Shown one piece after another: positions 1 through 33,247 of a stretch of DNA of 33,247 nt. Below the pieces are notes generated by a model that worked only from the letters and a program-made list of their open reading frames with translations, was not told the DNA's origin and ran no database searches. The translations under genes and the position numbers were made by a program. Within the stretch, counting starts at the first letter, position 1. Each line of letters begins with the position of its first letter. Origin of the DNA: a virus; the IMG/VR virus record IMGVR_UViG_3300045964_000102, positions 1-33,247 of that record, one strand, 5' to 3'.

Positions 1-335
1 TCGGGCGGATCGAAATAAATGAAGGTCGCAGCGTTTTTATTGACGACGCCGCCATTGGCGTAAAAGCGAATGTATTGCTCGCCAAATTCGAGCACGTAGG
101 CCTGCAGCGTCGAGAACACAAACGGCACAAGGCGAACGCGCTTGGTCGGATCCTTGGCGAAATTGATCCATTCGGTGCCCGGCCGGCGGCGGAGGCCGCC
201 TTGCTTCATCACCATCCAATTGACGCATTGCGCCAGGCCCATGCGCCAATGATCGATGTCCACCCGCGAGAACAAACGGGGGGAGAGTTCGCCGCGAACG
301 AAAGTCGGCTGGATCGGGTAAAGCGGGCCAGCCAT
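1..335 (-). CDS. Large tail protein (tail nozzle/hub type), N-terminal 111 residues, runs off the left edge
   Basis: An open frame begins at an ATG at 335 and has no stop before the window edge. The visible N-terminus reads MAGPLYPIQPTFVRGELSP and continues with the GELSPRL..RVD....Y/W..GL..C.N......GG..RRPGT pattern that I know from large podovirus tail proteins encoded right after the gp11-like tail adaptor. It starts 4 bases after the stop of that adaptor gene, with a GGTGAGG sequence just upstream, so the two are probably translated together. Family members are usually several hundred residues long, so most of the gene lies outside the window. Its likely role is the distal tail tube (T7 gp12-like position), acting in the virion. 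The position is observed; the tail role is family knowledge. Confidence 0.72.
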   Translation of the reverse strand, partial: MAGPLYPIQPTFVRGELSPRLFSRVDIDHWRMGLAQCVNWMVMKQGGLRRRPGTEWINFAKDPTKRVRLVPFVFSTLQAYVLEFGEQYIRFYANGGVVNKNAATFIYFDPP

Positions 336-339
336 GGCC

Positions 340-924
340 TCACCTCACCATTATGATTTCGGAATCGTCGGGCTCCTCGGGAAATCCCTCGAGACTGTCA
401 ATGCGGACGGCTTCCAGGAACGAGACATTGGCAACGTCGAGCAATTGCTTGGAAAACGACGCCTTGCCTGTAATCCAGAAAGCATAGTTTGCGGCCAGGA
501 TTTGCGATAGCAGGTCGACAAAGATCGGCGTGAACAGCGCACTATTTTCCTGCCGAAAGATATAGCGCACCGGCAGCGGCGCCGGCTTATCGGTCAGGAT
601 CTTGGTGCCTTCGACGATGTAGGGAATTTGCGGAGAGTTGCGCCGGCCGTCTGCCGTGAGCGGCAGGATGCGCAGGGAATCGTCGGGCACCTGGTACTGA
701 TAGCGCCATTCGAAGGCGGGCTTTTCCGTATCCGTGGCCAGCAATTTGCGACTGAGCGCAAAATTCCAGGTGTGCCGCTGCAGCAGGACGTCGCGCTGCA
801 GCGGGTAATTGCGGTTAAGCCAGCGGGCAACCGCCTTTTCGTCCGTTGTGGAGAGGACCGACTCCTCCGCCAGTTTATCGAGCACAGCGTTGAATATCTG
901 TGTCTCCGAAAACCCGGAAGGCAT
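340..924 (-). CDS. Tail tubular protein A / tail adaptor (T7 gp11-like), 194 aa
   Basis: The 194-residue protein has the length and style of T7 gp11 tail adaptors: an N-terminal helical part (SETQIFNAVLDKLAEE), a conserved R.YP..RD.LL..H.W.FA pattern near residues 38-60, the F.W.Y.Y..P.D.LR stretch near 70-85, and a C-terminal A...A..ITG......LL....F..A helical part. Such proteins form the ring between portal and tail nozzle. It lies between the capsid/portal block and the partial large tail protein, as expected in T7-like and related podoviruses. The start at 924 is the first ATG of the frame, 9 bases after the stop of the preceding small gene. Confidence 0.8.
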   Translation of the reverse strand: MPSGFSETQIFNAVLDKLAEESVLSTTDEKAVARWLNRNYPLQRDVLLQRHTWNFALSRKLLATDTEKPAFEWRYQYQVPDDSLRILPLTADGRRNSPQIPYIVEGTKILTDKPAPLPVRYIFRQENSALFTPIFVDLLSQILAANYAFWITGKASFSKQLLDVANVSFLEAVRIDSLEGFPEEPDDSEIIMVR

Positions 925-933
925 GCGTCCCCC

Positions 934-1128
934 TTACGGCAGCGACGGTTGTGGCACTACGCCGAGACGTTGCCGACGCGCCTTGCGCGATTCGTATAGC
1001 GCCGCCTGTTGTGGATTGGTGAAACCGGTCGGCGTCCCCGGCCGGAAGGGCGGCGGATCGTCTTCGATTGGCACCTTTTTCGATGCCTCGACAATCATGC
1101 TCCGATCGATGGTGCGCGGATCCGTCAA
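934..1128 (-). CDS. Small hypothetical protein (64 aa) of the head-tail operon
   Basis: This small, Pro- and Arg-rich protein starts at an ATG (1128) that overlaps the stop of the preceding gene as ATGA. It ends 9 bases before the tail adaptor gene. No domain is recognised; the sequence includes a TNPQQAALYESRKARRQ helix-like part. Coupling to its neighbours and its place between capsid and tail adaptor make it a probable real gene, perhaps a minor virion or assembly protein, but the function is unknown. Confidence 0.55.
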   Translation of the reverse strand: MTDPRTIDRSMIVEASKKVPIEDDPPPFRPGTPTGFTNPQQAALYESRKARRQRLGVVPQPSLP

Positions 1129-1340
1129 CCGCCACTCTCCTCTTGCGGAACAGCGCGAAGCGCCTTTTGGCTACGAATCGCCCGGCCGCGCAGGCCCACC
1201 TTACCAAAGGCGATGTCGATAGCGCGATGGGCCGCCCGTTCGGCGCCTCCCATTTGGCTCTCGACCTCTTTTTGCTCCTCGAGATATTTGCGATTGGCTT
1301 CCGCCAGCGTGACGGTCCCGTCGGGCTCTCTCTTTGCCAT
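1125..1340 (-). CDS. Small hypothetical protein (71 aa), charged helical
   Basis: The protein begins MAKREPDGTVTLAEANRKYL and is mostly charged and probably helical. I place the start at 1340 because an AGGGAG motif precedes that ATG at proper distance; an in-frame ATG at 1364 lies inside the 3' arm region of a strong hairpin and has no ribosome-binding site. Its stop overlaps the next start (ATGA at 1125-1128). It is the first gene after the major capsid gene and its downstream hairpin. Function unknown. Confidence 0.55.
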   Translation of the reverse strand: MAKREPDGTVTLAEANRKYLEEQKEVESQMGGAERAAHRAIDIAFGKVGLRGRAIRSQKALRAVPQEESGG

Positions 1341-1371
1341 GGTCGGCTCCCTGGCTTTCGGCATGGGAAGA

Positions 1372-1408
1372 TGGACGGGCGGCGAATGCCGAGTTCGCCA
1401 CCCGTCCA
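1372..1408 (-). terminator. Strong stem-loop after the major capsid gene
   Basis: Two 15-base arms (1372-1386 and 1394-1408) with a 7-base loop follow the capsid stop by 24 bases. In minus-strand RNA all 15 positions pair, with one G-U; in plus-strand RNA that position would be a C-A mismatch, which argues that the minus-strand transcript is the functional one. The U run after it is weak (TCTTCCC), so it may be a partial terminator, an attenuator lowering expression after the capsid gene, or an RNA-stability element. Confidence 0.6.
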
Positions 1409-1431
1409 GACTCGCGAGTCAAACTACCACG

Positions 1432-2445
1432 TCAGCCGTTACTCTGCAGGCAGGCGATCGGGATTTGCTTGCGCTCGGGATAGACGCGCAGCCAGTTCGC
1501 CGCGGCCCGCAGTTCGGTATCGGTCGGGGAGCGCCCGGCCATGGACGACGAGGTCCACTTGATGCCGTACGGGTGCATGCAGTATTGGCGCCGCGTCCAC
1601 AATTCCTCTACGCCAGCACCATTGCCCTGGGCCGGATAGCGGAACGTCTCCACCGGCACGTCGGGCGGCACTTCCGCCCAGCCAAAGGCATTCTTACCGA
1701 CCAGGTAGGTGTGATACATGAGGCGATTGGTGCCGGCGATCGCCGGGCAACCGTCATCCTTCACGACCTGATAGCCGAGATAGGTAGGAAAGCGGACCTT
1801 GCCTTCGCTATCCGGAATGAAGTCGATCAGGTTTTGCTTGGCGAGGTTCGTATAGACGACCGAGTGCATGAGGATGGTGTCGAGCACGTCGGACGCATCG
1901 CCCATGGTCTGTGCCGCGTCGAGGATGGCGTTGGCCGAGACCTTTTCCGCCGCCGTTGGGGCGCCGGCCGCATCGGTGCCGATGATGGTGGAGAAATCGC
2001 CACCGTTCGAGGCGGTATTTGAGGCAATGACCCCGCGCAGTGTCGAGACCAGGTGCCGCTGGAATTCACGCGCCCACCAGGCGGAGACGCGGGAAGAAAT
2101 GCGTTTCATCGGATCGTCGCCGGCGAGCTCCGAGACCAGGTCGGCGTCGGACCAGGCCTTGTTCCGGTTCTGCCGGATGGCGATGTCAGTTGCCGCCGCG
2201 ATCTTGTCGGGCGTGGCCAGCACTGCCGGATCGTCGGACGAGATATTGGCAGTCGAGGCGTCTGCCAGGTCATTCCAGAATGGCACGTTGACGGTTTGCC
2301 CGCCGCCACTCAGGAAGGACGAAAGTTGGGCGTCCTGCCGCAGGATGCCGGATTGAAAGATGGCCGTTTTGGTCATCGTTTCTTTCAGCATGTAGGGCAC
2401 GAAGACGGCCGGGATGACGGCGTCGGAGAGTCGGGTAACAGCCAT
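1432..2445 (-). CDS. Major capsid protein (Gp13-like, HK97-type fold expected), 337 aa
   Basis: This is the main shell protein. The N-terminus (VTRLSDAVIPAVFVPYMLKE), a QTVNVPFWNDL segment, then N...KAWSDADLVSELAGDDPM and a later MHSVVYTNLAKQNLIDFIPDSEG segment match the family of phage major capsid proteins that carry ..A.SD.A...AG.DP.. and a LI...P.S.G.I..Y.GY.V..DD pattern. Length (337) fits. It is directly downstream of the scaffold gene and followed by a strong hairpin, both typical for a capsid gene. The start at 2445 has a GGAGACC ribosome-binding site. Residues 25-60 are probably the N-terminal arm. An HK97 fold is expected from the family, not visible directly. Confidence 0.85.
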   Translation of the reverse strand: MAVTRLSDAVIPAVFVPYMLKETMTKTAIFQSGILRQDAQLSSFLSGGGQTVNVPFWNDLADASTANISSDDPAVLATPDKIAAATDIAIRQNRNKAWSDADLVSELAGDDPMKRISSRVSAWWAREFQRHLVSTLRGVIASNTASNGGDFSTIIGTDAAGAPTAAEKVSANAILDAAQTMGDASDVLDTILMHSVVYTNLAKQNLIDFIPDSEGKVRFPTYLGYQVVKDDGCPAIAGTNRLMYHTYLVGKNAFGWAEVPPDVPVETFRYPAQGNGAGVEELWTRRQYCMHPYGIKWTSSSMAGRSPTDTELRAAANWLRVYPERKQIPIACLQSNG

Positions 2446-2474
2446 GAGCGGTCTCCATCGGGTTATGGCCGCTC
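2446..2474 (-). promoter_or_regulatory. Leader hairpin presenting the capsid ribosome-binding site
   Basis: In minus-strand RNA, GAGCGG (2469-2474) pairs with CCGCTC (2446-2451), and the GGAGA ribosome-binding site lies in the loop, ending immediately before the capsid ATG. Such a loop-exposed site could favour initiation. The structure is seen in the sequence; any effect is inference. Confidence 0.35.
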
Positions 2475-2486
2475 ATGGCCTTGAGG

Positions 2487-3377
2487 TTATTGATCCTTTC
2501 CGAAGCGGTTTTTGAACAGCGCTTTTTCAGGGTCTTTGCCTGCGGCTTTGATGAGCGACCGGGCTAGGTCCGGATTCTCGCGGGCGATGCGACCTTGCTC
2601 GGTGAGGTTTTCCTGGCCGTCCTTCCACGGATTGGCATTCGTGAAATGGCCTGGGCCGCCGCCGTGCATGCGGTCCTCCTGGAAAAGGCCTTCACCGACC
2701 GTTGCGAGCGCGAACGCCAATTTGGAGTCCGCGATATTGCCGCCGGCGTCGATTAGTCCTGCCGCCTTGAAGGTCTCAGCGAGACCTAACCCCCGGAGCC
2801 CTGCTTTCGCATGACCGATATTCTTGATGTAGCCTTCGCCATCGGTCGGACCCCACTTTGCCAGGATCTCCTGGTGAGCACTGCCCACCCGACGCTTCAT
2901 GCCTTCCTGCGCTTCATCCATTTGCTTGGCGAAGCGCTGCACAAATTTGTCGTGAAGATGCTGGGCCTGCCTGGGGGACAAGTCAGCCTCATGCGACCAA
3001 TTCTTGTATTCGGTCGCGAAGGCATCATCGTACGGGAAATTTTCCGGGACCCCCTGCGGCAACTTGAAAGCGTAGTCGCCGGGAGTCTTCGGTTTCCCTA
3101 AGGCGGTATAGACCTTGTCGTAGTCTTCCCGCGGCGCGTTTGCCTCGGGAATGACAATGGCCTTACCGAGACGACCCTCCAATTCCCTGTACGAGTTTAT
3201 CACTACGTCCGGGGTATTGGATTTGTCCCATCCCTTTTTCGTGACGAGATCACGGTTGCCTGCATCCTGCAGACCGGAAAGCCACGACGAGTCGCCAACG
3301 ACGGGCGAGGCCGGCGTTGACGGTTGCTGACCTTGGGGTTGCCCGCTTTGCGCGGACCCGCTCGGTGCATCTGGCAT
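2487..3377 (-). CDS. Head assembly scaffold protein (T7 gp9-like), 296 aa
   Basis: The gene lies between the portal block and the major capsid gene, the standard place for scaffold. The N-terminal 30 residues are Gly/Pro/Gln/Ser-rich and disordered. Then come W..GLQD...RD.V..K.W......V..SYRELE..LG (residues about 32-72), A.....DYD..Y..LG.P.TP..Y, F, and a long charged helical part (SPRQAQHLHDKFVQRFAKQMDEA), a layout usual for podovirus scaffolds. The C-terminus is basic (KALFKNRFGKDQ), as needed for binding coat protein. It acts inside the prohead and is expelled or degraded during packaging. The start at 3377 gives the expected disordered N-terminus. Confidence 0.82.
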   Translation of the reverse strand: MPDAPSGSAQSGQPQGQQPSTPASPVVGDSSWLSGLQDAGNRDLVTKKGWDKSNTPDVVINSYRELEGRLGKAIVIPEANAPREDYDKVYTALGKPKTPGDYAFKLPQGVPENFPYDDAFATEYKNWSHEADLSPRQAQHLHDKFVQRFAKQMDEAQEGMKRRVGSAHQEILAKWGPTDGEGYIKNIGHAKAGLRGLGLAETFKAAGLIDAGGNIADSKLAFALATVGEGLFQEDRMHGGGPGHFTNANPWKDGQENLTEQGRIARENPDLARSLIKAAGKDPEKALFKNRFGKDQ

Positions 3378-3380
3378 CTT

Positions 3381-3734
3381 TTATCCCTCCAATGGATTTG
3401 GCGCAATCCCGGTTGTACCTGCGGCCGTTTGTCGAGCGGCTAATTCCAATGAAAGGATTTCTGCGTCCGACATTCGCAGGTATTGAAAGATGCGCCCGTA
3501 AGCTGCTCGCATCCCTTCATTGAAAACGATGGTGTCGCGATCGCCGGTCTCCGGCGGCGTCACCCGATAAAATCCTGTGTAATTCGCAAGATCGACCAGG
3601 ACCAGGCCTTGGTCCTCGCCATCCGGTGTCCCCGTAAAAACGCGCTGATAGGCGAGCGCGATACGCGCTTCGGCTTCAAAGCGCGAAGCCGGCTGACCTG
3701 ACAAAAGCCTTATCAGGCTTTGGAAGAAGGGCAT
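3381..3734 (-). CDS. Bbp19-like phage protein (117 aa)
   Basis: The protein starts MPFFQSLIRLLSGQ and contains AYQRVFTGTPDGE...VLVDLANYTGF, followed by FNEGMRAAYGRIFQYLRMSD. This corresponds to the Bbp19-type domain (YQRVF.G.....VL.DL....gf, then EG.R.....IL) of small proteins beside the portal in Bordetella phage BPP-1-like podoviruses. I place the start at 3734 (GAAAGATCCC upstream) and not further upstream, since the longer frame would lie wholly inside the neighbouring gene. It ends 3 bases before the scaffold start. Exact function is unknown; a role in head assembly is inferred from position. Confidence 0.7.
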   Translation of the reverse strand: MPFFQSLIRLLSGQPASRFEAEARIALAYQRVFTGTPDGEDQGLVLVDLANYTGFYRVTPPETGDRDTIVFNEGMRAAYGRIFQYLRMSDAEILSLELAARQTAAGTTGIAPNPLEG

Positions 3735-3955
3735 GGGATCTTTCGCGCATAAAGAATGCCTTTGATGGTTCGGTAGGCATAGCCGTCCTGGGTCGGACCC
3801 GGACACGGACAATCGGCATAATCAATGTCACAGTTCGGGCAAATACCGAAGGCGCCGCAATCAGCGGCGAAGACGACGCGGATCCACTTACGCGCCGGAC
3901 GGGAAGCCCGACGACGGCGGGACCGGGGCCTTTCCGAATTGGCTAAGGAGTGCAT
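3713..3955 (-). CDS. Small Cys-rich protein overlapping portal end (up to 80 aa)
   Basis: The frame carries AADCGAFGICPNCDIDYADCPCPGPTQDGYAYR, which resembles a recurrent family of small phage proteins with a C..C...DYADCPCPGPTQD pattern, probably zinc-binding. The only usable start in frame is the ATG at 3955, inside the last 68 bases of the portal gene, and it lacks a clear ribosome-binding site; the first 25 residues (Arg-rich) may therefore be an artefact or the true start a non-standard codon. It overlaps the start of the Bbp19-like gene by 22 bases. I am fairly sure of the conserved middle part, less so of the N-terminus. Confidence 0.6.
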   Translation of the reverse strand: MHSLANSERPRSRRRRASRPARKWIRVVFAADCGAFGICPNCDIDYADCPCPGPTQDGYAYRTIKGILYARKIPCPSSKA

Positions 3956-5789
3956 TTGTTGACTGCATTGCTTGGTCCGTTGCCGTCGGATTGTTGGTCA
4001 TTCCGCCCTTCATGCGATCGAGCAAGCCGCCCATGGCGTCGGCAATCGCCGGAGCGGTTTGCGCAGTTTCACCGACATTGCGGCCGGCAATCGAGGCGTC
4101 TTTCGCCATTTCGGCGCCTTGTTTGCCCATGGCCATGGCCTTCATCATGTTCTGTTGCTGCATCGTGGCCTGACGATTTTGCGCCATGACCGTCTCGGGC
4201 ACGATCACGTCGGCCGGCGCTCCAAAGATCTCGCGCAACAGGCGCACGGTCTTATCGAGATCGAAATTGTCGAGAATGTCCGGCTTCACCTTCACCATTG
4301 GCAGGGCGACATTGAGCAATTGCGTGGTGCCGACACCTTCATTGGCCCGCCGCATGCGGTCCAATGGCGAGGTCATCTTGACCGAGATCGGCATGCCGCG
4401 CAGCGATTCGGGCGGCGCCAGCGGCGAATTCGGACGGAAAATCCCGCGCCGGCTCAGAATGCCGAGCTCGCGATCGCACATGACAGACAGGGCGCCTTGG
4501 ATCTTGCCGCCGGCCGGACCGAGCAATTCGCCCTTTTCGTTCGACCGAATCATCGCCTCGGTCGCGGTCATTTCCGGGTTTTTAATGAGTGTTTGGAACA
4601 GGTTAATGTAGAGGGTTTCCTTGACCTGGGTGCGCCGCACCTCCATGACTTTCTCGGCAAAGTCGGGCGATTGCGCCGTAATCAGCGGCTTGACCCGCAG
4701 CGAGCCGTCGGCGCCGACCGCGCCCAAATTGACGGCGCGGGGATTGAGGTTCGGCCGGTTCATCACCCCGTCATTGGGCATTCCGAGCGGCGGATCGGTC
4801 CACTGCCCGAAGGCGCGGAGCTCGCCCTTGCCCATGAGTTGCAGCGATTTGATTTCCGAGAGCGCCAGCATGATCGGGCTTTCGGCATAAGGCCCGTTGT
4901 CTTGCTGCAGCCAGTGATAGACGGAGAAGGGGAATTCGTGAAAGCCGCCGTCGCCCAGCATGTGCTCGGTGTCGATCTCACAATAGTAGGAAGCGATTTG
5001 GCTTCCCCGCATTGTGCCCTCGAGATTGGCGCTTCCCATTTCCATGCGCGGGCAGACAGCGTGAATAACCGGCACGATCACATCGTATTCGCCGTTATCC
5101 CAAGCTTGCTGCACCCTGGTTGAGACGCGCTTACGCTCGAACTTCTGCACCAATTGCTTCACGGTGAAGCGTCGGATCCGGAAATTGGTATCGACGTTGC
5201 CGTAGTCGTTGGTCGCCAGCAGGTTTTCGGTGAGCGGACAGTATTGATAGCGGTAGGGCGTCGGCACGTCGCCTGGCCGGATGCGCATGTCGTCTTGCTC
5301 GATATACATAACGCCGGTCCCGAAGGCGACACACGATCGCATGGCTTTTTGGTGTGACGGGATAAAGCCGGCGCGGGGATCGTAGCGCAGCGCAAATTGG
5401 AAATTGCGTAGCCGTTCCAGGTAAATGTTTTCCTCATCCGTGGTCTTGTCGTGCATGATGTCGGCAACGCTCAAGCCGTGCCACTTTTCCGATTGCGGCG
5501 TGACGAGCGATTCCATGCCGGACGCCAGCCGGTCGCAGGCCATCATGCCGGTATTGTCGTAGATCGATTTCACGCGATTGGTGGAATTCGGGCCAGGCAT
5601 GGTGCTGCCGCTAATGCGACCGCTGCCATAACCACTGACGCCGCCGCCGTACATCATGTACGAGAATGCGGTCTCCACCGATTCGGTCGGCATCACCAGC
5701 TTGGCAATGTCGAGCCAGATCGTGACCCAATTCACGCGATCGGAAGACATGACATTGGCGCGATCAATAATGTCTGCCGCTATGCCCAC
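3888..5789 (-). CDS. Portal / head-to-tail connector protein, 633 aa
   Basis: A 633-residue portal of the T7-type head-to-tail connecting family (PF12236). Visible family features: the N-terminal W...W..IA..V.P stretch (residues 20-35), a STNRV..IYDNTGM.A.D.LASGM.S..TPQSEKWH segment (about 69-105), then F.....Y.PRAGF..SHQ.A.RS.VAFGTGV.YIE, with later R.F....LVQKF and a GP...K.Q mid-region, and a Gln/Met/Ala-rich, disordered C-terminus. Dodecamers form the DNA channel and bind terminase and tail adaptor. It is preceded at 4 bases by the HExxH mini-protein and followed by the Bbp19-like and scaffold genes. The start at 5789 follows the preceding stop closely. Confidence 0.9.
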   Translation of the reverse strand: MGIAADIIDRANVMSSDRVNWVTIWLDIAKLVMPTESVETAFSYMMYGGGVSGYGSGRISGSTMPGPNSTNRVKSIYDNTGMMACDRLASGMESLVTPQSEKWHGLSVADIMHDKTTDEENIYLERLRNFQFALRYDPRAGFIPSHQKAMRSCVAFGTGVMYIEQDDMRIRPGDVPTPYRYQYCPLTENLLATNDYGNVDTNFRIRRFTVKQLVQKFERKRVSTRVQQAWDNGEYDVIVPVIHAVCPRMEMGSANLEGTMRGSQIASYYCEIDTEHMLGDGGFHEFPFSVYHWLQQDNGPYAESPIMLALSEIKSLQLMGKGELRAFGQWTDPPLGMPNDGVMNRPNLNPRAVNLGAVGADGSLRVKPLITAQSPDFAEKVMEVRRTQVKETLYINLFQTLIKNPEMTATEAMIRSNEKGELLGPAGGKIQGALSVMCDRELGILSRRGIFRPNSPLAPPESLRGMPISVKMTSPLDRMRRANEGVGTTQLLNVALPMVKVKPDILDNFDLDKTVRLLREIFGAPADVIVPETVMAQNRQATMQQQNMMKAMAMGKQGAEMAKDASIAGRNVGETAQTAPAIADAMGGLLDRMKGGMTNNPTATDQAMQSTNALLSQFGKAPVPPSSGFPSGA

Positions 5790-5792
5790 GAT

Positions 5793-6101
5793 CTAGCCTC
5801 CGTACCGGTTATAGGCTTCGATCTCGTACGGATTTTTGCGGTAGCCTACGCGCAACAAAAACCAAAAATACTTAAGGTGCCAGCGGATCAATCCTTCGCG
5901 TTCCATCTGTTCGTAGTGCACCCGCTCATGCTGGCGTAGCACCTCGAGTTGGCCGCGGGCATAAATGTCGCGCCGGACGTGAACGCAACGCCATGGCATC
6001 GGGATTGCCCACATATCGAACGGCCGCAGGAAGCAGTGTTCCCACAGCCAATTGGCCGGCCTAAACCATGGTTCCCAATACAGCTTGGCGGGCGGTCCCA
6101 T
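5793..6101 (-). CDS. Minimal HExxH zinc-protease-like protein, 102 aa
   Basis: The protein has the motif HERVHYEQ at about residues 58-65 (H-E-x-x-H) followed after an aromatic helix (KYFWFLLRVGYRKNP) by EIEAYN, where the last E could be a third zinc ligand, as in gluzincin-like minimal peptidase domains. The N-terminal half is Trp-rich (YWEPWF, NWLWEHC, MWAIPMPW), with no clean signal peptide. The gene overlaps its upstream neighbour by one base (TAATG) and ends 4 bases before the portal start, so it is expressed with the head genes. Zinc binding or proteolysis is inferred from motif only; cleavage of scaffold or a cell-wall role are both possible. Confidence 0.7.
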   Translation of the reverse strand: MGPPAKLYWEPWFRPANWLWEHCFLRPFDMWAIPMPWRCVHVRRDIYARGQLEVLRQHERVHYEQMEREGLIRWHLKYFWFLLRVGYRKNPYEIEAYNRYGG

Positions 6102-6295
6102 TACGTAACCTGTGAAGCGGCGCGGCTCGCGCCCAGCACGACCGGCGGGTTATCCTGAATTTTTTGCGTCAATTGTTTGTCGGACTCGTCCAACCGGTTC
6201 AGACGATCACGCTGTTCCTGGTCAGTTTGCGACGGCCCCGTCGAAGACGACGGATAAGGCACGTACTGCGTTTGGCCGCTGGAAAAGCACATCAT
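6101..6295 (-). CDS. MCF(G/S) mini-protein 1 (64 aa)
   Basis: First residues MMCFSSGQTQYVPYPS, then a helical, charged middle (QTDQEQRDRLNRLDESDKQL) and a DNPPVVLG tail. It is one of four consecutive small genes whose products start M(M)C(F/M) followed by Gly/Ser and then a Q.QY.P.P segment. The DNPP tail is shared with the next paralogue. Start and stop overlap neighbours (ATGA with the upstream gene; TAATG with the downstream gene). Similar mini-proteins occur beside portals of other podoviruses; their function is not known to me. Confidence 0.65.
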   Translation of the reverse strand: MMCFSSGQTQYVPYPSSSTGPSQTDQEQRDRLNRLDESDKQLTQKIQDNPPVVLGASRAASQVT

Positions 6296-6504
6296 GTCAC
6301 CCCTGACACTGCGGAGCCCTTGGCGGTCCCGCCCAGCGTGTCGGCCGGCGGATTGTCAATCAATTGCGTTTGCCCGGAGAGCAAGCCGGCGCGGATCTCC
6401 TGAAAGCGCTGGAATGAATCGGAACCGGGCGGCGCCGGCGTGTCTTTTGGCGCCTGCGGTTGTGGCATGTATTGCGGTGAACTTCCTCCCCCGAAGCACA
6501 TCAC
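6292..6504 (-). CDS. MCFGGG mini-protein 2 (70 aa)
   Basis: Begins MMCFGGGSSPQYMPQPQAP, then Pro-rich linker, a short helix (SFQRFQEIRAGLL) and IDNPPADTLGG near the end, matching the DNPP tail of paralogue 1. Its start and stop overlap both neighbours as ATGA, indicating translational coupling. The Cys at position 3 followed by Gly repeats is shared by all four paralogues. Confidence 0.65.
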   Translation of the reverse strand: MMCFGGGSSPQYMPQPQAPKDTPAPPGSDSFQRFQEIRAGLLSGQTQLIDNPPADTLGGTAKGSAVSGVT

Positions 6505-6707
6505 TCGTTTCCTCGCTGTTTTCTATCAGGCTCGGAAATTTTGGTTGCGTTCGATCCGTACTTATCGATCGCCTGCGCATTCTTGGCGGCATCATCGCCA
6601 AGCGCTGCATGCAATCGCGCCAATCGCGCCACCTCGGCCTGGCTGGCGCCGCCCGGATCGGGCGGAGTGTAGTATTGAACTTGATTGCCGCCGCCGCCCA
6701 TGCACAT
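6501..6707 (-). CDS. MCMGGG mini-protein 3 (68 aa)
   Basis: Begins MCMGGGGNQVQYYTPPDPGG and continues with an Ala/Arg/Asp-rich helix (QAEVARLARLHAALGDDAAK). It overlaps paralogue 2 as ATGA and has a GGAGACC ribosome-binding site. Third of four tandem divergent copies. Confidence 0.65.
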   Translation of the reverse strand: MCMGGGGNQVQYYTPPDPGGASQAEVARLARLHAALGDDAAKNAQAIDKYGSNATKISEPDRKQRGNE

Positions 6708-6716
6708 GGCGGTCTC

Positions 6717-6923
6717 CTATGCGACGTTTGATTGACCGAGTTTGACGGCTTGCGAAGTCGTGCCGTAGTCGGATGCACCAAGGCCGCCGGTGAGAACGGT
6801 TGACCCCAGGCCGGCCGCGGCGATCGCCTTTTGCCGTTCCTGTTGCACTCGCGTCAAAGCTTCTTGTTTGTCAGTTGACGGTGGCTGGGGCGGAGGGGGC
6901 GGAGGCGGGCTTCCCATGCACAT
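6717..6923 (-). CDS. MCMG poly-proline mini-protein 4 (68 aa) with LGSTVLTGGLG tail
   Basis: Begins MCMGSPPPPPPPQPP, then a helix (KQEALTRVQQERQKAIAAAG) and LGSTVLTGGLGASDYGTTSQ, a pattern common to small podovirus proteins encoded near portal genes (...G..STILTG..G...). The frame is open much further upstream, but the ATG at 6923 has a GGAGAC ribosome-binding site at good distance and restores the family N-terminus. It overlaps the end of the GNAT-like gene by 53 bases in another frame. Confidence 0.7.
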   Translation of the reverse strand: MCMGSPPPPPPPQPPSTDKQEALTRVQQERQKAIAAAGLGSTVLTGGLGASDYGTTSQAVKLGQSNVA

Positions 6924-7470
6924 GGTCTTTGTCTCCGAAGGTGGCGTTGCCGTGCTTCCCGAATCCGGCAAATTCGGAACGTAGCCAGCTATACTGCAGG
7001 AATCGCTCTTTGTCTTTACCCCACTGCGGGAGCTCGCAATCCTGCCGGAAACCAAGCCATTCCAGCCAGCGGTGTGCTTGATGGTGCGTGGCGATTGAAC
7101 GCGCCTCGATGCGGATGGCGCCGAGCGCATCGAGTCGATCGATCAATGATGGTTTGGCTTTTGCCCAGCGGGCTATCTCGGCCATGCACAGGTTCTTTTT
7201 GGGCGACCCCCAGGCCCAGGCCGACAACAGGTGCGGCATCAAAAGATGCTGCGGGGTAAATCCAAACGCGAATTCCGGATTGTCGTTAAGCCAGGCGCAC
7301 CAGGCAATTCCGCCGTAGGCATCGAGCGCTTCCCAGGTCAGATAGCCGCATTCGGTCATGTTACGCGGACCTGAGGCTAAGATTTCCTGCTTATCCTCTG
7401 CGGTCGCGTTGGCGGCGACGTAACAAAGGTCACGTCGGGTTGCCAGGCGGATCTCCACCTTCACTGCCAT
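6871..7470 (-). CDS. GNAT-like phage protein, T7 gp13-type internal virion protein (DUF2833-like), 199 aa
   Basis: The protein shows a GNAT-like layout: an N-terminal R.AT..D..Y (residues 8-17), a middle ALDAYGGIAWCAWLNDNPEFAFG β-hairpin, and a C-terminal R.EAR....H..A.RWLEWLGFRQDCELPQWGKDKERFLQY stretch, the usual end of the acetyltransferase-like phage proteins related to T7 gp13. In T7, gp13 is needed for virion morphogenesis. No cofactor motif can be confirmed, so enzymatic activity is open. It starts at 7470, inside the end of the preceding gene (41-base overlap). Confidence 0.72.
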   Translation of the reverse strand: MAVKVEIRLATRRDLCYVAANATAEDKQEILASGPRNMTECGYLTWEALDAYGGIAWCAWLNDNPEFAFGFTPQHLLMPHLLSAWAWGSPKKNLCMAEIARWAKAKPSLIDRLDALGAIRIEARSIATHHQAHRWLEWLGFRQDCELPQWGKDKERFLQYSWLRSEFAGFGKHGNATFGDKDHVHGKPASAPSAPATVN

Positions 7471-7813
7471 TGCCTTTTTTGCCTTTTTGTTCGTCGCCGT
7501 AGGACGGTTCGCGCACCATGATAATGGCCGGTTGCTGGCGCTTTGCTTTGCAGGCGATATAGAACAAGGCCCGCCCTGGCCCCGTCGCTTTGACGACGGT
7601 CTCGGGCGGGCCGTGATCGTGATAGCCGTTTTCGCGCAACAGCTTTAGAAAATGCCGGGACGCCGATAGCGCGGCGGATTTCATTTCGTCTTCCGGCGAA
7701 AAATCCCCCGCCGCGATGAACAGCATTTCGACCGAGAACACCTGCAGCTTGGGGTCGTAGATCACGCTACCAATTTGCAGGGTCCCCGCGCTGCGCGGTT
7801 GCAAAGGTTTCAT
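7430..7813 (-). CDS. Hypothetical protein (127 aa)
   Basis: No family recognised. The N-terminal two thirds look globular (TLQIGSVIYDPKLQVFSVEMLF, SASRHFLKLLRENGYHDH, GRALFYIACKAKRQQ), and the C-terminus is Lys/Gly-rich and disordered. It starts 9 bases after the stop of the Lys-rich gene and overlaps the GNAT-like gene by 41 bases. The reading frame is free of unusual codons. Probably a virion-associated or accessory protein of the late operon; function unknown. Confidence 0.6.
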   Translation of the reverse strand: MKPLQPRSAGTLQIGSVIYDPKLQVFSVEMLFIAAGDFSPEDEMKSAALSASRHFLKLLRENGYHDHGPPETVVKATGPGRALFYIACKAKRQQPAIIMVREPSYGDEQKGKKGNGSEGGDPPGNPT

Positions 7814-7822
7814 CCGTTCGCG

Positions 7823-8122
7823 TCACGTAGATGCGGCGGCCACATTGGTAGCGCCGCCGGCCGGCGGCGGCGACTTTCCCAGGTCAACGTCCTCGATCTT
7901 GACGCTTTGCATGTTGACCATAAACGGAGGCTGACCAAACCGATGCACGATTATCTGGTCAGGGTTGTTGTCGTGAATGGCGGAACTGCCGCCCATGCGA
8001 TCGACAAGCGCCAGGATGAGCGGGCGTATCCGCTCCTCCTCGGCGGACTTTTTCGCCGCCTTGCGGACGCGCTTCTTGGCCCTTTTCTTGGCGGCTTTTT
8101 TCGTCTTTTTACCCTTCGGCAT
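7823..8122 (-). CDS. Lysine-rich small protein (99 aa)
   Basis: The start at 8122 is supported by AGGGAGAA about 6 bases upstream. The N-terminal 30 residues are almost only Lys, Ala and Arg (MPKGKKTKKAAKKRAKK...), like a nucleic-acid-binding tail; then comes a compact part ending in IIVHRFGQPPFMVNMQSVKIEDVDLG. A DNA- or RNA-binding role, perhaps in the virion, is inferred from composition only. The start lies within the end of the preceding frame. Confidence 0.6.
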   Translation of the reverse strand: MPKGKKTKKAAKKRAKKRVRKAAKKSAEEERIRPLILALVDRMGGSSAIHDNNPDQIIVHRFGQPPFMVNMQSVKIEDVDLGKSPPPAGGATNVAAAST

Positions 8123-8318
8123 TTTCGATTCTCCCTGTTGACAGGTCGACCACAATGGCCGGCCCCCGCGGTCTCTCAATCACGACGATGTCGGAGTCGT
8201 AGATTGTGTACCGAAGATCGAGACGCATGAGTAGGCGATAGAAGGCGGAACGAGCGCAACGATTTTGCTCGGCCAGCTTCATGTAGGGGACGCGATCGAG
8301 CGCCAGGTCAAGCGACAC
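8109..8318 (-). CDS. Hypothetical protein (69 aa), GTG start
   Basis: Real coding sequence begins at a GTG (8318) with AAAGGTG upstream at proper distance; the frame is open further upstream but would be antisense-like there. The protein reads (M)SLDLALDRVPYMKLAEQNRC and ends IVVIERPRGPAIVVDLSTGRIENAEG. The middle (LAEQNRCARSAFYRLLMRL) could be a helix-turn-helix-like segment, but I would not call it. It overlaps both neighbours by 11-14 bases. Confidence 0.55.
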   Translation of the reverse strand: MSLDLALDRVPYMKLAEQNRCARSAFYRLLMRLDLRYTIYDSDIVVIERPRGPAIVVDLSTGRIENAEG

Positions 8319-8574
8319 TGAATGCACCTTTGCGTTCACGCATTTCGAGCGAGGCCTTGAGCACATCGTCCTCGCGCTGGGCCAGGTCGCGGGCTCGGGC
8401 ATCCAGGCACACCGCGGCGAATTCAATCTCTGCGCACAGCCGGTCGAGGGTGGCGGCGCGGCGGATGAGATCGGCGGCCATGCTGTCAAGCATTTGCGCG
8501 TCGATAAGGCTGGCGTTCACCTTTGCCGGCGCAAGGCTTGGCGCGTCATGTTTATTGCCGAACATTTCCATCAT
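8308..8574 (-). CDS. Helical small protein (88 aa)
   Basis: Starts with ATG at 8574 overlapping the preceding stop (ATGA), reading MMEMFGNKHDAPSLAPAKVN. Most of the remainder is predicted helical and Arg/Asp/Ala-rich (LIRRAATLDRLCAEIEFAAV, LAQREDDVLKASLEMRERKG). An ATG 9 bases further in is an alternative start. Coiled-coil-like; function unknown. Confidence 0.55.
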   Translation of the reverse strand: MMEMFGNKHDAPSLAPAKVNASLIDAQMLDSMAADLIRRAATLDRLCAEIEFAAVCLDARARDLAQREDDVLKASLEMRERKGAFSVA

Positions 8575-8882
8575 CCTATTGTCGGCGGGCCGGCCTGCGG
8601 ATGCTCCGGTCCGTACAATCGCAGCACCTCCGCTTTGGTCTTGTCCGCGACGTATTGCTTGAATCGGAACAGGATCAGGTCGGCAATCTGGTAGTCGTCC
8701 ATGCCGCCCTTGCGGCATTCCTTCATCCATTCGACGATTTTCTCCGCCGCCATCGAATAGGCGGCGTTTGCCAGGGCCTCGCGCACAGGTCGCGGCAGCA
8801 TGTCGAAATAGTCAAAATGATTGGCCTCAAGGACGATCTTTTCGCCCTTGATGTTTCCGTGCTTCGAATCAGTCGTGCTCAT
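8571..8882 (-). CDS. Hypothetical protein (103 aa)
   Basis: First ATG after the operator-like intergenic region is at 8882 (MSTTDSKHGNIKGEKIVLEA). The body includes DYFDMLPRPVREALANAAYSM and DYQIADLILFRFKQYVADKT, which looks globular and helical. A GAGGA lies 13 bases upstream, a little far for ribosome binding. It is the first gene after the GTCAAG-N6-CTTGAC palindrome at 8914-8931. The LP.PVR.AL motif is frequent in small phage proteins, but no function is known to me. Confidence 0.6.
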   Translation of the reverse strand: MSTTDSKHGNIKGEKIVLEANHFDYFDMLPRPVREALANAAYSMAAEKIVEWMKECRKGGMDDYQIADLILFRFKQYVADKTKAEVLRLYGPEHPQAGPPTIG

Positions 8883-8913
8883 GGCAGCGAATAATCCTCG
8901 ATTTTTGCCGGAG

Positions 8914-8931
8914 GTCAAGAGTGGCCTTGAC
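8914..8931. promoter_or_regulatory. Candidate operator, perfect palindrome GTCAAG-N6-CTTGAC
   Basis: GTCAAG AGTGGC CTTGAC lies in the 61-base gap between two minus-strand genes. Each half-site also contains TTGAC, the -35 consensus, so it may be a repressor-controlled promoter for the genes from 8882 leftward. It is one of nine related sites in the window. Confidence 0.55.
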
Positions 8932-8943
8932 AGGTCCACAGAC

Positions 8944-9282
8944 TTAAAAGGTCCCCGCAATGCGCAGGTCCCATGGCAGAAAACGCAGCAGAATATCAAG
9001 CGGGACCGGCGTTATGAGAAGCGGCCCCCGCGGGGCAAGCGCCACGGCAGCGACCGGGAGGCGAACCGCGCCATAGGCCGGAACGGGCGGCTTTTTGCCC
9101 ATCCTGTGCCGGGTGCGGCCGCGCTGGTTATCCCAGCATCGCGCCGGCCCATGCCAATATAGATGGTCCCGCGGGTACTTAGCGCGGGCTTCCCGCATCG
9201 TCATGCAGGATGGCGAGGCATCCACCCGCACGATCGCAATGGCAAGCGCGATGGCCAGGCTACTTAAGAGCAACGCCCGCAT
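8944..9282 (-). CDS. Small secreted protein with signal peptide (112 aa)
   Basis: N-terminus MRALLLSSLAIALAIAIVRV followed by DASPS is a clear signal peptide with a possible cleavage after the Ala-Ser region near residue 23. The mature part has ARAKYPRDHLYWHGPARCWDNQRGRTRH, the WHG..RCWD pattern seen in many small exported proteins of Rhizobiales phages. Two Cys could form a disulfide in the periplasm. The C-terminal half is Pro/Val/Leu-rich. Role unknown; possible lysis or superinfection effects are speculation. Confidence 0.6.
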   Translation of the reverse strand: MRALLLSSLAIALAIAIVRVDASPSCMTMREARAKYPRDHLYWHGPARCWDNQRGRTRHRMGKKPPVPAYGAVRLPVAAVALAPRGPLLITPVPLDILLRFLPWDLRIAGTF

Positions 9283-9664
9283 TCTCGCCCCCGTTGACCG
9301 GCAAGCGTCGAATCAGGTTTTCCAGCCTGGCAGTATCAACCGCCGCAGGTTCCGGCTTGGGCTGTGGCACGGCCGCCGGGGCAAAGGCTGCAGCCTTGGC
9401 GGCGCGCATGGCCTCATCGATGGTCATGCGGACGGTGTTCAGATTGGTGACGAGCTCCGTTGAGAAGCGCATGTAGTGGTCACGCTCGGCCATGGCCTGG
9501 GCCAGGCGACTTTCGAGTTGCGATGATTTTTCGCGGAACAGCGCCAGGTCGACCCGCAGGCGATCGTTCTCGGCCTGCAATTGGTCGCGATGGATCACGA
9601 TTTGATTGAGCGCTTCCACCCCCTTGGCCGCTGTTTCCTGCAGCGTCGGCGTTTTCGGTGTCAT
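9260..9664 (-). CDS. Coiled-coil protein (134 aa)
   Basis: Start at 9664 with AGGAGAA at ideal spacing (MTPKTPTLQETAAKGVEALN). Residues about 15-85 form a long coiled coil (QLQAENDRLRVDLALFREKS, LESRLAQAMAERDHYMRFST), followed by an Ala/Pro linker and a short C-terminal RLENLIRRLPVNGG. It overlaps the next, signal-peptide gene by 23 bases. No family recognised. Confidence 0.65.
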   Translation of the reverse strand: MTPKTPTLQETAAKGVEALNQIVIHRDQLQAENDRLRVDLALFREKSSQLESRLAQAMAERDHYMRFSTELVTNLNTVRMTIDEAMRAAKAAAFAPAAVPQPKPEPAAVDTARLENLIRRLPVNGGENAGVALK

Positions 9665-9680
9665 GGCTTTCTCCTGTTGC

Positions 9681-10004
9681 TTAAACACGGCGATAGATCC
9701 GCACGACTGACGCATGCCGTGACTTGGTCCGCGCCATCCGGTAGCGACCGGTGAATTTGAGAACGCCCTCGCGTTCCGCCTTTTTGGTGAGGGGACCCCA
9801 TATATTGGTCGAATGCGGGTACGGGCACCCGGCCTGCAGGATGATGACCCGAATGTCCTCGCAGGCGACGTCGATCCCCCAAGGGGTTAATTTCCTGAGG
9901 TACGCATAGGCGAGATCGAACCACTCGCCGGAATTGGCGGTCACTTTCTCCATGCCGGCGTCCCGCAATGCCATGCCGGCAAACAGGTCAAATTGGCTCG
10001 ACAT
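9681..10004 (-). CDS. Phage protein with probable winged-helix fold (107 aa)
   Basis: The protein has the layout of a recurrent phage family: FDLFAGMALRDAGMEKV, A...G.WFDLAYAYLRKL, then WGIDVACEDIRVIILQAG, P.....N.WG.L...A.REGVL..TGRYR.A...S.HA..V.IYRR. This reads as a winged-helix-like domain that may bind DNA. AAGGTGGAGC precedes the ATG at 10004. It is the first gene leftward from the divergent control region at 10005-10128, so it probably heads its own transcription unit. Confidence 0.65.
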   Translation of the reverse strand: MSSQFDLFAGMALRDAGMEKVTANSGEWFDLAYAYLRKLTPWGIDVACEDIRVIILQAGCPYPHSTNIWGPLTKKAEREGVLKFTGRYRMARTKSRHASVVRIYRRV

Positions 10005-10050
10005 TGCTCCACCTTTCCCCAGCTTTCCCGTCGTTGCTGGCGCGAATCAG

Positions 10051-10078
10051 CGCAAGGCTAACCTTGACGACTGTCAAG
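10051..10078. promoter_or_regulatory. Candidate composite operator in a divergent region (three half-sites)
   Basis: CGCAAG (10051), CTTGAC (10063) and GTCAAG (10073) are spaced by 6 and 4 bases. CTTGAC-gact-GTCAAG is a perfect 6-4-6 inverted repeat. It lies between the divergent starts at 10004 (minus) and 10129 (plus), the mirror image of the arrangement at 22128-22155. Half-sites double as -35 boxes. Confidence 0.55.
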
Positions 10079-10128
10079 CCGGACGTCTAGCATGCCGAAT
10101 CGCTTATCAACAGCTACGGAGAGAGCCA

Positions 10129-10737
10129 ATGAAGCGCAAATCGGTGTTTGCAAAGACCCGGCATAAATTCCTCCTCAAATACGAGGATGGCGAGGGCCGT
10201 GAGCACAAGATCGTGGCCTGGGCCAGAGTGCGGCCGGCCAAGCGGGCGGTTGACCTTGTGCTCGAGGACAAGCACGTCAGAAAGTCGATCAAGCTTGGTG
10301 GCGTTGGTTCCACCTCATCGTGTGCGGTCGCGGTGTGCGGCTCCAATCACAAGGACGCCTTCCCGCACAAGGTCACAGGTTTGATTGACATAAGCCCGAC
10401 GCGGGCCTGGGTCGCATCCAAGCTTGACCGCTTCGGCCTGCCGGCCGAGTGCGTTCAGTATGACCATCATCATGGCGACATTGTCTATTTGAACGACACC
10501 CATGGCGGCCAGGAAAAGTTGCTCGCCCAAATCGAGCGCGACGGTCCGATGACCATTTCGCTTTTGCCCAAGCGGGTGCGGTCCAAGGCTGGCCGCTCCG
10601 GCAAGGGGCGGGTGAAGCGCGGCACCCGCGATGCCGACGTGCTTCTCGGTAAGCGCGGTGGCAAAAGGCGTTATGCGTTTGCGCAATTGTCGAGTGAGCA
10701 GGCCAAGATTGCCGCGGCCGCGAACGGCGTCACCTGA
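10129..10737 (+). CDS. Lone plus-strand gene (moron-like), basic protein of 202 aa, function unknown
   Basis: Start at 10129 with GGAGAGA upstream; the frame is open for 65 more codons but that part is the divergent promoter region. The protein begins MKRKSVFAKTRHKFLLKYED, has a Cys-containing SSCAVAVCGSNH part, a DHHHGDIVYLND segment and a basic C-terminal half (LLPKRVRSKAGRSGKGRVKR). I recognise no family. It is the only plus-strand gene in the left 16 kb, has its own upstream operator-like repeat and ends against a convergent minus-strand terminator, the arrangement of a moron. The basic nature suggests nucleic-acid contact, an inference. Confidence 0.75.
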   Translation: MKRKSVFAKTRHKFLLKYEDGEGREHKIVAWARVRPAKRAVDLVLEDKHVRKSIKLGGVGSTSSCAVAVCGSNHKDAFPHKVTGLIDISPTRAWVASKLDRFGLPAECVQYDHHHGDIVYLNDTHGGQEKLLAQIERDGPMTISLLPKRVRSKAGRSGKGRVKRGTRDADVLLGKRGGKRRYAFAQLSSEQAKIAAAANGVT

Positions 10738-10742
10738 GAGCG

Positions 10743-10778
10743 AAAAGGCCGCCGGCGTTGCCTCACTTGCCGGCGGCC
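10743..10778 (-). terminator. Intrinsic terminator, minus strand, between convergent genes
   Basis: A perfect 10-base stem (GGCCGCCGGC 10747-10756 with GCCGGCGGCC 10769-10778) and 12-base loop. Read on the minus strand it is followed by TTTT, so it should stop leftward transcription coming from 10786, just before the oppositely oriented gene. On the plus strand it lacks a T run but could still act weakly. Confidence 0.7.
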
Positions 10779-10785
10779 CTCCCCA

Positions 10786-11082
10786 CTAGCGCAGAAGCTT
10801 GGCGCGGTGCACTCGGTACACCGCATTCCTTATCATTTGGACGCGATCGTCTTTCGACACATCGCGCTCCTCGGCGGGCGTCAATTTCCGCAATTGCAAA
10901 TTCTCATCGAAGGCCAGCACGTTTCCGCAAGCGATGCAGACGGTGAAGTCGCCGGGTGAAGGGGTAGGGACACCCTCGGTTTTATCGGCAACAACACCGG
11001 CTGCACCGGTGCATTGTAATCCGCATGATGGGCATTGCGAGCCCGGTTTGACCTTGACTGATTCCGTAATGTGCATGCTCAT
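10786..11082 (-). CDS. Zinc-ribbon-like small protein (98 aa)
   Basis: ATG at 11082 overlaps the preceding stop (ATGA). Two CxxC pairs: CPSCG..C near residue 16 and CIACG near 47, with PSPGDFTVCIACGNVLAFDE between and after, a pattern common to small phage zinc-ribbon proteins; then LQLRKLTPAEERDV and a basic C-terminus. Probably binds one zinc. It ends its transcription unit 8 bases before the terminator hairpin. Function unknown. Confidence 0.7.
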   Translation of the reverse strand: MSMHITESVKVKPGSQCPSCGLQCTGAAGVVADKTEGVPTPSPGDFTVCIACGNVLAFDENLQLRKLTPAEERDVSKDDRVQMIRNAVYRVHRAKLLR

Positions 11083-11279
11083 AGCGGCAACCGCGGTTCG
11101 TCCTGTTCGGCCAATTTTCGATAGTCTTCGACGATTGCCGCCATCACCGCGATTTGGCGATCGGCCACTTCCTGGCTTAACTGATTTTCCGCGACCCAGC
11201 GCGGATAGACCTTGCGGCGCATTCGGAGCTCGCGCTCGGCGCATTTAAGTTTCGTCCGTGCATCGATCGGCGTCGTCAT
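11079..11279 (-). CDS. Small helical protein (66 aa)
   Basis: MTTPIDARTKLKCAERELRM is followed by RRKVYPRWVAENQLSQEVAD and a helix ending EDYRKLAEQDEPRLPL. The pattern KL.CA.REL.MRR.VYP..V......S...A......M.AI..DY..L is common to small proteins of alphaproteobacterial phages; function unknown. ATGA overlaps at both ends show translational coupling. Confidence 0.7.
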   Translation of the reverse strand: MTTPIDARTKLKCAERELRMRRKVYPRWVAENQLSQEVADRQIAVMAAIVEDYRKLAEQDEPRLPL

Positions 11280-11926
11280 GTCGGCGTCGGCGGCAGCAGC
11301 GGATTGGCAACCGGGTAGAACACCATTTCGCGCACAAAGCCCCTCGGATCGACGCGATAGACGTTATCGCCGGTTGCGATGTAGAGCGCGTCCTCGCCTT
11401 CGAATTTTCCGAAAGCCATGGCGGTAACGACATTGCCGCGGGTAAAGGAGGCGAAGGTCACGCCTAAAACCGGCGCTTCCACCGAGACCGTCAAGAGGGC
11501 TTGGTGTGCGATCTCCTGGTCGCCGCTGTCAAAAACGACCGGGATCCGCATGAAATTCGGCACAAAGCTTGTATCGAGGATGGCGTCATCGGTGAGGGCG
11601 AACACCTTGAATTGCGCCGGCGTTGCATCTGACTGCAGCTTTATCTTGGCGTTTTTGCGCAGCACCGATTGCAGCACCGCGGTCGCGTCGTTGCCGGCTT
11701 GCGTGGTGCAACTGAGATACAAAAACGTCGACTCGTTTTGCTTGGTGTGATTGGCGCGGACCGTGCCGGTGAGCGGCGGCGGCGTTTGCGCCTGGGCGTT
11801 GAAATCCCAAGGCCCCTGACTGAGGAAAATATGCTGTGACGGGATGCCCGGTCCGCCGCCCGGCACTGGCGTAAGCACGTCCGGGTTTTTGATAGCGACG
11901 TCGGCTGGGCTATCCGGCACTGCCAT
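11276..11926 (-). CDS. Hypothetical protein (216 aa), beta-rich, possible virion protein
   Basis: Start at 11926 (MAVPDSPADVAIKNPDVLTP) with AGAGGTC at proper distance; the 13 codons further upstream fall in a hairpin. The sequence is beta-rich (TFLYLSCTTQAGNDATAVLQ, ALTDDAILDTSFVPNFMRIP, HQALLTVSVEAPVLGVTFAS, DALYIATGDNVYRVDPRGFV) without membrane segments, compatible with a virion decoration or fibre-like protein. No family is recognised. It stands at the head of a coupled gene chain (ATGA with the next gene). Confidence 0.6.
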   Translation of the reverse strand: MAVPDSPADVAIKNPDVLTPVPGGGPGIPSQHIFLSQGPWDFNAQAQTPPPLTGTVRANHTKQNESTFLYLSCTTQAGNDATAVLQSVLRKNAKIKLQSDATPAQFKVFALTDDAILDTSFVPNFMRIPVVFDSGDQEIAHQALLTVSVEAPVLGVTFASFTRGNVVTAMAFGKFEGEDALYIATGDNVYRVDPRGFVREMVFYPVANPLLPPTPT

Positions 11927-11949
11927 GATTTTGACCTCTCGCGTGGGGA

Positions 11950-12001
11950 CCGCCGCCCGGATCAATGTGTTTGCGATGGATCGTCCGGGCGGCGGCTTTT
12001 T
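11950..12001 (+). terminator. Terminator-like hairpin facing rightward inside the leftward operon
   Basis: A perfect 12-base stem (11950-11961 with 11984-11995), 22-base loop, followed by CTTTTTCC on the plus strand. It is in the leader of the minus-strand gene at 11926, so it would stop rightward (antisense) transcription escaping past the convergent point near 10740. A second hairpin (TTTTTCCGGG 11997-12006 with CCCGGAAAAA 12017-12026) overlaps its T run. Confidence 0.5.
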
Positions 12002-12030
12002 CCGGGAGATTGGGACCCCGGAAAAATTCG

Positions 12031-12315
12031 CTATTTTTTCGCCTTTGCCGGCGCTGCGGCCGGCTCATCGAGCGGCGGGGTGGATTGCAGCGGTTCGGTC
12101 GGATCGCCGCCGGTAAGGCCGATTTGGTCGGTTCCCGGTCCTTCCGGGGCTGGCTGTTTGATGATGCCTTCCTCGGTTTCGTTCGGTCCGGTCGGGGATC
12201 CTGGCGCTCCCATTTGCGCGCTTGGATTGGCCCCTTTTTGTCCTGCCCCTGCCGGGCCGCCGGATGGCCTGGTATCGCGGGAAGCCTGCGGTCGGTCCTG
12301 TGTCTGTTCAGCCAT
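12031..12315 (-). CDS. Disordered Pro/Gly-rich protein (94 aa)
   Basis: Start at 12315 with AGAGGAGG, one of the strongest ribosome-binding sites in the window. The product (MAEQTQDRPQASRDTRPSGG...) is almost wholly Gly, Pro, Ala, Thr, Asp and Gln, ending AAAPAKAKK; it should be disordered. No homology can be judged from such a sequence. High expected translation suggests a structural or binding role. Confidence 0.55.
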   Translation of the reverse strand: MAEQTQDRPQASRDTRPSGGPAGAGQKGANPSAQMGAPGSPTGPNETEEGIIKQPAPEGPGTDQIGLTGGDPTEPLQSTPPLDEPAAAPAKAKK

Positions 12316-12362
12316 GGATTTCCTCCTCTGAGGAGTTTGGTGTTGCAACGCTCAAGTCTTTA

Positions 12363-12824
12363 TCACGTCTTTTCGAGGAGCGCTTCCTTCGGCGCCGGCA
12401 GCATATTTTGCTCAAGCATTCTTTCGACCAGGGGCTTTCCGTCGGCCATGAGCATGTAGGGCATGAAGACGGCTTCGAATGACAGGACGCCGGTTTCGAC
12501 TGCCGTCACCTGACCTTTGACCCAATCGCGCAGGATGGAATTGACCGCGATTTGCCCTTGGCGGAGCGCGTCCTGTTCGTAGGCGTGGCGGGTCCTTCGC
12601 CGGTGCGAATTGTATGGCTTGGCCTTCATGTGCATGGCGGCCCAGCCTTTGGCGGAGGCGCGCAACTGGATGGCACGGCCGCGGTGGGTGAAGGCGAGGA
12701 TGATTTCGTGCGCTTCGTAATCGTCCATGAATCCGATTGATTCGCAGCCGAAGCGGCGCAGGATTTTGGTGATTTCGCTCCGCGCATTCTCGCCGCTCGT
12801 TGCCGTTTCGTAGGGCGTGGTCAT
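12363..12824 (-). CDS. Conserved phage protein (153 aa)
   Basis: The start at 12824 overlaps the preceding stop (ATGA) and has GGAAAAAGAA upstream. Visible pattern: TSGENARSEITKILRRFGCESIG...DDYEAHEIILAFTHRGRAIQLRAS, then a basic RRRTRHAYEQDALRQ, a W.V. segment and AVETGVLSFEAVFMPYMLMADG. I know this layout (R.EIE..L.R.G......D......I.F...GR.I.L) as a widespread phage protein of unknown function found in alphaproteobacterial phages and prophages. Confidence 0.72.
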   Translation of the reverse strand: MTTPYETATSGENARSEITKILRRFGCESIGFMDDYEAHEIILAFTHRGRAIQLRASAKGWAAMHMKAKPYNSHRRRTRHAYEQDALRQGQIAVNSILRDWVKGQVTAVETGVLSFEAVFMPYMLMADGKPLVERMLEQNMLPAPKEALLEKT

Positions 12825-13021
12825 TTCTTTTTCCGCTTCCCACGTTTGACTTCCTCGACCACACCTTTGAGGCATTTGACTTCCGAGAGCGTATAGACGC
12901 CGACGCCGGCGATCTCGCCAACTTCAACGGTTGCATCCTTGTATTCGGTTGCGGAAAACCAATCCGGGCCGTTGGCTTCGGTCTCGCGTTTGACAAAGAG
13001 GACTTTCGGGAAGTTGCTCAT
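12821..13021 (-). CDS. Small protein (66 aa), SH3-like strand-rich with Lys tail
   Basis: MSNFPKVLFVKRETEANGPD, followed by WFSATEYKDATVEVGEIAGVGVYTLSEVKCLKGVVEEVKRGKRKKK. The pattern KVLFVK.E........F.A.E.......G....V..Y.L.EV............ occurs in many small phage proteins. ATGA overlaps with both neighbours. Function unknown. Confidence 0.7.
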   Translation of the reverse strand: MSNFPKVLFVKRETEANGPDWFSATEYKDATVEVGEIAGVGVYTLSEVKCLKGVVEEVKRGKRKKK

Positions 13022-13236
13022 CTAAAACCCTCGACAAAGCGCCGAGCTCCGGGCAGGTCGCGTTGCATGATGTAGAGCATGCCGACCTGCGCAAAGCCGG
13101 CTTCGCTCAAGCCCCTGGTTTCCGGGTGTTTGGAAAGGTCGGACAGCATTGAGGTGACGCCGTTCGCGATCTCGCCCTTGTCGAGATATTCACGCGCCCG
13201 GACCTTGCACCATTCCAGGTGCTCCTCGCGACTCAT
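13018..13236 (-). CDS. Conserved small phage protein (72 aa)
   Basis: MSREEHLEWCKVRAREYLDK...NGVTSMLSDLSKHPETRG..........M......ARRFVEGF. I recognise this as a conserved small protein of Rhizobiales phages and prophages (EHL.WCK.RA.EYLD.G......SMLSDL.KHPET), all-helical, unknown function. Coupled by ATGA overlaps at both ends. Confidence 0.75.
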   Translation of the reverse strand: MSREEHLEWCKVRAREYLDKGEIANGVTSMLSDLSKHPETRGLSEAGFAQVGMLYIMQRDLPGARRFVEGFR

Positions 13237-13526
13237 GCGTGGCCCTCCATTTCGGGCTGGCCTTCGAAGCGTTTGATTTGCTCTTTCATGAAGGCGACGA
13301 CGTCGCGCCGATCGGCACCGTTGGAAATGTAATTGCAGCGGCCGCCTTGCGCGCCGAACGGGAACACCAGCAGCACAAAGCCGGTGAGCCGATCCTTGCC
13401 GCGGCGATCGCCGTTGAAGACGGCATCGAGCGCTTGTGCCAGGGCGTTCATTTTTTCGCGGTATTCGTCAGAAATTTCCGCGTCCCCCAGCTTTTTGTCA
13501 TCCGGCAATTTTTCGAATTCGCTCAT
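13233..13526 (-). CDS. Conserved phage protein (97 aa) with FG..GGR.NYISNG motif
   Basis: MSEFEKLPDDKKLGDAEISD, then EYREKMNALAQALDAVFNGD and VLLVFPFGAQGGRCNYISNGADRRDVVAFMKEQIKRFEGQPE. The FPFG..GGRCNYISNGADR.DV...K.Q..RFEGQP segment is a strongly conserved signature of a widespread small phage family whose role I do not know. Both ends overlap neighbours as ATGA. Confidence 0.78.
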   Translation of the reverse strand: MSEFEKLPDDKKLGDAEISDEYREKMNALAQALDAVFNGDRRGKDRLTGFVLLVFPFGAQGGRCNYISNGADRRDVVAFMKEQIKRFEGQPEMEGHA

Positions 13527-13768
13527 TCCGCAAGCCTTTGTCTGCCATCGATGATGACGTTTTTGACGCCGGCCTGTTTGAGCAGCACCACGGCCAGCGA
13601 CTCACAATCGCTGGCAGGCAGCGCCAGCCAAGTGACCGCCGTACCAAAATCAATAAACACCTGATCGCCCCGTCGTGAGACGGCGACCGCGAGCCCGCCT
13701 TTATCGTCGGGACGCAGCTTGCCTTGCGGGAATTGCCCGCTCGGTCCGGGCCTGTTCATATCGGCCAT
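13523..13768 (-). CDS. Small protein (81 aa)
   Basis: MADMNRPGPSGQFPQGKLRPDDKGGLAVAVSRRGDQVFIDFGTAVTWLALPASDCESLAVVLLKQAGVK. The pattern PQGKL...D.G.L...V.......V.IDFG..V.WL.L....A..LA..L...A belongs to a common small phage family, unknown function. AGGTCGAGC upstream; an ATG three codons in is an alternative start. Overlaps the next upstream gene by 13 bases. Confidence 0.65.
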   Translation of the reverse strand: MADMNRPGPSGQFPQGKLRPDDKGGLAVAVSRRGDQVFIDFGTAVTWLALPASDCESLAVVLLKQAGVKNVIIDGRQRLAE

Positions 13769-13977
13769 CGTCGCTCGACCTGTCTTTTCAGATCATTGTT
13801 TAATTTCTCGACGCCTGTCATGGCGTCATCGCGGTCACGCGCAACCATGATGATGGCGGCGCCGAGAATGGCGGTTGTCACCAAAACCACTTCCCTGGTT
13901 GTCGCGTTCATGTCCTCGGCCGCCTGTTTCCAGGCTTTCGACAATTGCATTTCGCGATTGCTCAATGGCTCGCTCAT
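13756..13977 (-). CDS. Single-span membrane protein (73 aa)
   Basis: An N-terminal charged helix (SNREMQLSKAWKQAAEDMNA) is followed by one membrane segment (residues about 28-46, TREVVLVTTAILGAAIIMVA) and an Arg/Asp-rich C-terminus ending RQVERRWPI. Small size and one span could fit a lysis accessory or superinfection factor, but nothing in the sequence proves this. ATGA overlap with the upstream gene. Confidence 0.6.
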   Translation of the reverse strand: MSEPLSNREMQLSKAWKQAAEDMNATTREVVLVTTAILGAAIIMVARDRDDAMTGVEKLNNDLKRQVERRWPI

Positions 13978-14207
13978 TCAACCTTCTCATAGGTTGCCAG
14001 GAAGATCGCATTGTCGATGGCGTAGATCTCGCCGGCCGCGCCCTTGGCGATCCAATCGCCGCGCTTGCCGGTCATGACGCCTTCCATGGTGGCGATCAAA
14101 AAATGGTTGATGCGCTCCGTCACCTGTTCCCCTGCCCAGGCCGGCGCATCGCCGCGCTTGAACCACTGCACCGCCTCGATCGTCGTTTTCTTGCGGTACG
14201 TGCTCAC
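13974..14207 (-). CDS. PGDYG-like phage protein (77 aa)
   Basis: TIEAVQWFKRGD at the N-terminus and MEGVMTGKRGDWIAKGAAGEIYAIDNAIFLATYE at the C-terminus match the small phage family with E..M....GDWI..G..GE.Y......F..TYE (PGDYG-type). It is widespread in phages of many hosts; the function is not known. ATGA overlaps at both ends. Confidence 0.75.
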   Translation of the reverse strand: MSTYRKKTTIEAVQWFKRGDAPAWAGEQVTERINHFLIATMEGVMTGKRGDWIAKGAAGEIYAIDNAIFLATYEKVE

Positions 14208-14491
14208 AGCTTGACCCCGGCTTGGCGGAAGATCGCAACAATGTGCCGGACGATTTCCTCGCCCAGCACCATTTCATATTCGGCGCTGTTCTCGCGCTGG
14301 GTCGCAAAGCCAATCAGGTGCACGTGCGCTTTGTCACCCTCATGCCCGCAATCCTCGACCACGGTGCGCTCGGCCGACGGGATCCTGCGGCCGTAATAGT
14401 CCCGCGTCCGCCGGAGCTCGAAAACATTATTGCCATCGGCCATGCAAAACGTCTCTTGATACAGACCTTTGAGAAAATCCCGCATACTCAC
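14204..14491 (-). CDS. Hypothetical protein (95 aa), GTG start
   Basis: The GTG at 14491 overlaps the stop of the 33-residue membrane protein (GTGA), which supports it over the ATG two codons further. The protein (MSMRDFLKGLYQETFCMADG, later RRTRDYYGRRIPSAERTVVE and DKAHVHLIGFATQRENSAEYEMVLGEEIVRHI) looks globular; no family recognised. Confidence 0.55.
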   Translation of the reverse strand: MSMRDFLKGLYQETFCMADGNNVFELRRTRDYYGRRIPSAERTVVEDCGHEGDKAHVHLIGFATQRENSAEYEMVLGEEIVRHIVAIFRQAGVKL

Positions 14492-14589
14492 CAGAACAGC
14501 ACCAGCAGAACGACCGCCGCAAACAAGACGCTGCCGACAAGAAGCCAGTTCGCCAGCAGCCAGCTTTTGAGAAAATCAAAGTGCTGCAT
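14488..14589 (-). CDS. 33-residue membrane mini-protein
   Basis: ATG at 14589 shares its first base with the preceding stop (TGATG), and its own stop overlaps the next start (GTGA), so it is exactly fitted between two genes. The product starts MQHFDFLKSWLLANWLL and continues as one hydrophobic span (VGSVLFAAVVLLVLFW). A small single-span protein next to an anti-defence candidate could be a membrane effector, holin-like or anti-immunity peptide; only the membrane nature is seen. Confidence 0.65.
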   Translation of the reverse strand: MQHFDFLKSWLLANWLLVGSVLFAAVVLLVLFW

Positions 14590-14810
14590 CACGTCCGCGG
14601 GGCGCCATCCGCCTGCCGGCTGATCGCCACGTTCACCCACATGGCAACCTCGCGAAGTTTGCGCAAAATAAACGTCTTGTCCGGACCGTCCGGCACCAGA
14701 ACGTCAATCGCATCGGCATAGGCCTTGGCCGCCTGCCGCATGGTCGCCATGTCGTCAGCCTGCGCATCGGAAGGCTTGAGATAGCCAAACGTCTCTGGAT
14801 GCAAAGTCAT
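14589..14810 (-). CDS. Acb2/Tad1-type hook-domain protein (candidate anti-CBASS/anti-Thoeris sponge), 73 aa
   Basis: MTLHPETFGYLKPSDAQADD, then TMRQAAKAYADAIDVLVPDGPDKTFILRKLREVAMWVNVAISR. The layout of an N-terminal helix, then ..LVP.G.DKT..LRKL.E..MW.N.AI.R, is that of small phage proteins grouped with the Acb2/Tad1 hook domain. Studied members bind cyclic nucleotide or gcADPR signals and so block CBASS or Thoeris defence; small relatives like this one are mostly untested. GGGAG precedes the ATG at 14810. It heads the long coupled chain of small late genes. Fold membership is from pattern memory; the defence-blocking role is inference. Confidence 0.65.
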   Translation of the reverse strand: MTLHPETFGYLKPSDAQADDMATMRQAAKAYADAIDVLVPDGPDKTFILRKLREVAMWVNVAISRQADGAPRT

Positions 14811-15069
14811 CGCAAAACTCCCAATAGGGTGGAGGGGGCCGGATTGGATACCGGGGCAATTTTAGCGCCAGGACGCGCCAAGACGGGCTTCGCCCTGTTG
14901 ATGCGCGATCGTCTGCCTTCCCAGGTCAGCACTCACCCCTCCAAAACCGGTGGCCGGCAACTCAGGCTTCTGGTCGTCAGACTTACGCCGTTAAGGTCCC
15001 ATCACCCGTCAAGGCCGATGGCTCACCTGTTGCCGGCCAACACCAAACAAACCCCGACCCTCAAACAAT
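14811..15069. other. Non-coding stretch upstream of the late operon
   Basis: I find no convincing gene here on either strand. It carries the ribosome-binding site of the gene starting at 14810 and probably the leftward late promoter. On the minus strand a TTGACA lies at 15066-15071 with TTTGTT 17 bases downstream, a weak promoter candidate that overlaps the operator-like palindrome at 15070-15087. Confidence 0.4.
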
Positions 15070-15261
15070 GTCAAGCGTAGGCTTGATGCGCTGTGAATAG
15101 CTTTTATTTTTTACCGGCGTCCACTGCCAGCGAACCCACAAACGATGCTTGCGTAACCAACTCGCACCCCTCACCAAAGACCCCCCGCGATCGTCCAACA
15201 TGAAAAATATCGCACGACCACGACCCCAGCGCGGAACGATCGCATGATGAGACAAGCGCAT
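15061..15261 (-). CDS. Possible small basic protein (66 aa), uncertain
   Basis: From the ATG at 15261 the frame reads MRLSHHAIVPRWGRGRAIFF, then LDDRGGSLVRGASWLRKHRLWVRWQWTPVKNKSYSQRI. Trp/Arg-rich but with plausible hydrophobic spacing. The ribosome-binding site is weak, and the start lies in one operator-like palindrome (15251-15268) and the end in another (15070-15087), so this could equally be a non-coding regulatory tract. Confidence 0.35.
   Translation of the reverse strand: MRLSHHAIVPRWGRGRAIFFMLDDRGGSLVRGASWLRKHRLWVRWQWTPVKNKSYSQRIKPTLDIV
15070..15087. promoter_or_regulatory. Candidate operator GTCAAG-N6-CTTGAT
   Basis: GTCAAG CGTAGG CTTGAT, one base from the perfect palindrome. It also holds the 6-4-6 repeat TCAAGC-gtag-GCTTGA. 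Its left half, read on the minus strand, is TTGACA and could be the -35 box of the leftward late operon. Confidence 0.5.
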
Positions 15262-15268
15262 GCTTGAC
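15251..15268. promoter_or_regulatory. Candidate operator GACAAG-N6-CTTGAC
   Basis: One mismatch from the palindrome. It lies 182 bases from the previous site, between the late operon and the small terminase gene, with TTGACA on the plus strand. Confidence 0.45.
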
Positions 15269-15368
15269 AGCCTTGCATATAGGGCCTTGGGCAGGTGAGG
15301 GAGGCTGCCTACCCCGGCAACGAATTGAAAACCCCCTCCCCACCCCCCTCCACAAAAAGGGGACCCAA

Positions 15369-16088
15369 TCAAGCCTTGTCCTGCGCTTGGGCCGCGGCTG
15401 GGCTCACCGGCTTGGCCGGCGTGACGTCGATCGCCTGGGCCTCGATCAACCTGCGGGCATCGGGCAGGGATTGTGCGCTTACGATCGCCTGCCGCTGCAG
15501 GATGGTGGCGAGCGCTCTTGCCCGCTCATCGTCTGAGATCGTGTGGTGCACGGTCAAGGCGCCGCTTGTCACTGTTTCAACGCGGTCCGCGTACACCTTC
15601 GGCCGCAACTTGCTCGCCATCCACTGCCGGGTATTGACGCGCAACTTGGCCGCATTCACCGCGGCCGGCTCGGCCTCGCCTTCCGCGTCGTCTGCAATTG
15701 CAATGCAATCATCGGCCAGAGCATCGGCGCCGGCTTCACGTGCCCGACTGTAGCACTCCGCGAAAGTCGGATCATCCCGCAACCAATTAAACCAGGCCAT
15801 CCGTGCTGGGCCTTGCGGGAATGCGCTGCAGAATGCGACCAGGGATTTACCTGCGGTCAACCATTCACAGAGGGCGGCTTGCCAATGGGCCTTTTCCTCC
15901 GGAGGCCATGCCCGCGGTTGTGTGACCATGGGCGGGGAGACTTTCGGCTTATGACCGTTGCGGTATTCCGCGGCTTTGCGCTGGGGCTTGTTTTTGCGCT
16001 TTTTGCGCACGTATTCGCGGTCCGCCTTGCGTTTACGGGCTTTGCGTTCGAGGCCGGCGAGGAATGCCGGCGCCTGTAGTCGTTTCAT
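15369..16088 (-). CDS. terS: Terminase small subunit, 239 aa
   Basis: Residues about 66-190 carry the small-terminase layout: W......CEWLTAGKSLVAFCSAFPQGPARMAWFNWLRDDPTFAECYSRAREAGADALADDCIAIADD, then N.AKLRVNTRQWMASKLRPKVYADR. The first part is the DNA-recognition helix-turn-helix, the last the typical R.W...KL.PK.Y end. The N-terminal 50 residues are a very basic extension (RKARKRKADREYVRKKRKNK) of uncertain status; a shorter start at the internal Met (residue 54) is possible. AAAGGGTG precedes the ATG at 16088. It selects phage DNA for packaging with the large subunit, which is encoded 14 kb away on the other strand. Confidence 0.82.
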   Translation of the reverse strand: MKRLQAPAFLAGLERKARKRKADREYVRKKRKNKPQRKAAEYRNGHKPKVSPPMVTQPRAWPPEEKAHWQAALCEWLTAGKSLVAFCSAFPQGPARMAWFNWLRDDPTFAECYSRAREAGADALADDCIAIADDAEGEAEPAAVNAAKLRVNTRQWMASKLRPKVYADRVETVTSGALTVHHTISDDERARALATILQRQAIVSAQSLPDARRLIEAQAIDVTPAKPVSPAAAQAQDKA

Positions 16089-16463
16089 GAGGCACCCTTT
16101 GCGAATGCTGCGCTGATTCGTTTGCGCCCTGGGGAAAACTATTCGCTTTCCCGAGGCGCATCAAAGCATTGCACCCCGATCGCTGGGCATTGACCTATAT
16201 GTAGTAGGTCCGCGGCCGGACACATACAAGCCGAGCTCCTAAGCCAATGGTTTCATTGACACTAAAATAATTTGCGCAAAATACTGGCGCTAGGCTTGAC
16301 AGGCTTCGCACCCCCCCTTACGTTCGGCTTGCTTTTCGGCCCCATCGCTACGGCAACCGCCGGCGCCAATGGCTCAAGCGGGGACTTCCGACGGCACACT
16401 TTAGCGGCAAGTGCCACGCTATGGCGCACCGCTACCGGGTAGCCGCACTAATCACATGGTCAA
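16089..16463. promoter_or_regulatory. Divergent control region between small terminase and the accessory array
   Basis: No gene seen in these 375 bases. It holds a 6-7-6 inverted repeat GACCTA/TAGGTC (16192-16210) around a TATATGTAG core, a plus-strand TTGACA (16256-16261) with AATACT 18 bases on (16280-16285), a further TTGACA (16296-16301) within a lone CTTGAC half-site, and a GCTACC-g-GGTAGC repeat near 16431-16443. The natural reading is the rightward early promoter for the array and possibly a leftward promoter for terS. Confidence 0.45.
16256..16285 (+). promoter_or_regulatory. Candidate sigma-70-type promoter for the accessory array
   Basis: TTGACA (perfect -35), 18-base A-rich spacer, AATACT (4 of 6 to the -10 consensus). 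It points toward the first leader RNA at 16464. Only the hexamers are seen; use in vivo is inferred. Confidence 0.4.
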
Positions 16464-16540
16464 GAATGCAAGCCCATGCCGCGGGCAATTAAAGCGCGGC
16501 ATGTTCGAGCATTCACGCTCGGCAACCAGGAGAGAAGACC
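16464..16540 (+). promoter_or_regulatory. Structured leader RNA element a
   Basis: First of six copies. 5' strand GAATGC (16464-16469), AAGCCC, first hairpin ATGCCGCG/CGCGGCAT (16476-16483 / 16495-16502), second hairpin CGAGC/GCTCG (16506-16510 / 16517-16521), then GGCAAC, AGGAGAG and the ATG at 16541. GAATGC is exactly complementary to GCATTC (16509-16514) in and before the second loop. This copy changes the second stem from CGTGC/GCACG to CGAGC/GCTCG on both arms at once, a compensatory change. Confidence 0.8.
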
Positions 16541-16723
16541 ATGAAACTGAACAACCCATACAAGTGGACCGCAAAGGACCGCGCCGAATACGTGACCGAA
16601 GTCGAGACCGGCGAGGAAGTCTTTAGCTGCTGCCATGGCCATATCAATTGCGCGACATACCCGCACGGCCCTTGCGTTAACGAAGTCATGATTTGCATGG
16701 AAGAAAAAGGCGAAAGCGAATGA
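16541..16723 (+). CDS. Small Cys/His-rich protein (60 aa), array gene 1
   Basis: MKLNNPYKWTAKDRAEYVTE, then VETGEEVFSCCHGHINCATYPHGPCVNEVMICMEEKGESE. Five Cys and three His in 30 residues (SCCHGHINC, GPC, ICM) suggest zinc binding or redox role. No family recognised. It is the first gene of the accessory array, behind leader element a with AGGAGAG. Stop overlaps the next start as ATGA. Confidence 0.7.
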   Translation: MKLNNPYKWTAKDRAEYVTEVETGEEVFSCCHGHINCATYPHGPCVNEVMICMEEKGESE

Positions 16724-16911
16724 AAACCCCGCAAGTGCCGGCCCTGCCCGGCATGACCCCGCTCGGCATCAAGCCCTATGCCCAAATTCTGGCAGAGGCG
16801 CCGTTAAAGCCTAAGGCCAACCAGGAGGCTTGCGACGTCGGCCTATTCGGGGACGACGCAAAGCAATTGGACCTCATCGACATAAGGGCGAAGCCCGTCT
16901 CATGCCCATAA
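16720..16911 (+). CDS. Small protein (63 aa), array gene 2
   Basis: MKTPQVPALPGMTPLGIKPY, then AQILAEAPLKPKANQEACDVGLFGDDAKQLDLIDIRA. The C-terminal part GLFGDD..QLDLID resembles a short acidic peptide motif; function unknown. Starts by ATGA overlap with gene 1. Its stop codon's last base is the first base of leader element b. Confidence 0.6.
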   Translation: MKTPQVPALPGMTPLGIKPYAQILAEAPLKPKANQEACDVGLFGDDAKQLDLIDIRAKPVSCP

Positions 16912-16980
16912 GTGCAAGCCATAGAGCCCCGCGGGGCTCTATTTCGTGCACTCAAGCACGGCAACGAAAACGGAGAGACC
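16911..16980 (+). promoter_or_regulatory. Structured leader RNA element b
   Basis: 5' strand AGTGCA (16911-16916), then AGCC, first hairpin with arms ATAGAGCCC/GGGCTCTAT (within 16921-16942), second hairpin CGTGC/GCACG (16945-16949 / 16956-16960), GGCAAC, CGGAGAG and ATG at 16981. AGTGCA is exactly complementary to TGCACT (16947-16952). The stem sequence differs wholly from the other copies while pairing is kept. Confidence 0.8.
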
Positions 16981-17205
16981 ATGACAGACCTGCGCATAGC
17001 CCTGGTTATCAAAGGCACCCCAGGAGAAGCAGCCGCCGCGGCCGCAGCCCGCGGAATTCCGCTTTTATTCAAACGCGAGGCTTTGGGCGAAACCATTGGC
17101 GAAACCAGCGAAGACTACCGCGACAAGGTGGGCGCCTGGTTTGCCGAACAGCCGGCCAGCGCACCATTCCCAGCCGGGACCTTGCTGCTCTACCAGGACG
17201 CCTAA
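16981..17205 (+). CDS. Small protein (74 aa), array gene 3
   Basis: MTDLRIALVIKGTPGEAAAA, then AAARGIPLLFKREALGETIGETSEDYRDKVGAWFAEQPASAPFPAGTLLLYQ. Mixed alpha/beta character with an Ala-rich helix. The pattern V.KGTP.EA..AA..RG is seen in small phage proteins; function unknown. The start at 16981 follows CGGAGAG at the end of element b; the longer frame would run through the RNA element. Confidence 0.65.
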   Translation: MTDLRIALVIKGTPGEAAAAAAARGIPLLFKREALGETIGETSEDYRDKVGAWFAEQPASAPFPAGTLLLYQDA

Positions 17206-17216
17206 GCCATCCTCGC

Positions 17217-17288
17217 GATTGCAAGCCCAAGGCGCCGCAACACGGCGCCTTGTTCGTGCAATCCCGCACGGCAACAGGAGACTAGACC
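17217..17288 (+). promoter_or_regulatory. Structured leader RNA element c
   Basis: 5' strand GATTGCA (17217-17223), AGCCC, first hairpin AAGGCGCCG/CGGCGCCTT (17229-17237 / 17243-17251), second hairpin CGTGC/GCACG (17255-17259 / 17266-17270), GGCAAC, AGGAGA and ATG at 17289. GATTGCA is exactly complementary to TGCAATC (17257-17263), seven pairs. Confidence 0.82.
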
Positions 17289-18350
17289 ATGAAGACCGGA
17301 TTAAGCCTTTCAGAATTGGCCGCCAAGATCGAAGGCAATAAAGCCCTGAAACAGGATTTTATTGCAGACACCGCGGCGACCACGATGCAAGTGCAAGCCG
17401 ATAAAACGATCGTGCTTGAAATCCCGCAGCCTGGGACCGCTATCCCGAATAGCTTTCCCATCCTGCCAATCGCGCACGATCAAATCGGCGCACGGCTGAA
17501 CATTCCGGCCAAATACTACGACCGGATGCAGGCCGAGGCGCCCGATTTGCTGGCGACAAACGTAAATGCTTGGTTCCGCAAGAACCCCGAAAAGCGGATG
17601 ATAAGAACGCTCGGCGGCGACGCCCGCGCCTTCCTGTCAAACCGCTACAATCGCATCGAAAACGAGGAAATTGCAGAGGTTGTTTTGCCAATCCTGGCAG
17701 ACATCCCCGGCGTTCGAATCCTTTCGAGCGAAATCACGGACCGGCGAATGTATATCCAAGCCCTGACCCCGCGCACCGAAGGCGAGGTAAAAAAGGGCGA
17801 CGTCGTACAGGCCGGAGTCGTGATCTCCAACTCAGAGACCGGACACGGCGCCGTCAGCATTTCCCCGCTGGTTTATCGCCTGGTCTGCCTCAATGGCATG
17901 ATCGCCAACGATGGACGCCTGCGGGCAAACCACGTCGGCGGCCGTATCGAGGAGACGGAAGCGCTCTACCAGGACGACACCAGGAAAGCGGACGACCGGG
18001 CAATCTTGCTCAAGGTCCGCGACCACGTCCGCAATGCGGTCGACTCGGTGGCGTTTGCTGCCCGCGTCGAAGCCATGGCCGGCCTTGTGCGCCAGCCGAT
18101 CGCCGGCGATCCGGTGGCGGCCGTCGAAGTGCTGGCCAAAAAAGTCGGCGCCACCGACGGCGAGCGGGGCGGGATCCTGCGCTCGCTGATCGAGGGCGGC
18201 GACCTGTCCGCCTGGGGATTGCTGAACGCAGTCACCGCGCAAGCCCACGCGGCGCCCGACTATGACCGCTCAATCGATTTTGAGCGCATGGGCGGCGCCT
18301 TGCTTGAGCTCCCCCGCAACGAATGGACGCGAGTCCTTGAGGCGGCCTAA
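17289..18350 (+). CDS. DUF932 family phage/plasmid-like protein, 353 aa (array gene 4)
   Basis: A full-length DUF932 protein (PF06067; TIGR03299-like). Visible features: PILPIAHDQIGARLNIPAKYYDRM, the R.LGG.ARAFLSNRYNRIENEEI segment (residues about 106-128), GVVISNSETGHGAVSISPLVYRLVCLNGMI (about 176-206), then R...H.GGR and a C-terminal helical part with an ..RN.WT.VLE.A end. The family is widespread in phages and plasmids, often near recombination or early genes, and its biochemical role is not established. It stands behind leader element c with AGGAGA. It is the largest gene of the array. Confidence 0.88.
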   Translation: MKTGLSLSELAAKIEGNKALKQDFIADTAATTMQVQADKTIVLEIPQPGTAIPNSFPILPIAHDQIGARLNIPAKYYDRMQAEAPDLLATNVNAWFRKNPEKRMIRTLGGDARAFLSNRYNRIENEEIAEVVLPILADIPGVRILSSEITDRRMYIQALTPRTEGEVKKGDVVQAGVVISNSETGHGAVSISPLVYRLVCLNGMIANDGRLRANHVGGRIEETEALYQDDTRKADDRAILLKVRDHVRNAVDSVAFAARVEAMAGLVRQPIAGDPVAAVEVLAKKVGATDGERGGILRSLIEGGDLSAWGLLNAVTAQAHAAPDYDRSIDFERMGGALLELPRNEWTRVLEAA

Positions 18351-18351
18351 C

Positions 18352-18427
18352 GATGCAAGCCCAGGCGGCCGGCTTCACAAGCCGGCCGCCTGATCGTGCA
18401 CCGCACGGCAACAGAGGAGAAAGAACG
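18352..18427 (+). promoter_or_regulatory. Structured leader RNA element d
   Basis: First hairpin has a 14-base stem CAGGCGGCCGGCTT/AAGCCGGCCGCCTG (18362-18375 / 18379-18392); second hairpin CGTGC/GCACG with a 3-base loop (18395-18399 / 18403-18407); GGCAAC, GAGGAGA, ATG at 18428. The 5' strand GATGCA (18352-18357) pairs with TGCA-CC at only four to five positions, making it the weakest copy for the long-range pairing. Confidence 0.75.
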
Positions 18428-18580
18428 ATGTCCGACCATGATGCAATGCTCGCCATCCAAGAATGCTTGGACGGCACCGAATGGAATTCGAACACGCTTG
18501 AGGAGGTTGCGGCGATCATGACCGCGGCCGGCTACAAAATCCGCGACCTCGACGACGTCGAACGCGAGGCCACACCATGA
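18428..18580 (+). CDS. Small acidic protein (50 aa), array gene 5
   Basis: MSDHDAMLAIQECLDGTEWN, then SNTLEEVAAIMTAAGYKIRDLDD. Short alpha-helical protein of the type (A..I.E.LDG.EW...TLE.IA.I...AGY.I.D.D) that recurs in Rhizobiales phages and plasmids; role unknown. GAGGAGA precedes the ATG at 18428. Stop overlaps the next start (ATGA). Confidence 0.65.
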   Translation: MSDHDAMLAIQECLDGTEWNSNTLEEVAAIMTAAGYKIRDLDDVEREATP

Positions 18581-18831
18581 ACCCGCTAACAATCGGAGCG
18601 CTCATGCTGGCCGGCTTTGCGTTCCTAACCTGGGCAACCGCGCCGGCAAAATACGGCGCCGAGCCGCGGCTAACACCGAATGCCGAAGACTCTGACTTTT
18701 GCATGCCGGCCGAAGTCACAGGCGGAGCCGCGATCGCCTACCACTGCCACGCCGGCGAGATCGGTTGCAAAACGCACCCCGTAACGGATTGCGAGGCCGA
18801 CGATCGCGACGACTTTGCAGAAGATGATTAG
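18577..18831 (+). CDS. Membrane-anchored small protein (84 aa), array gene 6
   Basis: N-terminal span MNPLTIGALMLAGFAFLTWA, then an exported or cytoplasmic acidic part with four Cys (FCMPAEV, YHCHAGEIGCKTH, TDCEAD). The Cys/His content suggests metal or disulfide. Coupled to gene 5 by ATGA. Function unknown. Confidence 0.6.
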   Translation: MNPLTIGALMLAGFAFLTWATAPAKYGAEPRLTPNAEDSDFCMPAEVTGGAAIAYHCHAGEIGCKTHPVTDCEADDRDDFAEDD

Positions 18832-18906
18832 TGCAAGCCCAAGGCGCTGCGGACCCCGCGGCGCTTTGTTCGTGCACTTTCGCACGGCAACAGAGGAGAT
18901 AAGACC
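18830..18906 (+). promoter_or_regulatory. Structured leader RNA element e
   Basis: 5' strand AGTGCA (18830-18835) overlaps the preceding TAG stop; AAGCCC; first hairpin AAGGCGCTGCGG/CCGCGGCGCTTT (18841-18852 / 18856-18867) pairs at all 12 positions with two G-U; second hairpin CGTGC/GCACG (18871-18875 / 18882-18886); GGCAAC; GAGGAGA; ATG at 18907. AGTGCA complements TGCACT (18873-18878) exactly. Confidence 0.82.
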
Positions 18907-19410
18907 ATGAGCACCTTTATTGAGCCGGCCGAGATCCTGGCCGGCCACGTCTCACCGGAGACCGCGTACGTTGTCGCGGATTACCCGTATGGCTATACGC
19001 TGCGCTGCAAAATCCGCTATTGGCTGGAATTCAAATCGGGCAAGGGAGTCCGATTCTGGTCGCAAACGACAAACCCCAAGCGACCCGGCGAAGTCTGGAA
19101 CAAGCCGAAGTCTTCCACTTACTGCCGTTTCGGCGGCGCCATGTACCTGGACGAAAACGGCCACTGCAAATGGAGCGGACTCACCGAATACAGCACGGCC
19201 GCCGAGGCGCAAGCCTGGGCGAGCAAATGGCGCGAAGGCGTCCCACCGGAAGCCCTGCCCGACCTTGACCGCTGGATTGCGGGCAAGGTTGCGTATGAGC
19301 AAGCCCGCGCCAAGGCGGCCGGCGAGGAGCCCACCCATACCCTGCCGCTCGCCGTCGGCCTGGTCGAGGCTCACCAGGCGATGGCCGCGGCCGACAAGAC
19401 CGAGAAATAG
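18907..19410 (+). CDS. Conserved phage protein (167 aa), array gene 7
   Basis: Visible signature: YGYTLRCKIRYWLEFKSGKG, RFWSQTTNPKR.GEVWNKPKSSTYC......MYLDENGHCKW.GL..Y. I recognise the TLR..IR.W.E....G.R...QT.NPK....WNKPK.STY pattern as a widespread phage or conjugative-element protein of unknown role. The C-terminal 50 residues are Ala/Glu-rich helix. Behind leader element e with GAGGAGA. A nucleic-acid or host-target role cannot be told. Confidence 0.75.
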   Translation: MSTFIEPAEILAGHVSPETAYVVADYPYGYTLRCKIRYWLEFKSGKGVRFWSQTTNPKRPGEVWNKPKSSTYCRFGGAMYLDENGHCKWSGLTEYSTAAEAQAWASKWREGVPPEALPDLDRWIAGKVAYEQARAKAAGEEPTHTLPLAVGLVEAHQAMAAADKTEK

Positions 19411-19490
19411 CGCAAGCCCAGGCGGCCGGCTTTTTGGAGCTCGGCCGCCTGATCGTGCGCTTAAGCACGGCAACGAAAGGAGCGAAGACC
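19409..19490 (+). promoter_or_regulatory. Structured leader RNA element f
   Basis: 5' strand AGCGCA (19409-19414) overlaps the preceding TAG; AGCCC; first hairpin CAGGCGGCCG/CGGCCGCCTG (19419-19428 / 19442-19451); second hairpin CGTGC/GCACG (19454-19458 / 19465-19469); GGCAAC; AAAGGAG; ATG at 19491. AGCGCA complements TGCGCT (19456-19461) exactly: both strands changed relative to AGTGCA/TGCACT of copies b and e. Confidence 0.82.
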
Positions 19491-19727
19491 ATGCCTATTG
19501 ATTGGGACGACCCGGCCGCCCGCGGCCGGTTGATCGAAAGAGTCGGCGCCGAGGAATACAGCCGACTCCTTGCAATCCACTTCAAGCAAAGCACCCTTGC
19601 GACCATCAACGGCCACGCAATTCGGCCGGTTATGTCGCGCTTCGGGCGCCTGTTTTCGGTGGGAAACACTAACCGCGCTTTTGCCACCCTGGGCGAGGCG
19701 GCCGCCTTTGCGAGGGCAACGCCATGA
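19491..19727 (+). CDS. Small protein (78 aa), array gene 8
   Basis: MPIDWDDPAARGRLIERVGA, then EEYSRLLAIHFKQSTLATINGHAIRPVMSRFGRLFSVGNTNRAFATLGEAAAFA. The pattern DW.D..ARG.LIERVG...Y......H.....V...NGH.I..V..RFGRLF.V..T..AF.TL.EA..FA recurs in Rhizobiales phages and prophages. Compact alpha/beta; function unknown. AAAGGAG precedes the start at the end of element f. Stop overlaps the next start (ATGA). Confidence 0.7.
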   Translation: MPIDWDDPAARGRLIERVGAEEYSRLLAIHFKQSTLATINGHAIRPVMSRFGRLFSVGNTNRAFATLGEAAAFARATP

Positions 19728-20047
19728 GCATCGACGGCAAAGCAATCGCCTACGGCGCCCTTTTCCTGGCGGCCGTAGCGGTGGCCCTGGCCGGCCACCT
19801 CATAACCCCGCCGGCCGCAACCCCGCCGCGACCTATCCCAGCGATTAAGCCGATGGACATGGGCCGGCACCTTGAGGAAATGATCGACCGGCAACAGAGT
19901 CGGGACCTTAACAGCCTGGGCAAGATCGGCCCCGAGCACGATGCCTGGATCCTGAAACGCTACCAGAAGCCGGCACCGGCGCCGCAACCTGCAAAACCAC
20001 CGGACACCCGAGTCCGGCCGCGGCCCTTGATATTTCAGACGACCTAA
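19724..20047 (+). CDS. Membrane-anchored protein (107 aa), array gene 9
   Basis: One N-terminal span (residues about 8-27, AYGALFLAAVAVALAGHLIT), a Pro-rich linker, a helical part (MGRHLEEMIDRQQSRDL) and a Pro/Arg-rich tail. Likely anchored in the inner membrane, with either side possible for the tail. Last gene of the array, followed by two hairpins. Function unknown. Confidence 0.6.
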   Translation: MSIDGKAIAYGALFLAAVAVALAGHLITPPAATPPRPIPAIKPMDMGRHLEEMIDRQQSRDLNSLGKIGPEHDAWILKRYQKPAPAPQPAKPPDTRVRPRPLIFQTT

Positions 20048-20052
20048 CGAAA

Positions 20053-20120
20053 CCGGCCGCGAGCGATCGCGGCCGGCCACTCCCCCGCCCGCCCGGCACC
20101 CGCCGCGGCGGGCTTTTTTT
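20053..20120 (+). terminator. Terminator closing the accessory array
   Basis: Two hairpins: CCGGCCGCG/CGCGGCCGG (20053-20061 / 20068-20076) and CCCGC-cgcg-GCGGG (20099-20112), the latter followed one base later by seven T (20114-20120). The second is a standard intrinsic terminator for rightward transcription. Confidence 0.8.
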
Positions 20121-20147
20121 GCGCCGACCGGCGCCGGCCGGCCCAAG

Positions 20148-20199
20148 CCTGGACGGGCAGCCCGATTCAACAAAACCTGGACGGGCAGCCCGATTCAAC
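20148..20199. repeat. Two 24-bp direct repeats, 28-bp period
   Basis: CCTGGACGGGCAGCCCGATT plus CAAC occurs at 20148-20171 and again, identical, at 20176-20199, separated by AAAA. Each unit has an inner GGGC-a-GCCC inverted repeat. The pair is in the gap between the array terminator and the end of the convergent minus-strand gene. Confidence 0.75.
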
Positions 20200-20208
20200 G
20201 TGGGCCGG

Positions 20209-20532
20209 TTATTTTTGCCGCATCGCATTGCCCTTGGCGTCGAGAACGACGCGAAGGCAAGAGAACCGGACGCGAGCATCGGGTTCGATAAATTTTTCGT
20301 GCACCCGGCGCATCCAGAGACAATGGCCAGGCCCGCCGGAGCCGACAAAGACCAGCGCATCGGCCGGAAACCGTGGCGAGCGCGGGTTAGGCACAGGAAC
20401 GGCAAGCCCCGAGCGCTCACGCATCAAGACGCTCGCCTCCGTGGACGCCAAGAGCTTAGGCGCAGGCGCAGCCTTAGGCTGGGGCGCGAGGGTGGCGATC
20501 GCGATGACGGAAACCAGAAAGACCCAGCGCAA
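20209..20532 (-). CDS. Exported small protein (about 107 aa), start uncertain
   Basis: From a TTG at 20532 the product starts (M)RWVFLVSVIAIATLAPQPK, a short signal peptide or anchor, followed by a Pro/Ala linker and a compact part VFVGSGGPGHCLWMRRVHEK and VRFSCLRVVLDAKG. The frame is open further upstream, where it overlaps the membrane mini-protein; a CTG overlapping that gene's stop is another possible start. No strong ribosome-binding site is seen. Family not recognised. Together with the next gene it might form a lysis- or envelope-related pair, which is speculation. Confidence 0.45.
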   Translation of the reverse strand: MRWVFLVSVIAIATLAPQPKAAPAPKLLASTEASVLMRERSGLAVPVPNPRSPRFPADALVFVGSGGPGHCLWMRRVHEKFIEPDARVRFSCLRVVLDAKGNAMRQK

Positions 20533-20540
20533 AGGCTCGA

Positions 20541-20681
20541 TCAGATGATCCCGAGCAAGTATGCGATGGCGAGCGGCGGGCCAAGTATCGCGGTCAATGC
20601 GAGACACGCGAGCCAGCAGGCGCCGATTGTGAAGCAAATTCCGATGGTCGCGCTGCACAGGTAGCCTCTAACGCGCTGCAA
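20541..20681 (-). CDS. Two-span membrane mini-protein (46 aa), TTG start
   Basis: The TTG at 20681 has a near-perfect GGAGGA ribosome-binding site 6 bases upstream. The product (M)QRVRGYLCSATIGICFTIG, then ACWLACLALTAILGPPLAIAYLLGII, is hydrophobic with two possible spans separated by a short turn near ACW or GPP, a shape compatible with a small holin. It starts only about 20 bases after the terminator of the PEP-CTERM-type pair, so it depends on read-through or a promoter within that hairpin region. Confidence 0.55.
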   Translation of the reverse strand: MQRVRGYLCSATIGICFTIGACWLACLALTAILGPPLAIAYLLGII

Positions 20682-20698
20682 GCAAATCCTCCGCAATG

Positions 20699-20730
20699 AA
20701 AAAGGCCGGACGGGGGCGCCCGTCCGGCCT
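20699..20730 (-). terminator. Intrinsic terminator after the PEP-CTERM-type gene pair
   Basis: Perfect 12-base stem AGGCCGGACGGG/CCCGTCCGGCCT (20703-20714 / 20719-20730) with a 4-base loop; on the minus strand it runs directly into TTTTT. It is 7 bases beyond the stop of the gene at 20738. Confidence 0.85.
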
Positions 20731-20737
20731 GGATGGT

Positions 20738-21307
20738 TCAAGCGGTTGCGAGACGACCGCGGGTAAAGAACGCCCGGATCTTTTCGCGATTGCTTACACC
20801 GAACAGCGCAGCCAAGCCGCTGAGAAACAGCCACACGGCGGCAGGCAGCGGCACCGGCGGCGGGACGGTGGCAAGGTTGCCGCCGTAGCCGGACGTGCCG
20901 TTGGCAAAGCCCGCTATGTTGAGGAAGTAATCCCCCGCAAGCAGGAAAGCCGAGCCGGCCATACCCTGACAATTCGGGATGGGTCCGCAGCCGAGTACGG
21001 CAAGGACCGGCCCGATGACGGTTGCGCCAGGAATTGCCGGCGTTCCCGCAATCACCGACGCATTAAAGCCGGTGATGAAGTCAGAGGCTTGCGCAAAGAC
21101 GTTGGTCACGGACGCGATGGTCAGTGTCGCGTTTTGCGTCAGGTGGAAGGTGTATTGATCCGAAAACGCGCCGACGAGTGCGCCCAACGAGTGATTGAAG
21201 GCACCAGCCGCCGATGTCGGATCATCACCGAAGCTAGTGATGGTTGCCGCCTTGAGTGGCGTTGCAAGCGCCACCAATGCAGCAATAGCAAAGACAACTC
21301 TCCTCAT
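20738..21307 (-). CDS. Secreted protein with VPLPA-CTERM-type sorting signal, 189 aa
   Basis: N-terminal signal peptide MRRVVFAIAALVALATPLKA with cleavage likely after AKA-like LKA (residue 20). The mature body is Gly/Ala/Asn-rich and beta-like (FNHSLGALVGAFSDQYTFHL, ASVTNVFAQASDFITGFNAS) with two Cys. The C-terminus has the tripartite PEP-CTERM arrangement: VPLPAAVWLFLSGLAALFGV, then a basic end (NREKIRAFFTRGR). Such proteins are exported and processed by exosortases. This is the second gene of a pair with the same organisation, AAGGACC precedes the ATG, and a strong terminator follows. A phage-borne exosortase substrate is unusual. Confidence 0.8.
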   Translation of the reverse strand: MRRVVFAIAALVALATPLKAATITSFGDDPTSAAGAFNHSLGALVGAFSDQYTFHLTQNATLTIASVTNVFAQASDFITGFNASVIAGTPAIPGATVIGPVLAVLGCGPIPNCQGMAGSAFLLAGDYFLNIAGFANGTSGYGGNLATVPPPVPLPAAVWLFLSGLAALFGVSNREKIRAFFTRGRLATA

Positions 21308-21322
21308 GAGAAGGTCCTTTCG

Positions 21323-22027
21323 TTATGCCCGCTGAGATCGTCCCGCATCGGGCGACGGGTCGTTGTTTTTGCGGCGTCTGTTCAGCAGGTACAAACCAAC
21401 GAGACCTGTGCCGAACAACCAAACGGCGCCCGGAATTGGCACTTCCGGAACACTGAAAGGCGTGGGACCGCCGCTAAGATCGACAAAGCCAGTGCGGCCA
21501 TTCGTGCCGCTCAAAATGTCGAGCACCATGAACGCCAAGGTATCCCCCGGCGGAGTGGTTGACAGTTCAGCGAAGCTCGCCAGCGTGAGACCGGCGCCGC
21601 TGATTGAGAACGACGCAGAGGTGGGACCATTGCCCCCGCTCCATGTCCCCTCGATGCCGTATTCAAAGTTGCCGAAGCCATCGGCGGCAAGAACCCCGGC
21701 GTTTTGCTGGTTGACCGGGATCACACCGGGAATCGAGAACGATGCCGATAGGCCGGAGTAGGTGATCGTTGGATTGCCGACCAGGTTGAAACCAAAGACG
21801 ACGTCCTGCCCGCCATTGGCAAAATTGTTGCCATTGAGAAAGGCGATCGCAATATCGATGGTGCCATTTTCATGATCGGTTGCGGTGATGGTGGCAAAGC
21901 CGTTGGCTTGCGGGCCGCACAGATTGGTACAGTGATCGGAGAAAAAAGTGCCCGTCGCGACCGTGACACCCTTGGCCGGCAGCGTTGTGGCGGCGAGCAG
22001 CGCCGCGAGCAGCAGGATTTTTCGCAT
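21323..22027 (-). CDS. Secreted protein with PEP-CTERM-type sorting signal, 234 aa
   Basis: Signal peptide MRKILLLAALLAATTLPAKG; a mature beta-rich body (NGFATITATDHENGTIDIAI, GGQDVVFGFNLVGNPTITYS, GPTSASFSISGAGLTLASFA) of the kind common in PEP-CTERM proteins; and a C-terminal VPEVPIPGAVWLFGTGLVGL followed by YLLNRRRK, i.e. the VPxPxA-like motif, hydrophobic span and basic cluster. AAAGGAGGCCCC gives an excellent ribosome-binding site. It leads a two-gene unit with the similar protein at 20738. Upstream is the operator-like palindrome 22051-22068. Role in envelope or extracellular matrix is inferred. Confidence 0.82.
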   Translation of the reverse strand: MRKILLLAALLAATTLPAKGVTVATGTFFSDHCTNLCGPQANGFATITATDHENGTIDIAIAFLNGNNFANGGQDVVFGFNLVGNPTITYSGLSASFSIPGVIPVNQQNAGVLAADGFGNFEYGIEGTWSGGNGPTSASFSISGAGLTLASFAELSTTPPGDTLAFMVLDILSGTNGRTGFVDLSGGPTPFSVPEVPIPGAVWLFGTGLVGLYLLNRRRKNNDPSPDAGRSQRA

Positions 22028-22050
22028 GGGGCCTCCTTTGTAAGGGTAGC

Positions 22051-22068
22051 GTTAAGCAAAAGCTTGAC
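22051..22068. promoter_or_regulatory. Candidate operator GTTAAG-N6-CTTGAC
   Basis: One mismatch from the perfect palindrome, 24 bases upstream of the PEP-CTERM-type gene start at 22027. Its position would let a bound repressor block leftward transcription of that pair. Confidence 0.5.
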
Positions 22069-22127
22069 ACACACGCCGGCACCTCCGCAAGGGGGGAGGT
22101 ATAAATTTGGGGAAAAGAACCATTAAC

Positions 22128-22155
22128 CTTGACAGGCGTCAAGGCCACACTTAAC
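22128..22155. promoter_or_regulatory. Candidate composite operator (three half-sites)
   Basis: CTTGAC (22128), GTCAAG (22138) and CTTAAC (22150), spaced by 4 and 6 bases. The first two form a 7-4-7 inverted repeat when flanking bases are counted (CCTTGAC/GTCAAGG). Mirror image of 10051-10078. TTGACA at 22129-22134 could be a rightward -35 box. Confidence 0.55.
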
Positions 22156-22290
22156 AAGGACCTATCACGCCGGCCGGATTTGTATGGTCTCCTTCCGGTG
22201 TTTTGCATCATGCGCCCGGCCGGTTTCCCAAATCCCATCGCCGCTGCGGGCGACCGGACCGGGCGCATGTTCGCATGTAGGATAAACCGC

Positions 22291-22512
22291 ATGCCACACC
22301 CCAAAAGCAAAAAGCCGATCGACCCGATCATCCGGAAATTGCGGGAAAGGCGCATCGCTAAAGGCTTGAGCCAATACGAATTGGCCCGCCGGCTTGGCTA
22401 CACCGATGGCCTGGTTTGCCTGTGGGAGACCGGCCGCTATCGTCCGCGCCGGCAAGCCCTGGTCGATTGGTGCACAGGCCTGGGCGTCGAACCGCCTCGC
22501 GACGGCACATGA
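22291..22512 (+). CDS. XRE-family HTH regulator (73 aa)
   Basis: After a short Lys-rich start (MPHPKSKKPIDPIIRKLRER) comes a Cro/C1-type HTH: RIAKGLSQYELARRLGYTDGLVCLWETGRYRPRRQALVDWCTGLGVE. SQYELARRLGY is helix 2, DGLVCLWETG the recognition helix region. TAGGATAAACC before the ATG at 22291 fits ribosome binding. As the first gene rightward of a divergent operator region, it is a candidate Cro- or repressor-type regulator. Its stop overlaps the next start (ATGA). Confidence 0.8.
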   Translation: MPHPKSKKPIDPIIRKLRERRIAKGLSQYELARRLGYTDGLVCLWETGRYRPRRQALVDWCTGLGVEPPRDGT

Positions 22513-22613
22513 AAACAGACCGCATCAAGCTTTGGATGGCGATTTCCGCGCTGGCCTTGCTCGCCTATGTCGCTTTCGTGATCTGGTACATCGGCCTTGT
22601 CGTGGTCCGATGA
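22509..22613 (+). CDS. 34-residue membrane mini-protein
   Basis: MKTDRIKLWMAISALALLAY, then VAFVIWYIGLVVVR: a single membrane span with positive ends. It is coupled on both sides by ATGA overlaps, between two HTH genes, which supports that it is translated. Function unknown. Confidence 0.65.
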   Translation: MKTDRIKLWMAISALALLAYVAFVIWYIGLVVVR

Positions 22614-22873
22614 AACGTAAGCGGCCGCATACCGGCATGAGCGCCGACGACGTCAAGATCGCGGTCGCAGCGCTCGGCCTGTCAGTCAAGGCGATCGCCG
22701 CGTCATTCGGCGTGCATGAGCGAACCGTCTGGACCTGGATGGCGTGGGGAGCTCCCGGCCATATCGCGATTGCGCTCGAGACCTGGCTTGCCGGAGACAT
22801 CACCGGCAAACAGGTCAAGAAATTCCTGCGCAAAATCGGCAAGTCTCGCGATGACGGAGACCGTTACCGATGA
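22610..22873 (+). CDS. Small HTH protein (87 aa)
   Basis: MKRKRPHTGMSADDVKIAVA, then ALGLSVKAIAASFGVHERTVWTWMAWGAPGHIAIALETWLAG: LSVKAIAASFGVHERTVWTWM is a clear helix-turn-helix, of the kind found in small phage regulators acting on plasmid or phage promoters. The C-terminus is basic. Start coupled to the mini-protein (ATGA), stop coupled to the next gene (ATGA). Confidence 0.72.
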   Translation: MKRKRPHTGMSADDVKIAVAALGLSVKAIAASFGVHERTVWTWMAWGAPGHIAIALETWLAGDITGKQVKKFLRKIGKSRDDGDRYR

Positions 22874-23076
22874 CCGAGGAGGAGGCCACCAAACGCGGCT
22901 GGAAGCGGGAGCGGTGCTTTTGTTGCCACGGCACCGGTCAGGTCAGTGACTATGGCCCTTTCGGTATGGATTTTGAGGGACCCAAGGAATGCGATATGTG
23001 CGCCGGCGGCGGGTCCTATTGGGTCACGCCCAGCGGCCGAGCTCATGCCCAATGGCCAGGCGGTCCGTTCTGTTGA
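22870..23076 (+). CDS. DnaJ-type zinc-finger-like protein (68 aa)
   Basis: Two half zinc sites: CFCCHGTGQVSDYG (C-x2-C-x-GTG) and CDMCAGGGSYW (C-x2-C-x-GGG), the CxxCxGxG pairs of a DnaJ-like zinc centre on a stand-alone small protein. Coupled to the HTH gene by ATGA. May bind RNA or protein; role not known. Confidence 0.7.
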   Translation: MTEEEATKRGWKRERCFCCHGTGQVSDYGPFGMDFEGPKECDMCAGGGSYWVTPSGRAHAQWPGGPFC

Positions 23077-23193
23077 CATAGATCAACATATAGCGTGAAC
23101 GGACGTAGAACGCCGATTCGATCTACATATAGTACCATACCCTAATACCGTCTTCGCATGCGCGAGATCTTGGAAATTCCGGAATGCAGGGTT
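23071..23193. other. Gap between convergent genes with inverted repeat
   Basis: TGTTGA-N6-TCAACA (23071-23088) overlaps the end of the zinc-finger gene, directly followed by ATATAG; a second CATATAG with flanking CTA occurs at about 23122-23130. CTACATATAG also occurs, inverted, at 16195-16204. No gene or clear terminator seen. The TTGACA here has no obvious -10 box. Confidence 0.3.
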
Positions 23194-23400
23194 TCAGCGG
23201 CGATGCTCTGCGCGGTGACAAGGCCGGCACAGCCATACGACCTCGAGCGGCTTTGAATAGTTGGGGTGATGTTTCTCGACGAACCTTTCCCCGCCGCATT
23301 GCCGGCATGGCTCCGGGGTCAGCTTGCCGCGCCGCTGATAAACCTTTGCAATTCCTCTAGCTCTAACCTTTTGGGTGTATTCGTCTGGATGCGTCCGCAT
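23194..23400 (-). CDS. HNH-like zinc protein (68 aa)
   Basis: CRQCGGERFVEKHHPNYSKP then LEVVWLCRPCHRAEHRR: two CxxC zinc pairs and the HH.NYSKPL.V.WLC..CH...H order of small HNH-like proteins. At 68 residues it is a stripped-down version; whether it cuts DNA is open. Its ribosome-binding site (AAGGGTGA) is the 3' arm of a hairpin TCACCCTT/AAGGGTGA ending just before the ATG, so translation may be controlled by structure. Confidence 0.72.
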   Translation of the reverse strand: MRTHPDEYTQKVRARGIAKVYQRRGKLTPEPCRQCGGERFVEKHHPNYSKPLEVVWLCRPCHRAEHRR

Positions 23401-23423
23401 ATCACCCTTGGGGTGAAAGGGTG
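23401..23423 (-). promoter_or_regulatory. Hairpin covering the ribosome-binding site of the HNH-like gene
   Basis: On the minus strand TCACCCTT pairs with AAGGGTGA around a 7-base loop, 8 perfect pairs. The second arm is the Shine-Dalgarno sequence (AAGGGTG), ending one base before the ATG at 23400. Confidence 0.5.
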
Positions 23424-23489
23424 ACAGGGCACATGGCTGCGTCAGATTCGGACGTAGCCCTCACCAAAGTTTCTGCGACCACTTGACCC

Positions 23490-23655
23490 ACGCAGGTGCG
23501 CGAGGCCATAAAGGAACACAAGGAAGAGATCGAGAGGTTGCGCGGTGGCACTCACTGATCGCCAACAGATCGCCCGCCGAGGCAAGCTGACGGCCGGCGA
23601 CCCGTCATTCGTCCCGAAAGACTTCTCCGACAACTGGGCCGTCCAACTTGCGCCA
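23490..23655 (+). pseudogene. Relic of a YqaJ exonuclease start plus the end of an upstream gene
   Basis: From a GTG at 23545 the plus strand reads (M)ALTDRQQIARRGKLTA, then GDPSFVPKDFSDNWAVQL. This matches the first 57 residues of the intact exonuclease at 26334 (MALSERQEIARKGKMTG ... GDPSFKPPDYSNNFAVQL) with about 22 residues missing, after which similarity stops. Just before it, EAIKEHKEEIERLRGGTH-stop looks like the end of another gene. It overlaps the small minus-strand zinc gene at 23605-23742. Best read as a decayed or recombined copy. Confidence 0.6.
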
Positions 23656-23742
23656 GGTCCGCATGTAGGCGTTGTGGCAAAGCCGGCAGTATCGTTGTCC
23701 CTTCATTGGCTCGGCGGCACGGCATTTGCTGCAGTCTGCCAT
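23605..23742 (-). CDS. 45-residue zinc-finger mini-protein
   Basis: ATG at 23742 shares its first base with the preceding stop (TGATG). The product reads MADCSKCRAAEPMKGQRYCR, then LCHNAYMRTWRKLDG: C-x2-C ... C-x2-C-HN.YMR.WR, a pattern common to small phage zinc proteins encoded near replication genes. It crosses the exonuclease relic on the other strand. Confidence 0.6.
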   Translation of the reverse strand: MADCSKCRAAEPMKGQRYCRLCHNAYMRTWRKLDGPVVGEVFRDE

Positions 23743-24179
23743 CAAAGCCTCCGCAGCCGGCATAGGGTCCGCGTCTTCTCCCAAGCGACAAACGCCGGGC
23801 TTGGGTTCCTTGCTCCTTCGAATTCAATTCGATCCCTTCTTAGGGTTTCAGTGGGTTTAAGTAAGGTTTCATGCTTGTCAGAGAGCAGACAAGGGTCCCT
23901 TGTCAGAGTGTGACAAGGGTCCTTGTCAGCAGTGACAAGGGTCAGCTTCGACGTCCTGCCCGACCTCTCCTGCCGTATGACAAGACCTTTTTCGATCAGC
24001 CGGCGAAGGGTCCGGTTGATTTCGCTGCGTGAGATCCCCAGGCGCCGGCTTACAAAGGTCAGCGACGGGAAACATTCATGCGGTGGCTTGATGGCATGGT
24101 CGGCCAGAGCAACCAGCACCAGCTTGTCGAGCGGTCGTAGTTTTTGGTCGAGAGCCCAGCGAACAGGGTGGATCGGCAT
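23742..24179 (-). CDS. Winged-helix DNA-binding protein, possible replication initiator-like (145 aa)
   Basis: The N-terminal half is a classic wHTH: L.PLDKLVLVALADHA......CFPSLTFVSRRLGISRSEINRTLRRLIEKGLVIRQERSGRTSKLTLV. Such domains stand at the N-terminus of phage and plasmid replication initiators. The C-terminal 60 residues (KHETLLKPTETLRRDRIEFE) lack a recognisable second domain, so it may be a shortened initiator or a plain regulator. The region upstream holds a weak operator-like site. Its stop overlaps the mini zinc-finger start. Confidence 0.7.
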   Translation of the reverse strand: MPIHPVRWALDQKLRPLDKLVLVALADHAIKPPHECFPSLTFVSRRLGISRSEINRTLRRLIEKGLVIRQERSGRTSKLTLVTADKDPCHTLTRDPCLLSDKHETLLKPTETLRRDRIEFEGARNPSPAFVAWEKTRTLCRLRRL

Positions 24180-24343
24180 GGCTTTTCCTCCCGGAAATGC
24201 CGGTTAAAGGGGTGGCTTGACAGATTTTGTGGGGTGTTTAGTTTGCTGGGCGATTGACCTCCTGACTCCGGCTGAACCTGCCGGTTTTGTTTGGTCTTTC
24301 TCCGGAGGGCGGTCCCACAAGGGCCGCCCTCGTTGCATTCCGG
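24180..24343. promoter_or_regulatory. Control region upstream of the wHTH gene
   Basis: No gene seen. It has TTAAAG-N6-CTTGAC (24204-24221), two mismatches from the operator palindrome, and further right a 10-pair hairpin AGGGCGGTCC/GGGCCGCCCT (about 24306-24330) without a T run on either strand, sitting just beyond the stop of the gene at 24344; it may be a weak terminator or processing site. Confidence 0.4.
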
Positions 24344-24541
24344 TCAGGCTACGTCGTCAGGCTGAAACTTGTCGAGCTGATTTTCAATGTTTCCTCGGCC
24401 AACAACTTCGGCTGTTCGCTCACAAAGCTCTAAGGCTTCTTCGAGGCTCAATTCACGCTTGGGCCGCGTGTGCCAGATAAAGCGACACAGCAGCAGTTTT
24501 TCCTCTTTGCGAATCTCGTCGGCCCAATTCGTCAGCGCCAC
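24344..24541 (-). CDS. Small protein (65 aa)
   Basis: MALTNWADEIRKEEKLLLCR, then FIWHTRPKRELSLEEALELCERTAEVVGRGNIENQLDKF: wholly helical, charged, with two Cys. No family recognised. Its neighbour on the right ends 24 bases upstream. Confidence 0.55.
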   Translation of the reverse strand: MALTNWADEIRKEEKLLLCRFIWHTRPKRELSLEEALELCERTAEVVGRGNIENQLDKFQPDDVA

Positions 24542-24565
24542 AATTCCCTCCGTGGTTACGCCAGT

Positions 24566-24832
24566 CTAGCCATTAACGGGCCACCGCAGCGTTTCGTAAG
24601 CCTCCACTGCATCGGCCAAACTGTTTACTTCTATTGCTTCCTGGGTGTCCGGCTGAGCGTCCGTGAGTTTATCAATCCTGGCGAGACACAGTTCGTTAAG
24701 CCGATCCGCCTTCTCAATCTGAGCCGCCGCATCCCATAGGTCTTCCTTGAGGCGGTCTGGTAAACCGAGAAGGCGCTGACCCTTCATCATGTCAGCCCAC
24801 CCCCTAAGCCTTTCGAGCAAATCCGTCGCCAT
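24566..24832 (-). CDS. Small helical protein (88 aa)
   Basis: Start at 24832 preceded by GGAGAGGATAACAGTA, nearly identical to the leader before 25117. MATDLLERLRGWADMMKGQR, then LWDAAAQIEKADRLNELCLARIDKLTDA: helical, of the type (LLERLR....... LL.EAA.EIE.LR..L) very common in small phage early proteins. An upstream in-frame ATG (24859) would translate the leader. Function unknown. Confidence 0.6.
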   Translation of the reverse strand: MATDLLERLRGWADMMKGQRLLGLPDRLKEDLWDAAAQIEKADRLNELCLARIDKLTDAQPDTQEAIEVNSLADAVEAYETLRWPVNG

Positions 24833-24865
24833 TACTGTTATCCTCTCCGTTCTAGCCATAAACAG

Positions 24866-25303
24866 TCATGGCGAACCGAATGGGTCCGACATAACCCATA
24901 AATCATGCCACGTTACATTGAGACAGCCGGATATTGGAGTTTGCTGTTCGCCAAGCCACGGGGCGGCGTCGAATAGCTCGCGCAGATGTTTCCGCGCCAC
25001 ATGCTTCCGGCAGTCTGTGAGCGCAAATTTCTGCGGACATGGGACTGGCGGGTGATCGTCGGGATGGCAGGTGCAGGGCCATGTCTTTGGCTCCGCTGCC
25101 GCAGTTGCCTTATCCATTCCTGTTATCCTCTCCTTCCTTCGGAATCGGTTTTTCCTCATCGTGTTTTCGATATGGGCGTCTTTCAGGCATTTCCAACACG
25201 GCTCGCCGTAGTCCCAGCCGGAGCCGCCACATACAGGACAGTGCCCTTGGGTCAATTCGGGTGGCTTTGGGTCGGCTTGGGTCGATTTGGGTAAAACTCT
25301 CAT
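24866..25303 (-). CDS. Zinc-site protein (145 aa), possible in-frame fusion of two small genes
   Basis: ATG at 25303 overlaps the methyltransferase stop (ATGA). First part: HCPVCGGSGWDYGEPCWKCL, a CxxC...CxxC zinc site. Then TMRKNRFRRKERITG leads into MDKATAAAEPKTWPCTCHPD, at 25117, and a second part with DDHPPVPCPQKFALTDCRKH. The codons for RRKERITG are exactly the ribosome-binding leader GGAGAGGATAACAG of a downstream gene, so the second part (83 aa from 25117) may also be made on its own. Function of either part unknown. Confidence 0.6.
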   Translation of the reverse strand: MRVLPKSTQADPKPPELTQGHCPVCGGSGWDYGEPCWKCLKDAHIENTMRKNRFRRKERITGMDKATAAAEPKTWPCTCHPDDHPPVPCPQKFALTDCRKHVARKHLRELFDAAPWLGEQQTPISGCLNVTWHDLWVMSDPFGSP

Positions 25304-25884
25304 ATGCCGTCCAATTGGTTGCCGAAACAAACCCATTCCTTCGACTTCGGTGTTGCCGGCCGGCGCCGAGCAAAGAGCTCGAGCCGCGGGCCGGCACAGA
25401 ATTCCTCGATGCGCCGATGCGCTTCTATCGGCTTGCGCGAATGCTCCGAGACCGGCGCGACAATCAATTCGGCCACAGACTTGGACCTGCGCACAGGCGA
25501 GCCCCGCCTTCCGACCAGGCAAAACTCCGCATTGTGCCGGCTGTTATAGCCAAGCCCGTAGAACCATCCGAGATCGTTCTCGGTGCGCTTGGCCCAGGTG
25601 AACATGACCCCCGACGGCTTGAACCCCCAGGCCATCATCACGTCGACGTGAGCACCGATCGTAAGGAAGGGACCTGTTACCCATAGGAATAGGAAGGCGT
25701 CCCGCTTGCACAGATCGGCAACGGGGAAGGCGCGAATGTCTTTCAGCGTTAGCGTCGGATAGTAGCGCTCGGCCGACCGGCCCAGGCCTTTGTCGGACCA
25801 GACCTTGAAGCGCCAGGGTGGATCCGCGAGCACACAGGCAAAATGGTCCCGCGGTAGTTTCTCAAAGACTCGCGTGGCTTGCAC
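25300..25884 (-). CDS. MT-A70-type adenine methyltransferase (about 194 aa)
   Basis: ADPPWRF (about residues 20-26) is the catalytic motif IV of N6-adenine methyltransferases of the MT-A70 class; then YYPTLTLKDIRAFPV, DAFLFLWVTGPFL, AWGFKPSGVMFTWAKRTEN, GYNSRHNAEFCLVGRRG and HSRKP.E.....E, the typical order of this family. The preferred start is a GTG at 25884, since the frame upstream overlaps the regulator gene. It probably methylates adenine in phage DNA, against restriction or to tune promoter or repressor sites. The stop overlaps the next gene (ATGA). Confidence 0.8.
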   Translation of the reverse strand: MQATRVFEKLPRDHFACVLADPPWRFKVWSDKGLGRSAERYYPTLTLKDIRAFPVADLCKRDAFLFLWVTGPFLTIGAHVDVMMAWGFKPSGVMFTWAKRTENDLGWFYGLGYNSRHNAEFCLVGRRGSPVRRSKSVAELIVAPVSEHSRKPIEAHRRIEEFCAGPRLELFARRRPATPKSKEWVCFGNQLDGI

Positions 25885-26128
25885 TTGATCGTTTGCCTTT
25901 GCGCCGCTTTTTCGGACGGGTGAAAATATCAGGGCGCAAATCGGCGCGGTCGATGCCTGTGAATTCCTCGACCTCACCAAGGCGATTGATAGGGACAACC
26001 GGCCAATCCGAAATAGCCTGCCGTGTCACTCCGAGGTGACGGGCTAGTTTCGATTGCATGCCAAGGGTTTCCCGGATCTTGCTAAGGCCTGGACTAACGG
26101 CCTGCTTTTCGCGCTTTATGCGGGGCAT
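25862..26128 (-). CDS. YdaS/Cro-like HTH regulator (88 aa)
   Basis: LSKIRETLGMQSKLARHLGVTRQAISDWPVVPINRLGEVEEFTGIDRADLRPDIF is a full YdaS/Cro-like domain (SKLARHLGVTRQAISDW = HTH; VP..R....E..TG..R..LRPDI end). The C-terminus is a basic tail. The perfect palindrome GTCAAG-N6-CTTGAC lies 17 bases upstream of its start in the divergent region, consistent with binding to its own operator. It is the most likely owner of the window-wide operator set; the XRE protein at 22291 is the alternative. Confidence 0.82.
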   Translation of the reverse strand: MPRIKREKQAVSPGLSKIRETLGMQSKLARHLGVTRQAISDWPVVPINRLGEVEEFTGIDRADLRPDIFTRPKKRRKGKRSSASHASL

Positions 26129-26144
26129 GTTCTACACTTCCATT

Positions 26145-26162
26145 GTCAAGCGAACACTTGAC
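26145..26162. promoter_or_regulatory. Candidate operator, perfect palindrome GTCAAG-N6-CTTGAC
   Basis: GTCAAG CGAACA CTTGAC between the divergent regulator gene (26128, minus) and the recombination operon (26213, plus). TTGAC half-sites face both ways and may be -35 boxes for both directions. Confidence 0.65.
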
Positions 26163-26212
26163 TATCAATAGACCATAGGGCATTTTTGTCAACCAGACCA
26201 AAGGGAAATGCA

Positions 26213-26419
26213 ATGCCGAACCTCGACAAGGCTAGGGCCTGCATTCAATCAATCCTCAACTTGCCCTTTGTCAATAAGAACGTCCGTTACTACGCGGAGG
26301 TGGCGCTGTCCCACCTGCAACCGGAGAAAGATTATGGCACTGAGCGAGAGACAGGAGATCGCCCGCAAGGGCAAGATGACAGGGAGCCGGATCGGAACGC
26401 TGGTAAGCGGGAGCTCTGA
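26213..26419 (+). CDS. Small protein (68 aa) overlapping the exonuclease start
   Basis: AAAGGGAAATGC precedes the ATG. MPNLDKARACIQSILNLPFV, then NKNVRYYAEVALSHLQPEKD looks like a real helical protein; from about residue 40 (inside the exonuclease start, 86-base overlap) the sequence becomes low-quality (TERETGDRPQGQDDREPDRN). The C-terminus has probably run on after loss of an earlier stop. Confidence 0.5.
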   Translation: MPNLDKARACIQSILNLPFVNKNVRYYAEVALSHLQPEKDYGTERETGDRPQGQDDREPDRNAGKREL

Positions 26420-27155
26420 GGATCTTTACAATCTATGGCTAGAGCTCACCGGCGATCCATCGTTTAAGCCGCCCGACTACAGCAACAATTTCGCCGTCCA
26501 ACTCGGCAACGCCACCGAGAAATTCCACCTCGATTGGATTGAGCGGGCGCTCGGCACCATCGATTGCCGCGGCGATAGCCTGCAGCACCCCAAGGTGGAA
26601 TGGGCGGCCGTCACGCTCGACGGCTGGGCAAAACGCGACGGGGTCCCGGTCGAAGCCAAGCACACCGGCGGCTTTGAAAGCATGGATACCATTATCGATC
26701 GCTACATGCCGCAGATGCAATGGACCATGTTTTGCGCCGGCGTGAAGGAGGTCGCCTTCTCGGTCATTCAGGGCGCCAAAGAGCCAAAGCCGCTTTTCAT
26801 CGGCTACGACTCCGAATACGTCGACGACCTGGTAGACGAAGCCGAAGCGTTCATGAAATGCGTTCGCGAATTGCGCGAGCCGATTCCAAACCCCTTCATT
26901 AAACCACCCAAGCCGGTCTTCACTCGTATCGTTGACATGACCGGCAATAATGAATGGGGCTTTCACGCCAGCGCATGGTTAAGCAATCGCGTGGCGTTCC
27001 AGAAATACAACGAGTCCGCCAAAGCCATCAAAAACCTAATGCCATCCGATGCCAAAGAGGGCTGGGGTCACGGCATTATCGTGAAGCGCAGTAAGGCCGG
27101 AGCGCTCACAATCAAATTGGAGAACGACGATGACGAAGCAAAAGCCGAAGACTAA
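26334..27155 (+). CDS. YqaJ/lambda-exonuclease-type recombinase nuclease, 273 aa
   Basis: GGAGAAAG precedes the ATG at 26334. N-terminus R...IARKGKMTGSRIGTLV...SEDLYNLWLELTGDP; then the catalytic order LGNATEKFHLDW (57-68), TLDGWA (95-100), VPVEAKHTG (105-112: E107 and K109) and YMPQMQWTM (124-132), as in lambda exonuclease-type enzymes that digest the 5' strand from double-strand ends. It overlaps the ERF gene by 26 bases, forming the exonuclease/annealing pair of a phage recombination system. A truncated relic of the same family is at 23545. Confidence 0.85.
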   Translation: MALSERQEIARKGKMTGSRIGTLVSGSSEDLYNLWLELTGDPSFKPPDYSNNFAVQLGNATEKFHLDWIERALGTIDCRGDSLQHPKVEWAAVTLDGWAKRDGVPVEAKHTGGFESMDTIIDRYMPQMQWTMFCAGVKEVAFSVIQGAKEPKPLFIGYDSEYVDDLVDEAEAFMKCVRELREPIPNPFIKPPKPVFTRIVDMTGNNEWGFHASAWLSNRVAFQKYNESAKAIKNLMPSDAKEGWGHGIIVKRSKAGALTIKLENDDDEAKAED

Positions 27156-28023
27156 AGCCCTGGTCAAAGCCGAGCCCCGGCCGCCGGCGCTGTCTCCCAC
27201 CCTGGCGCTGATCGAGCGGGCCGCCCGCGATAAGAAAATTGACATCGCCAAGATGCGCGAGCTCCTGGCAATGCAAAGCGAGGAGGAGAAGCGGATCGCG
27301 GCTCGCATTTTCGAAGCGCAGATGAATGAGGTGCAGACGAAGATCGAGCCGGTGCGCAAGGATGCCGATAACCCGCACACTAAATCCAGGTTTGCGACAT
27401 ATCACGCGCTCGATGCCGCCATCCGGCCGATCTATGTCGAGCATGGATTCTCGGTCTCATTCGACACCGAGGAAACCGACAAGCCCGACACCGTTGTCGT
27501 GCTCTGCTACGTCGGGCACCGGGCCGGACACAATCGCGTCTATCGGATTGCCATGCCGGCGGAGGGCAAAGGCGCCAAGGGTGGCGACGTGATGAGCAAG
27601 ACCCACGCCACCGGTTCGGCCGTCACCTACGGTCGACGTTATCTGTTGTCGATGATTTTCAATATCGCCACCCTGCAGGACGACGATGGCAATGCCGCCG
27701 GCCGCTATCGGCCAGCCGAGCGGCGCCAGGAAACCAGGCCGGCCGGCAATGGCGGCGAGCAACCAGCACCGCCGCCACAGGAGCAAGCCAAGCCGGCCGA
27801 GAAGCAAGCCCCGCATGCGATCGAGCGGCCAGCCGGTATCAGTGCCGCGGCCTGGGGCGGCAAGGTGATTGAGCAAGTGTTGTTATGCGAGACCGTGCCG
27901 GAGGTGGACGCCTGGACAAAAGCGAATGACCAATCGCTGGCGGATCTCGAGAAGGCGGCGCCGGCAATTTACGAGAAGGTCAAGAGGACGATCGACGATC
28001 GCATCAAATGGATTACGAAATGA
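27130..28023 (+). CDS. erf: ERF-family single-strand annealing protein, 297 aa
   Basis: ERF signature (PF04404): ..AQMNEVQTKIEPVRKDADNPHTKSRFATYHALDAAIRPIYVEHGFSVSFDT (about 64-114), G....RIAMPAEGKGAKGGDVMSKTHATGSAVTYGRRYLLSMIFNIATLQDDDGN (about 140-188). Then a Pro/Gln/Ala-rich linker and a C-terminal helical domain (VPEVDAWTKANDQSLADLEK...). It anneals single strands made by the YqaJ nuclease, acting in recombination or genome circularisation. Stop overlaps the next start (ATGA). Confidence 0.9.
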   Translation: MTKQKPKTKALVKAEPRPPALSPTLALIERAARDKKIDIAKMRELLAMQSEEEKRIAARIFEAQMNEVQTKIEPVRKDADNPHTKSRFATYHALDAAIRPIYVEHGFSVSFDTEETDKPDTVVVLCYVGHRAGHNRVYRIAMPAEGKGAKGGDVMSKTHATGSAVTYGRRYLLSMIFNIATLQDDDGNAAGRYRPAERRQETRPAGNGGEQPAPPPQEQAKPAEKQAPHAIERPAGISAAAWGGKVIEQVLLCETVPEVDAWTKANDQSLADLEKAAPAIYEKVKRTIDDRIKWITK

Positions 28024-28454
28024 AGCAACGCGGATTATTCCGCGCTGCCAACTCGGCGCCGCCATGCCTTGTACCGATCGACAAGCGGGCACAGGAGATC
28101 ATGGCGGAGCTCGGGGCCGACAAGAAGGCGTTGGTCTCGGTGCACACGCCACGCTACCCCGAGCATCACGGCTTTGTGTTCATGGTGCTGGGGAAGATCG
28201 CGAAGGCAACAGACCATGATGTGCGCAGCGTCTTGCTTTCGCTTCTCTACGAGACCGGCCGCTTCGACTACGTGCGCTTGCTCGACAATACCGTCGTGCC
28301 GGATCCGCAATCGCTATCGCCGGAGAGCATGACCCAGCCAGAATTTCAAAAGTTTTGGGATGAGGCGAGGGGAATCATCCGCACCAAATGGCAGAGGTTC
28401 ATGAGCCCGCAAGACTTTGCAGAGATCGACAAACTAATCGGAGAAAGACAATGA
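28020..28454 (+). CDS. DUF1367-like phage protein, 144 aa
   Basis: LFRAANSAPPCLVPIDKRAQ (L.P.d....E....L) then G.......V.TPRYPEHHGFVFMVLGKIAKATDHDVRSVLLSLLYETGRFDY, and the C-terminal SPESMTQPEFQKFWDEARGIIRTKW......F: the layout of DUF1367 proteins of phage recombination operons, where a family link to Holliday junction or replication processing has been suggested but is not established. I choose the ATG at 28020 (ATGA overlap with ERF) over one 12 bases upstream. Confidence 0.75.
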   Translation: MKQRGLFRAANSAPPCLVPIDKRAQEIMAELGADKKALVSVHTPRYPEHHGFVFMVLGKIAKATDHDVRSVLLSLLYETGRFDYVRLLDNTVVPDPQSLSPESMTQPEFQKFWDEARGIIRTKWQRFMSPQDFAEIDKLIGERQ

Positions 28455-28684
28455 CCAGGTTCAGATTGGTTCCAAAGGAAAGAGCCACCGAGGTAAGCCA
28501 AGGTCTCGAACAGACCTTTACGGACCTGCTTAAGGCCCGCACCGAATTGGAGGCCGCAGTCACACTGGCGAATGCCGCCCTCAAAAGGGTGGATGCGTCA
28601 ATCACAACGATTGAAGCACTGTGCGGCAATTTCGATCCGCGTAAGCCGTACGCAAACCCCGACTACAGGGGAACCGGCAAATGA
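28451..28684 (+). CDS. Small coiled-coil protein (77 aa)
   Basis: MTRFRLVPKERATEVSQGLE, then a helix QTFTDLLKARTELEAAVTLANAALKRVDASITTIEAL and a short FDPRKPYANPDYRG tail. Coiled-coil-like; ATGA overlaps at both ends. Function unknown. Confidence 0.65.
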   Translation: MTRFRLVPKERATEVSQGLEQTFTDLLKARTELEAAVTLANAALKRVDASITTIEALCGNFDPRKPYANPDYRGTGK

Positions 28685-28881
28685 CATCACCATTCGCCAA
28701 GCTTGCTGCCGAAGCTGCCTTCGGGCCTGACGCCGGCGAACGCCTGGAACGTGGCGCCTGCCCCATGTGCGGGAACCCGGACCCGAAGGCGACGATCGAG
28801 GATTTAATGAGCGAACGCGAATTCAAATTGAGCGGCCTGTGCCAGGACTGTCAGGACAAATGTTTCGGAGACCAGAAATGA
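28681..28881 (+). CDS. Small zinc-site protein (66 aa)
   Basis: CPMCGNPDP near residue 26 and CQDCQDKCFGDQ at the end: two CxxC pairs, with the SEREFKLSGLCQDCQD pattern (L.D..S..EF.ISGLC..CQD..F) that I know from many small phage zinc proteins. ATGA overlaps at both ends. Confidence 0.75.
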   Translation: MTSPFAKLAAEAAFGPDAGERLERGACPMCGNPDPKATIEDLMSEREFKLSGLCQDCQDKCFGDQK

Positions 28882-29144
28882 GGCGCATTCCCTTTGACTT
28901 CTACGACGACGGAACCACGATCGTTAATGGTCAGTCGTTGCCTTGGCGCTACCGCCATAGAGTCGGGCTCATTCTGTACGAGAGCACCGAAACGTGGGGC
29001 GCCGATATGCTTGGCAAGGATGCCCGCCATTCCCTGCACGACATCAAGCGGATCCTAAGACACAAATTTCAGATGGGAGCGATCGCGGAGTCGCGGCGCA
29101 AATATGTCGAAACCATTGGCACCGGGGAGAAGATAAGTGCGTGA
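28878..29144 (+). CDS. Hypothetical protein (88 aa)
   Basis: MRRIPFDFYDDGTTIVNGQS, LPWRYRHRVGLILYESTETW, then a basic helical end (LHDIKRILRHKFQMGAIAES). Coupled to the previous gene (ATGA); the next gene starts within its last codons. No family recognised. Confidence 0.6.
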   Translation: MRRIPFDFYDDGTTIVNGQSLPWRYRHRVGLILYESTETWGADMLGKDARHSLHDIKRILRHKFQMGAIAESRRKYVETIGTGEKISA

Positions 29145-29520
29145 TCGACCGACTGACAAAGTCGAGCGCGGCCGCTTCCTCGGTGGCCGGCTGGGGTCGC
29201 CGGCCGGCATGCGTTACGGCGCCTTCAAGGTCAACGGCCCATGCGACCGAGAGCTTGTCATCATTGCGGACGATGGCAACGAAACCGCATGGGAGCATGT
29301 ATCGGTCTCGGTCGACGCCAAGCATCCACCGAACTGGCAGGAAATGTCCTGGGTCAAAGACCAATTCTGGCGCGACGACGAGACCGTGCTGCAATTCCAC
29401 CCGCGCAAATCTGAATATGTGAATTGTCATCCAAGCTGTTTGCACCTCTGGCGCAACATCGGACTAGATCACCCGTTGCCGCCCTCAATTTTGGTCGGGC
29501 CGAAGCTTGGGCCGCAATGA
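29137..29520 (+). CDS. DUF7694-like phage protein, 127 aa, GTG start
   Basis: GTG at 29137 preceded by GGGGAGA. The sequence AWEHVSVSVDAKHPPNWQEM, SWVKDQFWRDDETVLQFHP..SEYVNCHPSCLHLWR......PPSILVG matches the widespread phage domain with HVSVS....PNW.EM..VKD.FW.DDE.V.Q.HP....YVN.HP..LHLW. Its function is unknown to me. Last gene of the coupled recombination operon; a 16-bp palindrome follows directly. Confidence 0.8.
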   Translation: MRDRPTDKVERGRFLGGRLGSPAGMRYGAFKVNGPCDRELVIIADDGNETAWEHVSVSVDAKHPPNWQEMSWVKDQFWRDDETVLQFHPRKSEYVNCHPSCLHLWRNIGLDHPLPPSILVGPKLGPQ

Positions 29521-29521
29521 C

Positions 29522-29561
29522 TTCTACGATCGTAGAAAGAAAACTGACTCGGTTTGAGTCA
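29522..29561. promoter_or_regulatory. Two inverted repeats after the recombination operon
   Basis: TTCTACGATCGTAGAA (29522-29537) is a perfect 16-bp palindrome directly after the stop codon; TGACTC-ggttt-GAGTCA (29545-29561) follows 7 bases later. Neither has a T run of terminator quality. As DNA sites they could bind dimeric proteins; as RNA the second could form a small hairpin. Confidence 0.5.
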
Positions 29562-29570
29562 ATGTTTATC

Positions 29571-29613
29571 GTGTCAAGAAAAATTATTTTTGCCTGTCAA
29601 GCGCAGGCATGAC
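29571..29613. promoter_or_regulatory. Candidate operator GTCAAG-N6-CATGAC with an extra half-site
   Basis: GTCAAG CGCAGG CATGAC (29596-29613), one mismatch from the palindrome, plus a further TGTCAAG at 29572-29578; the two TGTCAAG copies are 23 bases apart. It lies in the 189-base leader of the gene at 29710. Confidence 0.45.
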
Positions 29614-29709
29614 GCACACTTTTGCAACGCCGACTCCAATGGAATCGAAAAATCCGGAATCGCGATTTGCTATGGTGGCTCCGTTGACTGCAACAAACGG
29701 AGAAAGATC

Positions 29710-30141
29710 ATGAAGACGAGAGACGAGAAGCTTGCCGACATCGACGCCAGCATCAAGCGTTGGCTGTCACGGATCCGGCGGGCAACCAACGCAATCCACA
29801 AACTGGAACAGCGTAGGGTGCGTTTGCTTAAGCCGCGTGACCCCATGCGCGTCGGCAAAATGTCGCCGGCCATGGCGAAGGCATTGGAGATTGCCGACCA
29901 GCATGTCGCGGACAACCCGCCGGTCTATGTCGAGCCGGTCGTCACACGCAAGCAGGTCGAGGAGGATCCGCTCAAGATCCCGGATGAGTTCAGGCGTGAC
30001 CCGAATGCCGATGCGCTCAAGAAAATGAACGAGCGCATTGAGAAGCGGGCCGGTCAGCGCAGGAAGGAAAAGCCGGTTAAATCTCCCTTGCTTGCCAAGG
30101 CAATTGCTGACAACAATCGTCGCAATTCCCCGAAGACATAG
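29710..30141 (+). CDS. Charged helical protein (143 aa)
   Basis: ACGGAGAAAG precedes the ATG at 29710. MKTRDEKLADIDASIKRWLS, RIRRATNAIHKLEQRRVRLL is a coiled-coil-like start; then a Pro/Val linker (DNPPVYVEPVVTRKQVEEDP) and a basic helical end (LKKMNERIEKRAGQRRKEK). This small helical-plus-linker pattern (KL..I...I..W..RI.RA...I.KL...R.RL) is common in Rhizobiales phages. It has its own control region upstream and a terminator downstream, so it is a single-gene unit. Function unknown. Confidence 0.7.
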   Translation: MKTRDEKLADIDASIKRWLSRIRRATNAIHKLEQRRVRLLKPRDPMRVGKMSPAMAKALEIADQHVADNPPVYVEPVVTRKQVEEDPLKIPDEFRRDPNADALKKMNERIEKRAGQRRKEKPVKSPLLAKAIADNNRRNSPKT

Positions 30142-30160
30142 CTTGTGATGAACCCCACCC

Positions 30161-30191
30161 CCCCCCGCACTGCCCGGTGCGGGGGGTTTTT
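30161..30191 (+). terminator. Intrinsic terminator before the large terminase unit
   Basis: Perfect 10-base stem CCCCCCGCAC/GTGCGGGGGG (30161-30170 / 30177-30186) with a 6-base loop and TTTTT directly after. Ends the transcript of the gene at 29710. Confidence 0.9.
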
Positions 30192-30206
30192 GCTATAAGG
30201 CGACTC

Positions 30207-30509
30207 ATGAAATACACGACCGAGAAAGAGATCTCTCGCTACCCATCGGCCAGGGCAACCGGCCGAACCATGACCGTTGATGGCGTTCTCTTTCAGGACT
30301 ACCGGCTTTTGAACCGCAACCTTTGGCGGACCCCCGACCAATTCAGCATTGAGGTCGGCCGGCATGGCGCCGAAAACACCAATTATTACGTCAAGATCCA
30401 CAATCTGATTCTTGAAGTCAGCTATCCCAAAGCGCGAAGCGCGGCCCAGGCCGGCATCAAGACGCTCGCTAAATACATTGGCCCACGCGCTACGGCATTC
30501 GGCATTTGA
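30207..30509 (+). CDS. Hypothetical protein (100 aa) before the large terminase
   Basis: MKYTTEKEISRYPSARATGR, then a beta-rich part (MTVDGVLFQDYRLLNRNLWR, NTNYYVKIHNLILEVSYPKA) and helix. Start at 30207, 16 bases after the terminator, so its own promoter is not visible and it may rely on read-through. Its stop overlaps the terL start as TGATG, so the two are translated together. Function unknown. Confidence 0.6.
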   Translation: MKYTTEKEISRYPSARATGRTMTVDGVLFQDYRLLNRNLWRTPDQFSIEVGRHGAENTNYYVKIHNLILEVSYPKARSAAQAGIKTLAKYIGPRATAFGI

Positions 30510-32092
30510 TGCAGCCCAGCCAATCAGATCCGCTCGAGCCCTATCGCGCCATGCTGGCGACGATGGACCCGAAGGCGAAAGCCGAACTAGACCGCATCAT
30601 CAAAAAGGAAATGTCGGCGCTATGGTCCCCGGATCCGCGCAACATTCCGCAGATGGTCGCCTACGAAAGCCGGGCCGACCTGTTGCTCTACGGCGGCGCC
30701 GCCGGCGGCGGTAAGACCGACCTGTTATGCGGCACTGCACTCACCCGGCACCAACGCTCGGTGATCTTTCGCGCCCAATACAAGGATCTCCGCGCCGTCG
30801 AGGAGCGCGTCCTGCAGCTTGCCAATAAAGGCGGCCGCGAGGGCTACAACGGCCAGGACATGGTCCTCAAGAAGGACGGCATGGTGATCGAATTCGGCGC
30901 GATCGGCGGCGCCGGCCAGGAAATGGATTGGCAGGGCCGGCCGCACGACTTCTACGGCTTCGACGAGGGCGCCCAGCTATCCGCGCAAAAGGTGAATTTC
31001 GTCACCGCCTGGAAACGCACCACGATAAAGGGCCAGCGCACACGAATCATCATCGCCAGTAACCCGCCAATAGGGGGAGAGGGTGAATGGCTGATCGAAT
31101 GGTTCGCTCCCTGGCTGGACCCGATGTATTCCAACCCGGCACAGCCGGGAGAGCTCCGGTGGGCATTTGTGGGGCCGGACGGTCATACCGTTTGGTGTGA
31201 GAACGGTGACGTCGTGATGGTCGGCACCGAAGAATACACGCCGATGACGCGGACCTTCATCCCCGCGCACCTCGAGGATAACCCCTACCTCGATCCCAGC
31301 TATAAGGCGCAAATCCAATCTCTGCCCGAGCCGCTGCGCTCCAAGCTATGGAAGGGCGACTTCCTCGCCGGTCGCGAAGACCACGCCTGGCAGGTGATCC
31401 CCACCGAATGGGTGCGCCAGGCGCAAGCCCGCTGGAAACCAGGCGCCCCGGAAGGCCTGCGCATGCTGTGCATGGGTGTTGATATTAGCGGGGGCGGTTC
31501 GAACGATCCGCATTGTATTGCAAAGCTTTACGGCAATTGGTTCGACCGATTGACCGTGTTGAATGGCGTCGACGCCAAGAACGGCCAGCAGCTTGCCGGC
31601 CAAATCATTGCCCACCAGCAGGATAGCGCCCTGATCGTGCTAGACATGACCGGCGGCTGGGGAGGGTCGGCTCGCGATCACCTCGCCAGTAACCGCATCC
31701 AGGTCGAATCCTGCATTTTCAACGCCAAGTCGGCCGAGCGAACCAAGGACGACAAATTCCGCTTCTCCAATCAGCGGGCGGAAATGCTTTGGCGGTTTCG
31801 GGAAGCGCTCGACCCAGCGAGCGGCGACAATGTCGCCTTGCCGCCGGACGAGCGGCTGACCGCGGAACTGACAGCGGCCCGATGGCGTCCGAAGATGGAC
31901 ACCATCCAGGTCGAAGACAAAGACGAGATCCGGCATCGGCTCGGCGGCTCACCCGATCGCGCCGACGCTGTGATGATGGCCTGGCATTATCGGCGCCGCG
32001 CCATGCGCGCCGGCCTGTTTGCCGATGCGGAGGTCAGGGAAGCCGTCGAGATCGACGATCCCTTTAAGCTTTTGACCGAGTTAGAGAATTAA
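30509..32092 (+). CDS. terL: Terminase large subunit, 527 aa
   Basis: ATPase motifs: Walker A GGAAGGGKT (62-70), Walker B FYGFDEGA (148-155), coupling motif IIASNPP (181-187). Nuclease motifs: CMGVDISGGG with D325, IVLDMTGG with D379, and SPDRADAVMMAWHY near 481-494. Complete and intact. It drives DNA into the prohead through the portal and cuts the concatemer. ATG at 30509 overlaps the preceding stop (TGATG); a TTG one codon before is less likely. It ends tail-to-tail with a minus-strand gene, stops overlapping by 4 bases. The partner terS is 14 kb to the left on the other strand. Confidence 0.95.
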   Translation: MQPSQSDPLEPYRAMLATMDPKAKAELDRIIKKEMSALWSPDPRNIPQMVAYESRADLLLYGGAAGGGKTDLLCGTALTRHQRSVIFRAQYKDLRAVEERVLQLANKGGREGYNGQDMVLKKDGMVIEFGAIGGAGQEMDWQGRPHDFYGFDEGAQLSAQKVNFVTAWKRTTIKGQRTRIIIASNPPIGGEGEWLIEWFAPWLDPMYSNPAQPGELRWAFVGPDGHTVWCENGDVVMVGTEEYTPMTRTFIPAHLEDNPYLDPSYKAQIQSLPEPLRSKLWKGDFLAGREDHAWQVIPTEWVRQAQARWKPGAPEGLRMLCMGVDISGGGSNDPHCIAKLYGNWFDRLTVLNGVDAKNGQQLAGQIIAHQQDSALIVLDMTGGWGGSARDHLASNRIQVESCIFNAKSAERTKDDKFRFSNQRAEMLWRFREALDPASGDNVALPPDERLTAELTAARWRPKMDTIQVEDKDEIRHRLGGSPDRADAVMMAWHYRRRAMRAGLFADAEVREAVEIDDPFKLLTELEN

Positions 32093-32199
32093 CAGGTCTT
32101 TTGCGCCTTGCTCGGCGCTGGCAGATTGACCGGCGTGGTCATATCCGCGGCCTCCTCAAGGTCCTGATCCGTCGGCAGATCTTGTTCGAACGGGGTCAT
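32089..32199 (-). CDS. 36-residue acidic mini-protein
   Basis: ATG at 32199 overlaps the preceding stop (ATGA). MTPFEQDLPTDQDLEEAADM, then TTPVNLPAPSKAQKTC. Its TAA overlaps the terL stop on the other strand. Last gene of the leftward unit. Function unknown; reality is supported mainly by the exact coupling. Confidence 0.5.
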   Translation of the reverse strand: MTPFEQDLPTDQDLEEAADMTTPVNLPAPSKAQKTC

Positions 32200-32615
32200 A
32201 CGATGATCTCCTCTTGTTGAAACCGGAAGGGAAAGGCGACTTCGATAATGTCGTCTGTTGCTACGCCGAGCGCCTGCATCAAGGCAGGGCTTATGTCGGC
32301 AACGCGACCGGTGTCTTCATGAGGTCCCCAATCGGCGGGGAAAGCAAGTAGGACTCTCCCGGTCTCGGGAGAGCGGACGAGCGCGAAATTCGACAAAAGC
32401 ATAGCCGGCGGAGTTTCGTCGTAATCCCAGCGACATGCGATATACGGCATGTCAGGGTTCAATCGCCGCGCCAGGCCCGTTGTCCCCTCCGGTTGCTCAT
32501 CGAGAAACAGGTACGGCGCCTCATCGTAGTCGTAGATAAAGGCCAGCCCTTCGTCGGGCGCTACGCCTTCATCGTCCGGACCGCCGAACCAACTAACCCG
32601 CCCCTCGACGTGCAT
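32196..32615 (-). CDS. Double-psi-beta-barrel (RlpA-like) phage protein, 139 aa
   Basis: GRVSWFGGPDDEGVAPDEGL (residues about 5-24), then LDEQPEGTTGLARRLNP..PYIACRWDY and FPADWGPHEDTGRVADISPALMQALGVATDDIIEVAFPF. The SWFGGP.D.G start and ADWGPH..TGRV.D.SP....LG...DD.VEV end follow the double-psi beta-barrel pattern of RlpA/expansin-type domains, which bind or cleave peptidoglycan. It lacks a signal peptide, so a virion (cell-wall entry) role or lysis role are both possible. Coupled to the mini-protein by ATGA. Confidence 0.65.
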   Translation of the reverse strand: MHVEGRVSWFGGPDDEGVAPDEGLAFIYDYDEAPYLFLDEQPEGTTGLARRLNPDMPYIACRWDYDETPPAMLLSNFALVRSPETGRVLLAFPADWGPHEDTGRVADISPALMQALGVATDDIIEVAFPFRFQQEEIIV

Positions 32616-32616
32616 G

Positions 32617-32934
32617 TCACCTCGGTTGCGGCCTTGTCGCGCACCGTTCCCAAATCGCCGGTATCAGGAAATTGCCTGTTTTCGGCCCGTTGACCAGGTC
32701 AAAGCCTGGATCGCCCTTGCCGGTGCTGACTGCAATGCGCGGATCGCAGGACGTTCGCCGTATCAGGTCGAAGGCGACGGCTGCCGGCGGCACGGCGATC
32801 AACGGGATGGTCGCCGGCTGTTGTGCCGGCGCCGGCGGCGAGGGCTTGTAGATCCGCACATGCTTACGCTTGGCCGCGTCAGCCACCGAACAGGCGAGCA
32901 CGACGATCGCGCCGGCAATCAGTAATCGCTTCAT
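32617..32934 (-). CDS. Exported small protein with signal peptide (105 aa)
   Basis: Signal peptide MKRLLIAGAIVVLACSVADA, cleavage probably after ADA (residue 20). The mature part has KRKHVRIYKPSPPAPAQQPA, and FDLIRRTSCDPRIAVSTGKGDPGFDLVNGPKTGNFLIPAIWERC with two Cys. The pattern FDL.RRTSC....A......DPGF is frequent in small exported proteins of Bradyrhizobium-like phages. Might be an o-spanin-like or periplasmic accessory protein; no lipobox is seen. ATGA overlap with the upstream gene. Confidence 0.6.
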   Translation of the reverse strand: MKRLLIAGAIVVLACSVADAAKRKHVRIYKPSPPAPAQQPATIPLIAVPPAAVAFDLIRRTSCDPRIAVSTGKGDPGFDLVNGPKTGNFLIPAIWERCATRPQPR

Positions 32935-33164
32935 TTTTTCCCCCTGTTATTGGAGCTCTCGATCTTTTCTCGCACCTGGTCGGCACTTTCCTTCACGCAC
33001 AATGTCGTCTGCAGCACCCGGATCACAGCCTTGGCCGTCGGACCGCACTCATTGGCGCGTATTTTAATGACCTGCACTTGAGTCGATTCGACCCACACCG
33101 GACTGCCATCCAGTTGGGTCAGCATAATCAACGCGAACGCGATCGCCTCATGAGTCGGGCGCAT
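32931..33164 (-). CDS. FlbD-like small protein (77 aa), start uncertain
   Basis: MLTQLDGSPVWVESTQVQVI, then KIRANECGPTAKAVIRVLQTTLCVKESADQVREKIE recalls FlbD-like small proteins (M..LT.LDG.PV.....V..V...........I.......V.E....V...I). The first 13 residues (MRPTHEAIAFALI) may not belong, as the ATG at 33164 lacks a ribosome-binding site; the inner Met fits the family better but also lacks one. Coupled to the exported-protein gene by ATGA. Confidence 0.5.
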   Translation of the reverse strand: MRPTHEAIAFALIMLTQLDGSPVWVESTQVQVIKIRANECGPTAKAVIRVLQTTLCVKESADQVREKIESSNNRGKK

Positions 33165-33247
33165 GGTGATAGTGGTAGCGCCGGTAGTTTTGATGGCGCG
33201 TGTGATAGCGCCTCACCATATCGGACGTCTCATTCGGCACTATGCAC
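33148..33247 (-). CDS. Possible C-terminal end of a His/Tyr/Arg-rich protein, partial
   Basis: An open frame enters from the right edge and ends at a TGA at 33148-33150, reading ...MVRRYHTRHQNYRRYHYHHA, then PDS. Such His/Tyr/Arg-rich ends occur in small phage and Rhizobiales proteins. It overlaps the next gene's first codons by 17 bases. Too short to be sure. Confidence 0.3.
   Translation of the reverse strand, partial: CIVPNETSDMVRRYHTRHQNYRRYHYHHAPDS

Follow-up and report, generated by a model that had tools for sequence, protein, structure and literature searches.

What is the short structured leader that stands before cassette after cassette in an accessory gene array of this phage, and what might it do there? 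The window, a stretch of 33,247 nucleotides, contains six such elements in one operon of unrelated genes, and their structure, distribution and possible function are considered in turn.

Six leaders in one accessory operon

We found all six leaders where the initial annotation had placed them, on the + strand, each in the same order: strand A, AGCC, a hairpin (P1), strand B, a loop, strand C and then a Shine-Dalgarno (SD) sequence. Strand B is the 5' arm of a second hairpin (P2) plus its loop, and strand C is the P2 3' arm. Strand A is complementary to the P2 loop and, a detail added here to the initial annotation, to a portion of the P2 5' arm. Sequence comparison thus gives two helices that involve B, namely P2 (B+C) and P3 (A+B), and P3 together with P1 would form one long imperfect hairpin.

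Leader a (16464..16526) comprises A (GAATGC, 16464-16469), AAGCC, P1 (16475-16503), P2 (CGAGC/GCTCG, 16506-16521) and GCAAC, and precedes a 60-aa gene at 16541, the first of the operon. It has no clear same-strand gene upstream, and A:B is still kept, with an A.A mismatch where strand A fails to track the changed P2 arm. In leader b (16911..16965; A AGTGCA 16911-16916, P1 16921-16942, P2 16945-16960), which lies before the gene at 16981, the stop codon TAA (16909-16911) overlaps strand A. Leader c (17217..17275; A GATTGCA 17217-17223, P1 17228-17252, P2 17255-17270 with the loop AATCCC) precedes a DUF932 gene (phrog_1362, 17289..18350, + strand), and the upstream stop is about 12 nt away from its strand A. 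Leader d (18351..18412) has a strand A (CGATGCA) just downstream of a stop, a P1 of 14 pairs (18362-18392) and a P2 with a 3-nt loop (18395-18407), and stands before the gene at 18428; its strand A is the weakest of the six, with four contiguous pairs left. Leader e (18830..18891; A AGTGCA 18830-18835, P1 18840-18868, P2 18871-18886) is overlapped in strand A by TAG (18829-18831) and precedes gene 7 (18907..19410, + strand, 167 aa), which matched no Pfam family above its cutoff and no PHROG. The leader family outside this phage was reached via relatives of gene 7. Leader f (19409..19474; A AGCGCA 19409-19414, P1 19419-19451, P2 19454-19469) is likewise overlapped by a TAG (19408-19410) and precedes the gene at 19491.

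The details of the initial annotation agree with this comparison: P1 differs in sequence between copies and is paired in 6/6, P2 is CGTGC/GCACG in the five copies other than a, the loop and arm of P2 have their partner in strand A in copies a to c, e and f, and stops overlap strand A in three copies. SD and ATG follow all six leaders, and an upstream stop codon bounds each of them except copy a. Among the eight gene boundaries of the operon, all five non-overlapping ones carry a leader, with one more ahead of the first gene, and none of the three ATGA overlaps (16720, 18577 and 19724) has one. The operon may be bounded by a promoter-like TTGACA-18-AATACT (16256..16285, + strand) ahead of leader a, which matches the consensus only, with one such site found and about one expected by chance, and by a terminator-like stem followed by CTTTTTTT (20099..20112, + strand), also a consensus match.

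A three-strand RNA family in uncultured phages

A scan of IMG/VR with a pattern that fixed the P1 edges and P2 arms and left out P3 gave 41 usable elements (42 minus L476, removed by hand). Thirty-nine were new, and two were the pattern's own models (L465, a copy of L426, and L504, identical to L418). Although P3 was absent from the pattern, 92.7% of its cells are paired in these 41 elements and 4/4 pairs show double changes. Restricting the set to a single element per contig and removing the two source elements leaves 28, in which 92.0% of cells are paired, compared to 74.7% after shuffling and a maximum of 83.9% in 2000 shuffles. A P3-blind scan of 10 leader records gave 43 places with a mean P3 score of 6.05 versus 4.43 for shuffled sequences (maximum of 500: 5.01). 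For the 41 elements, one of five covariation measures, the number of pairs with a double change (9 versus 7.0), is reached by 25/500 shuffles; the shuffles behind these five measures ignore relatedness. The structured, covarying leader common to all cassettes that had been proposed from the window thus held up in shuffle comparisons once elements of other phages were added.

The predicted P2 is supported separately from the scans that fixed its arms. When only A and B were fixed, the 58 elements with P1 carried the arm GCCG in 45 cases, GCC in six and neither in seven, whereas GCCG follows CGGCAATC in 18/145 cases without an upstream A. Pairing and covariation in these alignments show a phage intergenic RNA family with three strands, in which B is predicted to pair either with A (P3) or with C (P2). 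A and C bear one short word that B complements in both (GC/GCCG, GCA/GCACG, GCT/GCTCG, CC/CCCG or GAC/GACG); this identity is partly biased, because the pattern specified the final GC of A along with the P2 arms, and the descriptor matches were pre-selected for P3. Few unbiased cases have other arms: the window, the second copy of L163, L185 near 3579 and the G021 variants. Strand A reaches at least two bases of the P2 arm in about 74/79 elements, P2 being mis-picked in a few rows (such as L471-1179 and L500-3374).

A covariance model (R2) built without any window sequence, from the 41 elements found in other phages, recovered copies a (E 9.8e-7) and c (E 9.9e-6) in a search of 523,302 bases, in which b, d, e and f gave no match up to E 2. 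Run against 44 further loci totalling 446,103 bases, it gave two matches at E ~0.02 and none below 0.01. The leader design is a recurrent one in many other uncultured phages, in different letters, and some of these phages have about a dozen copies.

These elements lie at gene boundaries. The leader is upstream of an SD and start codon in 78/82 cases (30% for random positions) and at an upstream stop in 74/82 (within -25..+11, with a peak at 0/+1; 26% for random positions). Sixty-four elements were found without a start or stop criterion, 60 of them before an SD and start and 56 at an upstream stop. Three of 67 rows (L475 at 861, L482 at 6978 and L502 at 11950) are left out of the position, arm-match and energy counts, and the one element L418/L504 is counted twice in these and in the SD-openness counts. 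Raw descriptor counts show a modest excess over their reversed controls (136/96, 138/101 and 50/22 matches), and the loose descriptors, near the control (136/96 and 138/101), served only to suggest cases.

Other searches delimit the family. Window-like patterns recovered the same phage (100% identical contigs) and matches judged by eye to be non-leaders, some of them presumably portal genes. Among the 242 matches listed from scans of genome contigs and viral records, inspection covered the 30 whose P1 is longest, and only L185 looked leader-like. Relatives of the DUF932 gene (L014-L016, 48-60% identity) showed no upstream leader by eye and no R2 match, a Reyranella match (E 2.9e-5) was dropped as lying inside a coding sequence by eye, and L020/L164 look leader-like but have an unpaired strand A and were left out of the counts. 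Over 385 genomes, R2 scored about 14 candidates per genome, and its empty result carries no weight; the exact leader pattern was found in none. Queried with two leaders, blastn against isolated phages found nothing beyond short alignments with E values of 1 or higher; the plasmid searches used the whole array and the DUF932 gene as queries.

Competing folds and a possible processing element

The initial annotation had offered a pseudoknot or two mutually exclusive folds. P3 and P2 compete, since the match of strand A covers part of the P2 arm in addition to the loop. In ViennaRNA folds, a model that leaves pseudoknots outside, the P3-forced and P2-forced structures differ by a predicted mean of 1.3 kcal/mol, and 46/78 are within 3; the P3-forced fold of leader f is predicted to have 6 + 1 + 14 pairs. 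A static pseudoknot fits less well than competing folds, given the arm match, P2 loops of just 3 nt (window copy d and L185 near 3579) and members without the P2 3' arm, although members with long loops may still form one. In L561, 3/6 leaders lack this arm and yet keep A:B+P1. Since some members do without strand C, A:B+P1 looks like the core of the predicted structure.

We infer from its position and pairing that the leader is a cis-acting gene-boundary element. Our main reading, to which we give a probability of roughly 0.4, is that it uses general host machinery and that A:B+P1 is a processing hairpin of the RNase III type, with later refolding into P2. The long A:B+P1 hairpin would be cleaved by an RNase III-like enzyme that cuts double-stranded RNA, as the corresponding sites in T7 mRNA are. 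After removal of A, B would refold with C, and the downstream mRNA would carry P2 as a hairpin at its newly made 5' end, directly ahead of the SD. In this way each gene or gene pair might receive a separate message that is stable and can be translated. A ribosome ending the upstream gene would cover A and shift the balance toward P2. A broader proposal is more tentative: a three-strand RNA switch at most non-overlapping boundaries that senses upstream translation through the stop in A, governs how the next gene is processed or initiated, and spreads between unrelated phages without a phage-encoded partner.

The ribosome might also act without any cleavage, in a coupling switch where its presence at the upstream stop covers A and allows P2, A:B forms otherwise, and downstream initiation differs between the two. 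The stop in or beside A in most elements (74/82, as above) is consistent with this, as is the rise in predicted P2 probability from 0.28 to 0.85 when strand A is blocked. The SD is predicted to be more open by >0.1 with P2 in 26/76 elements and with P3 in 9/76. However, the predicted mean openness is nearly equal (0.61 with P2 and 0.56 with P3), so an effect on translation is a conjecture, and copy a heads its operon and leaders without C exist. We consider such a switch possible but doubtful.

An unlikely alternative is that P2 and the loop-to-A pairs form a static H-type pseudoknot, which would act as a shared operator to which a ligand or a protein, from the host or the phage, binds. The loop-to-A pairs do covary, and many of the long-loop members have 1-3 loop bases left over as a bridge, but P3 would use up the 3-nt loops, strand A extends its match into the P2 arm, and some leaders lack C. 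Besides, no protein cluster (BLAST, E 1e-6) occurs in more than 6/10 leader records, so none is common to all, although a host or diverged protein would escape this search. Less probable still are DNA-level boundary repeats, that is, homologous or site-specific recombination sites for cassette swaps, whether integron attC-like or boundary sequences. There is one element per cassette, alike within a phage and with unrelated genes behind; yet the leaders lie on the coding strand directly before the SD, and P1 pairing is kept while the letters change, which homologous recombination does not need. Integron attC sites have the core boxes RYYYAAC and GTTRRRY, and neither is found in any of the six window leaders. 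A put-like antitermination RNA or a weak terminator per boundary is hardly credible, given that no + strand terminator-like site (stem then T-run) lies at any leader and that so many boundaries carry a leader, unlike HK022 put, with which the leaders share two neighbouring hairpins between genes.

We return to the processing hairpin that refolds into P2. If this model is true, the leaders would be natural compact insulators between the genes of synthetic operons. The family, with strong covariation and in many uncultured phages, opens a route to understanding how phages manage long accessory operons with unrelated genes, and regulation at the gene boundaries themselves becomes testable.

Comparison with known RNA and DNA elements

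As the initial annotation had suspected, the leaders belong to no Rfam family: the Rfam 15 covariance models gave no match at the gathering score in the window and five leader loci. A permissive scan gave nine weak matches in the window array (best E 0.076) and none up to E 1 in part of L502. Rfam 15 families are, like the leaders, structured cis RNAs with covariation, and the leaders match none of them. A literature search with narrow terms returned no such named element. HK022 put consists of two hairpins in the phage transcript, is located where early operons begin and has RNA polymerase as its target; both are two-hairpin phage transcript RNAs, but the leaders sit at many gene boundaries.

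In passages of PMC3203893, the Start-Associated Sequences (SAS) and extended SAS (ESAS) of Cluster K mycobacteriophages are described as present in many copies just upstream of the starts of various non-structural genes, SAS being a conserved 13-bp sequence (GGGATAGGAGCCC) at the start codon and ESAS a 17-bp imperfect inverted repeat with a variable spacer and a consensus for each subcluster. As far as this description goes, the leaders resemble them in standing in many copies before the start codons of various phage genes, and differ in having little fixed sequence, three strands and two competing helices. The SAS 13-mer has no match within two mismatches in the window; there are eight with three mismatches each, none at a leader.

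The RNase III sites of T7 lie between genes. One of them, R1.1, is an imperfect hairpin with a 49-nt stem in a multigene transcript, according to passages of PMC8708148. These mention no competing hairpin downstream of the T7 sites, whereas the leaders carry P2; what they share is a long imperfect hairpin, predicted here as P3+P1, within a phage multigene transcript.

Leaders at the gene boundaries of a phage operon

The six structured elements described by the initial annotation are present in the window, a virus record of 33,247 bases, at 16464, 16911, 17217, 18351, 18830 and 19409 (+; copies a-f). Each leader consists of strand A, AGCC, a hairpin (P1), strand B, a loop and strand C; B can pair with C (P2) or with A (P3). 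They are embedded in a rightward operon of nine genes, with a promoter-like sequence upstream at 16256 and a terminator-like stem at its end at 20099 (each no more than a consensus match). Genes overlap at three of the eight gene boundaries, each time as ATGA, and no leader is present there; the other five boundaries all carry one, and the sixth leader lies upstream of the first gene. The operon genes look unrelated: one is DUF932/phrog_1362, one is a phrog_15104 member and seven have no family above the cut-off.

Exact window-type patterns returned 100% identical copies of the same phage and non-leaders. Searching with a pattern of P2 plus the SD gave 21 stretches and led to L022, in whose record (G001) two leaders lie side by side, and a looser pattern gave, among the matches listed, L185 in record G008, where TAGGCA pairs with TGCCTA even though the search pattern did not include that strand. 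Relatives of gene 7 (18907..19410, +) were found in 42 loci, of which two are identical to the window. Of the remaining 40, at least six contain leaders with this layout (L426, L419, L418, L420, L421 and L411, the last cut off at the locus end), a lower bound because the search with covariance model R2 covered part of these loci. Model R1, built from the six window and two G001 elements, matched L426 with E 7.4e-5. By eye, a second leader class is seen upstream of gene 7 relatives in L408, L412, L417 and L421, in which a P1 hairpin is followed by TTRAGGC..TARAGGCAT and by a small hairpin ahead of AAGGG; in L421, similar elements precede several genes.

An SD and the start codon of an ORF (30 aa or longer) follow within 75 bases in 78 of 82 elements (30% of random positions), and the stop codon of an open frame upstream falls within -25..+11 of strand A in 74 of 82 (26% of random positions), most commonly at 0 or +1. 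Among 64 elements listed with neither start nor stop as a criterion, 60 have the SD and start and 56 the upstream stop. These figures place the leaders at predicted gene boundaries. The leader-to-start distance is two-peaked, at about 12-23 and 30-43; by eye, some long distances seem to contain an additional small hairpin.

The absence of a recognised Rfam family, as first reported, holds at the gathering score, since cmscan gave no matches in the whole window or in five leader-bearing loci. A permissive scan of the window array gave nine weak matches (best E 0.076), and one of part of L502 gave none up to E 1.

Covariation and competing helices

A pattern derived from L426 and L418, with GCAGCCCATG, CATG and the P2 arms CGGC/GCCG fixed and the loop and strand A free except for the last GC of A, found 61 matches (45 unique) in 44 IMG/VR stretches. 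The first four loop bases show Watson-Crick pairing with strand A at a rate of 82% (45 elements), whereas 2000 shuffles average 56% and do not exceed 66%. P1 has at least six pairs in 42 of the 45, and removal of L476 by hand left 41 elements, two of which are the pattern's own models (L426 and L418). The covariation initially proposed persisted once these homologues were added: 92.7% of P3 cells are paired, with both-side changes at four of four pairs (30 elements have all four pairs, 10 have three and one has two), as are 98.4% of P1 cells, with double changes at all five pairs left free by the pattern. The covariation score of the whole structure is 0.440 versus 0.124 in shuffles that do not keep relatedness, is reached by none of 500, and drops to 0.03-0.14 when partners are slid by 1-3 columns. 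Of the measures used, only the number of doubly changed pairs (9 versus 7.0) is reached by any shuffles, 25 of the 500. When each contig contributes a single element and the two models are excluded (n=28), 92.0% of P3 cells are paired versus 74.7% in shuffles (maximum of 2000, 83.9%).

A scan blind to P3, for intergenic P1 and P2 before an SD and ATG and near an upstream stop in ten leader-bearing records, several of which had originally been found via P3, gave 43 places, mostly of the known kind and a few not. Their mean P3 score is 6.05 versus 4.43 shuffled (maximum of 500 shuffles, 5.01), with 31 scoring at least 6.

P2 was assessed by a viral scan fixing only A (TGATTGCAGC) and B (CGGCAATC), which gave 104 stretches and 100 unique matches: 46 with P1 (at least seven pairs) and GCCG, 13 with P1 only, four with GCCG only and 37 with neither. 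In a recount (96 unique), 58 have P1, with GCCG in 45 of these, GCC in six and neither of the two within 8 bases in seven; without an upstream A, GCCG comes after CGGCAATC in 18 of 145. These counts indicate that P2 is favoured, not universal. The array of L561 (IMGVR_UViG_3300044977_000070) is a natural experiment on the importance of P2: two of its six leaders have GCCG, one has GCCA and three lack the P2 3' arm, the SD lying a few bases past B.

The 5' arm and loop of P2 are both complementary to strand A, in an approximate comparison that is partly biased by the way in which elements were found. Arm variants change together in A and C: CGGC with GC, CGTGC with GCA, CGAGC with GCT (in record G021), CGGG with CC, CGTC with GAC and GCTGC with GCAGC; window copy a, with arm CGAGC but GCA in strand A, is an exception. 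In the aligned sequences, three helices covary, two of them competing for one strand. In L420 (4890-4970), a third hairpin, CCGGCG-TTGTAG-CGCCGG, can pair through its loop and arm, over 8 bases, with CTACAACG, which is located at the end of the gene before it.

Family membership, phage distribution and host clues

On sequence grounds, the window leaders belong to the 41-element family. R2, built from the 41 elements only, matched copies a (E 9.8e-7) and c (E 9.9e-6), while copies b, d, e and f went unmatched up to E 2. Across 44 further loci its hits were two near E 0.02, with nothing below 0.01. The two forms are linked by a leader of G021 that has P2 CGGTGC/GCACCG and the loop AATCCC. R2 matches with E of 0.01 or lower number 17 in G019, 16 in G020 and 14 in G021, some antisense or weak. 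An SD and ORF start follow 12 of 13 G019 and 10 of 11 G021 leaders taken; in 8 of 22 intervals the leader's ORF ends inside the next leader, and in the rest its end comes sooner or the interval contains more.

Leaders may move together with particular genes. By eye, a gene starting like M..TLRPGLLVSLKTSVTGNV.. lies behind a leader in three different phages (L185 at 3698, L516 of G019 at 8860, and L477 behind a leader at 2145), and a DUF932-like gene does so in L474.

Among 3,627 ORFs (50 aa or longer) from the ten leader records, BLAST at E 1e-6 yields no cluster shared by more than six records; the two clusters that reach six consist of gene 7, which had served to find those records, and of its antisense frame. 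As some of the records are fragments, and BLAST would miss proteins that are diverged or short, this argues weakly for host machinery. Among 385 genomes from the class to which G015, a Reyranella MAG, belongs, none contains the leader pattern. Terminases like the window's were found in 484 phage records, the best 12 of which (40-45% identity) belong to Limnohabitans, Acidovorax, Bordetella and Caulobacter phages and one unassigned phage. Two window proteins (20738-22027, -) have C-terminal PVPLPAAVWLF.. and VPIPGAVWLF..-like segments, which we take to resemble VPLPA/PEP-CTERM sorting signals. Such C-termini in a phage record are a possible clue to the host.

A possible processing function

Forced P3 and P2 folds differ by a mean of 1.3 kcal/mol (sd 3.7, n=78) in ViennaRNA, which models no pseudoknots; 46 of the 78 lie within 3 kcal/mol, P3 being lower in 44 and P2 in 26. 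In the ensemble (76 elements), the probabilities are 0.28 for P2 and 0.58 for P3, and blocking strand A raises P2 to 0.85.

We infer that the A:B and P1 hairpin would be cut by an RNase III-type enzyme, whereupon B would refold with C into P2. Such processing would account for the long hairpin being the more constant part, for P2 being common yet dispensable, for copy a having the hairpin at the operon start, and for sharing among unrelated phages without a common protein. Alternatively, a ribosome at the upstream stop might cover A and so allow P2, the A:B hairpin forming otherwise; this would account for the stop codon within strand A. Simple SD masking is unsupported, as the predicted openness of the SD averages 0.61 for the P2 fold versus 0.56 for the P3 fold (76 elements), with differences above 0.1 favouring P2 in 26 elements and P3 in nine. 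For processing by an RNase III-type enzyme, T7 R1.1 (PMC8708148) offers a precedent.
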